Positions 1 through 64,000 are shown, counted from the stretch's first letter. The stretch is 64,000 bases of DNA from Gyrodactylus bullatarudis (GCA_012064415.1 SSNU01000319.1:62001-126000), one strand, 5' to 3'. Notes: generated from the sequence alone by a model not told the origin. Numbers and translations are program-made.

Positions 1-929
1 GATAAAAACTTTCAAGATTCCTATGAACTAGTCTTGAAAGCAACACTGATTAAAACTCTCAATAACCTATACTATAGATTTCTTTCTTTATTTACATCAT
101 ACTCTGTAAATTTATTTATTTATGAAAATTGTAAATTTGTAAGTGGAGACCTGACAACAAGTTCCTTTTGGAGAAAGCGTCAACTTTGTAATTCTATACT
201 TGTTTAACTTTTCTCTTTGCATACATATTTAAATTTGTAATACACATTTTGTATAACAATCTATCAGCTTTTTCCATCGTTATTCAATAAAACTTGAGGG
301 ACTCATTCCACTACAAATATAGAAATAATCACACCACTCTTTAATGTCTGAATGTTCGTTCCCTTTTTCTGGTATAAAAAATTCTCACCCTCTTTTTTGT
401 GAAAGAAGTATTATTACCATGGTAACTGTCTTTATTGCTGTACGGAGTTGGAAATTCTGTTGTAGCGTTCTCTAATTGAAAGCATTTGGGTAAGGCAGGC
501 TAACCTTTTATTTTTGTTTTAACCTTTTCCATTCAGAGTTGTGAGCAATAGCACCTATCTCATCTCGTTATATACTATGGGATAAGCCTTCCAATTTATC
601 ACTTTTCATCAAGACAATCACGCCTTCTAACGTGCAGAAATTCTCTCTTTGTGTTTTATAAAAAGTTAACCAGATGAATGTGTCATCTATAGATGAAAAG
701 TATAATAACTTTACTCTAATTAACTTATCAAATGATCTGTAACTTTATCTGTTTGTATTAGATTCACAGAAAGCTAGTTAGCGATGAAGTTCAAGATTTA
801 CTAAAATTTCAATATGAAATTTATAAAAATATTCTACACTCATTACTATCAATTAATTATAATTTTCTAACAAAAAAAAATCTGGAAAAAAATTAATAAA
901 ATTGAGACGTTTTCGAACTTTTTAAAGAT

Positions 930-1110
930 TTATATTGATTTAACAATGAGAGGGTGGCCAAATGAAGTTATTAGGATCAAAATTAGACAGGGAAACATAA
1001 TTTGCTGAATGTGATTTAGAGATTTGATAATTTTTTCTAACATGATTTTAAAATCAAATTTGCAAAGGATATTTTTGAAATAAAGAATTTGAAACTTTAT
1101 CCCTACATGA
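930..1110 (+). repeat. MITE-like fragment, family A
   Basis: The stretch around 935-1010 shares its order of words (TTGATTT, GAGGGTGGCCAAA, TTAGGATCA, ATTAGACA) with one arm of the elements near 34190-34485 and 51482-51795. Only one arm is visible here, so this looks like a truncated or diverged copy. Family membership is judged by eye. Confidence 0.45.
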
Positions 1111-2580
1111 TTCAAGCGGATATATTCTTTTATTATTTTTGTGGGAATTTAATGTGAATAATTCTCCAACATGTTAAAGAGCAGTAGTACGTCATATTAC
1201 ACGATACTACATAATTTCATTGCAATAGCAAAACAGACACACATGCAATACTAAATGTCGAAACATAGTGAGATACTATTTAATGAATGAATTTAGTAGT
1301 AATAAATTATCACTGTTATACGTAGTAATTTGTTATTGTCTGTCTAAACTTGATTATAGTCAAGGTTAAAGGTTACTCATAGACTTTGGTGGTGGGAAAA
1401 TAAAACTTCTTCTCATTCCCAAATTCTCTCATTCTATCAGTTTCTGTGGGACAGACCATAATTTTTTACTTGAAAGCATAAAAATTTTACAGAAAAAATA
1501 CTATTAAATGTTGTAGCCTTTTTATTCTCGGGCAACTTTGTTCAGTGACCTTTTATTTTTCTGATTTTTATAATCCTGGGACAGAAAAACAGTTTTGAGT
1601 AGAAATTCACCATTTTTGCTAAAAGCTAAAAATATTCACAATTTCAGACTTGAAAATTGGTTAATTGTTTCGATGATAACTTGAAATTTTTTCTCAAGTA
1701 ACTGTTCACTCTCCAAAAGGAATATGTATCTTTAGGCTATTCAATTTGAGTTTCAAGAGAATAAATAAACTCTTGTAAATTTCTTAAGCAAATACAGACT
1801 CTTTGTCATTCTTTGCTGTATCATTCTTGATGATGGTGAGCCATCAGTCTACCTTGTTCATTCACTCCTTCTCTCTTGATAGGTCAACCAGAGATGTATT
1901 AAAATTGAAGATAAGTGTATCTGAGGGGTGGAGATATGGACCAATTTGTGCTGGAAAAGAATGTTTACTTTTGAAAAAATAAAGAAATGAAACAAAAAAC
2001 ATGAAAAAGTAAATATTAAAATCCAGTTTACCTATTTCTTGAAATACAAAGAAATCCTGGCAACACTATGCAGGATGAATAGAGAGAAAATGATTCTGCA
2101 TTTCTTTTCTGGGAATTCTCAATGGGCAGGAATAATAGTAAAGGTGCCACAGGTGAAATGGGAATTTAACCCTACTTAACAACTCCCCTGTATTGGATGA
2201 TGATGAACCTTATTATTATTGTTTTAGCGCCAAAAGTATAATAAAACAAAATGAACCTAAACAAAACAAAAAACAGGATAAAAGAGTAATAACCCCTTTT
2301 GTTGGGCTTCCTTACAATCCCAATAAACTCCTATGTTGTACAGTGCGAAAGGAAATTTATATTTTCCCGATGATTAATTGATTATCATCATCAGCATCTT
2401 CTATACATCAAATAATTAATCTGCCCCAACCTCTTTTGTTAACTTTCAAACCCCTTTTTTTATATCCCATTCACAAGTCCGCCAAGTTTTACGTTAACTT
2501 TGGAATTGGTAGATGAAAGGAATTCTCCCCTATTATCGGACAAATCAATTAGGCATCTCACCAAAGGATTCTCTGTGTAT

Positions 2581-2642
2581 AACAAAATACTACTGTACCA
2601 CTACTACAGTTTAATAATAGTAGTAGTAAATAGTATTTTGTT
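2581..2642. other. Perfect-ended hairpin, miRNA-precursor-like
   Basis: The segment opens with AACAAAATACTA and closes with TAGTATTTTGTT, and inner CACTACTAC pairs with GTAGTAGT across a loop of about 11 nt. The two arms make a 62-nt foldback with one internal bulge. Length and shape suit a microRNA precursor, but a decayed inverted-repeat transposon would look the same. No expression evidence exists here. Confidence 0.3.
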
Positions 2643-3397
2643 TTTCATTGTGTTTTATTTCTTAATGATTTGCTAGCTTCCTTTGACTTTTTCCTTTTGC
2701 TTTTACTCTCTTAATGTGGGGCTGTGTTTTCTTTTTTATTGAAAGTAGAAGAATTTTCTCGTTTACCTCTTCTTTTGATTCTCTGAGCTGAACGCAGGCC
2801 TGGTTACTGGATGTCCTAGCTCTCTTTTTCCCCTCCAATCGATACAATCTTACTTGCTAATTATATTAAAAGAGATAATTGAAGTGTACTGATTTCATGT
2901 CAGAAAGAAAAAATGTTTTAAATTGATGTACTTGGGCAGAAAGAAGGAGTCAGTGGGGAAATCAAATAGAAATTGATGTTTATCAAACAGTGATCTGATG
3001 ATGCTATAAAATATCGTGTATTATTATTCTCAGTACATTTGACAAATTATTGCTACTTGAATAATTTCATCCAAGAATATAAATACAGTTGCTGAGAATT
3101 TTTACTTATTTTTTCGATCCTCATTTCCCAGCATTACATTTCGAAATAAATCAGTCTCAACTTCAACTAAAATCGAAAGGGCATTTCATTTATTAAGAAA
3201 AACTAATATTCTTTCGAATGAACTACAGTTATGACAATTTAAAGATGACTCGTTTTTAAAAAAATTATGAAAATTTTCAAGAAAATATAATTGAGGTATT
3301 TGCAAAATTAGTCCATAGTACATGCTTTTAATCAGATTTAGTCTATAGAAGCATTCATTTAATCAGATTTAGTCTAAACTTTTCCATACCTGCGTGT

Positions 3398-4308
3398 ATT
3401 TAATTTACACATTTAGTCTATTTTTAATATTTTTTGTTGAGAACATTTAGTTTTAGTATTTAGAATTTAGTCAAAAAAAAATCTTTTATAGTTCAAATCT
3501 AGTATGGTTTTTATTTATAAATATAAAAGTCTCATAATTTCTCTTCGGATTCTTGAACACACCTTTTAAAAGTTGGGTCAGTTTTCATTTTCGATTTGGG
3601 CATATGACATCAAACATGGCTGAGTCAGTGAGTCTGCAAACTCAGCACTCAAAGATATCATTCTTCATCCATTTCATGCTATTTATAAATTTTGCTTGAT
3701 GACTTCCGAAAAGTTTCAAACAAGGTCAACTTTCTAAAACACTGCACTACAAGAATTTTGTCCAAAATTTAACGATTACTTCTTGGCCGCATCAATTGCT
3801 GCTCGAAAGCTTAAAGTTCTGAACGTCAAAAATTAAACTTATTCAATGTTGATTCAGAGGCCAATTCTGATATCATACGTGTTGTGAATCTTGAAAAAGT
3901 GTGGTGTTCATGTGGTTCTATTAGTTTTTCTGGCTTTCTATGTATTCATCTACTTGCAGTCATATTTAATCATACATTCATGCTACTTTTCCAACATAAT
4001 CGCTCAGAACAGCTTATTCAATGAACATTTATGCTTGTGACATTGAATACATTATGCTCTAAAAATTATTGGAATATTCTGTCAGACGTAAAAGAGGAAG
4101 GCCTTCCCTCAAACATCGTAAACAAGGATCCGAAGAGAGATTATCAGACTTTTATATTTATAAATATACTATTTTTGAAAACCATACTAGATTTGAACTA
4201 TAAAAGATTTTTTTTGACTAAATTCTAAATACTAAAACTAAACGTGAACAAATGTAGACTAGTTCTGAACAAAAAATATTAAAAATAGACTAAATGTGTA
4301 AATTAAAT
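3398..4308 (+). mobile_element. Decayed MULE-type DNA transposon
   Basis: Two inverted arms, 3398-3551 and 4128-4308, are near-identical reverse complements. They share long stretches such as ATTTACACATTTAGTC and the inner end TCTCTTCGGAT. Between them, in the plus direction near 3840-4000, a broken frame reads VVNLEKVWCSCG, then about six residues, then FLCIHLLAVIF. The CxC...CxH spacing is the SWIM zinc finger at the C-terminus of Mutator-like transposases. The segment after it, encoding KRGRPSLKHR, matches the basic tail that usually follows. Stops and frame changes show the transposase is dead. Outer boundaries and target duplications are not clear; two direct copies of TTAATCAGATTTAGTCTA lie just left of the left arm. 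Confidence 0.6.
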
Positions 4309-6771
4309 TTTTTATCGAAGATTCGTTAATGACATTAATTTGCTTCAAATTTTCGAAGTGGATAAAATTTTTGACCTTAAATATTGAAAAAGAGGAAATT
4401 TGGATTGAATTTTTTAACAACCTCTATTTTGATATCAATTCTAATAACGATCCCATTTTTCTTCAAAGATATACTCAATGAAGATACAGTATTAAAGATC
4501 TAAATTCCCCTGTGTACTTTTGGTTTAAAATATATCCCTCCGTTGAACTTAACCCTTGATACAACTCCTCTTCCCTTTATTTCAATAAGGTCAGTTTTAC
4601 TTTTTAATTTTTCTTGCAAATTTATTCAACAGGTGCTTTCCAAAGCTACTCTCCATGTACACATGAATACACTACGGTTTTCTGTGCTTCTTATTAGCAA
4701 TACAGCAGAAGAGAATATGATACATAGGCATAAGCGCTTCTTCTATCTAGATGATATCCAAAGGTTTTCATCTCTCTGTATAATAAAGAGGTCATTGAAA
4801 TTGAACTGTTTACTAACGAAAGTGAATGAGAAGCTGAATTTAGGAAGGAAAAATTATTATTGTATTTTTGAAAAAAAACAAAATTTTTATGTACAGGAAA
4901 ATCTCAACTTCCCCTATTGCAATGCACACACACTTTTCCAAATTGATCTTTGTATAACTCTTATAACTCTAATATCTTGCTAGATTTTATTATTTCTCTT
5001 ATTAGTTGATGGATAATGGTTAGAAAGAGGATGGAGAGATCTAGTTCCGGGATCATTAAGAAGGACGGAGGGGGAGGTTGCAATCATTTCATAAGAAAAG
5101 AAAGAGGTTAAGAGTTCCAAATTTCTCCTTCTCCTTAATTGTACACTGTACACATAATCGGGGGAGGGTAAATAAAATTTTTCTTGTTTAAATTTTCCAA
5201 GTCATTAGGGTAGTTGTTTGATCGATGCAGTGAAGTTGAATGGGAAATACTTTTAATTTTACAGTAGGATTATTAGTATTCCATAGTATTATAAACAATA
5301 TGATCCGATAAGGTTTTTTTAATCATTTTTCAAGGATAGAAAATCTTTTTCTTATATACTTATGACTTGATCTGACCTTTTAACAAAACTCTTAATAATT
5401 TTTTTGGAAATAGATTACTCAAATTGTTGCTTTCTCTTCTTACCTAAGTGGCACTCACACTACGTGTATTATTAATTTAATAAGGCTTTTAGTAAATATT
5501 ATTTACACAACCAAACTTTTCAAAGGCTGATCAGACACTTTTGGATAGGATAACCCATCATTTATGAAATATTGATCAGGATTGTAATATCAAGGACACT
5601 ATACTCAGAATAACCAAGTGTCATGAAAAAAAGTGTTTCTCTCGGTTGTTTTTCCCAATTATAGTAGGAAAGTCTGTATACATTTATTTAACATTGAAAA
5701 GGTGCTCAGAAAAAAATGAATAATTCAAAAATCTCTTCTCTATCATAGTCTATATGTATTTTTTCTGCTGTTATTGGTCCTGTATGTAAGAAATGTATTT
5801 TCCTTATCTGATATCGTTATTTATCAAAATGAGAATAACATTTTCAAAAATAAACTGAATAAACAAAAACGTGTCCAACCTATTATGGAGCTTCTCGTCT
5901 CCTTCACCATGGGATTTCTTTGTATCAAACTAGTCAACCGATAATTTCATTTTAAAAAATATCAGAAGTTTTTTCCCTTGTTGAAATATTCATGGGAAAT
6001 TCACTTTTCTTCAATACAATATATACCCTGACTCATTGGAGAAGTTGACTTTTTCTTCCCCTGATGCTAGGAAACGACATTTTCACAGGAAATATGGTAC
6101 GAAAGAATCAGAAAAATGTTTGACAACTTTGCCCAAAATTATTGTGAATCATTTCGTGTTTATTTCCTAGGCAAATTAGCAGCTAAACTGTAGGAAAGAA
6201 AAAAACAAATTGTACCAAAGCAATGCACCCTTCTTGCAGACTCAGCGGGCATCAATAATAATAAACTTGCAAATACAACAATAATAATACGTGTAAGAGG
6301 TTGTATTTTGCTATTAACCCCATCATCAAAAGATTTGTTAGTCTTTTTCAACATGTTTACAGTACAGTGCCCTACAACAGAGGACTAGTATGCATCATCC
6401 AGGGAGAAACGTGCTAATTCTACCAGGAAGTCATACTGCAATGATGAATTCATTAAAAATTTCTTCATTATCATGAATTCTGATGATGTTGACTCAACCT
6501 GTTCCCTTTCTACAGAATGTGGGTGTTCATTAGAGAATAAGGCTGGCTGTGTGTATAGAACGAAAACAGAAATTAATCAAATTGACACCAGGAAGAAGGT
6601 TAGCTTTCACTTGATGCTCTCTTTCTCTCGTAATTTAGCTGTATAAAAGAAATTGATTGTTAAGAAGTCACATACAGCACAGAACTACAGCATAAATCTA
6701 CATTTGATAAATAAAATGACTGATATATTTTTTTCAATGAAAATCAATTCCTTTCCAATTGTCAAATTCTG

Positions 6772-6796
6772 GTGTGTGTGTGTGTGTTTGTGTGTA
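6772..6796. repeat. GT microsatellite
   Basis: A short run of GT dinucleotides interrupted by one TTTG. No gene is associated with it. Confidence 0.7.
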
Positions 6797-7267
6797 AAAT
6801 GGTGTTTTACTTACAGATAAAAAATAAAAACTTAGGTTATTTTCTCCACAATTGAATCACCAATAAAAGTACAAATGAATTACCCTATATTGAATTTCTC
6901 TCTCTATAAAAAAACATTTGGGTGAATATTAAATCACTTAATATATATTAAGCAATCAAGGATAACAAATTTGTTTGTTTATACAATTCGAAAGAATTTT
7001 TTATTCCTTCTACTAATACACATTGGAATAAAGGAGAAAAAACCACATTACACGATTGGCCTATTAATTTATTATTTTATTCTTCACATAAGGAAGTCCT
7101 AGATAGTTTAATGCACGATACACTGTGTACAAGAATTGATTTATAAATAAAGAAAAAAAAATTTACGATCATGGGTTAAAGAAAGAATTTATGTACAAAA
7201 TAATTTTCCTGTACATTATAAACATAAAAAATAAAGTTTCTCATAAGTACTTGTAAGTAGATTTGTG

Positions 7268-7765
7268 TTAAATTTTAAGCTTTTGCTCTAAGCTAGAAAT
7301 CAAATTTTCCACCTCTGGTTTGCGAGACAATTTGAGTTTTTGATCATTATTGAGAATTTGGCCATTATTCTTCTTAATCTCAATTCCAATAATTTGTCTT
7401 AATCTTTTGCGTTCAGTTCGTAGTTTGTGATTTGGATCCTCACTAATCACAGGATCTGGTTTATCTAATTTCTCTGGAGCCTTATCAAATTTAACTTTGT
7501 TTTTCTTCTTAGACTTTTTCTCATTAGTCGATTTTTCTTCTAGTTTCTCAGGTGGCACGAGGTATTCGAATAGATTTACTTTAGGTTTATCTGCAGTTTT
7601 CCTACCCGGAGCCCGATATAATTTCTGTTCTTCTGGTGGTATATAACCCTCCTTCACTCTGATTGCTGGTCTTATGGAACCATCGGGTCTTCTTGACTCT
7701 GGAATATAGAAATGCCCATCATCACCTTTAACAACACCTTGTCTATTCATTTTATCAATTTGCAA
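7268..7765 (-). CDS. PYM1: Partner of Y14 and mago (PYM)
   Basis: Encodes 165 residues in one exon. The N-terminus carries the PYM signature that binds the Mago-Y14 heterodimer: GHFYIPESRRPDGSIRPAIR followed by VKEGYIPPEEQKLYRAPG. The rest is lysine-rich, and the C-terminal third is helical, as in PYM proteins that contact the 40S ribosome. PYM removes exon junction complexes from spliced mRNA in the cytoplasm during translation. The frame allows a start five codons upstream of MNRQGVVKGDD; the internal Met fits the family better. It is slightly shorter than human PYM1 (about 204 aa). The identification rests on the N-terminal motif, which is highly specific. Confidence 0.88.
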   Translation of the reverse strand: MQIDKMNRQGVVKGDDGHFYIPESRRPDGSIRPAIRVKEGYIPPEEQKLYRAPGRKTADKPKVNLFEYLVPPEKLEEKSTNEKKSKKKNKVKFDKAPEKLDKPDPVISEDPNHKLRTERKRLRQIIGIEIKKNNGQILNNDQKLKLSRKPEVENLISSLEQKLKI

Positions 7766-7984
7766 TTTTTAATATTAATAATAATTTATTAGATAGATTA
7801 AATTTATAAATTATAATTTATAAAAAAAATTGAAATAACTACACAGCAGAACAAAATCTAATTTTGAAGTTCAGAAAAAAGTTGAGATTTTAATTGTATT
7901 TTATGAATCGAAAATGATTTTCCGAAAATCATTATAACTAAATTACAATTGGAACGATAATGTTGCCGAACCTCATCAAGTATA

Positions 7985-8442
7985 TTATTATTACTAGAGT
8001 CCAAACTCATAAGGAAGATAGGAGAACGAACGAATAATAAGTGATAAACGTTTTATTTCGCCGGGTCTCTTCAGACTTAATCCCGGGCTCTCGTTATATA
8101 CTGTTACATTGCAAATTTTTCTGCTCTTCCATTGGATAAAAAAGGGAACTCAANNNNNNNNNNNNNNNNNNNNNNNNNNNNNNNNNNNNNNNNNNNNNNN
8201 NNNNNNNNNNNNNNNNNNNNNNNNNNNNNNNNNNNNNNNNNNNNNNNNNNNNNNNNNNNNNNNNNCCCCCTCCTTGAGTTCCCTTTTTTATCCAATGGAA
8301 GAGCAGAAAAATTTGCAATGTAACAGTATATAACGAGAGCCCGGGATTAAGTCTGAAGAGACCCGGCGAAATAAAACGTTTATCACTTATTATTCGTTCG
8401 TTCTCCTATCTTCCTTATGAGTTTGGACTCTAGTAATAATAA
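7985..8442. repeat. Long palindrome of LTR-like arms around an assembly gap
   Basis: Bases 7985-8153 and 8274-8442 are exact reverse complements of each other, about 169 bp per arm, separated by 112 Ns and a short C-rich stretch. Read in the plus direction the right arm has a TATATAA box (about 8327), then GAGAGCCCGGG, then GAAATAAAACG. That order is typical of a U3-R boundary and polyadenylation signal in an LTR. A diverged copy lies near 23877-23941. The arms may be two inverted solo LTRs, a foldback element or an assembly artefact at the gap. Open frames crossing the gap are not genes. Confidence 0.6.
8154..8265. other. Assembly gap (112 Ns)
   Basis: A run of unknown bases sits exactly at the centre of the palindrome. 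Assemblers often fail at perfect inverted repeats, so the true length of the gap is unknown. Confidence 0.99.
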
Positions 8443-8799
8443 ATTACAATTGTTTTCCGTGATGAACGGTTCAGTATGGCATTCTTGATAAAATTGTTCA
8501 AATCTATATTGTGTTGTTTAGTTTACTGAGCTGTATTTTTATTCAAGTTTTCACATTAGCACTTATTTAACTATAACCTAATAAGACACGCCTTAATAAT
8601 AATTCCATTTCGTATGGGAATTGCGACTAGTTCGGCATAGGACTATTAATTGGCATCCCAAGAATTTTTTTGTACCAATACAATGTATTTTTTTAATTTT
8701 ATTGACACGTGTAATAGTTTATCACGTTTAAAATGTAAATGTGGTAATTGAACTATAATTTAATAAAACGTGGAAATGAATATTTACAAAATATATGAA

Positions 8800-10065
8800 T
8801 TAAAGTTCATCAAGAGGAATTTCATCGTCAACAGGTTGTTTAGCGTCTTTTCCGTCCCACTTTTCGACGTTCATAAGAGTTGGCATATTTTTCAAATCAA
8901 ATAAGGCGATGGAACGACTTCCAAGAGAAACGTCTCGTAAAAATTCATGTAATCCATCATCACTGAATGAACCCCTAAGAGGAGCATACTTTTGTTTTTT
9001 CAAATTAATCACAGCCATTGCTGGGTAACCAAAACCACCAATATTAAGAGCTTCTTCTAGTTGTTGTTGCTGCATAGAAGAGGTCCAAAGATATGCCCAA
9101 TGGTTGGCTTTGTATTTTTCACTGACTTTTTCAAGCATTTTAATATAGTTATTTCTACATTTAGACTGACAGTCAAGAAGATCAGGTAGAACTGAAACGA
9201 TGCATAGTTGCATGTCTTTGCAAGTTTCATCAAATACTTTTTGGCTAGTTAATTCAATTGGTTTTGGTGCAGGTTTGTTAGAAGCAGCTAGGTTTTTCAT
9301 AAAAGTGACGATATCACTAGCAGTTCTGCCTCCCTCATAAGGCTCGGGTTCTCTTTTGCCAGGAGAGAAGTATACGACAGTAGGATAGCCTTGGACATTA
9401 TATTTAGCCGCCAGATTTTGGTGAACTGTGGCATCAACAGCTCCGAGCTTGACTAGATTACCCAATTGCTTTGCAGCGGATTCATATTCAGGCTTAAGAC
9501 GTTTACAGTGTCCGCACCATGGGGCGAAAAATTCGACCATCCAAGTTTCCCCATTGAATACGAGTTTATCAAAATTGGATTCTGTTAGTTCAATGACTTT
9601 ACCCTCAGAGCCACTACTATTATCATTAGAGTTACTACTGGAATCCTGTTTTGGATTTAATCGTTTTCTCGCTAATTTAGCCATCTTATCCATAACGTGG
9701 TTGACGATTGCTTCAGCAGTTCTTCCGCTTTCGTATTTTACTGGCTGCATTTTGTTTGAACCAAAAATTTTGATAGTCGGGAAACCTTGGATACCATATT
9801 CAGAGCATAAACTTTTTTCATTATCACAATCTATAACGCCAACTTTCACAAGCCCCTTTAGAGCAGTAGCTGCTTTTTTCATTTCGGGAGCTAACTGCTT
9901 GCAGTGTCCACACCAAGGAGCATAAAATTCGACGATCCAAATACCATCATCACCAATAACTTTGTTTTTAAAGTTGCTTGAGTTTAGTACAACAACATCA
10001 TCAGAGCTTTCATAAAGGGCTCGAACTAATGAAATTGCAGAAAGTAATGCTAGTATCAGACGCAT
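8800..10065 (-). CDS. PDIA6: Protein disulfide isomerase A6 (P5)
   Basis: An intronless 421-residue ER thiol oxidoreductase. A signal peptide (about residues 1-17, ending near SLVRALYESS) precedes two thioredoxin domains, each with the active site WCGHCK (about residues 51-56 and 182-187). A redox-inactive b-type domain follows and the acidic C-terminus ends in PLDEL, a KDEL-like retrieval signal. The domain order a-a-b and length match PDIA6, which has its two active domains side by side at the N-terminus. It catalyses disulfide formation and rearrangement in the ER lumen and attenuates unfolded-protein sensors in animals. Its start lies 159 bp from that of the UXS gene on the other strand, so the two probably share a promoter. 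Confidence 0.95.
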   Translation of the reverse strand: MRLILALLSAISLVRALYESSDDVVVLNSSNFKNKVIGDDGIWIVEFYAPWCGHCKQLAPEMKKAATALKGLVKVGVIDCDNEKSLCSEYGIQGFPTIKIFGSNKMQPVKYESGRTAEAIVNHVMDKMAKLARKRLNPKQDSSSNSNDNSSGSEGKVIELTESNFDKLVFNGETWMVEFFAPWCGHCKRLKPEYESAAKQLGNLVKLGAVDATVHQNLAAKYNVQGYPTVVYFSPGKREPEPYEGGRTASDIVTFMKNLAASNKPAPKPIELTSQKVFDETCKDMQLCIVSVLPDLLDCQSKCRNNYIKMLEKVSEKYKANHWAYLWTSSMQQQQLEEALNIGGFGYPAMAVINLKKQKYAPLRGSFSDDGLHEFLRDVSLGSRSIALFDLKNMPTLMNVEKWDGKDAKQPVDDEIPLDEL

Positions 10066-10224
10066 ACTTTGGAAAATAGTTGAATTGTTTCACTGGTGAG
10101 TGTAATTACTATTGTCACAATATCATTGGTTGAACACATTAAAACGCGTGTTTGAATAAAATATTTTTTCGCTCTTAGGTCAATTGGCACATTTAAACGG
10201 GTTTCAAAATTTTTTTAATGTAGA

Positions 10225-11395
10225 ATGAATTTCGGCCCCTTGACTCTTTTGCTAGTTTTGGTCATTGTATTGGGTAAGTTTCAATAAATTTACTTTTAAG
10301 CTTTCTTCAAGCTATTCCCGTTCCAAGACACACAGCTTGTACAACCCTCTAAGCATTTCGATCATATAAAAAAAAGGGTATTAGTGGCCGGCGGAGCCGG
10401 ATTTGTTGGATCTAATTTAGTTCGAGAACTACTTAAAGACAATAGTACTTATGTATGTGTGATTGACAATCTATCCTCGGGGCAACTTGATAATTTAAAA
10501 GAATTCTTTAATAATTCAAATTTTAAGTTTCTCAGAACTGATGTTCGTTTTAGCATTGAACAAAACTTTGATGAGATATTTCACCTTGCTTCTCTTGCCT
10601 CGCCTCAAGATTTTACATTGAAAAGAATCGAAACATTTGAGGCCAACTTTGAAGGAGCAAAAACTCTTCTGAACCTGGCTCATGGCTTCAAGTCAAAAAT
10701 TCTCTTTTCCTCCAGCTCTGAAGTTTATGGTAATCCTATTAAAAACCCTCAAGCAGAAAACTATACTGGCAATGTTAACCCTGTTGGTTTACGATCAAGT
10801 TATGATGAGGCAAAAAGAGCTACTGAATCCTTATTTGAGGCCTATCGAGTTCAAAAAAATGCATCAACCTATATCGTTCGCATCTTCAACACCTATGGTC
10901 CTGGAATGTCTTTAATTGATGGACGTCTAGTCAATTCCGTCATTTCTAAAGCTCTTAAGAATGAGACTATTACAATATATGGCGACGGAAATCAAACACG
11001 ATCTCTAATGTACATTGATGATCTTATTAGAGGACTAATTCTTACAATTAACTCAGATTTTCACCAGCCAATCAATCTTGGAAATCCTCAAGAGCTAACT
11101 GTGAATCAAATCGTAGATAAAATCATCAAGGCTACAAGTAAGTCCTTGAAGTTTTAGTTTTTTCATTCATCATAAAAATATGGTTTCGTTAACAGATTCT
11201 TCAAGTAAAATTATTCATGATGAGCCTCGAGTTGACGATCCTTTGATAAGAAGACCTGATGTTAGCCTTGCCAAGTCAGTCTTGAATTGGGAACCTACAG
11301 TTTCTTTCGACGAAGGAATCCATAAAACGGTAGAATATTTCAAGAATCTCGATGAATTTCAAGAAACTCCACGTGAAAAACTAGTACTGTTTTGA
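10225..11395 (+). CDS. UXS1: UDP-glucuronic acid decarboxylase
   Basis: Three exons, 10225-10273, 10328-11137 and 11196-11395 (introns 54 and 58 nt), give 352 residues. The first exon encodes a hydrophobic signal-anchor segment (FGPLTLLLVLVIVLG), as expected for a Golgi type II membrane protein. The second opens with the Rossmann motif GGAGFVGSN, and the short-chain dehydrogenase catalytic pair is in SSYDEAKR (Tyr-x3-Lys). The enzyme converts UDP-glucuronate to UDP-xylose, the primer sugar for proteoglycan chains. The C-terminal exon keeps the family pattern RRPDVSLAKSVLNWEP. I chose the acceptor at 10327 because it keeps frame with the phase-1 donor; a nearby AG at 10335 would break it. Confidence 0.92.
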
Positions 11396-11517
11396 ATATC
11401 TGTACATAATTTTTACTTATTTATACTCCAATCCTAATATAATCCTTTATTATTATTAAGCCGATTAAAGAATTCTCTCTAGGATATTGGTTTTTCTTTA
11501 ATACAGTACTTGGTCAA

Positions 11518-13121
11518 ATGGAAGCTACACGTCAAGACGAGTTAATAGAGCGTCTATCAAAGAGACTTAGAGAATATGAGAAATTTCATAGTTCTGTTGA
11601 GTTATGTGTCTCCCAAGAAGCATCTATGAAATTGCCAAGGGAAACATCCAAAAATGAGCCCCTAATGTGGTACCAGATGAGGACAAGGAGTCTTGTCCTT
11701 CTCAAACGGTTTAGCCATTACATTTTCTATCCCCTTTATTTGGTGAATCTTTTGGTGGCAATTTATGCTCTAAACTTGGAACTATATGATTGGCATCATA
11801 GTATTGAACTTGTGACAGGTTACATGTCGATCTCCTTTTTGATTGTTTCATTCTTTTTAATTTTCTCCTATCTCCTGCAATATCCACTCTCGTTGACATG
11901 CCTTGACACGCTGGATGGGACAATAAACAAGCCGGGAATTCTCACCTTTGCCCTTCAACTGTTTGTCTACTCAATGGAATTATCTTGTATTCTTTCGAAT
12001 ACTCTGTTTCAGGACTTCATTTTATATGAATCCGAAGTTAAACTATTTCTTGGCGTTGCCATGAGAAATTCCGGCACCAATGCAATGTGGATGAATAATG
12101 TCCAACAGCACTATTCTTGCTGTGGTCGTGTCAGCTATACTGAGTATACGGTATGTTAATGTACTCTTATCCATCTCATTTAATGACATTTTTGAAATTT
12201 ATGATGGAAAAATATGGGAATAATCAACATTGAATTTAATATCTGTTTCTGTCGGTAGGAGAGAATATAGGAGACCACAATTTGCTCGAATTTCTAGACC
12301 ATTGAGAACATTGAAGCTAAAAAATATAAAACTTGAATTTAACAATAAGTGTTGTTCATCAAGCAAATAAATTTGATATAGGAGCTAATGAAATAAGCCA
12401 ATGATCATTCTTCACAGATCTTGAGCTGTAAAGATGTTGTGATTGATTGCTTAGGTAGCCAAAATGGAAAAAGTTTAGATTTGAAGAGAATTATCCTAAT
12501 ATATGAGTAGGGATTAAGGGTAGAGCGTAGAAAATGTCTTTGGATCTTCTCGATTTCATTGCTCATTTTCAAGTCTTGAAATTCAAGGTGATGTTTCCGA
12601 GTGAGTCAGCAGCGTGATCAAAATTAGGAAGAATGTCATGTTTAAATGAAAGAAGTCTGAGGTCCTTTAGTTAGTATCCCTCTTTTAAATGAGGAGCTAG
12701 TTATGTTCATATATGTGATATTTCCAAATCCTTGATTGACACTGTTAAATAAACAGTGAGTATCGATGAGATATTATTAGATTTTCAGACATTTTCTCTA
12801 GTTACTTGACATATTAAAGATTCTAACGTTTGTCACCAATATAAAATATTTCTCTTAACTTTTCCATGACTCTTTAGAATCAAATAATATTCCTGATTGA
12901 AAATAGCTTGAAAAATTGTTCAATCTTAGGATATCCCGAATAGCTGCTGTGAGATTGGAGTTTGTAGTGAAACTAACGTCTTTGAGTCAGGATGCAATGA
13001 TATGCTGGTTGAGAAATACTTTAATGAGTATCATATCTACTTGAACACAGCCCTTACTCTGTTTATTGTCAATGTTGTCGAGGAAATCGTCCTAATTTCC
13101 GTCAATCTATTCAAAAATTAA
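11518..13121 (+). CDS. Tetraspanin
   Basis: Two exons, 11518-12150 and 12930-13121, join in phase 0 to give 274 residues. Four membrane segments are visible: one near residues 68-86, one near 98-118, one near 143-162 and the last in exon 2 (LNTALTLFIVNVVEEI). Between TM3 and TM4 the large extracellular loop has the diagnostic CCG (YSCCGRVSY). Exon 2 then supplies PNSCC and a later GC, completing the cysteine set of the family. Tetraspanins organise membrane microdomains and are abundant on parasite surfaces. The cytoplasmic N-terminus of about 65 residues is longer than usual. An AG at about 11507 just upstream may mark a 5' untranslated exon. The 779-nt intron is large for this window. Confidence 0.9.
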
Positions 13122-13266
13122 GATAGAGTACACAATTATTTATTTATTTTAAAATAAATATTTAATGAATCAAATGCCCTTTTTCTTGCTATCATATCAT
13201 ACCAGGAGTCATTTTATTATAATAATAAGCCTTCTTTTACTGGGAAATAAAATAATAATACTTCTA

Positions 13267-13288
13267 TCAGAGATAGCCCTATCTCTGA
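13267..13288 (-). other. Short stem-loop in troponin T 3' flank
   Basis: TCAGAGATAG is followed almost directly by its reverse complement, giving a 9 to 10 bp stem with a very small loop. It lies 27 nt after the stop codon of the distal troponin T last exon, so it would be in that isoform's 3' UTR. Confidence 0.4.
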
Positions 13289-13314
13289 AAGGTTTTTTCA
13301 AATATACTTAAAAT

Positions 13315-13539
13315 CTATTCCTCGGCAGGAGTCTCCTCTACTGGTGCAGCTTCTCCGCCATGTCCTCCTCCATGTTCACCGTCTACTTTAAATCCAGTTT
13401 CGGTCATGACAACCTTTGCCTTGGGATCAATCTTTTTGTACTCATCAGAGTAAAGGGGACCTGCAAACACTGTTTTCCTGTCACCAAATGAACGATGATC
13501 TTTAATACGTTCATACTCTGAGTACATGATGACTTTAGG
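13315..13539 (-). CDS. Troponin T alternative last exon, distal
   Basis: Acceptor CTCTAG precedes CCTAAAGTC; 74 codons plus stop. The tail after the shared KVVMTETGFKV block is Gly/His-rich and then acidic (HGGGHGG, EETPAEE). It is joined to the same phase-0 donor at 15110 as the proximal version, so the two are mutually exclusive. Confidence 0.85.
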   Translation of the reverse strand, partial: PKVIMYSEYERIKDHRSFGDRKTVFAGPLYSDEYKKIDPKAKVVMTETGFKVDGEHGGGHGGEAAPVEETPAEE

Positions 13540-16160
13540 CTAGAGGAAAAATTTGATAATTATCACATGTACACAACCTGACAATTGTCAAGTCTTAATG
13601 TTTATTTTCTAACAAATTAGATATACACTGAAGGATATCTGGTAAGTGTTTAGTGATTGAATAAACACAAAAAATACTCTGTACTAGAATCTGTACTTAG
13701 AATCACACAGGGGATAAGGTAGCAATGCAAGATGGCTCCCCCTCCCATAAAATTAATAGCAACAGCTGCTCTATTAAAATGTTGTCTTAATCCGATTGTT
13801 TCGTCTGTCTACATGTTGGTCCATGTGTGTAACATTTAAAGGAAATAATAAAATTTCTCATTGCCAATGACAACCCACTGAAGAAATACATAAAAATAGA
13901 TAGTAACTTACGAGACAGTTGAGTACAGACATAAAATGTGAATTTTTTTCAAGAGTAACATGCGAAAATTAGTCTTACTAATTAGTAGTTAAATTTAATT
14001 CTAGAATGTATCATCTAACAGCTACTACAGAATTTGGATTCATTTCATGGAGACATTCTCTCTGAGAGTGACTCATTCTAAAAGGCAAACTTGGAATCAA
14101 AAAAAATAAAGATCAAATGGGATAAAATAAGGGATCTATCATGTGTGTAACAGATTACTATATAATCTAGTACAAGACTACTGTAAAAATAAAAGGATTG
14201 ATTTGTTCGTAAAGAAGTGTAAAGATGTTTAGTGAGTTAGACTCATGCAAATTGTTCAAGATTACATTGGATAATGATTTCTGATTTTTTGCTGTTGGTT
14301 GGTTTGGTTTGATGAAAAAATAATCTTTCTAAATTTCAAGAGTCACTTCACAACTTACTCATGTCAAATGAGTATGTATTTATTATTAGAAGGTAAATAG
14401 AGAGGAATTAAAAAAATAAATTCAAAATAATCATCAGTTCATATTGGGAAGAGGAGTGTTTTAGTTAAGACTAAATGGGTAGTTTCCACACTTGTTTCAT
14501 GACACGTGTTCTAGCCCCTCACAATGTGTGATCAATGATCATGTGTGAGGGAAAATTCAACTTACTTTTTTGTAGGGCACATTTCTAACCAAATAATCCA
14601 GAGGCGAAGAAGAGAGAAGAGAAAGAACACAGAAAAGTTGAAACGTGTAATTTTAAATCAAGAAATTCATGAATAAATTAGCTCTTTATTTGGTATAGCA
14701 GCAGTGTATTAGTTTTTTAAAATTATTCTCTACTCTCTTTCATAAGTTATAGTGATTCATTTAAAGTTTATTCTTCAGCGACCTCAGTCTCGTTCTCCCC
14801 ACTCTTGTTAGCACCTCCTTCAGAGGGCTCTTCCACCTTGAACCCGGTCTCAGTCATGACAACCTTTGCCTTGGGCTCAATTTTCTGATACTCATCAGAG
14901 TAAAGGGCACCAGAGAAGACTGTTTTCCTCTCTGTATAGTCCCTATGATCGGTGACTCTATCATATTCGGAATACATGACAATCTTAGGCTGTTAGAGTT
15001 TCATTATATATTTTATAGAAGAGTTGAAAGGAAGACAGAAGAGGGAAAAAAGATAATTTCCGATTAGTCAAATTGTGAACGAGTTTTACAGTGAAATTCA
15101 ATAAACTCACAGGAATACCACTAATCTTGGCAGCCAGAGGATCTCTGGAATTAAAAAAAACAACAACAATGAATGTACGATTAGCTTAATCTGAAATCCG
15201 AATTTTCTCAAATTTAATGTTTCTTAAACATTCTAACGTGATCTAATTATAAAAAGCGGTCTCTTATAGAACTTACGGTGTACTTTGAACAGTCTTTTTA
15301 GATCCAGTTCCCTTGTTCATTTGGCGAGCTCTATCAGCAAGCTCTTGCATTTCATAGCCCTGTCTTGCGAATCTTTGTTCCAAGTCGTACTTGTCACCTT
15401 CGAGACGACAGATTAGCTCGTGTAATTCCTTAGCCTTTGCCTTGAGCTGGTCAGCTTTGAAGCCAGAAATGTCGAGTTTTGGAATTCTCTGTTCGAGAAT
15501 AGCCCTCTTCTCTGCTTCCAGTTGCTCCTTAGACTTGGTGACCTCCTCTTTTGTTTTTGTGACCTCCTCTTCTTTTTGGCCACTCTAAAATTAAGAAATA
15601 AAAATTTATGGTCATTTTATGTCATCTGTTAATTTCTGTTTAGAGTTACATCAGCCTTTTTGTTGATAACGAAATTGGGCGTGTTTGTATTCTTTGATCG
15701 AGCCTCGAATTCAGCACGTTTCTTTTCACGTTCCTCCCGACGTTTTTGATCATCTTCGCGTTTCTTTTTCTGTCTCTCTTCTTCTTCAGCACGACGTTTT
15801 TGTTCTTCAACTTGACGAAGTTCAGTGAGACGTTTCTCTTCTTCCTCACGTTCCTTCTTTCTTCTTTCCTAGAATTCTTTAGTTTAAGAACTCAATCTGA
15901 AATTTCCAAATATGACTCACTCTTCTCTCACGAAGTTCTTGGATTTCTTGGTCCTCTTTCTCGCGTTGTTCTTTTCTCAACTCTTCGTATTCCTTCCATT
16001 CCTCTTCGGCCTTTTCCTTCCTCCTCTGTCGCTCGGCCTCCATTTTGAGTTGAGCCTCAGACTTTCCAGAGGTACTTTATTTAAGCAATATTACTCAAAT
16101 GTTTCAATTTCCCATAATAGAGGAGACTCACTTTGGTGCAGATCCTTCATCATCAGACAT
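13315..16160 (-). CDS. Troponin T, with two alternative last exons
   Basis: Coding exons (5' to 3') are 16132-16160, 15921-16074, 15650-15868, 15277-15584, 15111-15144, then either 14768-14989 or 13315-13539. All junctions keep frame, giving about 321 or 322 residues. The start MSDDEG is typical of troponin T. A long Glu/Lys/Arg-rich helix follows, then the tropomyosin and TnI/TnC-binding region (QLEAEKRAILEQRIPKLDIS, GDKYDLEQRFARQGYEM, ELADRARQMNKG) and the conserved PPKI boundary. Troponin T anchors the troponin complex to tropomyosin in striated or obliquely striated muscle. The two last exons begin with the same PK and share MYSEY, the DHR and RKTVF words and KAKVVMTETGFKV, but differ in their tails. 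The absence of the very long acidic tail of arthropods argues against an arthropod. A non-coding 5' exon may lie further upstream. Confidence 0.93.
13540..14767. other. Intron between alternative troponin T exons
   Basis: About 1.2 kb of AT-rich sequence with no coding frame of note. It probably contains the polyadenylation site of the proximal isoform, since AATAAA-like words lie near 14670-14700 in the minus orientation. Nothing else is recognised. Confidence 0.5.
14768..14989 (-). CDS. Troponin T alternative last exon, proximal
   Basis: Acceptor AACAG precedes CCTAAGATTG; 73 codons plus stop. It aligns with the distal exon over the first 50 residues without gaps, then ends in a different acidic tail (GENETEVAEE). 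The pair arose by exon duplication. Confidence 0.88.
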   Translation of the reverse strand, partial: PKIVMYSEYDRVTDHRDYTERKTVFSGALYSDEYQKIEPKAKVVMTETGFKVEEPSEGGANKSGENETEVAEE

Positions 16161-16945
16161 GGTTAGAGAAAATCCTCAAGAAAATACTTTTTTTCAATTT
16201 TGTTGTATATTATTATTACTGTGGAGATATATTTCAATAAAAGCCTGTATAATATTTGTATTGTGTAAGGAAATTGAATTCTAATTCCCCTTAACACATA
16301 TACATGCCTGTTTGTATGCTTGCTTATTCTATTTGAATTGGGTTGATGTGTAACATAGGGTTCGTTGGATAATCTTCTATCCATCCACCAATGATATTTA
16401 AAAGACTGTGTGCGTGGGTATAAGATGTGGGCGTTATCATTGGTACACATAACATTTGTAGATCAATTTGTTTTATTGGCAAGAAGAAGGATGTGTGCCT
16501 ATTCTCTCTCTATCAAGCTACCTTCATCCTGATATGCACAATACTTCCTCTGATAAACAAATAGGATCAGGATCATATTGAATGAGGAATTAAAGACTCG
16601 TTTCATTCATTGATTATTTCGATTATCTGATCGGAATATTTACCGCATGTTTTTCATTGCACTTATTTTATACTGCAATACTGAATGAATTTTGTATTTA
16701 TCCATAATAGGTTTTATTAATCTACATTATTACAAAGAGTGTTTATTAAAGAGAAAATTACCTGGGGATCGGAGTTATTAAAATTTTCTTTCTCCTTGCG
16801 ATTAAAATATCTATTCATTCATTTTAATTTGGCATCTCATCATCCTTATCTGTAACTAGCACAAGGTCGAATTCTCTTACTCGATATATAGTGAATATTT
16901 CGGTTGATCATTGATAAAATAAATAACTTTAAAAGAATGAATTTA
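16161..16945. other. Intergenic, troponin T upstream and PPCDC 3' flank
   Basis: The region should hold the troponin T promoter and any untranslated first exon. No clear TATA box or muscle element could be assigned by eye, and short frames here look accidental. Confidence 0.4.
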
Positions 16946-17744
16946 TTAAATAAGGTCCATGGTTTTTATGAGAAGATTCAGTTTTTCAACGATTACATCT
17001 ACTTCAGCCATCGCTCCAATACCACTCGTACCGCAAGCCAACTTTTTTTCTATCGGATGAATTTGTTTCCACCGAAGAACTTCCTCCAAATAGTTTATTT
17101 GCTCCTGTGTAACTGGATGATTAAACATGTTTGTGTTCATCGCTGGTGCGAAAAAGGTGTTCCGATATCTCACAAGAGATTCGCACACTTTGAATTCTCC
17201 AAAAGCTGGCCACCAGGCTCGTAGAACACAGGTTAAAAGATTATTACTTATACCATTCTTTATTTTTGACATTGTATTAGCGTCTAAGGGAGCTACCAAG
17301 ATGGAATCAGCCCAATTTGTGAGCTAAAGAAGTAAAAATTATTCTACCCTGAAAATTACCTCGATATGCAAGACAAAATCGCCCATTTTCTTCCAGCATC
17401 TCCATTCATCAGAATCGAAAAGGAATGGAATTCCATTTTTGGTGGAAAACTCTGTATGATTGATGAACCTTAACGAGTCGGCAGTGAACACACAAATGAC
17501 GGAATAACCATTCTTTGTTAAGAGATCTGACAATTTTGAGGTTTTAACTGCAGCAACACTTCCAGTAACGCATAAGAGTACATTCTTTTTAGATTTTGGC
17601 CAATATTTTAAATCCAAAAGGTTCTTGTAGTCTTCAGGCTATAAATTGGAAAAGATGAATTGCATAATAAATTTATAATACAAAGTGATCTACCTCTCTT
17701 TGACAAATGATATTCTCATCGAATGTTATGAATTTTTCGTGCAC
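16946..17744 (-). CDS. PPCDC: Phosphopantothenoylcysteine decarboxylase (5' end incomplete)
   Basis: Visible exons are 17694-17744, 17360-17638 and 16946-17323, all in phase, giving at least 235 residues. It is an HFCD-family flavoprotein: VLLCVTGSVAAVKT is the N-terminal FMN fold, APAMNTNMF is the PxMNxxMW-type substrate clamp, and ACGTSGIGAMAEV is the substrate-recognition loop. The catalytic His of the family falls in a divergent stretch (NHTEFSTKNG). The enzyme decarboxylates 4'-phospho-N-pantothenoylcysteine in coenzyme A synthesis. The intron at 17324-17359 is only 36 nt. The initiator Met was not found, because the first visible exon starts at a phase-0 acceptor. Another exon must lie above 17744. 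Confidence 0.88.
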
Positions 17745-18340
17745 CTATAAAATTATTTAAAAAATTAATTTTGAACTTTTTGCCTCATGATTTAATAAAA
17801 CAGAAAATAATTTTCTTTCAGAATATATTTGTTTTATTTTTCAGCTACATATCAGCGTTTCATGATGATAGTTTGAGATCAATGGATTCACGGTCAAATC
17901 AAGAATTACAAGAAGTAGTATGAATTTCTAAATTTGTTCAACAAAATTTTTGCAACTAAAGTTGTATATTTAAAACAAGTAAAATTCTTAATATGAATTT
18001 CTTATTTCAAAGTCTTGATTCTAGTTTCAAAAATTTTACAAAACTTAAAAATTCAAAATTTAAATAAAGATATTGATTTAAGAAAACTTTTTAGTTCATC
18101 AATTAAACCTTTATAGGCTGACTGTTGAAACGTAATATTTTTTATTTACCTAAAACAAATCAACTTTTAGGGGATTGCACCACTGTTATGTTAATATTAT
18201 TTTCTCCGCCACCATATGATCATTGATCAGATTACTTAGTTTGAATATCATGATGAAACTTTCACGAATTTTTTTCAAGAAATTATAATCTAAAGAATAA
18301 ATTTATTTCAAGTTATGTTTTAAAAATTCTCTTCTTTACA
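17745..18340. other. Intergenic between PPCDC and transaldolase
   Basis: Very AT-rich. It should contain the missing first PPCDC exon. No other structure is seen. Confidence 0.4.
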
Positions 18341-19377
18341 TCAAAGCTTCTCGATAATAAGATTTTCTAGATCTTCCGTGTCTTTGATAAATCGGTCAAT
18401 GCCATCTTTCAAGAGTTTAGTTGCACATTCATTCTCATTTTGCATCCAAAGATATGCTTCATAGATAAGAGGGTCTTTGAACTCGGGTTCGCTATCATCT
18501 ACTTCAGGTTTTAAGTTCACTCCAGGAACAATATTCATCTGTGATAGTTCCTCCAAAAGACTTGGAGAAATGGTCAAAAGATCACAACCAGTCAATGAGA
18601 GGATTTGTCCAACAGTTCTGAAGGAAGCTCCCATAATTTCAGTTCTGTAACCATTGTTCTTGATATAGCTGTAGAATTCCTTAACACATTCAACGCCAAT
18701 GTCATAACCCTCTTCTTCATCTTCTGGTTTATTCTTTGCGAACCAGTCTGTGACCCTACCCACAAATGGAGATACTAGTGTTGCACCTGCTTCAACTGCA
18801 ATGCGAATTTGTGCAAATCCAAAAATAAGGGTCATGTTGCAGTGAATTCCATGTTCAGATTCGAGAATCTTACAGGCCTGGGCTCCTTCCCAGGTAGTTG
18901 CAAGTTTGATTAAAATTCTCTCTTTAGATATTCCCGCTTCTTCAAACATTCCGACGATTTTCCTAGCCTTTTCAACTTGTTTTTTTGTATCGAATGAAAG
19001 TCTAGCATCAATTTCCACAGACACCCTTCCAGGAACTATTTTTAAGATTTCTGATCCAAAAAGGAAAAGAATCCTATCCAGGGATTGTTCAGCCTTCTCC
19101 GTTAAATTTCTAGCATAAAAATATTGATTAAATATAATCAAATGTACCCATTGAATTTCTGCCCGTAAGCAATTGCTTCATCCAAATAGGGTTTATACTC
19201 TGGATCCTTAATAGCGGCAAAGATTAGAGTTGGGTTTGTAGTTGAATCGGTGGGCTGATATTTGGCAATTTCTATATAGTAAAAAAAGGTTATTGATCAA
19301 AAATCAAAGATACTCTTGAAGAAAGCTGTGTCTGTGACAATTTTCGTGGACTTTGACAAGTGATCTAGTGTGTTCAT
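18341..19377 (-). CDS. TALDO1: Transaldolase, copy 1
   Basis: Exons 19314-19377, 19148-19271 and 18341-19109 join through introns of 42 and 38 nt to give 318 residues, the normal class-III transaldolase length. Landmarks are TTNPTLIFAAIKDPEY, the beta-strand EIDARLSFDT, the Schiff-base lysine in RILIKLATTWEG, SPFVGRVTDWF and VMGASFR-like MGASFRTVGQ. It transfers a dihydroxyacetone unit between sugar phosphates in the non-oxidative pentose phosphate pathway. An open frame extending 32 nt above the exon-3 acceptor is intronic; the spliced version matches family spacing exactly. It lies head-to-tail with copy 2. Confidence 0.95.
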
Positions 19378-19850
19378 TTTGAAAAAAATAATAAATTTAG
19401 AAATCGAGCAATTCTCATTAAACAATGATTTTTTTACAACTATGAATGAAACTCACTTTGTTTAACAGATATTTTATGGATGTTTCGATTTAAAGTATTA
19501 ACCTCATGAATTGAAATAATTTTATGTAACTACTTTCAAGTATATATTCTATTTAAATAAATTATTAGGTTGATTCACTTGAAAAAATTCAATAATGTTT
19601 GCTGGTCCAGATTTTTTTCTGCAATATACAATGTATGAATACAGAATAAACTACTTCTTCTTTTTTTCACTTTCAAGCTAATGATATTCAAAATAAAAAT
19701 GCAATGATCTACATGTAAAGGATATTCAAATTAGACATCAAAAATAAATGTTTACAAATTATGTTTTACCAATCTATATTTTTTATCATCTCTAGCAGCA
19801 GGGAAAGCGTTTAAATCAGAATTTATAATTTTTTGAAATAGAATCATTCT

Positions 19851-20855
19851 TCAGGATAAATCATCAAGGATCATCTTTTCAAGAATCCGTGCATCTTTGC
19901 CAAATCTTCTGATTCCATCGGACAAAAGATCGGTTGCCATTTTATCTTCATTTATCATCCAGAGATACTCTGACTGATTTAGAGATTTTTCCTTGGGCTT
20001 AGGCTGGACATTTTCAGCTATTAACTTGATTTCTGGGAAAAATTTCATTCCCATAATTGAGTCGAGTATTGAGGGGGATACAGTGAGTAGATCGCATCCA
20101 GTGAGAGCCAAAACTTGTTCAGTACTTCTAAAAGAAGCCCCCATCACCTGTGTTTTGGAGCCTTGAGCTTTAACATAATTGAAAATTTTAGTAACAAGTG
20201 CAACTCCATGATCAACTGATCCGTGGTCTGGTCCGTTAATTTTAAACCAGTCACTAACTCTTCCGACAAATGGCGAAATCAAGGTAGCATTCGCATCCAA
20301 AGCAACGCGAACTTGAGCAAGACTGAAAATCAGAGTTAGATTGCAATGTATTCCGTGTTCAGTTTCAAGAATTTTAGCAGCTTGTCCTCCTTCCCAAGTG
20401 GCTGCTATCTTGATCAGAATTCTTTCTTTCGAAATTCCTTCTTTTTCAAATATTGATATTATTTTGAGAGCTTTAGCTACGGTTTTTTCTGTATCAAAAG
20501 ATAATCTAGCATCCACCTCGACAGAAACTCTACCGGGAACAATTTTGAGTATTTCTACTCCAAACAGATACAGAACTCTATCCATGGCTATTTCGAGTCT
20601 TTCATCCTTTGAACTAACGTATTATTTAAAACAATTTACCATTTAATTTCTTTAGCGTATGACGTAGCCTCTTTCAAGAAGGCAGCATACTCTGGATCTT
20701 TAACTGCAGCGAGAATTAGAGAAGGATTTGTGGTTGAGTCACAAGGCTCGTATTTCTTAATAGCTTTAATCAATTATTTTATAAACATTACAATAAAAGA
20801 GTCCAGTATCGGTGACGATCTTTGTAACTCTTGAAAGATGATCCAAGGTATTCAT
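19851..20855 (-). CDS. TALDO1: Transaldolase, copy 2
   Basis: Exons 20792-20855, 20640-20763 and 19851-20613 give 316 residues. The first two exons have exactly the same lengths (64 and 124 nt) and phases as in copy 1, proving tandem duplication. The catalytic lysine is kept in RILIKIAATWEG, together with SPFVGRVSDWF and MGASFRSTEQ, so the enzyme should be active. Its introns are only 28 nt (20764-20791) and 26 nt (20614-20639). Without splicing the second, the frame meets TAA at once. Spliced, the junction region has the same residue spacing as animal transaldolases. The two proteins have diverged clearly, so the duplication is not recent. Confidence 0.94.
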
Positions 20856-22451
20856 ATTAAATTTATATTTGTGCAAATATCTACAATAATTACAAAAGGT
20901 TCACTATAACAAAAGACTTAATCACTCAATTGTGTCAGACGGAGTCCTTTTCCAACTAATTAATTAATCACAGATTAAAATTTATACATTATAGCTCGTT
21001 TCTATCTTTAAAACTTTTTCAAAAATAGAAAACGTTTTCAATAGTTATCCTCAAATCTTAATTTCCTCTAATTATCTGGATAATAGTACTCAAGATATTT
21101 TACTTAGGAATATTTAATCTGATTATTTATCTGCTTATCTTCTATTGGTTTTCAATGGAATAATTTAATTTGATTTTATTACCTGAACTTTAAGAGGCAC
21201 TTACATGAAGAATCATAATATGAATATCGAATAATTCAATTCAAATTATATTATTTAGTTCTAGTGCATTCATAGAATCATTTCCATAAATTCATGATCA
21301 TCAAATGAGGTCATCCGAGGATTAAATATTTTACGACACTCAAATGAATTCTGATTTATTTTATAAAAATAGTTTCTTCCTTCCAAATTAAAATTATTAA
21401 AATTAATAACATTTTCTCATTCGAAAAATTTTACTTAATTTCTCATCTATTCATTAGAGAAAAAAGACACTCGATTATCAGACATTTTATTGTATGACAT
21501 GAAATCTCCACCCTATTTGGATGAGAAGGATTGCCTCTTCTGCAGCCCTTTACCTCCTCCTCCTGACCACTGTTATCATCTAGAAGTTTTACAATACTAT
21601 TGACTACCCTGCACCCTCTCAAACACAGATACCGATTTTAATAGATTTAACGATTTAAAAAACCAGAAAATCTCACAGATTGTAAATATTATTGCAAACT
21701 TTGTACCAGATACAAATAACATTTTACCAATTTTTTCAAACAAAAAAATCTTTAGGAAAATTGTTTTGTTTCATGATGGAATATGAAATCTTCAATAAAA
21801 ATCTTTTTATTATAAGAATTGATCGAGAAATATACCAGGGTTTTCCATGCTATATTTCTTATTTGAAAATTTACATAGATTTGTTCGTCTCATTAAAGAA
21901 GCATAAAAATATATTTTTGTGTGGATGATGTTGAAATATCTGAAGATTGATTTAAGGTGATTTTGAGTAGTTTTGGAAAATTTTAGCAACCTTATAACAT
22001 GGGGTCCTAATACACTATTTGTTTCGGTTGGCAATTTAGAAAAGTTGAAAAAAACTACAGTTTAATTTAAATTTTTACAAAAAATCTGGGGATGATGGAG
22101 CCAGATAAGAGATCATGCAAAATATTCTCACGGGGGTACAGTCTGTAGTTGTTCCTCGGTAAAAGATGAGCTACCAGTGAGACTAAATTTCGGTATTGAA
22201 TTATTATTATATTTTAATATCGAGAAAAAAAATGCAAATTATGGATAGACAGACAGATCTATCATTTTTCCTCGTAAATTCTTGACCATTCTTAGCTATG
22301 TGCGAGAAATAATTATTTGAAATACACGGATTTGCATTGACCAATCAGGAATCACGTGCGTTTCCCTATAAGACTATGACATCATATTAGCTGGAATCAG
22401 AAGCAATTCATTTTAACCAAAAAAAGGAAGGAAAAGGAGTTATCTGAAATT
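20856..22451. other. Gene-poor AT-rich region
   Basis: No coding region is supported. Frames at 21692-21928 (+) and 21810-22034 (-) overlap and have simple composition. The last 100 bp (CCTATAAGAC near 22361, TGACATCA near 22377) look like a TATA box and a CRE-like site for the peptide gene that follows. Confidence 0.45.
22355..22385 (+). promoter_or_regulatory. Possible core promoter of the peptide gene
   Basis: CCTATAAGAC resembles a TATA box and is followed by TGACATCA, close to a cAMP-response element. The spacing to the ATG (about 85 bp) allows a short 5' UTR. Confidence 0.35.
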
Positions 22452-22667
22452 ATGAACATCAAACCAATCATCTTCATATTTGTCTGTCTTCAAGTTGTCA
22501 CCTTGGTTAAGAGTACCTCACTCGGAGCTGCCATTTCCGAATTAGACTTGGAGGAAAAGCAAGAACTCATGAATGCTCTATTGAATGATGGAGCCGAGGG
22601 GACAGGTGTATCGCAAAAGCATTCCCTCTTCCGTATGAATAAGAGACCATTCGCTCGTTTAGGTTGA
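22452..22667 (+). CDS. Short secreted peptide precursor, probable neuropeptide
   Basis: Encodes 71 residues. A clear signal peptide (KPIIFIFVCLQVVTLVKS, cleavage near residue 21) is followed by an acidic spacer with ELDLEEKQELMNALLNDG. The C-terminus is HSLFRMNKRPFARLG directly before the stop. A Lys-Arg pair precedes PFARLG, and the terminal Gly can donate an amide, so the predicted product is PFARL-amide or a longer form if KR is not cut. Short precursors with one C-terminal amidated peptide are common in flatworms and other spiralians. I cannot assign it to a named family. A downstream exon is possible but not required. Confidence 0.55.
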   Translation: MNIKPIIFIFVCLQVVTLVKSTSLGAAISELDLEEKQELMNALLNDGAEGTGVSQKHSLFRMNKRPFARLG

Positions 22668-25246
22668 AGATGACCAAAGGAATCTTTTTTCAATGGACAA
22701 ATATTCAGTCAAGACATCACTCGAAAAAAACAAATTTCTTTTTCTCTATGAATCTTACATTCTTCAATTAATTAATAAATTCTATTCTAATATAATACAA
22801 CAGCTATAGAATTCTATGTAACATTTCAGTCTTGACCCTCGGTCTAGTAGAGAATGTTCCTATATTTTAGGAAAAGACTATTCCCTCTTTAAAACTGAAT
22901 AAAAAGTACAGAAGTAGTTGGAAAACAACATCTCCTAGGATCGCATCTTTTTTGAGAATTGTATTTAATAGGCTTGACACCATCTCTAAAGTTGGCCCAA
23001 TTGCAGAGATGAGTTGTCGATATTTATGAAGATCTCTCGTGATGATGATTCTATCCGATCGTTTACCAGAGATCAATTTTGGCAAAAGACCAAAGATATT
23101 TTTTGGACCTCAAGAAGTACCAACTTTATGTAGACTCCACATTGCAAAAAGACCTATTGTGGATGAAGGGAATTTTCTTCGCCCAGAGATTTTTTCTGTG
23201 TATTTCAAATTTACATCATAACTCATGAGTTTAGAAAAATATTGAGCAAAAACAAATCTATTCCATCAATGCCTTAAACTACATTTTTAGAATTTTAAAC
23301 ATAATTTTTCAAAGTTCTCAAAAACTGGACTTCTTCTTTCTTATTGAGATATGGAATCCAATGGCTTTGGACAAGCGAAAATTACTTGTTAGCGACAATA
23401 ACGAAATATTTATTTGCTATGTTTTGAGAAGCAATTTCTTGTCGCAAAGATACAGAAATTTTCTTATTTGAATAATGTTCTTACAACCAGGTCTTTTTTC
23501 CCGTTGTTAAGTCATTTTGAGAGTGCAGAGTTGAGCTTTATTAGCTTGGTGGCCACTTATCTCAAAAATTTATTGTACATCTAGATAGTCAAGGAGATCA
23601 CAAGCAATTAAAAGACGAAATTTGAAAACGGATTAAATTTTTTTTCTGAAATTTTTCCTCATTCCAACAATTTATGGGCTAGTTTCGTTGTGGGATTCAA
23701 AAAATAATTTTATCCTTGACTATCCGGATTGGATATGTCTATCTTTTGGCATTTAACACAAATCTTATATTTTACTAATATTAAATACAATGGTCGACCC
23801 AACCAATCAGAATTATAATTTTCAGTTTCAAATGAGAGACTCATTTAGAGGATTTGGAAGTCAAGTGGATATTTAGTAATAAAGCTTATATTTCACCGGA
23901 TCTCGTCAGACTATTACACCGGCTAGATATATATAATAAATAATTATTAAGAATTATAATTATTAAAGACCTTAGTTTTTTTGAAAAATACTACTGTTGA
24001 GATTAATCTAAATTATTTACAAGCAGCTACATATAATATGAACATTTTCACACATAAGAGCTTTGTTTTCTGATCTGGATTATGTTGCCTTTATAAAATA
24101 CAATAGAGATGATTTGAGAGGCACCAGAGTCTCATAAGAAATAGCCCATGTGTTAATCTTTTAAACTCTCTTTAGTCCTCTATTCTCTATGCGGACTCAA
24201 TTTGGGCAATTCTGGAGGATATTCTATGATATTCTCATCTCCCTTTAGATATCAAAATAAGAATACTATACTTCCAGATTGCCGATTTTACAACTATTTA
24301 CAATTTCATTTCGTGAATACTTTCTCAAGAAGGATTCAAAATTGATGAAAAATGGTTATAAAGTGAAATTTTTTAACAAATTCATCATTACATGACAATT
24401 GAAGAAAATGATCTATTAATTAATTTAATAATTCCAATGTGAATTTTCGGACCTTTTATGAGAATTTAATGCATAAAATTTTTACTTAAAAAATACAGTC
24501 TACGATTGATTGAGCGAATACTTAATATAGCTGTAGTTAATAACTCATCTGTTAAAGAGTTTTTTAATTCAAAAAATGTGATTACCATAATGACATAATA
24601 ATATTTTCATTGTACATCTGGACTGTTTGGAATCCTAGTACAGTACTCATTTTATGTTGGTCATTGATTCCATAATTTTTTTACAAATCAATGTGAGAGA
24701 ATTAATTGGCACAAGGATTTCCGATTTGATGTCATCTATTCATTATTCCAAATGTCCATTATACTCTATGAAACATGAATTTTTAAATGCATGAATTTCC
24801 CGAAGATTCCAACTGCGTTCTGATTAATTTCATCATCCTTTTTATTGTTCACTCTTTAGGTACAATTTTCAATAAGCACGCATAGAAGGGTGATTTTGCC
24901 GAAAAATACAAATAGAGAATTTAGGGTTTATCTTATACGGGTGGAGTAGGATAAATTAAACAATGTTTATAAAACATTAAATGGCAAGTTTTAATAATGC
25001 TACTTTCAAGTAGATATATTTTTATGAATAATAATCCTCAGTCGTGAATCATTTATTTTTTATTTACTATCGGTCGCAAGTAACTGAGTATAAGTTAGTA
25101 TCTAAGTCTTGGTTTAAGACGCTTAAGCAATCTAAGTTTATTCAATAAATTTAAAATTTTAATAAAATTAAATAAAATTTTATTTTTCAAACTCATTGAT
25201 GTTTGTTTGAAATTATGTATAGTTTCCCGACAATTGAATCCCAGAA
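22668..25246. other. Largely non-coding, with one peptide-like frame
   Basis: A frame at 23039-23221 (+) encodes two dibasic sites (NFGKRPKIFFG and HIAKRPIVDEG) but has a stop just upstream and no signal sequence, so it is not called as a gene. An LTR-like fragment lies at 23877-23941. Nothing else is recognised. Confidence 0.4.
23877..23941 (-). mobile_element. LTR-like fragment, second copy
   Basis: Read on the minus strand it has TATATATAT, then AGCCGG, then TAGTCTGACGAGATCCGG, then GAAATATAAGC. This is the same order as the right arm of the palindrome at 8274-8442, with roughly one mismatch in four. It is probably the R region of an old solo LTR. Confidence 0.45.
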
Positions 25247-25544
25247 ATGGAAAGCCAAATACCTAGTAATATCACGCCTGGTCAAACGGAACAGCTAATG
25301 CACCAACTTAAACAAGAATTAGCTCTCCAGTCAGTTCAGCAACTTCTCCAACTTGTTTCAGAGAAATGCTTCATTAAATGCGTAAAATACCCAGCCAAGT
25401 ACTTAGACAATAGTGAAAAAGTAAATTATTATTATCAAATTCTAGTCATGTGCATCCGAATGTTTGGATAGATATATTGATTCTTTTAATATAACCTCAA
25501 TAACGTTAGCCAAGAGAATACAGGCCGAATCAGCTAAAAGATAA
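25247..25544 (+). CDS. TIMM13: Mitochondrial import chaperone TIM13
   Basis: Exons 25247-25420 and 25446-25544 give 90 residues. The twin CX3C motifs of small TIMs are CFIKC (exon 1) and CASEC (exon 2). LDNSEK between them and the following LDRYIDSFN are the Tim13 signature. With Tim8 it forms a hexamer in the intermembrane space that escorts hydrophobic precursors to the inner membrane. The intron is only 25 nt (GTAAAT...TTCTAG). Without splicing, the frame ends before the second CX3C motif, so splicing is essential. The N-terminus is about ten residues longer than usual. Confidence 0.92.
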
Positions 25545-25573
25545 GATCGTGTTGAATAGAATTTATGAATAAA

Positions 25574-26840
25574 TTAATAGTTTTTATATTTTTCTAGACT
25601 GTACATGATACTTTTTCCACTCTTTAATCCTAAATTCATGTAAGAATTATTCGGACTAAATGCACAACATGTGACAGTTTCTTCAAGGCCCTTCATAATG
25701 GGGAAGTTTTCATAGGCAGTCATTTGATCTATGTTGATTAAGCGATAGCTGGCCTTGTCCATTTTTGACGATATGAATAAATTATTTGAATCATTACTAA
25801 ATACCGTACAGTTTACAGACTGCTTCAGTTGATCACAGACTTTGGTTGGTATAGGGCTGTCAATATTACATGTATCCACATAATTGTAAATGTTGACTAT
25901 TCCCGAATATGAACCACATGATATCCATCTACTATTTGGTGAGAATGATAAGCTAGTTATTTCTTTGCGGTTTCCATGGTCTCTCCATCTTGATGATATT
26001 TTGCCATTTGAATAGATGAAAACTTCTCCCGAGTCTGTTCCTGAAGCTAGTAACTGATCATCATCGGAGAAGGCCAAACATCGAGTAGATCCAGATGAGT
26101 ACAAAACAGAAGTCTTATCAAGAGTTCTTAAATCAATTAGAATAACTTTCCCGTCGCTACTTCCAATTGCGACTTGATTTTTGGATCGACTAGGCATAGC
26201 AAAGCTGGTAATTTTTTCATTATTTTCCAAAATCTTTGAAGACCTTGATTCAGTATTTGTTTCCAGATTGAAAATTCTAAAGTATGGACTTTCCTCGCTA
26301 GTCATAAATATCTTTTCCCCGCAATTTAAGAATTTAGCATTATGAATCGGGAATCGTTCGAATACAAAGTCCTTTAACAGTTCACACTGCTTTCTATCAA
26401 CTTTAAATACACTGAGAGAAGTATCTATGCTTGAGTTGAGAAGAAGTTCAAATTTTTTGTTGAAATCTACAGAGCTTATTTCAGCTCGCGCAGGGCGTTC
26501 AATGTTAGCGTAGTTAAGACGTTTAATTAGTATCCTGTTCTTATTAATTAATTTTGAATTCTTGTCTAATAATCTTGTTCTTTTAACATGAACTTCATAG
26601 TCTGAATCAAATTCTTCGTCATCTGAGTCTTTTCCATGAATTAATGGTACAAATGGAGTTCTAAAGCTATTAATACTTGTCTTACATTTCCATTTCATCA
26701 TCCTTATCTTGCCATACTGGTATAGAACCGCAATCGGCAACATTATTGAAGTGTTCATCATCCGAATGTGAATCATCAGTCTCAACAGTATGATTAACAA
26801 TATCGAACTCAGGCTCCTCGGCCATAATCTCGACAGTCAT
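25574..26840 (-). CDS. UTP18: U3 snoRNP protein UTP18 (WD-repeat)
   Basis: Exons 26686-26840 and 25574-26660, separated by a 25-nt intron (26661-26685), give 413 residues. An acidic N-terminus precedes a WD40 propeller. Family markers are FVFERFPIHNAKFL, CGSYSGIVNIYN, YENFPIMKG and the C-terminal GLKSGKSIMYSLEKYKNY, which follow UTP18 closely. The protein belongs to the UtpB part of the small-subunit processome in the nucleolus and is needed for 18S rRNA maturation. A second in-frame Met at codon 6 (MAEEPEFD) could also be the start. The protein is shorter than human UTP18 (about 556 aa), chiefly at the N-terminus. Its start lies 95 bp from that of uL15m on the opposite strand. Confidence 0.92.
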
Positions 26841-26935
26841 TTCACGGGCAATTTTTTATCAAATTCTTAGGTTAATAAAACACATGACCAATGTGTATTT
26901 TTGCAAATTAGTCTTAAAATAAACACAAAATTCAA

Positions 26936-27815
26936 ATGACTTACGAAAGGTTGGTATCGTTTTTTAAGAATGGACCTCGTCTTACTTTGAGAAGTACAGC
27001 TGAGCTGCCTAAAAGCTCCAAAAAGCGGTTCAACCTACATTCTAGTAAGAAAAGACTTGGACATAGGAGTTGCGGTGAATTTCAAAACTTTCCTCCACTT
27101 GGAACAATAGCAAAACTTCGTCCGTTCTATTTGACAGCTCCTAATGAACCATACAATCGAAATATAAACTCACGCAGACATTACACTCGTGTTTCCTTAC
27201 TTCAACTTCAAAGGATGATTGACATGAATAGACTAAACTGTAACGAGCCTATCGATTTAACGTCTATAATGAATACAAAACTAATAAAACTAGATCCTAT
27301 CAATGATAGAAACTATGGTATTCATTTAACAGATGAAGGTATAGACCAATTCAATTCCCCCGTTAACATTGAAGTTCAGTATGCCAGTGAAGAAGTTATA
27401 GCTGCTGTTGAGCGAGCTGGAGGTGTTATTACTACTCGTTACTACGACTTGTTTTCAATTTTTGCTAAAGCTGACCCCGAGAATTTTTTCAAACAGGGCA
27501 TACCTATTCCTAGAGGTAAACTTCCACCTCAGGTAAGAGTGCTTGTGATTAGAATTTCTATTTTAGGATGCTTTAGAATATTACACAAACGAAAGAAATA
27601 GAGGATACTTGGCAGATCCTGAGAAAGTTGCATATGCTAGAATCTGGCTTAGTCAGAAGTATGGCTATGAAGCAGTAGATCTCTCCAAATCTGATAAGCT
27701 GGAAGTTCTACGAAAAACAAAGCTAATTAATCAAATTTTCTTTGGCCTCCAGTCTGGCTGGATTGTAAATATGGCAGACCAAGTTGTTCTCAAACCATTG
27801 AAAAACGAAGAATAA
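26936..27815 (+). CDS. MRPL15: Mitochondrial large-subunit ribosomal protein uL15m
   Basis: Exons 26936-27532 and 27567-27815 (34-nt intron) give 281 residues. Recognisable blocks are RVSLLQLQRMIDMNRLNCNE, PIDLTSIMNTK, NIEVQYASEEVIAAVERAGG, IPIPRGKLPP, then across the splice LEYYTNERNRGYLADP and finally IFFGLQSGWIVNMADQ. These match animal MRPL15 in order. Without splicing, the frame terminates in the intron before the C-terminal domain. It forms part of the mitoribosome core and acts in the mitochondrial matrix. It is divergent from UTP18 and convergent with the micro-exon locus. Confidence 0.94.
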
Positions 27816-28212
27816 ATTAGTGAATTAAAAATTATTTTATTCATTACATAAAAGCTAAATATTTTAGTTAAATTAAAATGAGGTTAATTCTGAATTAAAG
27901 CATACTCCTTCTTGCTTAATTAATTTAAGGTGATTTCGTAAGATTTTAAATGAGTAATATCGTTCCGTTGCTTACTATTTTGATAATATTGAAGCCTTAT
28001 AAGGAATAATAAATAAGAATTAAAGTGGTTTTATCCACTATAAACTGTACATGTTGTTTTGTGCAGGTTGTGTGGGACGTTTTGGCGGCGGCACATAACT
28101 ATAAAAATCATAATTAACATGTCTACTATCAAGTGACAAGATTAATTTAAAAAATAAATGTTCTCAAACAAACTTACTCTCTGTAAGGACTTGAGATTTC
28201 AAGGAATTAGAA
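27816..28212. other. Convergent 3' flanks
   Basis: Separates the ends of uL15m (+) and the micro-exon gene (-). AT-rich, with no coding signal. Confidence 0.5.
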
Positions 28213-30273
28213 TTAAAAAAATACAAAACCCATCACTAACTTTCTGTGTAAAATCTGAATGCTTTCATCAGCATCTAAATTTTCATAATTGTATATGGTT
28301 TAATTATAATTTTACATTGTAGTGTACTTACCCAAATCCTTGGGTATGTCCAATAAGTAATACGTCATCCAATTCCGGTTGGAAACTCGAAAGAAGGTCT
28401 TGTCATTCTTTGAATTGACATTTTCTGAGACCGAAACTTCAATCTTTTGATGACTCAAGCAAGATAAAACATTATTGACATCCGTCTTGACACTACAGAT
28501 TAAATAATTTTATAACAATTAACTAATCGTCCAGAAGATGCCACCTACTCAAATTTTATTTCCCCGTCAAACTGAGCAGAAAGAAGTCAAATTTAGATTT
28601 TTTAAACCTTACAAAATCCAGCTTACTTCAATTGGATCCCGCTAATAAAAATATCAATTTCAAAATTAAATATAATCTATTATCTCATGCCTAACTCACG
28701 AAAACAGTCCAAGTCTAAGCCATTATAAAAAAATAACCAATTTTTTACATATTCCAGAGAAATCAATTCAACTCACAAAGGAATAGAACTTCATGCCTTA
28801 GAATGTGGCAATAAATTTATTTGTTGACAACATTTGACAAGATTTAAACTCACCATTACTCTATAGTCATTTTGAAAGTAAAATTATTTTAGAAAAAAAT
28901 TGCATCCCCTTGAACGTACTGTCTCAATCTTTACTCGTAAAAAGGAGTGTTTAACAAAGGAAGCTGTTCAAATCTAAATGACATACGTAGACTTTAGTTT
29001 CCAACTATAGGGAAATGTGAAAATTCAAAACCTAGTTACGTACTACACATTTACAAAAATGACCCAAACTCAAAGGAACGGTCTAAGAAGACAATCACTG
29101 TAACCTGTGTACACTTCCAATTGTCTTTTTCATCCATCAACTTCCAGATGGATGGAAAGATTCTGGGAAATTTCTGTCAGTGATTGGTTGAATGAAAAAA
29201 AGAATAGTTTGAGACCATTCTTAGAACTTGAGGACTAAAGTGTAGACATTGCCTCGGATAACTTACTGTCTTTTTATCGACCTATGAAAATTTTAGAAAG
29301 ATTAAAGGTCTACTTTTTTCCTGCATAATACAACAAACTTTGGTCTCAATCTCATTCTGTATAGATTGAAAATGAATTACCAGAACTATTTAAAAAAAGT
29401 TTTTGAGAACTTGCATTAAGGTACTTGGCCTAGAGATCGAATTTTAATGATCGAGTCACTATGGTTAATTCTTCATTAACAAACTTTTGTTCCCGTTATT
29501 GTCTGAAAAGTATATATATATATTAATATTTTAGAATTGTACTTTGTCAAAGTGCCTCACGATGAATGTATCGAAAATGATCCTAATATTTCTCTAAAAA
29601 ACCAATCAATCTGCAGTGGGATAATTCTCAGAGTTACTCACCAAGTTTTCTTCACTCCAACTGGATTGGATGAAAAGTTATTCTCAAAAGAGTAATGCGA
29701 AAAAAGGCTTACTTTGACTTGAAAAACCAACTCATGGAACTATAGAAGGGAGAATTTAGAGAAATAAACTTTCCATCAGCCAAACAGACCAGCTCACTTG
29801 CAGTGGTATTCCACTCTATTTAAAAAAACAAGACGCATTTTACTCATGATACTCTCTATGAGCTCTGTGGAATGGCCAGATGATTCTGACACTAGGAGGT
29901 CTTTTTATTATTATACAGAATTCTAATGATTATGTAACAAAAAAATAATATTTTGCATACTTGTAGGCGAAGCTTCAGTTAGGTTATGTGAATTCCACTC
30001 ACAAGGTTTGATTTATTGCCCTAACATCCAATAATCAAAATGATGACTAGTGATCACTCTAGAAAGGTAGCTCACGGTTTTTCTGGTAGAATAATGGCTG
30101 GTTTCCTAAATGTTGAAAATGATATCAAGGTAAGAGAGTAGATTTTAGTAACTATACTCACTCTGGCTCAGGTGGTTCCGGCTCGTATTTACTTTAAGAA
30201 ATTTTATAAACTCCATGATATGTGACTTGAATTCAATATGAACACTTTGACTCACAATTCCTCAACGAATGGA
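28213..30273 (-). CDS. Micro-exon gene, second part (downstream exons)
   Basis: Supported exons, 5' to 3': 30256-30273, 30162-30191, 30076-30105, 30003-30020, 29961-29972, 29844-29864, 29798-29815, 29713-29730, 29642-29660 and 29561-29593. After a partly resolved middle come 28987-29004, 28854-28860 (7 nt), 28777-28796, 28700-28714, 28627-28641, 28549-28571, 28332-28492 and 28213-28274 with the stop. The first nine stay open only when read in phase 2, giving PFVEEFKYEPEPPEPEKPAI and later NWFFKSNWSEENL, which supports the threading. Likely middle exons are 29312-29335 and 29267-29281, but phases between 29560 and 29005 are not settled. The first exon begins only 48 nt after the stop of the upstream part, leaving no room for a promoter and signal exon. 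Hence this is probably the continuation of the same gene. Function unknown. Confidence 0.6.
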
Positions 30274-30320
30274 CTGAAATAAAGTTATTTGTAAATCCTT
30301 CGATCGGACGGAATAATGAG

Positions 30321-33300
30321 TTAAAAGACAAACTTCTTTTTGAATAAAAGGAAGGCTTCCCTGAGACTTTTAACCTTCTCGTTATCAAATTGGAAGTAAT
30401 AATTGCAAATGTTCCCAGAACTGTTCATGTAGTTGAGGACAAGATCATAGCTATCTGGATCAGTCTCATGACTCTCAGATTTGATGACAATGCCGCCTTT
30501 CCTTTGAATGTATTGCTTGAATATGTCAACATCCTTGATTGAACGTCTAAATGAGAACAAAATAATAATAGTTTTAGATACAAAATATTTTATTTATTAT
30601 CTCTAGGAAAATTACGCAGATATCTTTCCAGCCTGTATAAAATATTTGTAAATAATCCTCCTTTGGCTGAGGGTTTCTTCTAACTTACATAACCTGGCAG
30701 TTTTTTGATTTTCCAAATCTTTAAAAAAAAATTGAGCATACATGAGCACATTATAGGTCTGACAAGAATACTCACAAATGTAAACTCGTGCTCATCTGAG
30801 AAATTTTGGTTTTTTCAAATTAAAAATTTATAATCCTATCAATAGATGGTCAAAACTTTTACACTAGAAACATTAAAAAAAAGAATCAAAATCTTATCCT
30901 GACTTCTCGTTTTGTTCTGTCATTTATAAGTAGACCTTTATTTACATTCATCAATTTTATTTTTGTGTCTGGATGCTCTTATCCATACTATGTCGAATAA
31001 ATAGCAAATGGGATCATTGGAAAATTGCTTACTCTTTTCAAAAGTGAACTGATTGAAAATCAGATGTCTTCAACAGCTCATTTGATCTAATCTTTAGCTC
31101 ACTCGACATGTGTGTAAATACTGTAGGTTTATATTGTATACATTTTAAAATTCTAACACTTTTCTTAACTCACAGGCGACTCATGAGTCTAAAGTAATAT
31201 GATAATAATATTTTAATTCAGTAGAATGCTCTTCAGTTGAAGAAAAACACACTTCAATAATGTCATCTCTATTCTAAAATGGATGAATTTTCATGAAAAC
31301 CTTGAATGCTGATTACATAAAAGAATCACCTACTTGACAAAAGTATTCCTAGAATTGAATGGTGACAGGTGAAATAAGAAATATATGGTAATTGATAAGG
31401 GCTTACCTTGAATTTCAACATTGACTGAGTGAATAAATTCAAATAACACACCAAAAAGGGTATAAAGATCAACTAACCAGGAAATAATCAACCAAAACTC
31501 CAATGAATTTCTTTAAATTAGAGTTTCTTGATAGACTTTAATACAGACTGGTTCGAATCTCTCGCTTACTGCTCTGTGGATATTATAACTGGGGAAAAAT
31601 GTTTGAAATGAAAAAAAATTATAAAGTGGTCATTGTTCTCACTCTGAGACAATTTCAATGACGAGACCTCCACTAATAAAGAGATTAAACAAGTTAAAAT
31701 AACCCATCAAGCGTCCCATCAGGAACGAATCGAATACCTGAGAATGTCAGTGCTAAACGGGAGGGATTTGAATGAAAAAAGAAATCGGTCATCTCTCATG
31801 CTCACATACCAGGTCATAATGGGCCTGAAGATGTATTTGGTCACTTTTCAAAGGCCTTTCAAACAGAGATTTTTACTTACAATTTCGATAGAATTTGATA
31901 GGTAAGATTTGCAGCTTAAGAGGATAGAAAGATGAAAATGAGCTAATTTTTTCGCAGGACAAAAAATTTATCTCACAGATGATTGGCTCGAATTTCAGAT
32001 AGATGAACTCCTTCTTGTCGATCAGGAGGATGTCTTCATTCTCGTTAAAGTCCCTCTGGACCTTTTCAATGCTCTCCTTTATCTTGTTCTTATTCAGGGC
32101 ATGGATAAATTCCAAGAGGGACATGGTCTCTTTACTATGAAACGGTTACTCCTTAAGAAAGGAGGGAATTTTTTCTTGATTCCTTACTACTCAATGGTTC
32201 CAGTCTGTAGGAATTAAAATTTTCATTTGGAAAGTTAAAGGCTTATTTAATTTCTCTTACATTAGTTGGATTCCGTTTCACTATCCAGACCTAAAAATTC
32301 TCGGATATCATAAAAAATTACGATAGTATCGATAAATTATCAATGTAAATCGCAGCTAAAGGTATGGAAAGTCTTCATTAATAAGAGAAAAAGTTGAATT
32401 TTCAATAATTTAATTTGATTAGTTGATGGGGTGGAGAACCACATATTTATATCCCCAAAAATCTGTATTTTGGAACATGACAAGTTAATTGCTCAAGATC
32501 TGGATAAACCATTCAAGACAAAACAAGACCTGAACTAATCAGAATAGTTTTGGATAAAACTGAAATTTTACCCATTACTGAAAAGTCTAGAAGTTTCTAC
32601 TTTAATCTAGATTATAATTTTAATTTTAATAAACTCACAAAGTTGTAGTCTACTTCTAAAAATAATAACAAAATATTCAATAAACTTTACTTGAGTTCGA
32701 TTTTTACCCTTGACAAATAAATTTTGATAATGGATGGATAGTTTCTTTTTGAGGGTTGATTTACTTCATCATCGTCGAGGTATTTTGTGAACTTCATACG
32801 AACAACATAAGAATCCTGTTGGTTTGATTTTAATGATTAGAAAATGATGATTATCTGTTATCATCTCTTACTCGGTCTTCCCATTTTTCCTATTTTTTCG
32901 GATTAATTAAACGTTATGTAAACTCTAGCATAATCTCAGAGAATTCTTCATATTATTCAAAAATGAAGATAGTTCTTACACTTTTCTCATAATCACTCTA
33001 AGAGGTTGGTTGGTGAGGAAGGGGTTGAAAAGAAGCGTTAAATATGAAATTAGCTTACTTTCAAAAAATCATACTAATCGTATTTAAGGAGAATATAAAA
33101 CCAAATACTGTTCATGTAAGATGTAAAGGCTTACTTGAAATTTAAAGGATTCCTTTTATTTTGACGAGCATTAAAAATTAGCATTAACTCTGGTTACTTG
33201 AATGACTTACAACAAATGACTTGAAGACATAGGTTGCTTTCTTCTAAATAGTCAAAGTTTTAACAAACAGTGTTGAAAATATGTAAAATAGCGTACGGAA

Positions 33301-33851
33301 TAAATATCAGAGTAGCTGAGAATCAAAATATCAGAATACTAGACACTGGAATTATCACAAGATTCAGAATAGTATTTGTGCCATTCCATAGAATTATAAA
33401 ACATATATCTCCCATTCTGTTTTGATAATGACTAAATAGCTTGGAAGAAAGTAAAAGTATTGCAAATAGCAAAGATGAGCGTATTGAAATTATCAATCGA
33501 AAGATTAAAAATCAAATCAGAGAGAAATACATATTAATCAGAATTTAAAACAATTTGATGACAAAAGCAGTTGCTTCTTTGAAAGAAACTCGAAGCAGAG
33601 GTGAAGTAATTTTTATTAATTAGTGAAATTATTTATTATATTGAAAAATCAATGAAATCGAAAAACTAATTTGAAAGTATAGCTTACAAATGTAACACGT
33701 GCAATGAAAAGAAGGAGCAACTAGTAGGCTTGAGATTGTGAAAAAGACTCACTATCAGCGTTGAAAGGTTGAGACTAGCTAACTAGGGAATGACACAAAT
33801 ATTGTCCAGAAATTAAGAAATTACAAACTTTGTTATAAGAGTAACGTCCAT
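30321..33851 (-). CDS. Micro-exon gene, first part (26 threaded exons, 344 residues)
   Basis: Exons (5' to 3'): 33825-33851, 33753-33782, 33688-33720, 33211-33243, 33135-33152, 33059-33073, 32980-32997, 32872-32889, 32765-32815, 32691-32708, 32261-32290, 32188-32204, 31881-32134, 31810-31843, 31738-31752, 31643-31672, 31570-31588, 31407-31424, 31334-31348, 31174-31188, 31103-31120, 31033-31048, 30776-30795, 30689-30718, 30616-30632, 30321-30546. Each has GT and AG borders, every phase matches the next, and lengths sum to 1035 nt. 23 of 26 exons are 34 nt or shorter. The first eleven are all multiples of three and in phase 0. Exons 1-3 encode a hydrophobic signal or anchor (STLI then LLLLFIARVTF), so the product is secreted or membrane-bound. 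I recognise no known domain. The architecture is that of schistosome micro-exon genes (MEGs), but no sequence link is claimed. Extra exons in the 430-nt intron after exon 3 are possible. Confidence 0.75.
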
Positions 33852-35703
33852 ACCGTTGATGATGATTTCTCTGAGAAAGTGTGACAATTCTACTGAATGA
33901 GTAGAACGCAAATATGACTGTCACCAATGTAATATATATTCATATTCGTGTTTTACGTGTTATTAATAATAATTTATTATCAATCGATCGTTGAAAGGTT
34001 CTCACATTATTAGACAAAGCTAGTATATATTGAACAGTTGACCAAAATTCTCTATTCATAGATTCATGTAAAGCTGTAATTGATATGAAGTTGGGAGTCT
34101 ATGATTTTTGCAAAAATCTCGATTCTTCCATCAGAAATTTGAATTTTCGAACAATTTTTATGAAAATTCTTTAGATTTAAATTTGGCGCCAAAATCCAAT
34201 TTTTTCGAATTTTAAACTGATAATTTTTTATTGTTTTGAAAGTGGAGGGTGTCAAGATTGGACAAGAAAATAAATTTTTCAAAATCTGATCTAATGCATT
34301 ATCCTTTGGGAGCTGAATTTCGGTTTTTTGATCATTTTCAATATTTCAAAATCAATCAAATGTCCATAACTCGAAACAATTATTCGGAAATTTGATGGTG
34401 ATATTCGGCTTTCTTGTCTAATTGTGATCCTGCAAGACTTCTTTTGGCCACTCTCTGACTTTCAAATCAATAAAAAATTTTCAGTTCAAAGTTCGAAAAA
34501 GTGGTATTTAAAAAATGATCAAATTCAAATTAAAAAAATAATTTTTTTCTGAATATTTTCTTAAAGATACCAATAACAATCCACTGCCAGATGACAAAAT
34601 TTGCATAAAACTTGTCATTAACAAACATTCAATCGAGTTTTATCAATCTTTCTGAATTTGTAACAATACCTTATTCACAACCCGAACTGAAAGACTGAAA
34701 AATACCGTTAATCTATCAGTTGAACACAATTTTCTCAATAAATCATTCAATAGAAATTTTCCATCCTCACCAATTTACCACTGAATCAATGGCACTGGTT
34801 ATCAAAAACTTTTGCAACAAAAGAATTTCTATTTTTTGATTTTAATAATTTCTTCATTCCTCCAAAAACGCGGAATGAATGAATGTTACAATCAGTTCGT
34901 ACCCTTATTCCCAACATCATATCAACCAGCTTTATAATCAGCCAATCGACACCCCCATCAAAAAAAGATTATCTTATTATCCTGATAGATTAGTAGTTTT
35001 TGGGCTCATCCATTATTCAGAATCGATTTATTCTGTGAGCATCTTTCTACAATTCTCAAAATGCAAACTCAGTTAGAGTACAGCTCAATTCTCAAAACTA
35101 TCAACACTAAAATTCTAGGAAACTGCGCAATACCTAAAAATTAAGAAAAATTTTTTTCAGAAATTTTCTAGTATTTTCAAATGCATTTTCAAACTTAGTT
35201 TTTAATGCTTAAAATAAGCTCACTAATGCCAGTTCTATTTCTCTACTTCAGTCTCTTTAGAAAGTTATTAAAAATATTCGTATTTAATACATATACTATT
35301 TATATATTCTCTGGAGCATTCTGTATGCTTCGCCCCGGAACGAAATATTTACTTAGTACTGGAATCGGCTGTACTCCTATTAACTTTTATACATTCTCAA
35401 TAGTCGTGTAATTTTATCGAGAAACCTCTTCCATCATAGGACATAATAAAGTACATAAAGACGATCTAGTCAAGTAGCAAATGTAAGTTCCCTAAAAATA
35501 ACAATTAGTTTAAGTTACTTGATTCGAAATTAGATATCCAAATCTTTTTAATAAATTTTTTTATTCTTTCTCAAGGTTTATTGATTCTTGTATTGTACGA
35601 TCATCAAATTAATTAAAAACTTAGATTAATTAATTAATTTCATTATTAAACTATATTTATACGAGTGAATTTCGATCAAAATATACAACTATTCAACGTA
35701 TCA
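33852..35703. other. Intergenic between micro-exon gene and protease
   Basis: Should contain divergent promoters of both genes. A MITE-like element lies at about 34190-34485. Frames at 34879-35076 and 35205-35411 (+) lack domain or splice support and are not called. Confidence 0.45.
34190..34485. mobile_element. MITE-like element, family A
   Basis: The left end (ATTGTTTTGAAAGTGGAGGG, TTGGACAAGAAA) and the reverse complement of the right end (ATTGATTTGAAAGTCAGAGA, TTAGACAAGAAA) are imperfect inverted copies about 90 nt long. A core with TTTTTTGATCATTTTCA separates them. The same structure occurs at 51482-51795. It has no coding capacity. Confidence 0.55.
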
Positions 35704-38155
35704 ATGAGAACCTTTATAGTCTCATTCATCCTACTGATAGGATCACTGTGCGCAGAAACTGAGTTTGTTGTCGAGAGTTGTGAAAATGAAGATATTTTCA
35801 AAGGCAACCTCAACGAAGACTGTCAATTCATTTCCAAGGTATGTCCAATTGAATAATCATCCATTCTATAGTTGAACTTTGAAAGTGATAAACAATGCTC
35901 TTACTACAAAGTCAAATGTTCATTTACCGATAGTAAGCTGATCATGAAAGAGAATCGAGGTCCAGCACGAAGCATTGAAGCACCGATAAAAGTCATTGTT
36001 GATGAGCCTGCTGATGACATGGTTCCAAAAGTACATCACTGATTAATTCAACCTTTCTAGGATTTGTTTCAAATCAGAGCATCGACAAAATACACTTTAT
36101 TGAACTCAAAACTATCTTATGCAGCTACTTACTATAGACAGCAGTTTAATTTAGTAGGTTGCATAAGAAATGATTAAATTCAGCTATCCAAAGGAGACAT
36201 TTCCGAGCTTGGTTTCGATATGAATGTGATCCTTGCTCAATCTCAAGGCTTCACAGGAAGAAATACATCTGTTTTCATTTTGGATGATGGAATTGAAGTT
36301 CGAAAGAAGGCCTTCATTGGTCGATTGGATTCAAGTAGAATTTACAACTTTTCCACTGATCCTATTGAATCTGAGTAATCAAATTATTTGAATAACTTTC
36401 TTTTTTTAAACTTTTGTAGACATGGAACTGCAGTTTCATCTCTGGCCATTGGCAATGGTAACTTCGACACCTGTATCGCTGGTGTATCGACAGAATCAAA
36501 AGTTTCATGTAAACTATGATAAATTAAATTCTGTTTTCAACTTTAGTCGGTAAAGTAATGGGAAATGGTGTCTTACGATCCTCACAAGCCGAGGCTCTAA
36601 GCAAGAATGCCGAAACAACTGATGTCTACAATTGTTCTTGGGGTCCAGATGATGACGGAACGATAGTGGCCTTTTTGCCAGATATCTTAAAAAATTCTCT
36701 TAGTTATGGTGTTAGAAGGGTAAGAATTTCTTAACGAAAACTTTATAAAATAAAGGGGCGAAATGGACTCGGAAGTGTATATGTTTGGGCCACTGGTAAT
36801 GGAGGTCCTGAAGATAGCTGTGGAGCTGATGGCTACTCAGGTAATGAGTTCACAATCTCAGCCAGTTCTGTTAATGAGCTTGGAGGATCAGCTAGCTACA
36901 ATGAAGCTTGTGGTCATATCACAATATCTGCATATGTTGGAGAAAGATATGCTGTAATTTAAAGATAAATTTATTCACAAAATAATTTTAGCCAGCAGAA
37001 TACATGGGTCTTGGATGTTATACTACATTTGCTGGTACCTCTGCTGCAGCTCCATTAATAACTGGATGTGTCTCCTTACTTTTGCAAGCAAAGTAAGAAA
37101 AATTATTTTACTATCTCCAGTCAAAAATTGACCTGGAGAGATGTACACACAATTGTCAAGCTATCCGGGCGCTTACCTCAGATGGCTCAAACTATATGGC
37201 AAGTTAACGGAGCAGGTCATTTCACCAGTGAACAGCTTGGCTTTGGTGTTATGGATTGTGCTCGTGGCGTCAGGCTCGCTAAGAGCTGGAACAATATCGG
37301 TCCTCTCTGCCTGGTCACAACAAGATATGGTTACTTGCCTACAACTTGGACTGATTTCGGATATGGGCCATTAACTAGTCAATACACTTTGGATCAAGTT
37401 AATAATTACATTAAGAATTATCAGAGAGAAATGCAAGTTTTTTTTCAATTAGGCTGTGCTGAGTGCATTAGTAAAAATTATCTAATCATTGCATCTGTAT
37501 TTACAGGGAGATATATGGATCTAAGGATAATGTTTATGAATTCCAAATGAACAGTTCAGGAAAATACCAATACGCAGCTCAACAAAATAGAGCAAGTCTC
37601 GATGGAACTACATGCCAATCACAAATCATGGATTGGATAATGATCAAAGTCGAGCTGATCGTCCAATGTCGTGGATCCCTCACGATCACGTTGGAAAGTC
37701 CATCCAGAACGGAAGGTCTTCTTCTGAAGGAACGTCTGACAGATACTACTGGAGGACCAATTACTTTGAAGATGAAATCAAATCAATTTTTCGGAGAAAG
37801 AACCACAGGAACTTGGAAGTTGAAGGTGAGCAAAAACTCTGAATGAAAACGAGAAATTATTAAAAATCATTCCTAGATCAAAGACTCAGGTATATGTGCA
37901 GGTACCCTGGTTAACAATCCAGGCACTACCAACCTGAGAGGTATTTTAGTTGGATTTACAATCGATGTCTACTCGACAAGTGAAAGTGATTCCTATTACA
38001 CTAAAAACAGAAGCCTTGTTGACCAGCTCTTACTGACTCAAGGAAAGAGTGCAAGAGCTTTAAGAAGGGCCAAAAAATTGACGTTACTTGAACTGGAAAC
38101 GTCAATTGACGAGTCTAAGAATTTATCCTTGGATGAAGGTATCCCTAACTATTGA
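35704..38155 (+). CDS. Divergent furin/kexin-type subtilisin protease
   Basis: Eleven exons (35704-35838, 35872-36030, 36061-36153, 36184-36374, 36420-36508, 36547-36719, 36756-36953, 36992-37092, 37121-37436, 37511-37825, 37877-38155) give 682 residues. Most introns are 30 to 45 nt. A signal peptide (MRTFIVSFILLIGSLC) is present. The catalytic triad is intact: Asp in FILDDGIE, His in EHGTAVS (rebuilt across a splice), Ser in FAGTSAAAPL. SWGPDDDG, YVWATGNGG and LTWRDVHTIV are proprotein-convertase signatures, and a P-domain follows. Divergent points: a short N-terminal region without a clear dibasic prodomain cleavage site, and LDD lacking the usual HPDL after it. No C-terminal membrane segment is seen. 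It may process secreted precursors or act outside the cell. The 37437 donor (GTTTTT) is the weakest junction. Confidence 0.85.
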
Positions 38156-38640
38156 ACAAATGATGAATAAAATCAAATGATAATATACATATTTGTATAT
38201 TTATTGTATATGTATATTTGTAACAACAAATAAATACATATCTTACCCCTGCCAACAAAGAATTTCTCAAATCAAAATCACAGGTGAGTTAAAAAACATT
38301 AGAAATTTTGACAATTTGAGGGTAAATCAATGACCATTTTAAATTAAAAGGATTAGAAAATAAGAATTCCACGATCATTGGATGGATTTTTTTCATTTTG
38401 TATTGCTAAGTTTGAAATCCAGAGTCCAGAAAAAAAATCTTTTTAGGGACAGCTCATAATGCGGAGTTAACAAAATTTTCATCATTCACGAACTCTTGAA
38501 GAAGGAATAGAGATCTTTTTAAAAGTCATAAATTCCAAATTTCATATCAAATATCTCTCTATCTGCTAAATTATCACTTTAAGGATCAAATTTTAAACAA
38601 ATTTTATTTAGAAAAATACAATAAACATCTGATTTTGTAC
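38156..38640. other. Convergent 3' flanks
   Basis: AT-rich spacer between the ends of the protease (+) and the receptor kinase (-). AATAAA words near 38229 fit protease polyadenylation. No gene is seen. Confidence 0.5.
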
Positions 38641-41600
38641 TCATTCAATTTCTTCATCATAAATTCCTTCATTTAGGGTTTTATTGACACCGAGACGGAG
38701 TTTAGTCATTACTTCGGAGAGGACCACACTCTGTTCACAGGTTGAGTCTTCTGAAGAAAAGATAACAATTTAGGTACTATTTTAATCAATGAGAGGTTTT
38801 TCTTTTAATTAAAGTCTCAAGAAATAAATTTGACATACCTCTTGTGCCAAGACTCTCGATGGAAAGTATGGAAGAGGAATTTAGAGAAATATTATCATTC
38901 TTAATACGTTCTGGTTGGTTGTTTAATTCATTGAGTGCATCGGTGAGGAAGCCAGCAACCGATGAATTTCGATCATTCTCCTCATAATAAAATTCATCTT
39001 TGTTCTCAAGCTGGAAAGAAGAAAGTTTTCACAAGCCAAGTCATAAGAAAACTGAGGAGACTCACTGAGGAGACTGATATTAATTCCGCTGTATTTTCTG
39101 TCTTGGTAGTGGGCAGTTTCCCAGTAGAAATGAGATGTTCTATTCTCTCTCGGCCCTTTTCAGCATAGAAGAAGCTATCCTGATGAAATCTTGAATCTCC
39201 GAACCTTGGTGCAAGTAGGGACAAAAGACCAAGAAAACTCGGACGCTGACTCGGTAGAAAAGCAAAACAATGCGTCATTATTGCTGCGCTATATGAAAAA
39301 CAAGAAATTAGATTATTATAAACTTGATACGTTTAAGAATATCTTCTCTCACATCAAAGGGGGACAATTAAGGGGATATCCATTGGTTAGTAAGTGATTG
39401 CCACGAAGAATGTATTTGACAATTTCTTCATGCGTCATTGACCTAAAGGGTAAACTAGCCATTGTGACAATTTCCCATAAAACTACTCCGTACGACCTAG
39501 AGAAATAAAATCATCAAATCAGATAAATATTTTAAACTATTCCAAGAGGTCTCACCAAATATCAGACTGAGATGTAAAGTAAGCAGACTGTATAGACTCT
39601 GGTGCCATCCAGCGGATGGGAACTCTGCATTTACCCTCTTTCTTGTAAAAGTTGTTCTTGTAAATATCTCGGCAGAGACCAAAATCTCCAATTTTCACAA
39701 CTCTATCTCCATTAACAAGACAATTGCGAGCAGCCAAGTCTCTGTGGACATATTTATTAGCTGATAAGTAGGCCATGCCGTCAGCGATTTGTGTTGCCCA
39801 GAGATAGGCTTGAGCTGGGGAGACAATGCCAATACCAGAATTTCCCAAGCTCTTCAGATAATTTGCAAGGTCTCCTTCAACCATGAGTTCCATCACAACC
39901 ATGGGACCGTACGTTCTCGGGTGAACTGTCACTGTTTTATTTGCAATTTTCAAATCTAACAGTTTTTCTTTTAATTCAATGTCACTAGAAAATTAACTTG
40001 TGAATCAGAAAATTGAACATGATTTTATTTTTTATGAAAACTGTATAAATTAGATTTGTCAATTTTTGGTTCACTCAACTTCCTACCTATTTATTATAAA
40101 TTCTCAGATTTGAATTTCGATTATTCCCCAAGTATATACTTTAATTTGATTGGTCCAACCAGAATAAAGTTTCATAAGCTTCCCTAAATAGCGATTGGTT
40201 AATGATTACTAGAGCACTGAATTTTCTTTTTTTCTAGAAAATCAGTCTATTTAGTCCCTTTCTGATTGGTCAACATCTTTGCAAGCGTTGAATACGATTT
40301 TATAGGTCAATAAATTTTGTATACTTAATAGAGTAGTCCTACTCATGTACCTATTATTTTCTGGTTCGCCGAATATCTGTTCAATATTTAAAGCTATCTA
40401 TATATTTAGTTCCTAAAGGAATCAATATCAACCGCAATATCTCAAAGAAGCCTATTTAAATATGACTAATATGGAACAGGAGATAACTTGATAACTTACT
40501 TGACGTCATTAATTTGGTCAAGATTGCAAACCTTTTTGTGGAACAAATTCTTCCAGTTAATTCTCTTATGAGAGTTGAAGATCTCTTTCCATCGATTAAT
40601 CGTTGGCTGTTGATCCATAGAAGATGTTTTCTGGTTGGTATTTTCAGTAATCACGCCAATTAATCTGACCAGATGCGCACTCTGGAACTGTTTCATGTAG
40701 CATGCTTCATTAATGAAATCCCGACGATCGAATATCGAAGCAGTTTGATTTAGAGTCTGAAAAAAATTTTATCTTTTACTTTCACATATCGTAAAAGATA
40801 GACTGCTCAATTTATTGACTGGAAAAGAGGGATTAGAGAAATTAAACAGTCATTAAAGTTTGTAATCCCAAACGTCTTGGGAAATTTTTGAATATTTTGA
40901 GAAGGGATTATTTCAGATTAATAACAACTTGCTTTTATCGCAACTGGAAGATCAATGCAATCTTGAAATATCTCCTTGATTGGAGTTGTAATCTCAGTCA
41001 GGATACCCTGGAAGACCATGCCGAAGCTGCCTTTTCCGAGGATCATCGACCAATCAACATTCAAGTGTTCCGATTTTATTTCCCATTCATCAACATCGTA
41101 AAAGTACCAATATTCTGGATTGTTTGCACGTGTATAATTTTCTGCAATCATTTTCTTATGACGAAAATAAGCTCTTATCGCCAGAATGGCGATGAGAATT
41201 ATCACAAGAGTGAATACTGATAAGATTATCGATAGAGTTTTCCGGGCTAGAGTGTTTGATGAATATTTCATTTGGGTATTTTATTTCAAGGAATAAAGAC
41301 TCACTAATCCCGTACGTGTTGTAGAACAAATCAAATTCAATCTCATAATAGGGAACACTAAACGTGTAAGCATCTGACCATTTGTCTGAGTCGATGGCGT
41401 TTGATACGGACATGATTTGAAATTTATAACCGCCATGAGGGAGAACTCTCTCGTGATACAAGCCTAACGTCCTATCATGGTCATCAGAATCTTTGCTCAA
41501 ATAATCATCCAAGGCATTCCTTAGACAAAAGGTTGAGTTGTACTCATTATTTTTGGCAAGTAAGAGGTTTAAATGCTCCAGATTCCTGTTGGACTCATAC

Positions 41601-44600
41601 TTGGTCAGACATTTTGTCATCCAAGATTCATTCAGATCTTCATTCAATCGCTTATATTTTAGTAAATACCTCATTAGGAATCCATTGGGTTGAACTGGGT
41701 CCTTCCAGAATAACCAAACTTCACCTTTGTCTACGCAGACTTTTATATCATCAATATTAATTATGTTTGCATCGGCTTTAAAAAGAGATTAGATTTTTAA
41801 AAATTCTTCTTACGATTGGGAAGTGTTCTTTGATTATTTGCTATTCGAATGCTGCAGAAATTTTCTTCGTACACTCTCCAGGCCTCGGTGTCTGGCGTCT
41901 GAGCTTCCTGGGATGACAAAATTTCCCAAGGCATTTGTTTGTTTGCTAGCCTCTGTTTATTTTAAAAATTCTCTTGAAAAATCTAACATTTTAGGATAGA
42001 AACAATGTAGTAGTCTTGTTTAGAGTGATTTCGAAATTAAGATGATCTCCATTCAAGAGGGGATAAGGGCTAGTTATGACTATAAATAAATTCAAGATAA
42101 TAAAGCTAACGAAGAAGATATCTAAGGACTAGTATAGATCATAAAAACACCTCGAAACACTATAATTGGCAAGAATCTTTCTATTAGCTCACATGACAAT
42201 ACTGGATTTCAACAATGTACTCTGTAAAATGAATCAGCTGGTGGATTTCATGAGTGAAGTACATAAGAGTATGTCTTAGAGTACTCTTATCAATAGAGAT
42301 CTCAGTCGACTTGTATTCTAATAGGGAAATTGGCAATACTTGAAGAGTTACTACGTCTGTATCATCATTGGCATTGGATAAGATTGTATTATCATTACCT
42401 AAATTTCAAGAGCATTAAGAAATAAGGGATTACTTTCAAGAGCCCTAATTAGTTTTAATGGCTCTTCGTTTTCATCAGCTAACCAGATGCTGACATCACT
42501 GGGCCATTTAGAGATGGAAATCTTCTTCTTTCGATATTGACCATTTGAGTCATGGCTAAAAGTTAATTCGTAATCTGGATTACTTGAGGAAATCGGTCAA
42601 CTTTGAGCAGGAACAATGGTGTGAGATCAATTCACAACTTGCTTTATCTCCAGAGTAACATGGCGAGAAATGTCTAAGCCGTTGATCTTGACCTAAGAAG
42701 AAATTTTTTTAGTGAAAAACCATGAAAACTATAGATGGTCATACACTTACTTTCACAGGTCTCCTCACGATCTGATCTCTTTTGTTGGGGAATTCTTCTG
42801 ATCCACATTAAAAAGACAGGCTCCGCATATCCAGGTTCGTAGGACTTGGGCCTGTTGAGAGGGATTCCGGTGAATATTTCTCTTAGTTCTGGATGATACC
42901 AATTTAGCTTCAGAGAGGAATAGTGCGCTGATTCAATGATCAAATTCTCAGCAGGATCTGGATCTAAAAGAGAATCGTTAGAGATTCTTTAGGAATTATA
43001 ATTTTGACATTTTAACTGACTTATTTTCAGGGTGGTAAAGTCGAATAGATTAGTCATGACTTGATACTTTTCAAAGAGTCGAGTGAACTTGATGTAAACA
43101 AAGCCTAGATAGGTTGTATCTGGCAAGAGGTTGTCCACCTTGGCTCCGCACATTGTATAATTATAATTTTCATGCAGATATTCCAGACTCTGTTCACAAA
43201 TGACAGTCTTTTTCTCTTTACTCTGAGAGAAAGTGAAGAATGACTTGATGGCATTCTTTTTCCTGAATGAATGAAAAAGGAACGATAGAATTAGCGGAAT
43301 GTACGAGATGTGTAATTGAAAAGGCTCACAAAATTTCCAGATAGACTAGACCTATTGACACTTGGACATCAAGAGGATTTATAACAAGGGAAACGTTTCT
43401 TTTTTCAAAGTGTTTTCGCTTTATTATGTCGACAGAGGATTGCATATTCCACATTATGTAAACAGAATTCCATGTAAAATTTTTGACAAACACAGGAAAC
43501 GTTTTTGATTCGCCTATAACGAATGAAGGAATTTATATCGAGGCTAATCGAAATTTATATACCGAGATTAGATTTATGGAGATACTTGTTGTATCTGTTG
43601 GTTTTTTATTCGATTTTTCATTGAGCTTTTGAGTAGAACTACTTTTCAAACTACGCTTGATAGAATTTTACAATACTATTCTAAATAGGCATCAATTTCA
43701 TGATTTCAAAGAAATTTATAATCGAGGTTGAAATGAGGCAATTATTAATTATAATTACTCACACATGTAATCATTGCCATTTTTTTGAAACAGTTCAATT
43801 TCCTTTGAGGTCAACTTTCGATTGGTTAGAACAAATTTTCCAGTTCTAAAGATATTCAAAATTTCCTTATAACACAGGGATGGATTGAAGCCAATCTTGA
43901 CCCCACCAAGGACTTGAATTTTGATCTCTGTTTTATCTGGAAGGGTTTCTTCGTCAAAAAGTTTTATTAGATTTTCATTGCTAAATATGAGGATACTATT
44001 TGTCCTGTTTGAATAAAGAAGCCAATGATAATCTCCTTTATAGTAGTTGAAGAATTTTACACTCACGAGAATACACTTCCAATGCTGGATATGCGACGAA
44101 GAAAGTTGAGAGATGATATGGAGGACGAAAGTGTAATTTTCACCTCATGCCAGATTTCCCGTAAAAAATGAAAGGCATCATCCAGTACTTGCTCGTTAAC
44201 AGAATCGGAATTGATGTTCAATTTAAGAGACTTTATTCTACGACAATTTCTGAGTAACTTCAAGTTTTGATATTCAGTAATTGTAACCTCTTTATCTTGA
44301 CAGTCTATAAAAGAGAGATAAAATATATTTGTCGTTGAGTTACCAATTGTGAATTCATCGCCTTTCTCGACAAATACACAGAATCCTTGATTGTTTGGTG
44401 CATACTTGAAGTCACATTCAGGTAAGCACTTATCAGCCATAATAACCATGGATACATTGAGACATTCTTGATGAGTAAGGCAGGTCTTGTAAAGTGTAGC
44501 ATACGTTCCTCTAGGACATTCATTAACACATGTTCGTTCTCTGGAAAAATATTTACATCCAGCACAAAAGGAGGGATCTTCTGAATTTTTCTCTGTTTCA

Positions 44601-45438
44601 GAATAACAGCCTCCGAGACAACTTTTGTGACAGCAAATATTTGGGTCTAGAAGGGAGCAGGATAACTTTTTATCTGTACAATTTTTCGAGCAGACTGAAA
44701 TAAAATTTTAAAAATATGATAATTTTATTTACTAGTCTGACATAACTCGGGAGTCCAACAGCTACACTTGTGCTTGAAGGGATCATCACTAGTTATTTTA
44801 AAGTGGAGATATTGACAACGCTGATCGCAGGATTTGGAACAATAAAAGTTTACATTTTCAATATATGGTTTTGATTTTGTGATTGCCTTCCAATCAATAC
44901 GATCTAAATTGCATAAATTTACATTGTTGGAAATGTAAACATTCCCATTGTCAATAATTTTCAGTGATTTCAATCCAACATATGAAATATTTGTGTATAA
45001 AATAACGAGGGAGCTGCCCGTAAACAAAGTTTGACCCCGAATGATAACCAAATTTGGTAAAAGATCATTAAGGGATGAAACTAAAGAACTCTTTCCGGTA
45101 ATAGCGAGAAATCCAGTAATTTCCTTCATGAAATTTAATGGATAGATCTTGACTATCTCTTTTAGATCTATTAATAAATTCCCTTCAATTACTGTACAGT
45201 TGCTCAAAATTTCCAATTCGCTTGAACTTCTTACAATAATTCCATCACATCCTAAAAATATTATCAAAAAACTTTTACTTTTCTCATTTTTCAGCCATTT
45301 AAGTTTAGAAAATTCAGCAGAAGACTTAATGTAGTTGTTGATATCATATAAATCTACATCATTATCAAGCTTGTTTAAGATTTCTGTATTGTTAATATAT
45401 TGAATCATGATAAATATAACAAAGAATTTTTTAAACAT
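38641..45438 (-). CDS. Insulin-receptor-type tyrosine kinase
   Basis: Order of domains from the start at 45438: signal peptide; L1 (44731-45438); furin-like Cys-rich domain (about 44450-44700; CCHKSCLGGC, CAGCKYF, CVNECPRGTY); L2 (about 43750-44450); FnIII region (about 41300-43700); TM (LSIILSVFTLVIILIAILAI, about 41180-41240). The juxtamembrane segment has NPEYW, the NPxY motif that docks IRS/Shc adaptors. Kinase: GKGSFGMVF, VAIK, HRDLAARN, GDFGLCRD and PIRWMAPES, all present, so it should be active. Kinase exons include 40933-41256, 40500-40756, 39557-39984 and 39353-39496, and the tail ends at 38641. The activation loop reads RDIYKNNFYKKEGK. About 70 residues are inserted between strands beta-4 and beta-5 (around 40500-40650). 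Exon borders in the FnIII region were not all fixed. Confidence 0.92.
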
Positions 45439-45764
45439 CTCTTTGCCGATTTCTTCATTCGTTACATTGATTATTAGCTTATTAAATACTACTATTTAAT
45501 TTACCAATTATAAAAATTTTCATAAAAGTGTTCATGCAAAACAAAATTTCTGTAATTTTACAATAGTATGAAGTTGTTTTACACAGCTACACTAACTTTT
45601 GTTACTTATTCAAGTTACCGCAACGATATTTTAAATATTAGTAACTTAAATCTCAAATTACTGAGAATAATGAGTTGATGCATATGAATAAAAATATAGA
45701 TTTATTTGTGATGTTAATTTCACAGATAGTTGCTAATAAATAATAATATATTTGTCAAAATGAA
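45439..45764. other. Receptor 5' flank and mL64 3' flank
   Basis: Very AT-rich. Holds the receptor promoter. No gene is seen. Confidence 0.5.
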
Positions 45765-46454
45765 TTATGCCCTTGACTTCTTTTTCTCCTTAGTAGCTGA
45801 TTTTTTGGCAAGTCTCTGCTCTTCCATATATTCCTCCTTAAATTGACGAAATTTAGGATCATTAGTTTTCAGGTTAAATCCATATTTGTCTCTTGCTAAT
45901 TCTATGAGTTTTAAATGGTTCTGAGCAATTTCACTTTTCTTCAAGAGTTCTTTTTCCTGACGATTTTGGAATTTCTCTATTTCATTTGGTAATTTTTCCA
46001 GTTTATCCCAAAGTGATTGCATTCTTTCATCGATCTTTTTCTGTTTTTTGAGCATTTTTGACTCCTTCTGATTTATAAACTTGATGACATCTCCTTCGAA
46101 AATTTCACTTAAATTTTGTTCCTCTTGAACATGCTCCTTATCAAAGAAAAGATCAAGCGGATTCACATCTGACTTATAACCATAGATACCAAACAGTCTG
46201 CGTTTATATTCAAGCTCGCTTTCATTTCTATATTTCAAGGGCAAACACTCAGCTTCAAGTCTGGATCTGAGATGTTTGGGTAATCTTAGTGTGTCAAGAT
46301 ACTTTTCACCTTTAAGTTTGGACTCTTTATTTGATTCTTCGCACCATATCTCGTGATGTGAAGGCTTACCCTGACTTAAATTCCAGTAATCATGAAGATA
46401 ATCGAGCTGATACCACTTTCTAAAGTATTTAAGGCCTCTCTTTTGTAGAATCAT
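45765..46454 (-). CDS. GADD45GIP1: Mitoribosomal protein mL64 / CRIF1-like
   Basis: 229 residues in one exon. The N-terminal half (LRLPKHLRSRLEAECLPL, then ELEYKRRLFGIYGYKSD) and a long charged helix (QKKIDERMQSLWDKLEKLPN) resemble the animal mL64 protein. The YGF-x-L-TNDPKFRQFKEEYME segment and the basic C-terminus do too. The human counterpart has YQVDPRSARFQELLQ at the equivalent place. mL64 sits in the mitoribosome large subunit near the exit tunnel. The match is by pattern over most of the length but not strong, so confidence is moderate. It is divergent from TBCA, with starts 186 bp apart. Confidence 0.68.
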   Translation of the reverse strand: MILQKRGLKYFRKWYQLDYLHDYWNLSQGKPSHHEIWCEESNKESKLKGEKYLDTLRLPKHLRSRLEAECLPLKYRNESELEYKRRLFGIYGYKSDVNPLDLFFDKEHVQEEQNLSEIFEGDVIKFINQKESKMLKKQKKIDERMQSLWDKLEKLPNEIEKFQNRQEKELLKKSEIAQNHLKLIELARDKYGFNLKTNDPKFRQFKEEYMEEQRLAKKSATKEKKKSRA

Positions 46455-46640
46455 ATTCAGAAATTAATTTGAGCGAATCAATATTACAAAATTTAGGGCA
46501 ATAAGAAATATTTTTTTTCTTGTTGGTTGAATTTTTCAATTTTTGTTAACGTTTAAAGCTTTGTAATTATCTATTATATGTTGTTATATTACAACTACAA
46601 TTTTAAAAATCAACAATATTTGTAAACAGAAGTCGCTAGC

Positions 46641-47050
46641 ATGACAGATAAGGATAAACACCTCGTAATAAAAACAAAATCTGTAGAAAGGTTCATCCTT
46701 ACTTTTACTTTAGAGTCACGAAAGACTTAGAACTCTATGTTAAAGAGTTAAAGGAAAATAAAGAGATACTCTCTAATTTAGAAAAGAATTCTGAAGATCC
46801 TTATAAAATTAGCAAACAAGTAGCTATAAACGATTTTGTTCTCATTTTTCTATAGAAAGAAATTATTCAAGAGTCTGTCACTATGGTAATAAGCACATTT
46901 GGAACTTTACAAAGGATTTTTGAAGATTTTCAAACATATTTCAACTCATATTCTGTACCCACTGACGATAGCAATGAAAAATATAATAAAGCTAAAATAA
47001 TTCTCGAGAAAGGTATCCCCAAAGATGTTTCTAAATTCTTGGAGGATTGA
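46641..47050 (+). CDS. TBCA: Tubulin-binding cofactor A
   Basis: Exons 46641-46690, 46714-46819 and 46856-47050 give 116 residues. The protein is an all-helical chaperone that holds beta-tubulin during folding. VIKTKSVERVTKDLELYV and DPYKISKQKEIIQES line up with animal TBCA without gaps from the IKTK block to the KKQ block (45 residues each). The alignment crosses the first intron, which is only 23 nt long (46691-46713, GTTCAT...TTTAG). The second intron is 36 nt. The C-terminal part (YNKAKIILEKG) keeps the family's EYKEAR-like helix end. Confidence 0.93.
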
Positions 47051-47616
47051 ATCTAAAGTTTTAATTTGGGACTCGAGGAATTCATCGAATTATCTACATA
47101 CTCTTTAGAGTTACTCTTCACTGCTATATTGAATAAAATCTTAAATTGAACATATTTCAGTATTTTGAATTAATCCTTGTGACTTGTTGAGTTATTCTAT
47201 TAGAACTACAGTATTTCGATGATTGTAATGGACTTGAGCTTAATTTAACGGATACGAAAATGATGGATTGATTCTAGGAATCAATAAGTTATTTATAGTG
47301 ACTGATATCCGAGACCATCTGTATTCTATTTACTGTATAAGATTTAATAATTAAAACCACTTCTTATAAGAGCTTGAAATTTTCTTCACAAATCTGTCCA
47401 ATCACAGCTAATTTTTCTAACAAAAATACTTTATTGGCTGAATATTTAATGAGCAGAGAAAAAAGAAAACTCATTTCAAGTATCATCGAAGGTGAAATTA
47501 TTATCAAAGAATAAGTCTTTCATTCTATTTTCACTCATAAATTTGTTAATTTTTCTCTTCCGAGAATAAAACTTTTGTGATAAATAAAAACGTTCTCTAT
47601 TGTTTTTAATGGAATT
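47051..47616. other. Spacer between TBCA and SHANK
   Basis: AT-rich; presumably TBCA 3' UTR and the SHANK promoter or an untranslated first exon. No other gene is seen. Confidence 0.45.
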
Positions 47617-50600
47617 ATGACATATGCTGACAGTCAACAGGATGATGGAATTCGATATTGTATTGGTGTAAGGGGTGATAACGATGCAACTGAAGTAAGC
47701 AACCAATAAAAAATATTATTTCCAGAAAATCCTCGTTACTCGCAAAGAAGACAGCATCAACGAGTTAAGAAGACAATCCCTGAACATTAGTGGCATTTCC
47801 AAAATAACAGCAATTAACTATGGTCTTTGGATACCACCAAGGAACGGAAAGCAGGGGAAATTTTTACAGGATGAAAGACCTGTTCAGGACTACATTGATC
47901 TATTTGTACCAATAGAATCTGAAGCCCTAAATAATATCGATGTTGAGGGTATGATGAAATTAGAGAAGGATGTAAACTGGCTCAAGGTAAACTGATTAGA
48001 ACAAGATTCTGGAATAGTAAAAACACCATTTTTATTTTCCAGCTGCTGTACAAGAGCAGATTCTATGATGATGGAATTACCGAGAATAAGATCAAGAAAG
48101 TAAACTCAAAAGTGAGATTTCTTTCCGTAGGGATTCGAATAGTCCCCAAGGCAAAATTCGTTTCATACAGATTAGGATTTATTTATTGTTTCCCTTGTGA
48201 AAAAATTGATTATTTCTTGCCTTAGGTCAACCAAAAGGCTCTGATTGAAGGAGTGAAAAATAATGACATTGCCAAGGTTGATCGTCTACTCACACGTGGT
48301 CTAGATCCGAATTTCAACGTGAAAACAACAGGAGGTATGTTTGTGCATAACTCTTTAGACTTCTGAGTAATTTGGAATGAGAATTTATTATTGCTTTCAC
48401 TGTATAATTTCTCATGATATAATGACCTCAAATTTAAATTATTTTTAAAACTGTCTAGATTTATTTATTAAATCAATAAGCACAATTTTCACCTTACTTT
48501 TTTAAGATTGCTATTATTGTTTTCTTTAATTTGGTTTATTAGAGACACCAATGACAATACTGATGGGCCAGAAGAATTGCCGGGAAATGATTCTCAAGCT
48601 TATTGAAGGTGGAGCTCATATAGACTTTCGTTCAACTGACTCGCTCACCCCTCTTCACAAAGCAACTATCAACGGAAACTATGAGGCAATGCAGGTAATA
48701 TAATTTAACCTTTCTGATAACTGTTTTGTTAACTAGACACTTTTGGATCTGGGCCAAAATCCCAATTGTCGAGATTCGAAAAACCTGACTCCCCTTTACC
48801 ACGGCGTGAGTATTGACTCACCTGGAAAATGCAGCCATTGCTTATTGTATGATCATGCCATCTTGGGAGTACAAGATGACCTTGGCTTTCAGGAAATCCA
48901 TCAAGTACTTTGGACATTTATCATCCTTAGGCTTGTCGTTTCGGAAGAACACAACATCTAGATAATCTTATCAACTATGGAGCCAACCTGAATGCACTCA
49001 CTAAAAAGTCAAATACTCCTCTACATATTTGTGTTGTTGCTGACCAGGAGGAATGTCTCAGGCTTTTATTAATACGTGGAGCTGACAAGAATATCCTCAA
49101 CGTCTCCGGCCAGACTCCATATCAGTGTGCACTGCTAACTAACAGAAATCATCTCGCAGAGATTATTGAAAACTTTGAAGCCTCCTCCATTTGTAAGTTG
49201 ACTTGTCCTTACTTACTTTGCATGGCCAAAGGAGTTTGGCTAAATTAATAGGCTCTCTTCTCGTTAAATAAGAGATTATAGTGAATTTATTCATGAGCAT
49301 CATTGTAATGCAACAGAATGAAAGAATATTGTGAATTCATAAATTGGAAGATGGATGAAGTTGCCTGAGTTATTATTATTCAATGGTAATTTTGAATATT
49401 GCTCTCTACGCTTTAAGAAAGTAGAGAAAAGTTTTTTATCTAAGATAAAAAACGCAAGGCAAAATTAACGAGAGTTAGAGAAAGAGTGAACTATCATCGC
49501 CTTGAAAATAAAAATATCTCTTCTTTTCCAGTGGCTGTAAACGACCCTCCAATCTATAATGAGCGTCGACGTCCCATCGTAAATGGTCCCCGAGCGGCTG
49601 TACTTAATGCTGAGATTAAGAAACGTCAGAAACAAATGCAAGAAGAAAATCTTCGAGAGAGACGAAAGTTTTCTCTTGACAATACCATGCAGAATTACAA
49701 CTTGAACGTACCTCATACAAATTTAATGAGCTTGTCTAGGCCGGACTTGAGTACAATCGGATCGAATAAGAAGAAAGAAAAGGTCTACTTCATTCGTAAT
49801 GGAAAAGTCATGAACTATGATTTTGGTGAGTAGAGAAGGTCACACAAACTTTATGGGGAAAACCTTGGCTACCCTTTAAGAGAGTGTAGAAAAAATTAAT
49901 GACCCCTTGAATTGCTTACAAGATAAAACTAAAGGTTACAAAGCATACATAATTTTTGAATTATGCTTGACCAATTAATTAATTTATTTATTTATACAAT
50001 CTTAGTTGAAAGAAATGAAGAAAGCGAAACGGAACATGTAATCAATCTTCAACAGCGCTCCTTTTCAAATGCTCATCTGGAGTTTGTAAAAAAATCATTT
50101 CATTAGAACAAACATTGTTCACTCTACATAATCTAAACATTTCTTTTAGTCAAATAAAGTCAGAAAATATGGACAGGCTCCTATATCAGCATAAAAAGTA
50201 TTTCGGCAAGTTAAAAACAATCATCCTTCCCCCAAACCCTAATGGATACGGTTTTGTCCTGAAGGGAAGTAAAAGTTAGTTGTTGTTTCATAACTGTATA
50301 ATTCCTTATAAAATATTTCTCATTAAAAAATTTATTTTCATACATTTTTGTTTTAAAGCCTCACATCCAAAGAATAAGCATTTGCCAACTCAATATCTAA
50401 CCAATATTCAACATAACAGTCCAGCCTACTTTGCTGGAATTCGTAATGGTGACTATCTCTTAGAAGTAAGCATTAAGTTTAATGTCCCTTAAAGAAGAAG
50501 TTGACTTTTAGCATTGATTTTTCCAGATAAATAATCAAGATGTTAGCGACTACTCACATGACCAAACAGTGGCCCTAATTAAACGTAATATGAATGACAC

Positions 50601-53600
50601 TATAAAAATGTTGGTCCTCAATCAGAAGGAGGACACAGAAATTTCAGTACCCATAAAGAATGCAATTAGTTCTCACTCTGGATTCGGTGAGTATCTCATC
50701 TCCACAAGTAGCGTTTCCTCGCAAATCAAAATTGAGTGTACTCTATCCTCCTTTGAGCTCAGAGAAGCATCTAGCTCATTCTTTCAAGATGAAGCCCAGC
50801 CCCCGTTAAGATCATACTCTGAGAGTTATCTGAATGAGCCAAGGATTACGATAAATGGAAATAGAGTTCGCCTCATAATCGATGTATCCATGCAGAGTTT
50901 ATCAAAGATTTGGCATAACTTCAATTCTCAAGGTACTAGCAAAGAGGTTAAGAGAGAGAATAGATAAAATCAAAAACTCCTTTGATTCCACTGCCAGATA
51001 ATTATCATGCACTTGAGAAATGGATTATTGCTCTCTTTCTTTCTTTTTTTGATTTCTTCTTCAGAGAACACCACAAATGCAATTATCAAATGTCTTCTCT
51101 CTCGCTTGTTCTCTGCATACAATATTGATTAATATCTTTTTAGATTCTCCAATGTCATCCTCCTCTGAAGTTAAAGATGATGACGATGACTCTAACAAGA
51201 AGATAATCTTCATCAGAGACATCATTAAAAAGGTACACTTGTTTATTCTTAATTATTACATAGTTATCTAATACTACTTTAAATGGGGTCCTGATTAATA
51301 ATTATTAATCTATGATTTCTAATCAAAAATATTCTATACTTAAAGCTAGTTAATACGAAGATGGGTAGTAATACAGTTTTTTTCAAAACTCTCAATTTTT
51401 CAACTTTCAACATATGCAGAAAAAAAAATTTGAAAAAATCATGGAATATTTCAAATTTCGAGTTAGAGCGAGATTCTCATTTTTTAAATTTTGTTGATTT
51501 TATAGAAAGAGGGTGATCAAAAGTTGATTTTGTTAGGATCACGATTAGTCAAAGAAATCAAATTTGCTGTATAAGATTTCAAGAATCACTCCATTATCGT
51601 GTGAAAATCAAATTTAGATTTTTTGATCATTTTTAGTGCTTGAAAATCAATAAAACTTGGATGGTTCAAGATTCATGAAAAAATACCGTGTTTATCACAA
51701 ATTTTATGGCGATAAAAGATTTCCTTGTCTTATTGTAATACTAAAGAACAACTTTTGATCACTCTCTTTCTCTGAAATCAACAAAAATTTTAAACTTAGA
51801 ATAAAAAAAAGAGAATAAATGAACAAAAAATATAAAAAAATAGTCAAGCTTCTTCAGTAGATTTGTGACTTGGTTAGCGGGGGTATTTGATTGGGAGATA
51901 TGTTCAGGAACATTGATTTTCAGTTGTGCTACCGATGTCATTTAATGTTTGAATGAAATAGAAGAAGATAGAAGATGGCAAAGTATTTCACAAATAAAGA
52001 TCTCTGTTTCGGGCATAATCATGAGTGTGATACATACCATATAAGTACAGTTTTTAGAATTTTATAAGGGACCTTATTGGTCCGTTTTATTACTAATGGT
52101 ACAATTGGCTCCTTCCTGTTGCCAGGTTAGAAATATGGTTTTAATAGAGATTTTACAGTATTTTCCCTCCCCAAATTATCAGACTATTTTATCAAATGGA
52201 ATGGTAAATGTATCAAAAATCCGAAACTCAAAAAATATAAAAATATGCCATGATTTTCTTAAAATTGATTTTTATAAATGTTTTTTTCTTCATATGTTGA
52301 AAGTGGGCGGCCTCGTGATCTAGATTCCAAAAATTCTTGATTAAATTCGATTTCCTGATAAAAATTTTTAAAATTCAGTTCGTCTAATTTTCACTCTTTA
52401 CTCAAAGGTGAAATTTATTCAAGAATAACATAACAGTAGTTGATAAGTGGTCTTAAAATATTTTTCTCTACGCTCAAAATTGAAATCTCTAAATGGATCT
52501 CAAAGTATGTATGAATAATCTCTAACTCGGCATTAGTAGGCCATGTTACAGCATACAAACTGTACAAAATATTACCTTTATTTAGACTGTAATTTATATA
52601 TATATTCACTTGAATAAATTTAGTTCACTTGTTAGCTCTGACCTTTTATTGTATTTTTTTCTCTCTGATGACTAAATTTATTCCGTTTTCTCTAGAAGGA
52701 CATCAACTCCAAACTGATCGATTATGAAGGTATGTCATTACTATCATTATTATTTTGTTAATACAGTTTTCAGTTTTAATCATCATCTTAGTGTAAAATG
52801 TGACTCTCTTTCTCGCTCGCTTTCTGTGTAATCCAGCAATCTAGAACTGATCTTTATTACACTCATTTTTTCTCTTATTACTTCTCTTAAGAACATCATC
52901 ATGTTGTAAGATTAACATGAAGAAATCTCTGAGTTTCTCTACATCTTCTTTTCTTCATCTTTTTTCATGTTATACTACACTAATACAAATCTATAAATTT
53001 TCTTAGATTATCACAATCATGTGAGTTAAAATAAAGAAAGAAAAATATGCATTTATCATATTACACTTGGATATCAACGAGTAAACTCAATGCAGTGTAC
53101 ACCATTCTTTAGCATAAAGGTTAAAGAATGAGAGAATCCGTTATCTGAATTGATGGTGACTCTAGTTTAAGAGAAATATAGAATAGGTTCTCAGAAAGAG
53201 AGGTTGAACAAAATTCCTTTTAGTACATTCGACATGATAATAAACACAGACGTAGAAGGCAAGTGGAACAAATAAAAGAATTTGTCGACACCCTTTTCAC
53301 TTTTATTTGATTAGCTAATCAATCAGATTAATTGGGTAAATATTATTCAACTCTAGTCATGTACAAGTAAAAGGATTTTTCTGGATTAAGTTCTTCTTAC
53401 TTAGCCTGATTATTATACTTTTTATCTCGTGACCAATTAGAATTCAGTTCGAGACTTTTGTACGTTCGTTAAGTAGAATTGAGCTCGATGAAAAAACATT
53501 CTTTTATTGTAGACAGTGAAGAAGAAGAATAAAAGAATATCAAGAAATAAAACATATGAGTAGAGATCTCCCAACAAAATTCACGTTCAAGTCTAAATTA

Positions 53601-56308
53601 CATGGAAAATTTATTAATTGAAGCATGATTAGATAGATAATGAAACATTTTTTATAATCATCGGTTTTTTGATAAATTGATGGAGTTGAGTTGCAGACCT
53701 CCGCTGCTACAGAGGAAGCATCCTAGATTTGGCTGGTTCTGCAGAGAAAACGAGTCAAAAATTTATTTTTAGACTTCTGTTATCTAACCGCTTTTCTTGT
53801 ATATAAATCAAAATTTTACTTTAAAAGAAGGACTAATAACTCTTTTTAATTTCTCAAACAGGTTAACACGAGTTATTGCTGTAAGAATAACGAAGAAATA
53901 ATACTAGAATCATCATCATTATTATCATTATTATTTCTGTTACTGTTAATTGAAAAAGTAGATTTGTACTTTTTTGTGTTTCTACTTGAGAACTCTCACT
54001 CTTTCTTGGTTGCATGTGTTAGAAATCCTCAAGATTATAATGTATTATTTATCATTTATTCTTCTACAGAGAGAATAGCAACTGATTTTTTTAAAAGCAA
54101 GCATGAAATCCATTTGACCTCATGATTTCTATAGACACTATACAAACATACAGGAGAAAAAAAGGTTTTTTTTTCTGATTGAAACTCAAAAAATGCATTG
54201 ATCAAAGGCTTAAATCAGATTTGAGTTTATCGTTTTTTTCACCGCCAATCATAATCCTTCATGTTAGATCTTACCTCACCCCAAACAAGAATTAGACCAG
54301 AATCATTGTCAATTATTTTTTTCATTACCTGTACCTCTATTGCATGACATGTTAACCATTTTAATGATCCTAACTTGAATAAAAGGTTTTTTCCATTGTT
54401 AAATGTGAATCGTAACCATAACCAAAAAAACAGAGAATAAGACTTCATTGAAATACGATTGATGAAACTGAATGATTCCTATTTTAAGGATAAATTTTTG
54501 GTTGACCTATTAATTTCTGATTGAATATTTTTCCTCAAATTTTAGAAAAATCTTTTGGTCTACAATAATAAGGCCAAAATTGACCACACAGATTATAATG
54601 GAGTAGTGAGAATGTCGTCCCCTCAAACCAACACCAACCAGAATGATAATGTCAAGATTATAAGTGTAAAAGATAAGATGCTGAGTGAAAACATCCAGTT
54701 GTATAATCCAATAAATAAAAGTAACACCTCAATAAGTAATCATGATAAATCTATATCAACATTGGCCAGCTATAACAAGAGAGATGAAGATCCCATCAAC
54801 AATTCTTTCAACGGCAATAACACCTCATTAAGTACGAGTAGTAGTGCCAGCCAAAAGGCTGATCTCGCAAACAGCGTCAATAACAACCAAGAGAATAGTG
54901 TCAAAAAGATGATCAGTCTTTATGATGAGAGGAAAAGTAGCCGCGACAGTAATCATCCAACTTATTTTACCCACACCAAAAAAGGAATGAAAAAGACAGT
55001 TAAATTCAATGATCAAAGAGCACTTGTTGGCATCAGTTATGAGAAAAAGAGCCCACCTCCCGTTTTACCAAAGCCAAAGGTGAGAAGGTCTCAGTATGAA
55101 AAAATACCTTTCATATTCAGTTTTATGTCCGAGACTATAATATTCTTCATCAGCCGAATTGTAATAGTAGTTTTGTATGTTACCGTGAGTCTGGAAAATC
55201 AGTGAGTGATGGTAATCAGGGTGACTTTAATGAATCTTGCTAATAAGCCCTAATTAACTAAACACACTGAAAATCGATCTTTCGGGAAAAAAAACTTACA
55301 AGTAGTATATGGTTTTCAAGAATAAATTGTTAGAGCATATTATAGACGCCTACAAATGAATTTTTAGGTTATTTTTCTTGAGGCCCTATTTATGAGAAAA
55401 GATTCTAGCATGAATAAGGAAGCTACAAGGAAGAAAATGATGGCATCTATAGTTAAATAAAACTTGACTCTCTTTACTTTTCCAGGTCAGTGTTTTACAA
55501 TTTCTAATAAAATTGCATTCGAATATTCCTTGTCCATTGCTAAGGGAAAATCTCAATACTCACTCATCTTCCTTGACACTCGAGGTGTCGTAATTTTTTT
55601 CAGAAATCCTATCTAATTAATTAGCTGCTACCAATTTATTGAGGGTACTATAATGAATAGTTGTAGATTATTTCTATTAACGACAGTAATTTAGGAATTT
55701 TCTTCTGATTTTGCCAGCATCTTTCTTTCCTGGCGTTTGAGATTTTCCAACCAGGTTTTACGATCACTTTTAACTTTAATTTCATCGAAATACTCATTAA
55801 GATTAATTTCTTCAAAAATCAATCTCTCAGGCATGCACTTCCTACAATCCTTGACTTTCTCAGTTTATTTGGGTAATGAGGCCTTATTAGCTAGATTCAC
55901 TAAATTCACACTTATTAACATCATACACTATTGTGAATTACCAACAGTACATTAATCCCTGTTAATCTATACTTGAGTACGAGTTAGTAGTTCAGTACGA
56001 ATCATCTTAAAAATTTACAGTTTAATAACAGATAAAATCTTCTGATTTGTTCAATCAGATTTGAGTATAACATAGGATATATGGGAAACTAGTTGTTTGT
56101 CTTCAAGATCATCGTTTTCTCCTAACGTATTCATTTAAGCAGTCTAAATAAACTTTTCCTTTCCTTCCAGAATCCCAGAAAACCCAACTTTATGCAAGAT
56201 CAGAGTACACTCTCAGAACCTTCCTCAGCTTCCCTGCCATTTGAATCGGTTGAGGATTTAATTCGGCAGAAGAATCTACTCAGGCCCTTATCTCAAAAAG
56301 TTAACTAG
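47617..56308 (+). CDS. SHANK: SHANK/ProSAP scaffold protein
   Basis: Exons placed: 47617-47694, 47726-47986, 48043-48111, 48226-48334, 48543-48694, 48737-48904, 48931-49192, 49532-49825, about 50006-50084, about 50160-50274, about 50357-50465, 50527-50686, 51144-51232, 52696-52729, 54546-55079, 56171-56308. The order is a SPN (ubiquitin-like) N-terminus, ankyrin repeats (ETPMTILMGQ, TPLHKATINGNYEAM, TPLHICVVADQEECL, QTPYQCALL), a linker with NYDFG, a PDZ domain and a Ser/Asn-rich tail with the SH3 ligand SPPPVLPKPK. In the PDZ domain, GYGFVLKG is the ligand-binding loop and AGIRNGDYLLEI follows. SHANK links membrane receptors to the cortical actin network. No C-terminal SAM domain was found. 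The tail ends in FESVEDLIRQKNLLRPLSQ. One junction around 52730-54545 is unresolved, because phase 1 must meet phase 0. Confidence 0.88.
51482..51795. mobile_element. MITE-like element, family A, in a SHANK intron
   Basis: The left end (TTTTGTTGATTTTATAGAAA, GGGTGATCAAAAGTTGA) and the reverse complement of the right end (TTTTTGTTGATTTCAGAGAA, GAGTGATCAAAAGTTG) are inverted copies. The core contains TTTTTTGATCATTTTTAG. It is non-coding, and its middle matches that of the 34190 copy. Confidence 0.6.
53516..53534 (+). CDS. Possible alternative last exon of SHANK
   Basis: After a TTTATTGTAG acceptor the sequence continues the phase-1 donor at 52729 and encodes DSEEEE followed by a stop. It would give a short isoform lacking the Ser/Asn-rich tail. 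Support is only splice sites and phase. Confidence 0.3.
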
Positions 56309-56960
56309 TAGAGAAGAATTAAATTTTCTTTCTTAAAACTCTTTTTTCTTTTTTAAAAAACAAGAATTGTCACATTTAACCAATTTGAGTGTATATTATC
56401 TTATTGCTAATACTGTATTGGATTTATTGTTATAAATTATCTCATTTCTTTTCACAAAAAAATCATACAAATGGTAATAATAATTGTAATGAATGAATGA
56501 ATTAACTTTTACTGGAAAGAGACAAAATAAAAGCAAAAAATTTTAATCTCAATCGATAAATAAATGGTTGCTTTCTATGAGAGAGAAACATGTCAGTTTT
56601 TCTGCAAATATATAAAAGGGAGAATCAAGATTTGAGTTTAATCTATAGATTAATGATTATTATCCATTAAAATGAATATGAACAGAATAGAAGAAAAAAC
56701 TCTAATAGTCTATTTGATTGAAAAGTCAATCTAAGGAGAGTTAATTATACACTGGAATATCTGATTCTGCAATAGATCTCTCTTGAATATTCTTACTGTA
56801 ATAATATTAAGAAGGGGAAAATATATTTTACAACAATTGAACAATTTGAACAGATTCTTCAAAGTATCACAGAAAATACAGATGGGATATTATCGATTAG
56901 CGAGGTTCTTGTTGAATGCATGTCTCAGCAGGTTTTGATTCCTAGAAAGTGAAATATTAG
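56309..56960. other. Convergent 3' flanks of SHANK and GBF1
   Basis: AT-rich, with AATAAA-type words near 56527 and 56562. No gene is seen. Confidence 0.5.
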
Positions 56961-59900
56961 TTAGTTGGTCAATAAAGTCGATGGAGATGATTTAGAATTG
57001 TGAAAAATTACTTCATTGGGCGGGGAGAAATATTGATTCGGATCATAGTGAGATTGGCCATTATTGAACGGGGTGAAGAAGTGACCTGAACTCTCTCCCA
57101 TTTGGGGAGGAATATATCTCGGCTGTCTAGGATTTGTATAGACTGAAGGTACAAGATTCTGATAATTAATTGGGATAAACTCTGACGTCGGAGATGACGG
57201 TACAAAAGGTTGAATATTCAACTGTTGAAGATTAGTCGCCATCTCAGGATCGGCTGGAGGAATAGATATACCACTTTGATCAACTATCGTTGTATGACTT
57301 ATTTCCTGTTTAACATCGTCAGCTGAAATGTTATCTTCAATTTTACTAGTAGTTTTACTGATAAGAGCATTTTTGTTTGTAATTGGCATTGGTTCATCTA
57401 GAAGGGATAGCTGTTCAATTAATTCTGGCAAGAATGAGGTCAGACAATCAATGGTGATCTTCCAGATGGTACCCTTTTTAGAATTCTCTGGAGCATTTTT
57501 CATTAGAATAGGTTCTTTGTTTTGTGAACCAGTGTACATGACGAGGAGAACATTTTTCAAATACTCTCGTACAGCATCTGTGAGAATATCGAAATTTGAA
57601 GCCAAAATAAAATGTTGCATAAAAAGAAGAATTTGATTCCAAATAATGGAAAAACTATCCAACTCATAGAGGGAGTCAAGACGTTGGAGGAAACATTTTG
57701 TCAAAAGAGGAATGGAACGAAGACGTGGATCTGACTGATTGAAAGCGGGCTTCTTTGAGTCTTGCTTCTCTTCAAATTCAAGACAAAAGTCTTCCAAGTA
57801 ACAAGCTAAAAGGGGGAACAGCACTTGGTTAATGCATTGACTATAATTTTCAGGTGATATCTCAGCAATCTCTTGTGACAAAAGTTGCTTGTGAATTAGA
57901 GACAAGGCATCCGTAATGATATCTCGTCGGGAGTCCATGCAAATTCGACATGTTATCTTGAGGAGAGGCAACCAACTCTTTGACCATAAGACGTTCATAT
58001 TAACAATGTTGTCAGAGGTGTTTGTATCAGCTAAATTCTTGTTCCATTCTGTATAAATCGATTTCGTACGGAAGAAGAGAATTTGACTCATTTCATTAAT
58101 CTGAAAGATGAAGAAATTTCATTGAATAGTAAAATCTAGGGAAATTTTGGAGTAGTTACCTGTGGAAGAATTCTAGCTGTCACAGGAAGTAAATTGGTCT
58201 CCTCTTCATTTCTAGATAGGATATCCCAATCCTCATCTTCGTCCTCAGAAGATTCAATGTTCTGACGGCCTTGTGGAGAATTATTCCGCTGATATGTAGG
58301 TGAAGAGGATAGAGCTAGTTCAGATGATTTGATTTTCTTCACCGAGGAAGATTTCCGTTTTGAATTGGTTAGTAGACAAGCCTCTGTCATGACACGTAGG
58401 CAATGAATACACATTTCAATATTCTCTGGCATTAAATAGGCAGGATCCTTAATGAGAAACATGAGAATGTTTACACTCTTTTCCAGAGCAGTAGGATCTC
58501 TTAGGCCGATTTCAATGTTCAAGTTGAGAGACTCAATCATTTCTCGATGCGATATCTTTGCTTCATAAAGGGAAGGAGTATCTTTTTGTAATTCAATGGG
58601 CTGAATTGTGATTTCTTCTTTCTTCGTGGCATTTGAGCAGTTATTACCATCAAAGATTATCCAATTAGACTTGTTTGTCAGAGCACACTTGTCAGCATCA
58701 TTGGGAAGTATGAGAGTTGAATCTGATAATTAATAATGAAATCAATAAAGATCTTATATTAATACTAAATGTATTATAAAATTTACTTGATGGTATGAGA
58801 TTTTGAAACTTGGGGTCTAGTTTACAGCTCATCGGATCAATCACCAAAATCACAGCAGACCCACAAATCTCGAGGAGTGTGAATATCAACTCCCAACTCC
58901 TGCGGTTGTACAAATCAGCAGCATGATTGTGGATGAATTCACTGATTCCACTGACAACTTGTTGTGATATGGAATTTTCATACTTGTAAGTTGAATCCCA
59001 GACTTTGTTATTGTTGGACGAGATGGACTCTTTACTTGTACTCTTGTGTAATGGCTTACGATTTCGATTTGTTTTTGTCATCATTTCATGACGGTTGAAG
59101 GGATGTAAAGAGGAATCCGGTGGAATGAGCAGAGATGTTGACTTGACCACAAGAAAGAAGAGCAAACAGCCCATTATCTGGAAAAGAGGTAATCAAGATG
59201 TATTTTGTTCTATCAAATTATTCAGTAAGATTAGTTCTGAAATGTGCTACAGATTTCATAAGAGAATTCTAATGAGATTTCTCACGTAGAGATTTTATTT
59301 TTGAAATAATTGGCCTGGTTAGACAACCTATAATTTGAATACATACCTCATTGAACATTTGTTCTTGATTAGGAATGAGACGATTAGCCAATCTCACAAG
59401 ATTAACTAGAGTTCTTTCAATGAAGAATGTTGGCTGGATTGAGGACATGACAAGTTCACAAATTGGACCCCTTACCAATGGCCAGACACTGCTCACTCGA
59501 TCCTTATTGAAAATGAGGATTCTAAAGAGCATCTCCATACAGAATATTCGTGTTTCCACACTGTGACTTGATGATGTCGAAAAGTAATCAAGAGTATTGT
59601 TGGCTTGACTAGAATAAACGAACAAGTTATTCATAATAGTTAGAGAGAAAATTCTCATCTGTCGACTTACTAGTTTTGAGACATGCTTGCGAGAGATGAA
59701 TCGGAAACACTTAGATGTGCAGAGACAACCAAGGGACTTGCAGCTTTGGATATTTGATTTTCATTCTCGATTGGCTGGGAGTCTTTTTTGGGAACATCAG
59801 ATTCCTTGGAGGTTTTGGAAAGTTCGTGGGAAGCACTATGGAGGATATCTTGGTAGAATACCTTGGTATTCAGACAATTACTCGATTGTATCTGTTTAGA

Positions 59901-62900
59901 GAGATGATCCATTTGGAATTCGGACATTCTGAGACTTTCAACATTAGCATAAGGTGTATCACATCGCAATGCAAGAATTAGCACCTTTACTAGCTCATTT
60001 AAGGACTCATTCTGGAGAAATTTGCTCTCGACAAAGATTTGATCGATTTGACATGCCCTCAGAGTATCAATGCTATACTTTCTGGCAGTATTCTCAGTAA
60101 TATTGTTATTTACAAGTGTGTGTTTCTGAATAAAGTTTAGCATTATCACAACAGGGCTAGGTAATCCATCAGCGTCAGGAGTCAAACCTGCAGAGTTGCT
60201 TGTTGATGATATTGAATTTTGTGTATTTGGAGATGGAGAATGCGTATTTTCTTTGTCTTTGGCCTCTTCGTTATTCGAGCTCGGATAAAAGTAGGAATAG
60301 AAGCTGCTTATAATTCCCGTTTCAGAGCTTATGGGAAAAAAAATAAATAAATTCATTGAAAATAATATCTTACAAATTATGAAAGAAGTATAGTAAAAGT
60401 TGAAAATTAGAATATATGTGAGCTGAAAAAACACCAAAACTCTTCAATAAATAGCAATAGTGAAGAGAAAAGTGAAAAAGCTCACATAGGCCAGGGTAAT
60501 TGAAGATTATAAGAGTAATTTTTCTGAGCACACAGGTTTGGTTTGATGATGAAGTGATGGATGAAGAATTTCTCCTTCACCCATAAATCTGTGCTGTCAT
60601 CACCCGCATTTTTATACAAAATTATTCTTATAATCAGGGCATCCAAAAATATGCCAATTTTTTTGGAATATATTCCCTAAAATATTCTACATAAACATGC
60701 TTTTTATATGCCAAAAAATCTGTGAAAATGCTAGAAATAATTTATTTTTTTTTAAATTCAATCAGTATTCTTAGCATAAATTTCTATTTCTGGGCAAAAT
60801 TTGTTAACAAGCTTATCACTTGTGTTGATTTTTTGGATGATCTTTAAATATGCTTAGAAACTTTATGTTAAGACGATTCACTAGAAAGTGACGAATGAAA
60901 AGCTCTTATTTCTTATTGGATGATCCTAAAACTCATTTAAAGTAAGAAACCCTATGGACAATTCTTGATTATCTGAACTATCTATTGGAAACAAGATTAA
61001 ATATTATTTACTATACACAAAATGAGAGAAGGCTTGTGTTTTTCATTCAATTAGTCTGATTAAATTCATGTTGACATCAAAATAGTCTAAAAATATTCTT
61101 TATTCACTAAGGCTGAAAATAATCAAAAATATTCCAAATATGCTAAAGCATAATTTTGGATGCCCTGCTTATAATCTTCAATTACCCTGGCCTATGTGAA
61201 CTTTTTTACTTTTCCCTTCCCTATTGCTATTTATTGAAGAGTTTTGGTGTTTTTTCAGCTCACATATATTCTAATTTTCAACTTTTACTATACTTCTTTC
61301 ATAATTTGTAAGATATTATTTTCAATGAATTTAAAACTTTATCATTATTTATAAGTCACTACTGATGAACCATAAAGAAATGTACGTTTAGTGAATAAAA
61401 AATCTTTTGTTATACATCTACAAATATGATTTTAAGCGGATTTTTGGACGTTTTTGATAAATTACGTGAATCATATCAACGCCAAAATTTAGTTAAAATA
61501 AAAATATTAGTATTAGTGGTCCTATCAAAATTTACCCCTTGTCATTTTTGCTCTTTTTCTTGAGCAGCTTCGGCCTCTTTGGACCAGATGAAGTTATCTT
61601 GACCTCGTGACATTCAGGAAGATGTGCAAAGTCATCGGTCATGACGAATGAATCCGGTAGTAGATCAGCCTTGAACAATTGCAGTAGACAATCGAAAATC
61701 GGACCCCAGCCGTCTCTAATTTGATTTGCATAGTCTAGTGCCATGGTGAAAACTAGGCTGGCGGCTAGTCTTGTCTTGTTATTTCGACCAAAGGAGAAGA
61801 TCATTTGTTCTGGTGTCTGAATGAAATTATATAATCAATATCAAACCTCTTATCGTTTCAAAGGCATAAATAGAAAAGTTAAATGTGCTTTTGTCAACGT
61901 AATCCATCACCATGAGTAATCAATTGTACTTTAGTGAGTGAAATAAAGATTATTTTGTAGATCTTACCTTTTTTTGGACAATTTTCTAATGATATCAAAA
62001 GTGATAAGCAATCAAGATGATAAATTTTGAAGGAAACTTGTTAATCCAACGATGAGAGAAGATGATTTTTAACATAAAAAATATAGCATACTTGGAAAAA
62101 GAATTGAATTTCTTACCTTGGAAACATCAAAGAGGGAAGTGAACTTGCAGAGGGTGATAATTAAATTGTCAATAACATTTGTCTGACCGTAATGGGAAGC
62201 GATTCGAGCAACTTTTGTAAAGCCAATGATTGTCTTTTTAAGGACAATCGGATTACTTGTTTTGTCAAAGATTGTTGAAATGGCTGAGACAGTAGGACCC
62301 CAGAGGACTTTGAAGATGGCAGAGTCGAAATAATTGCCATTCTCATAATGACGATAGGAGGCAACCTCTCGGAATGCACTCCTCCTCATGATGACCTGGA
62401 AAAGTTTTATAAAATTTATTTCAGATACAGTAGTTAAGAAACTTTGGTAAATTAATTACCTTCCATAGATAGTTATCTCTAACTTGTCCTGCCTGTTCAC
62501 TAGGCATGATTATTTCATTTAAATGAATGCTTTGGTAGATTTTGGCCAAGACTTCTTGGTCAAAATCGTTTCCACCATTCATACCCTTGAGGTTTCTCTG
62601 GAAAGCGGCCATATTCATGGGAACGTTTTGTTTCTTTGAGTTTGGATTATGCTGGTCTGTATTGAGCATTAGGATTGCATAGCTTAATGTGAATACTGAG
62701 TCAACATTGGCAAAGACATTTGGATTTGAAACGACCCATTGCTCGGAAAAGTATTCGATAAGATGCTGAATTAAGGGAGCCTCACCTGGCAAACGAAAGG
62801 CCTCCAAATACACTCTTATTGCATCATCTATGGCCATGTTTTCAAAGTTGAGCTTTCTATGAGAGTTAGAGAATTATTTCCAAGTTGATCCGGAGTATAA

Positions 62901-64000
62901 AATTTTATATCTCACTTGACAAATTGATTGAGAACGGCCGAGTTCTTCCTGTTTGAGATATAATCACCAATGGCCTTCTTATCGAGACGTGGGTTTTCTG
63001 TAAGGAATTTCGCCATATCCTCTGGGTCAAAAGGCTTTTTGAGAATACCATGTTCTTGTAGATAGGCAATTCCATCACTAGGTTTTGCATTAAACTTTTC
63101 AGTGCCAGTGATTAAACTCATCTTGAATTCGGTCATTTGTTTGATATCCTCTAAGGATGGGACAGATTCGACGTGTTTTACAAGTAAATGGCGGTTCTGT
63201 TTGTGCTCCCCATTGGGTTCATCCTAAAATCATTGTGTAATTGACAGAGTGGGAAAAGTTAAACTTTAAAACAAACTTTCTTTTCCTCATTATAGTTCCT
63301 GGAGATAATCTCAATTATGGAGAGTAACACTTCAAGGTTGGCAATATGATAGGGATTTTGTTTCTGGACAGGATATGAATTTTTCGACAATGTCTCAGCA
63401 ATAATCATCAGAATAGACTGGGTATAAGGAGAACAGTCGTAGTTTAAAAATAGCTCATTCATCATTCCAGGTAGGAGGAGTAGTTGGGTCAAGAAGTCCA
63501 GAGCAATTTCTTTAATATAAAAACTATGGGGAAAAGATAAGTTAAATTTTTCAATTAAAAACCTGAAATAGTAAAATAATTACTCGAATTTTTCATTTTC
63601 AATGGAAATAATGTCAACAATTCGTAATATGTAGATTTCCATCTGCAATTTGAGTTGAGATCGCATGGACTCAAATAAAAGAATGGAAAGGCGGCAGGTT
63701 GCTGTAAAAATGGAGACTTTTTCAGTATTCAATAATTGTACAAGATACTTTGTCAATTTTGATTTGATTATAAATAAAAGAGTAGGACATTTTGAAAGAG
63801 CATCAGCACCAGTTTCAAGAGCTATGGTCAGCAAATTTAAAGATGTTGATATCTGTATATCAGTATTCTTTTCCGGATTCAGTAACTCAGTCATGTATAA
63901 TAATAAATCTCGAACAACTGTTAAATTATATGGCTTAACTTGAGCATTCTGACTTGAGTTTCCATCCAGGTTATCAGAAGTATTCTCAGAGGAATTATCT
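56961..64000 (-). CDS. GBF1: GBF1-type Arf guanine nucleotide exchange factor (N-terminus outside window)
   Basis: A large multi-exon gene, cut by the right edge. The Sec7 domain lies at about 62450-63136. ITGTEKFNAKPSDGIAYLQE opens it, the catalytic glutamate is in AFRLPGEAP, and YAILMLNTDQHNPN and LKGMNGGNDF are typical of GBF1. Upstream exons 63259-63492 and 63580-63894 hold the helical DCB/HUS region. Downstream exons at about 62069-62389, 61532-61815, 59670-60330, 59269-59655, 58698-59180, 58136-58730 and 56961-58091 carry the HDS repeats and a Pro/Ser-rich tail (YIPPQMGESSGHFF). GBF1 activates Arf1 at the cis-Golgi for COPI coat assembly. Several intron borders were not individually fixed. 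A transposon-like element sits in the intron at about 60330-61530. Confidence 0.9.
60348..61333. mobile_element. Long terminal-inverted-repeat element in GBF1 intron
   Basis: Arms 60348-60513 and 61168-61333 are almost perfect reverse complements (about 165 bp; for example ATTCATTGAAAATAATATCT on the left). The inverted match resumes at about 60637 (AGGGCATCCAAAAATATGCC) against about 61120-61166, so the real arm is some 200 bp and was split on the left by an insertion. No transposase frame remains between the arms, so it is non-autonomous. Confidence 0.65.
60504..60635. mobile_element. Small nested inverted-repeat element
   Basis: Begins GATTATAAGAGTAATTTT and ends with AAAATTATTCTTATAATC, which are reverse complements with one mismatch. 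The pairing continues inward (GAGCACACAGGTTT with AAATCTGTGCTGT). It interrupts the left arm of the surrounding element, so it inserted later. Confidence 0.5.

Follow-up and report, generated by a model that had tools for sequence, protein, structure and literature searches.

Micro-exon genes (MEGs) have mainly been described in schistosomes and tapeworms, and most of them are thought to yield variable secreted proteins. In schistosome MEGs, as described in PMC5825161, about 80% of the coding region lies in symmetric exons of 6–36 bp, and PMC10526429 gives intron lengths of 0.1–5 kb. The operational rule of Olson et al. 2020 for flatworm micro-exon genes includes at least seven exons, at least half of which are shorter than 70 nt and divisible by three (PMC7653826). 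For monogeneans, the genome of Gyrodactylus salaris was reported by Hahn et al. 2014 (PMC4413821). PMC4398949 cites this study together with Tsai et al. 2013, and the proposed gains that it lists include micro-exon gene organisation; because Hahn et al. 2014 is cited there for such gains, we do not claim the locus presented here as the first micro-exon gene in Monogenea.

Setting and structure of the gene

The window analysed is a stretch of 64 kb; all coordinates are counted from its first letter, and all listed exons lie on the minus strand. A mitochondrial code with AAA for Asn is common to echinoderms and others. In COX1, AAA falls on Asn of the solved COX1 at all three aligned places (a fourth AAA lies outside the aligned part), as expected for a gyrodactylid flatworm genome. 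With 77.3 Mb for the genome and 32% GC for the contig, the values lie within those of gyrodactylids, i.e. about 67–91 Mb and 31–39% GC (PMC12677651, Table 1), which is compatible with, though not diagnostic of, a gyrodactylid-like flatworm.

A gene finder trained on a 226-kb contig, this gene included, and run with two exon-length settings (an ordinary prior and a micro prior) recovered a minus-strand gene consisting mainly of exons of 7–34 nt (Table 1). The ordinary prior alone returns the core, with 25 of 27 exons within 32124–28332; the remaining two extended into a neighbouring gene and were discarded. The fullest model, of 47 exons and 508 codons, runs from 33851 to a TAG stop at 28038; three larger exons that resemble one another are set among about 40 tiny ones. 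The unconstrained gene finder overran 28038 into the neighbour, and the end was imposed at this position because an open, in-phase terminal exon results there. Several start codons compete: those at 32797, 32124 and 33851 score 89.4, 88.6 and 83.2, and further starts score in between. At exon 13 the acceptor at 32134 is weak (-1.45) and the gene finder preferred other acceptors, so that this exon may instead start at 32129 or at the ATG at 32124. Summed over the micro-exons, the coding score is 46.3 in frame versus -114.7 and -58.8 when they are read in the two remaining ones, the frames being those chosen by the model.

Introns of 50–70 nt make up 36 of the 46 in the full model, versus 45 of 116 training introns, and 16 of 24 in a run without a preferred intron length. 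Six introns of 187–444 nt suggest missed or wrong exons.

The first-pass annotation had read consecutive GT/AG blocks with matching phases on this strand, which we recover; its count up to 30321 (26 exons, 344 codons) differs from ours, which is 29 exons and 336 codons. The lengths of its first eleven exons (27, 30, 33, 33, 18, 15, 18, 18, 51, 18, 30), all in phase 0, were read again between 33851 and 32261, the eleventh by a directed look only; exon 11 is probably that block. Further micro-exons beyond 30321 are likewise present, the 7-nt one being probably exon 39, but our model runs past the proposed limit at 28213, to 28038. The protein would not be built of tiny exons throughout, since three larger ones encode a predicted fold.

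Table 1. Exons of the full model in order of transcription, with two possible additions. Both priors, found under the ordinary and the micro exon-length setting; phases separated by "to" are entry and exit phases.
Exon	Coordinates	Strand	Length (nt)	Phase	Feature	Support
1	33825..33851	-	27	0	candidate start, MDVTLITKF	low confidence
2	33753..33782	-	30	0	LASLNLSTLI	low confidence; flanking introns 42, 32 nt
3	33688..33720	-	33	0	LLLLFIARVTF, hydrophobic leader end	low confidence
4	33211..33243	-	33	0	KKATYVFKSFV	5' block, moderate
5	33135..33152	-	18	0	ESFKFQ	5' block, moderate
6	33059..33073	-	15	0	YDFLK	5' block, moderate
7	32980..32997	-	18	0	SDYEKS	5' block, moderate
8	32872..32889	-	18	0	EKWEDR	5' block, moderate
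9	32765..32815	-	51	0		5' block, moderate; coding score 5.3
10	32691..32708	-	18	0	GKNRTQ	5' block, moderate
11	32261..32290	-	30	0	VWIVKRNPTN	open block by directed look, not gene finder; 56-nt intron after
12	32188..32204	-	17	0 to 2	TGTIEY, module 1 entry	acceptor score 6.1
13	31977..32134	-	158	2 to 1	module 1 core	both priors; coding score 13.6-13.7
14	31881..31914	-	34	1 to 2	final piece of module 1	both priors
15	31810..31824	-	15	2		both priors
16	31738..31752	-	15	2		both priors
17	31643..31672	-	30	2		both priors
18	31570..31588	-	19	2 to 0		both priors
19	31478..31510	-	33	0	KFIGVLVDYFL	both priors
20	31407..31424	-	18	0	SMLKFK	both priors
21	31334..31348	-	15	0	EYFCQ	both priors
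22	31253..31273	-	21	0		both priors
23	31174..31188	-	15	0		both priors
24	31103..31120	-	18	0		micro prior only; coding score -2.4
25	31033..31048	-	16	0 to 1		micro prior only
26	30776..30795	-	20	1 to 0		micro prior only
27	30689..30718	-	30	0		both priors
28	30616..30632	-	17	0 to 2	AGKISA, module 2 entry	both priors
29	30334..30546	-	213	2	module 2	both priors; coding score 14.2
30	30256..30273	-	18	2		both priors
31	30162..30191	-	30	2	Pro/Glu-rich	both priors; coding score 8.2
32	30076..30105	-	30	2	Pro-rich	both priors
33	30003..30020	-	18	2		micro prior only
34	29798..29815	-	18	2		both priors
35	29713..29739	-	27	2		both priors
36	29642..29660	-	19	2 to 0		both priors
possible extra	29485..29502	-	18	0	gap in model	acceptor + donor 9.0
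37	29339..29356	-	18	0		both priors
38	29267..29281	-	15	0		both priors
possible extra	29105..29173	-	69	0	KFPRIFPSIWKLMDEKDNWKCTQ	sites 2.4, 2.1 (modest); not chosen by gene finder
39	28854..28860	-	7	0 to 1		micro prior only
40	28777..28796	-	20	1 to 0		micro prior only
41	28700..28714	-	15	0		micro prior only
42	28627..28641	-	15	0		both priors
43	28549..28571	-	23	0 to 2	FDGEIKF, module 3 entry	both priors
44	28332..28492	-	161	2 to 1	module 3 core	both priors; coding score 11.7
45	28241..28274	-	34	1 to 2	final piece of module 3	micro prior
46	28178..28180	-	3	2	or 12 nt starting 28189	low confidence; form varies among gene-finder runs
47 (terminal)	28038..28098	-	61		Pro-rich tail, TAG stop	micro prior, end imposed

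Measured against the rule of Olson et al. 2020 (PMC7653826), the locus qualifies as a micro-exon gene, as the first-pass annotation had proposed. It has 25 exons under both priors and 47 in the full model; exons shorter than 70 nt and divisible by three account for 17 of the 25 well-supported exons and 32 of the 47. In line with the third numerical condition of the rule, the longest run is 11 exons in the full model and 33, 18, 15, 21, 15, 30 under the ordinary prior. The schistosome design that had been invoked is found again in the many tiny symmetric exons, but symmetric 6–36-nt exons carry only 654 of 1527 coding nucleotides (42.8%, versus about 80% in PMC5825161), and introns of mostly 50–70 nt stand against the 0.1–5 kb of PMC10526429.

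Excess of the exon chain over chance

Each of the two core blocks holds 13 in-frame micro-exons between larger exons. For 31880–30632 the gain is 39.5 nats, whereas 200 dinucleotide shuffles never exceeded 7.1; for 30333–28571 it is 40.9 nats, and as many shuffles never exceeded 11.0. When 500 real segments of the contig were tried for each block, none yielded more than 5 and 6 micro-exons, respectively, versus 13 and 13; an equal total gain was reached by 43 and 63 of the segments, respectively. On the opposite strand the best gains are 1.1, 0.1 and 0.4. Of 88 genes predicted in 276 kb, the present one, with nine, is the sole gene in which more than four internal exons below 70 nt follow one another. 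What the computation shows is the chain of exons, the phases in which they join and how far the chain exceeds chance.

The 5' part is less firm than the core. Starting from 33688, one of 300 shuffles was as good up to the 17-nt exon and none of 300 up to the core exon; starting from 33211, the count was two of 300. Least firm are the three leader exons, whose link has a gain of 0.8, matched by 10 of 300 shuffles. The link into the terminal exon (gain 1.4) was matched by 2 of 200.

Three predicted modules and their linkers

A single module seems to be repeated in the three larger exons. For module 2 (D2, 30548–30324) AlphaFold2 predicts, from the single sequence, a helix-strand-strand-strand-helix (H-E-E-E-H) order with a pLDDT of 73.7, and for module 3 (D3, 28491–28333), modelled likewise and lacking its last exon, H-E-E-E with a pLDDT of 63.6. 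AlphaFold2 confidence for the modules is modest.

The exon pattern around the modules recurs. The entry exons of 17, 17 and 23 nt (exons 12, 28 and 43) all lead from phase 0 to phase 2, cores 1 and 3 are directly followed by 34-nt exons with phases 1 to 2 (exon 45 has the length and phases of exon 14), and downstream of modules 1 and 2 a 19-nt exon leads from phase 2 back to 0. When D1 and D3 are compared ungapped in exon register, the score is 24 (shuffle p = 0.0003); when whole modules are compared with gaps allowed, p is 0.23 (D1–D2), 0.02 (D1–D3) and 0.19 (D2–D3). Common descent of the modules is supported, not proven. Local alignment of the linker blocks revealed no similarity among them (p 0.48–0.88), and global alignment is borderline at best (p 0.05–0.55).

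Domain and homologue searches with the predicted protein returned no match, in line, as regards domains, with the first-pass annotation, and a search for a second copy of the gene found none. In the comparison for kinship with a known MEG, none of 5698 candidates scored at E ≤10; the query was an earlier 472-residue model, and the search needs shared words, whereas MEGs diverge strongly. The most hydrophobic 19-residue stretch falls in exons 2–3, and the hydrophobic stretch LASLNLSTLILLLLFIARV lies in exons 1–3, the least supported of the model. A secreted or membrane-bound protein, as proposed earlier, would depend on these exons.

Discussion

With a probability of roughly six in ten, we regard the locus as one protein-coding micro-exon gene of a gyrodactylid-like flatworm, encoding three folded modules with micro-exon linkers that are varied by splicing, in a protein that is exported. 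The gene would end at 28038 and begin near 33851, or no further downstream than the core exon at 32134. Its protein would contain three copies of a helix–three strands–helix module, with linkers made by micro-exons. Each module would be preceded by phase-0 micro-exons, mostly symmetric, and then the 0-to-2 entry exon; modules 1 and 2 would be followed by phase-2 micro-exons, where the 19-nt exon returns the phase to 0. Since the majority of linker exons keep to a single phase and have lengths divisible by three, these could be skipped without loss of frame. Splicing may vary the linkers and leave the modules untouched, and the product may be exported and act at the host surface like schistosome MEGs. 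Expression, exon skipping, secretion and host contact are inferred here.

A more far-reaching and rather doubtful proposal is a splicing-programmed modular protein, in which three stable modules are joined by linkers acting as separate skippable cassettes. With phase 0 on one side of a module and phase 2 on the other, the linkers flanking it could change in length and chemistry independently of each other. The gene would then be a monogenean kind of micro-exon gene that arose by duplication of a whole multi-exon module, possibly with an origin separate from schistosome MEGs.

An ordinary, fast-evolving intracellular gene that gained very many introns, with all micro-exons always included and neither secretion nor variants, is an unlikely alternative. 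It could, for instance, encode a protein with several double-stranded-RNA-binding-like domains, and the predicted order of D2 and D3 does fit that of the double-stranded-RNA-binding domain (dsRBD). However, the Pfam dsRBD profile did not match any of the three module strings, and the fold matches of the modules are weak and mixed with unrelated folds, which score equal or higher. Nor would intron gain by itself be expected to favour a constant phase and multiples of three, yet 32 of the 44 exons below 70 nt are symmetric. Quite improbable is a division into two or more adjacent genes, in which the TAA at 30321 would close one gene, a second would lie downstream of it, and a short separate gene might stand upstream of 32134. 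The frame does reach the stop at 30321, the donor at 30334 (GTTTGT) has a middling score of 2.8, and part of the 5' block can be included or left out with hardly any change in score (89.4 versus 88.6). But a split at 30321 lowers the summed gene-finder score from 88.6 for a single gene to 57.1, a margin of 31 nats to which the fixed cost of a second gene contributes 11. Downstream, the highest-scoring gene (start 29838) attains just 10.1, and both halves carry the same phase pattern.

It is hardly credible that the micro-exons are a chance GT/AG chain and that no exons but the three larger ones are real. GT and AG are frequent in AT-rich sequence, each micro-exon carries little coding signal, and the 5' block comes nearest to fitting this explanation; yet such chains appeared neither in shuffles nor in real segments nor on the opposite strand, which disfavours it for 31914–28549.

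A micro-exon gene whose introns are mostly 50–70 nt long, in a compact genome that is probably monogenean, raises the question of how the spliceosome recognises dozens of 7–34-nt exons consecutively. Such a case would also help test whether the ancestor of parasitic flatworms already had the micro-exon design. As micro-exon genes are difficult for gene finders (PMC7653826), others may be hidden.

Compared by architecture alone, the bicycle genes of aphids resemble the locus in their many very small one-phase internal exons and strong sequence divergence, but they belong to insects, have CYC motifs and are almost entirely of phase 2 (PMC9168663). Tapeworm MEGs resemble it in all three numbers of the Olson et al. 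2020 rule; Hymenolepis microstoma, however, is reported to have 52 MEGs, ten of them in one tandem family, whereas we see a single locus (PMC7653826). With schistosome MEGs, as described in PMC5825161 and PMC10526429, the gene shares tiny symmetric exons, no known domain, no homologue found, a possible N-terminal hydrophobic leader and, as inferred here, a parasitic-flatworm setting. An internal duplication seen as a repeated exon-length pattern is likewise known from MEG-26, whose proteins, however, carry an amphipathic helix (PMC5825161), whereas the repeat here is a predicted helix-strand-strand-strand-helix module with micro-exon linkers. While schistosome MEGs have 10–20 exons and encode proteins no longer than 189 residues (PMC5825161, PMC10526429), this gene reaches 47 exons and 508 codons in the full model, and it differs further by three larger exons of predicted fold and by separate phase-0 and phase-2 blocks.

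Gene prediction and extent of the micro-exon gene

The window spans bases 62001–126000 of contig C311, in an assembly comprising 77.3 Mb in 471 contigs. Genes were predicted with a finder that combines a three-periodic coding model with donor and acceptor matrices and that was repeatedly self-trained on the whole contig carrying the window (C311), the micro-exon gene included; in the version kept, the splice matrices were fed only by introns flanked on both sides by an exon of good coding score. Under an ordinary exon-length prior, it returned a minus-strand gene of 27 exons starting at 32124 (25 exons in the first version), in which exons of, e.g., 18, 15, 21, 15 and 30 nt are linked by introns of mostly 52–69 nt. 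The last two predicted exons reached into the neighbouring gene and were dropped; the first version had overrun to 27326. Even without a preferred intron length in the model, 16 of the 24 introns measured 50–70 nt. Among 88 predicted genes in the 276 kb scanned of 77 Mb, this is the sole case with more than four successive internal exons under 70 nt: its run holds nine, the next best four, three and three. By computation, the core of the micro-exon gene is real.

In the first-pass annotation, the assembled protein had ended with a stop codon at 30321. One gene running to a TAG at 28038 scores better than two genes (88.6 versus 57.1), although 11 nats of the gap are the constant penalty for adding a second gene. 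This end was set by hand, because the unconstrained finder continued into the neighbour. Ribosomal L15-family and WD40 genes lie alongside the locus at 25.5–27.8 kb. In full, the model comprises 47 exons and 508 codons, and every intron is GT-AG; 42 exons are 34 nt or shorter, 27 of them at most 20 nt. Introns of 50–70 nt account for 36 of 46, compared with 45 of 116 among the training introns. At the six long introns (187, 237, 285, 400, 406 and 444 nt) exons are probably missing or wrong, and a directed look in gaps of the model yielded two candidates (see table). The reach to 28038, the modular build and the mostly 50–70-nt introns are new beyond the earlier annotation.

The trained introns of the contig peak at 50–65 nt; an apparent second group at 30–40 nt (19 of 116) could be genuine or could stem from the training.

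Chance controls and the 5′ part

Between the end of exon 14 and exon 28, 13 exons form the best in-frame path, which outscores a single intron by 39.5 nats; 200 dinucleotide shuffles of the block averaged −1.6 and peaked at 7.1. Likewise, the path from core 2 (exon 29) to exon 43 gains 40.9 with 13 exons, against a maximum of 11.0 in 200 shuffles. The short last link to the terminal exon gains just 1.4 and was equalled by 2 of 200 shuffles. On the opposite strand the gains are 1.1, 0.1 and 0.4. Among 500 real segments per block, drawn from other parts of the contig, the total gain of the two 13-exon blocks was equalled by 43 and 63, which we attribute to genuine larger exons within these segments. 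Exons under 70 nt number at most 5 and 6 per real segment, versus 13 and 13 in the gene. To the extent that sequence can establish it, this micro-exon gene is genuine.

At the 5′ end, the sequence does allow the previously described phase-0 chain (27, 30, 33, 33, 18, 15, 18, 18, 51, 18 and 30 nt). Starting at 33688, the chain gains 4.4 to the 17-nt exon (1 of 300 shuffles as good) and 9.1 to the core exon (0 of 300); from 33211 it gains 5.0 (2 of 300). The 5′ block holds 7 micro-exons, versus 5 at most in 500 real segments; its gain was reached by 149 of these and its count of 50–70-nt introns by 2. Exons 1–3, which are separated by 42 and 32 nt of intron, gain 0.8, and 10 of 300 shuffles were as good. 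Start codons compete as well, with 32797 scoring 89.4, 32124 88.6 and 33851 83.2, and further starts in between. Because of these weak exons and rival starts, the candidate hydrophobic leader MDVTLITKFLASLNLSTLILLLLFIARVTF at the N-terminus is attractive but unproven.

A probable repeated module

The gene contains a repeat pattern that is absent from the first-pass account. A small entry exon leading from phase 0 to 2 precedes each of the three core exons (158, 213 and 161 nt; see table). In modules 1 and 3, the core ends in phase 1 and a 34-nt exon comes next; in module 2 the equivalent piece is fused into the core. Modules 1 and 2 each give way downstream to phase-2 micro-exons, after which a 19-nt exon restores phase 0. 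AlphaFold2 models of single exons, made without an alignment, predicted helix-strand-strand-strand-helix for core 2 (pLDDT 73.7) and, for core 3 modelled minus the 34-nt exon, helix-strand-strand-strand (pLDDT 63.6).

An ungapped comparison of cores 1 and 3 in exon register gave a shuffle p of 0.0003, and the 33-18-15 exon triple ahead of modules 1 and 2 one of 0.016. Gapped module comparisons gave p = 0.23 (modules 1 and 2), 0.02 (1 and 3) and 0.19 (2 and 3), and alignment of the linker blocks revealed no local similarity between them. Support is uneven among these sequence tests; common descent of the three modules is likely but not proven.

Features of the micro-exon gene and neighbouring genes (window positions)
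Feature	Position	Strand	Description
Entry exon, module 1		minus	17 nt, phase 0 to 2, TGTIEY
Entry exon, module 2		minus	17 nt, phase 0 to 2, AGKISA
Entry exon, module 3		minus	23 nt, phase 0 to 2, FDGEIKF
Candidate additional exon	29502-29485	minus	Directed look in gap of model
Candidate additional exon	29173-29105	minus	Directed look in gap of model
PDIA6 gene	8800-10065	minus	Single open frame
Transaldolase gene	18341-19141	minus	PF00923 (Pfam)
Adjoining transaldolase gene	19851-20585	minus	PF00923 (Pfam)
Receptor L domain and tyrosine kinase pieces	39552-45438	minus	Same strand (Pfam); probably an insulin-receptor-like kinase, named by eye

Searches for relatives

The earlier statement that there is no domain match was borne out: a profile search with an earlier 472-residue model, the version used in all whole-protein searches, and with the module strings matched no Pfam family. 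The gene product had no match among PDB sequences, none of 5698 candidate proteins matched at E 10 or below, and no second copy was found in the 77.3-Mb genome. Fold searches with the core-2 model returned weak, mixed matches; among them, beside unrelated folds, are double-stranded-RNA-binding domains, which have the same order of elements.

Genome setting

The 14,926-bp mitochondrial contig (C13) carries a COX1 gene with in-frame TGA codons. Its AAA codons fall on conserved Asn positions in 3 of 3 cases within the alignment to a solved structure; AAA encodes Asn in the flatworm and echinoderm codes. On visual inspection, the COX1 protein seems to resemble that of parasitic flatworms. The match list of PDIA6 counts against a gyrodactylid-like origin: its 120 listed relatives share 37–54% identity, with no close species among them. 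Those bearing a name, none of them above 54%, comprise nematodes, arthropods, fish and single molluscs and bryozoans, and include no flatworm. Genome size and GC fall among those of three published Gyrodactylus genomes (PMC12677651), and we class the genome as gyrodactylid-like.

Comparison with known micro-exon genes

The gene, earlier called MEG-like (MEG, micro-exon gene), is a micro-exon gene under the rule of Olson et al. (PMC7653826). It is not a typical MEG under the stricter schistosome description (PMC5825161); symmetric exons of 6–36 nt make up 42.8% of its coding sequence, compared with about 80% in schistosome MEGs, and its introns are very short. Schistosome MEGs are secreted or membrane-anchored with almost no exceptions (PMC5825161), and one of them, MEG-8.2, lyses host cells (PMC12998952). 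By analogy, we infer that secretion or membrane anchoring, and possibly lysis, might extend to the present gene. The nearest structural precedent for its repeat is MEG-26, which has a repeated exon-length pattern (PMC5825161). Outside the flatworms, the aphid bicycle genes (PMC9168663) have an architecture in common with this gene.
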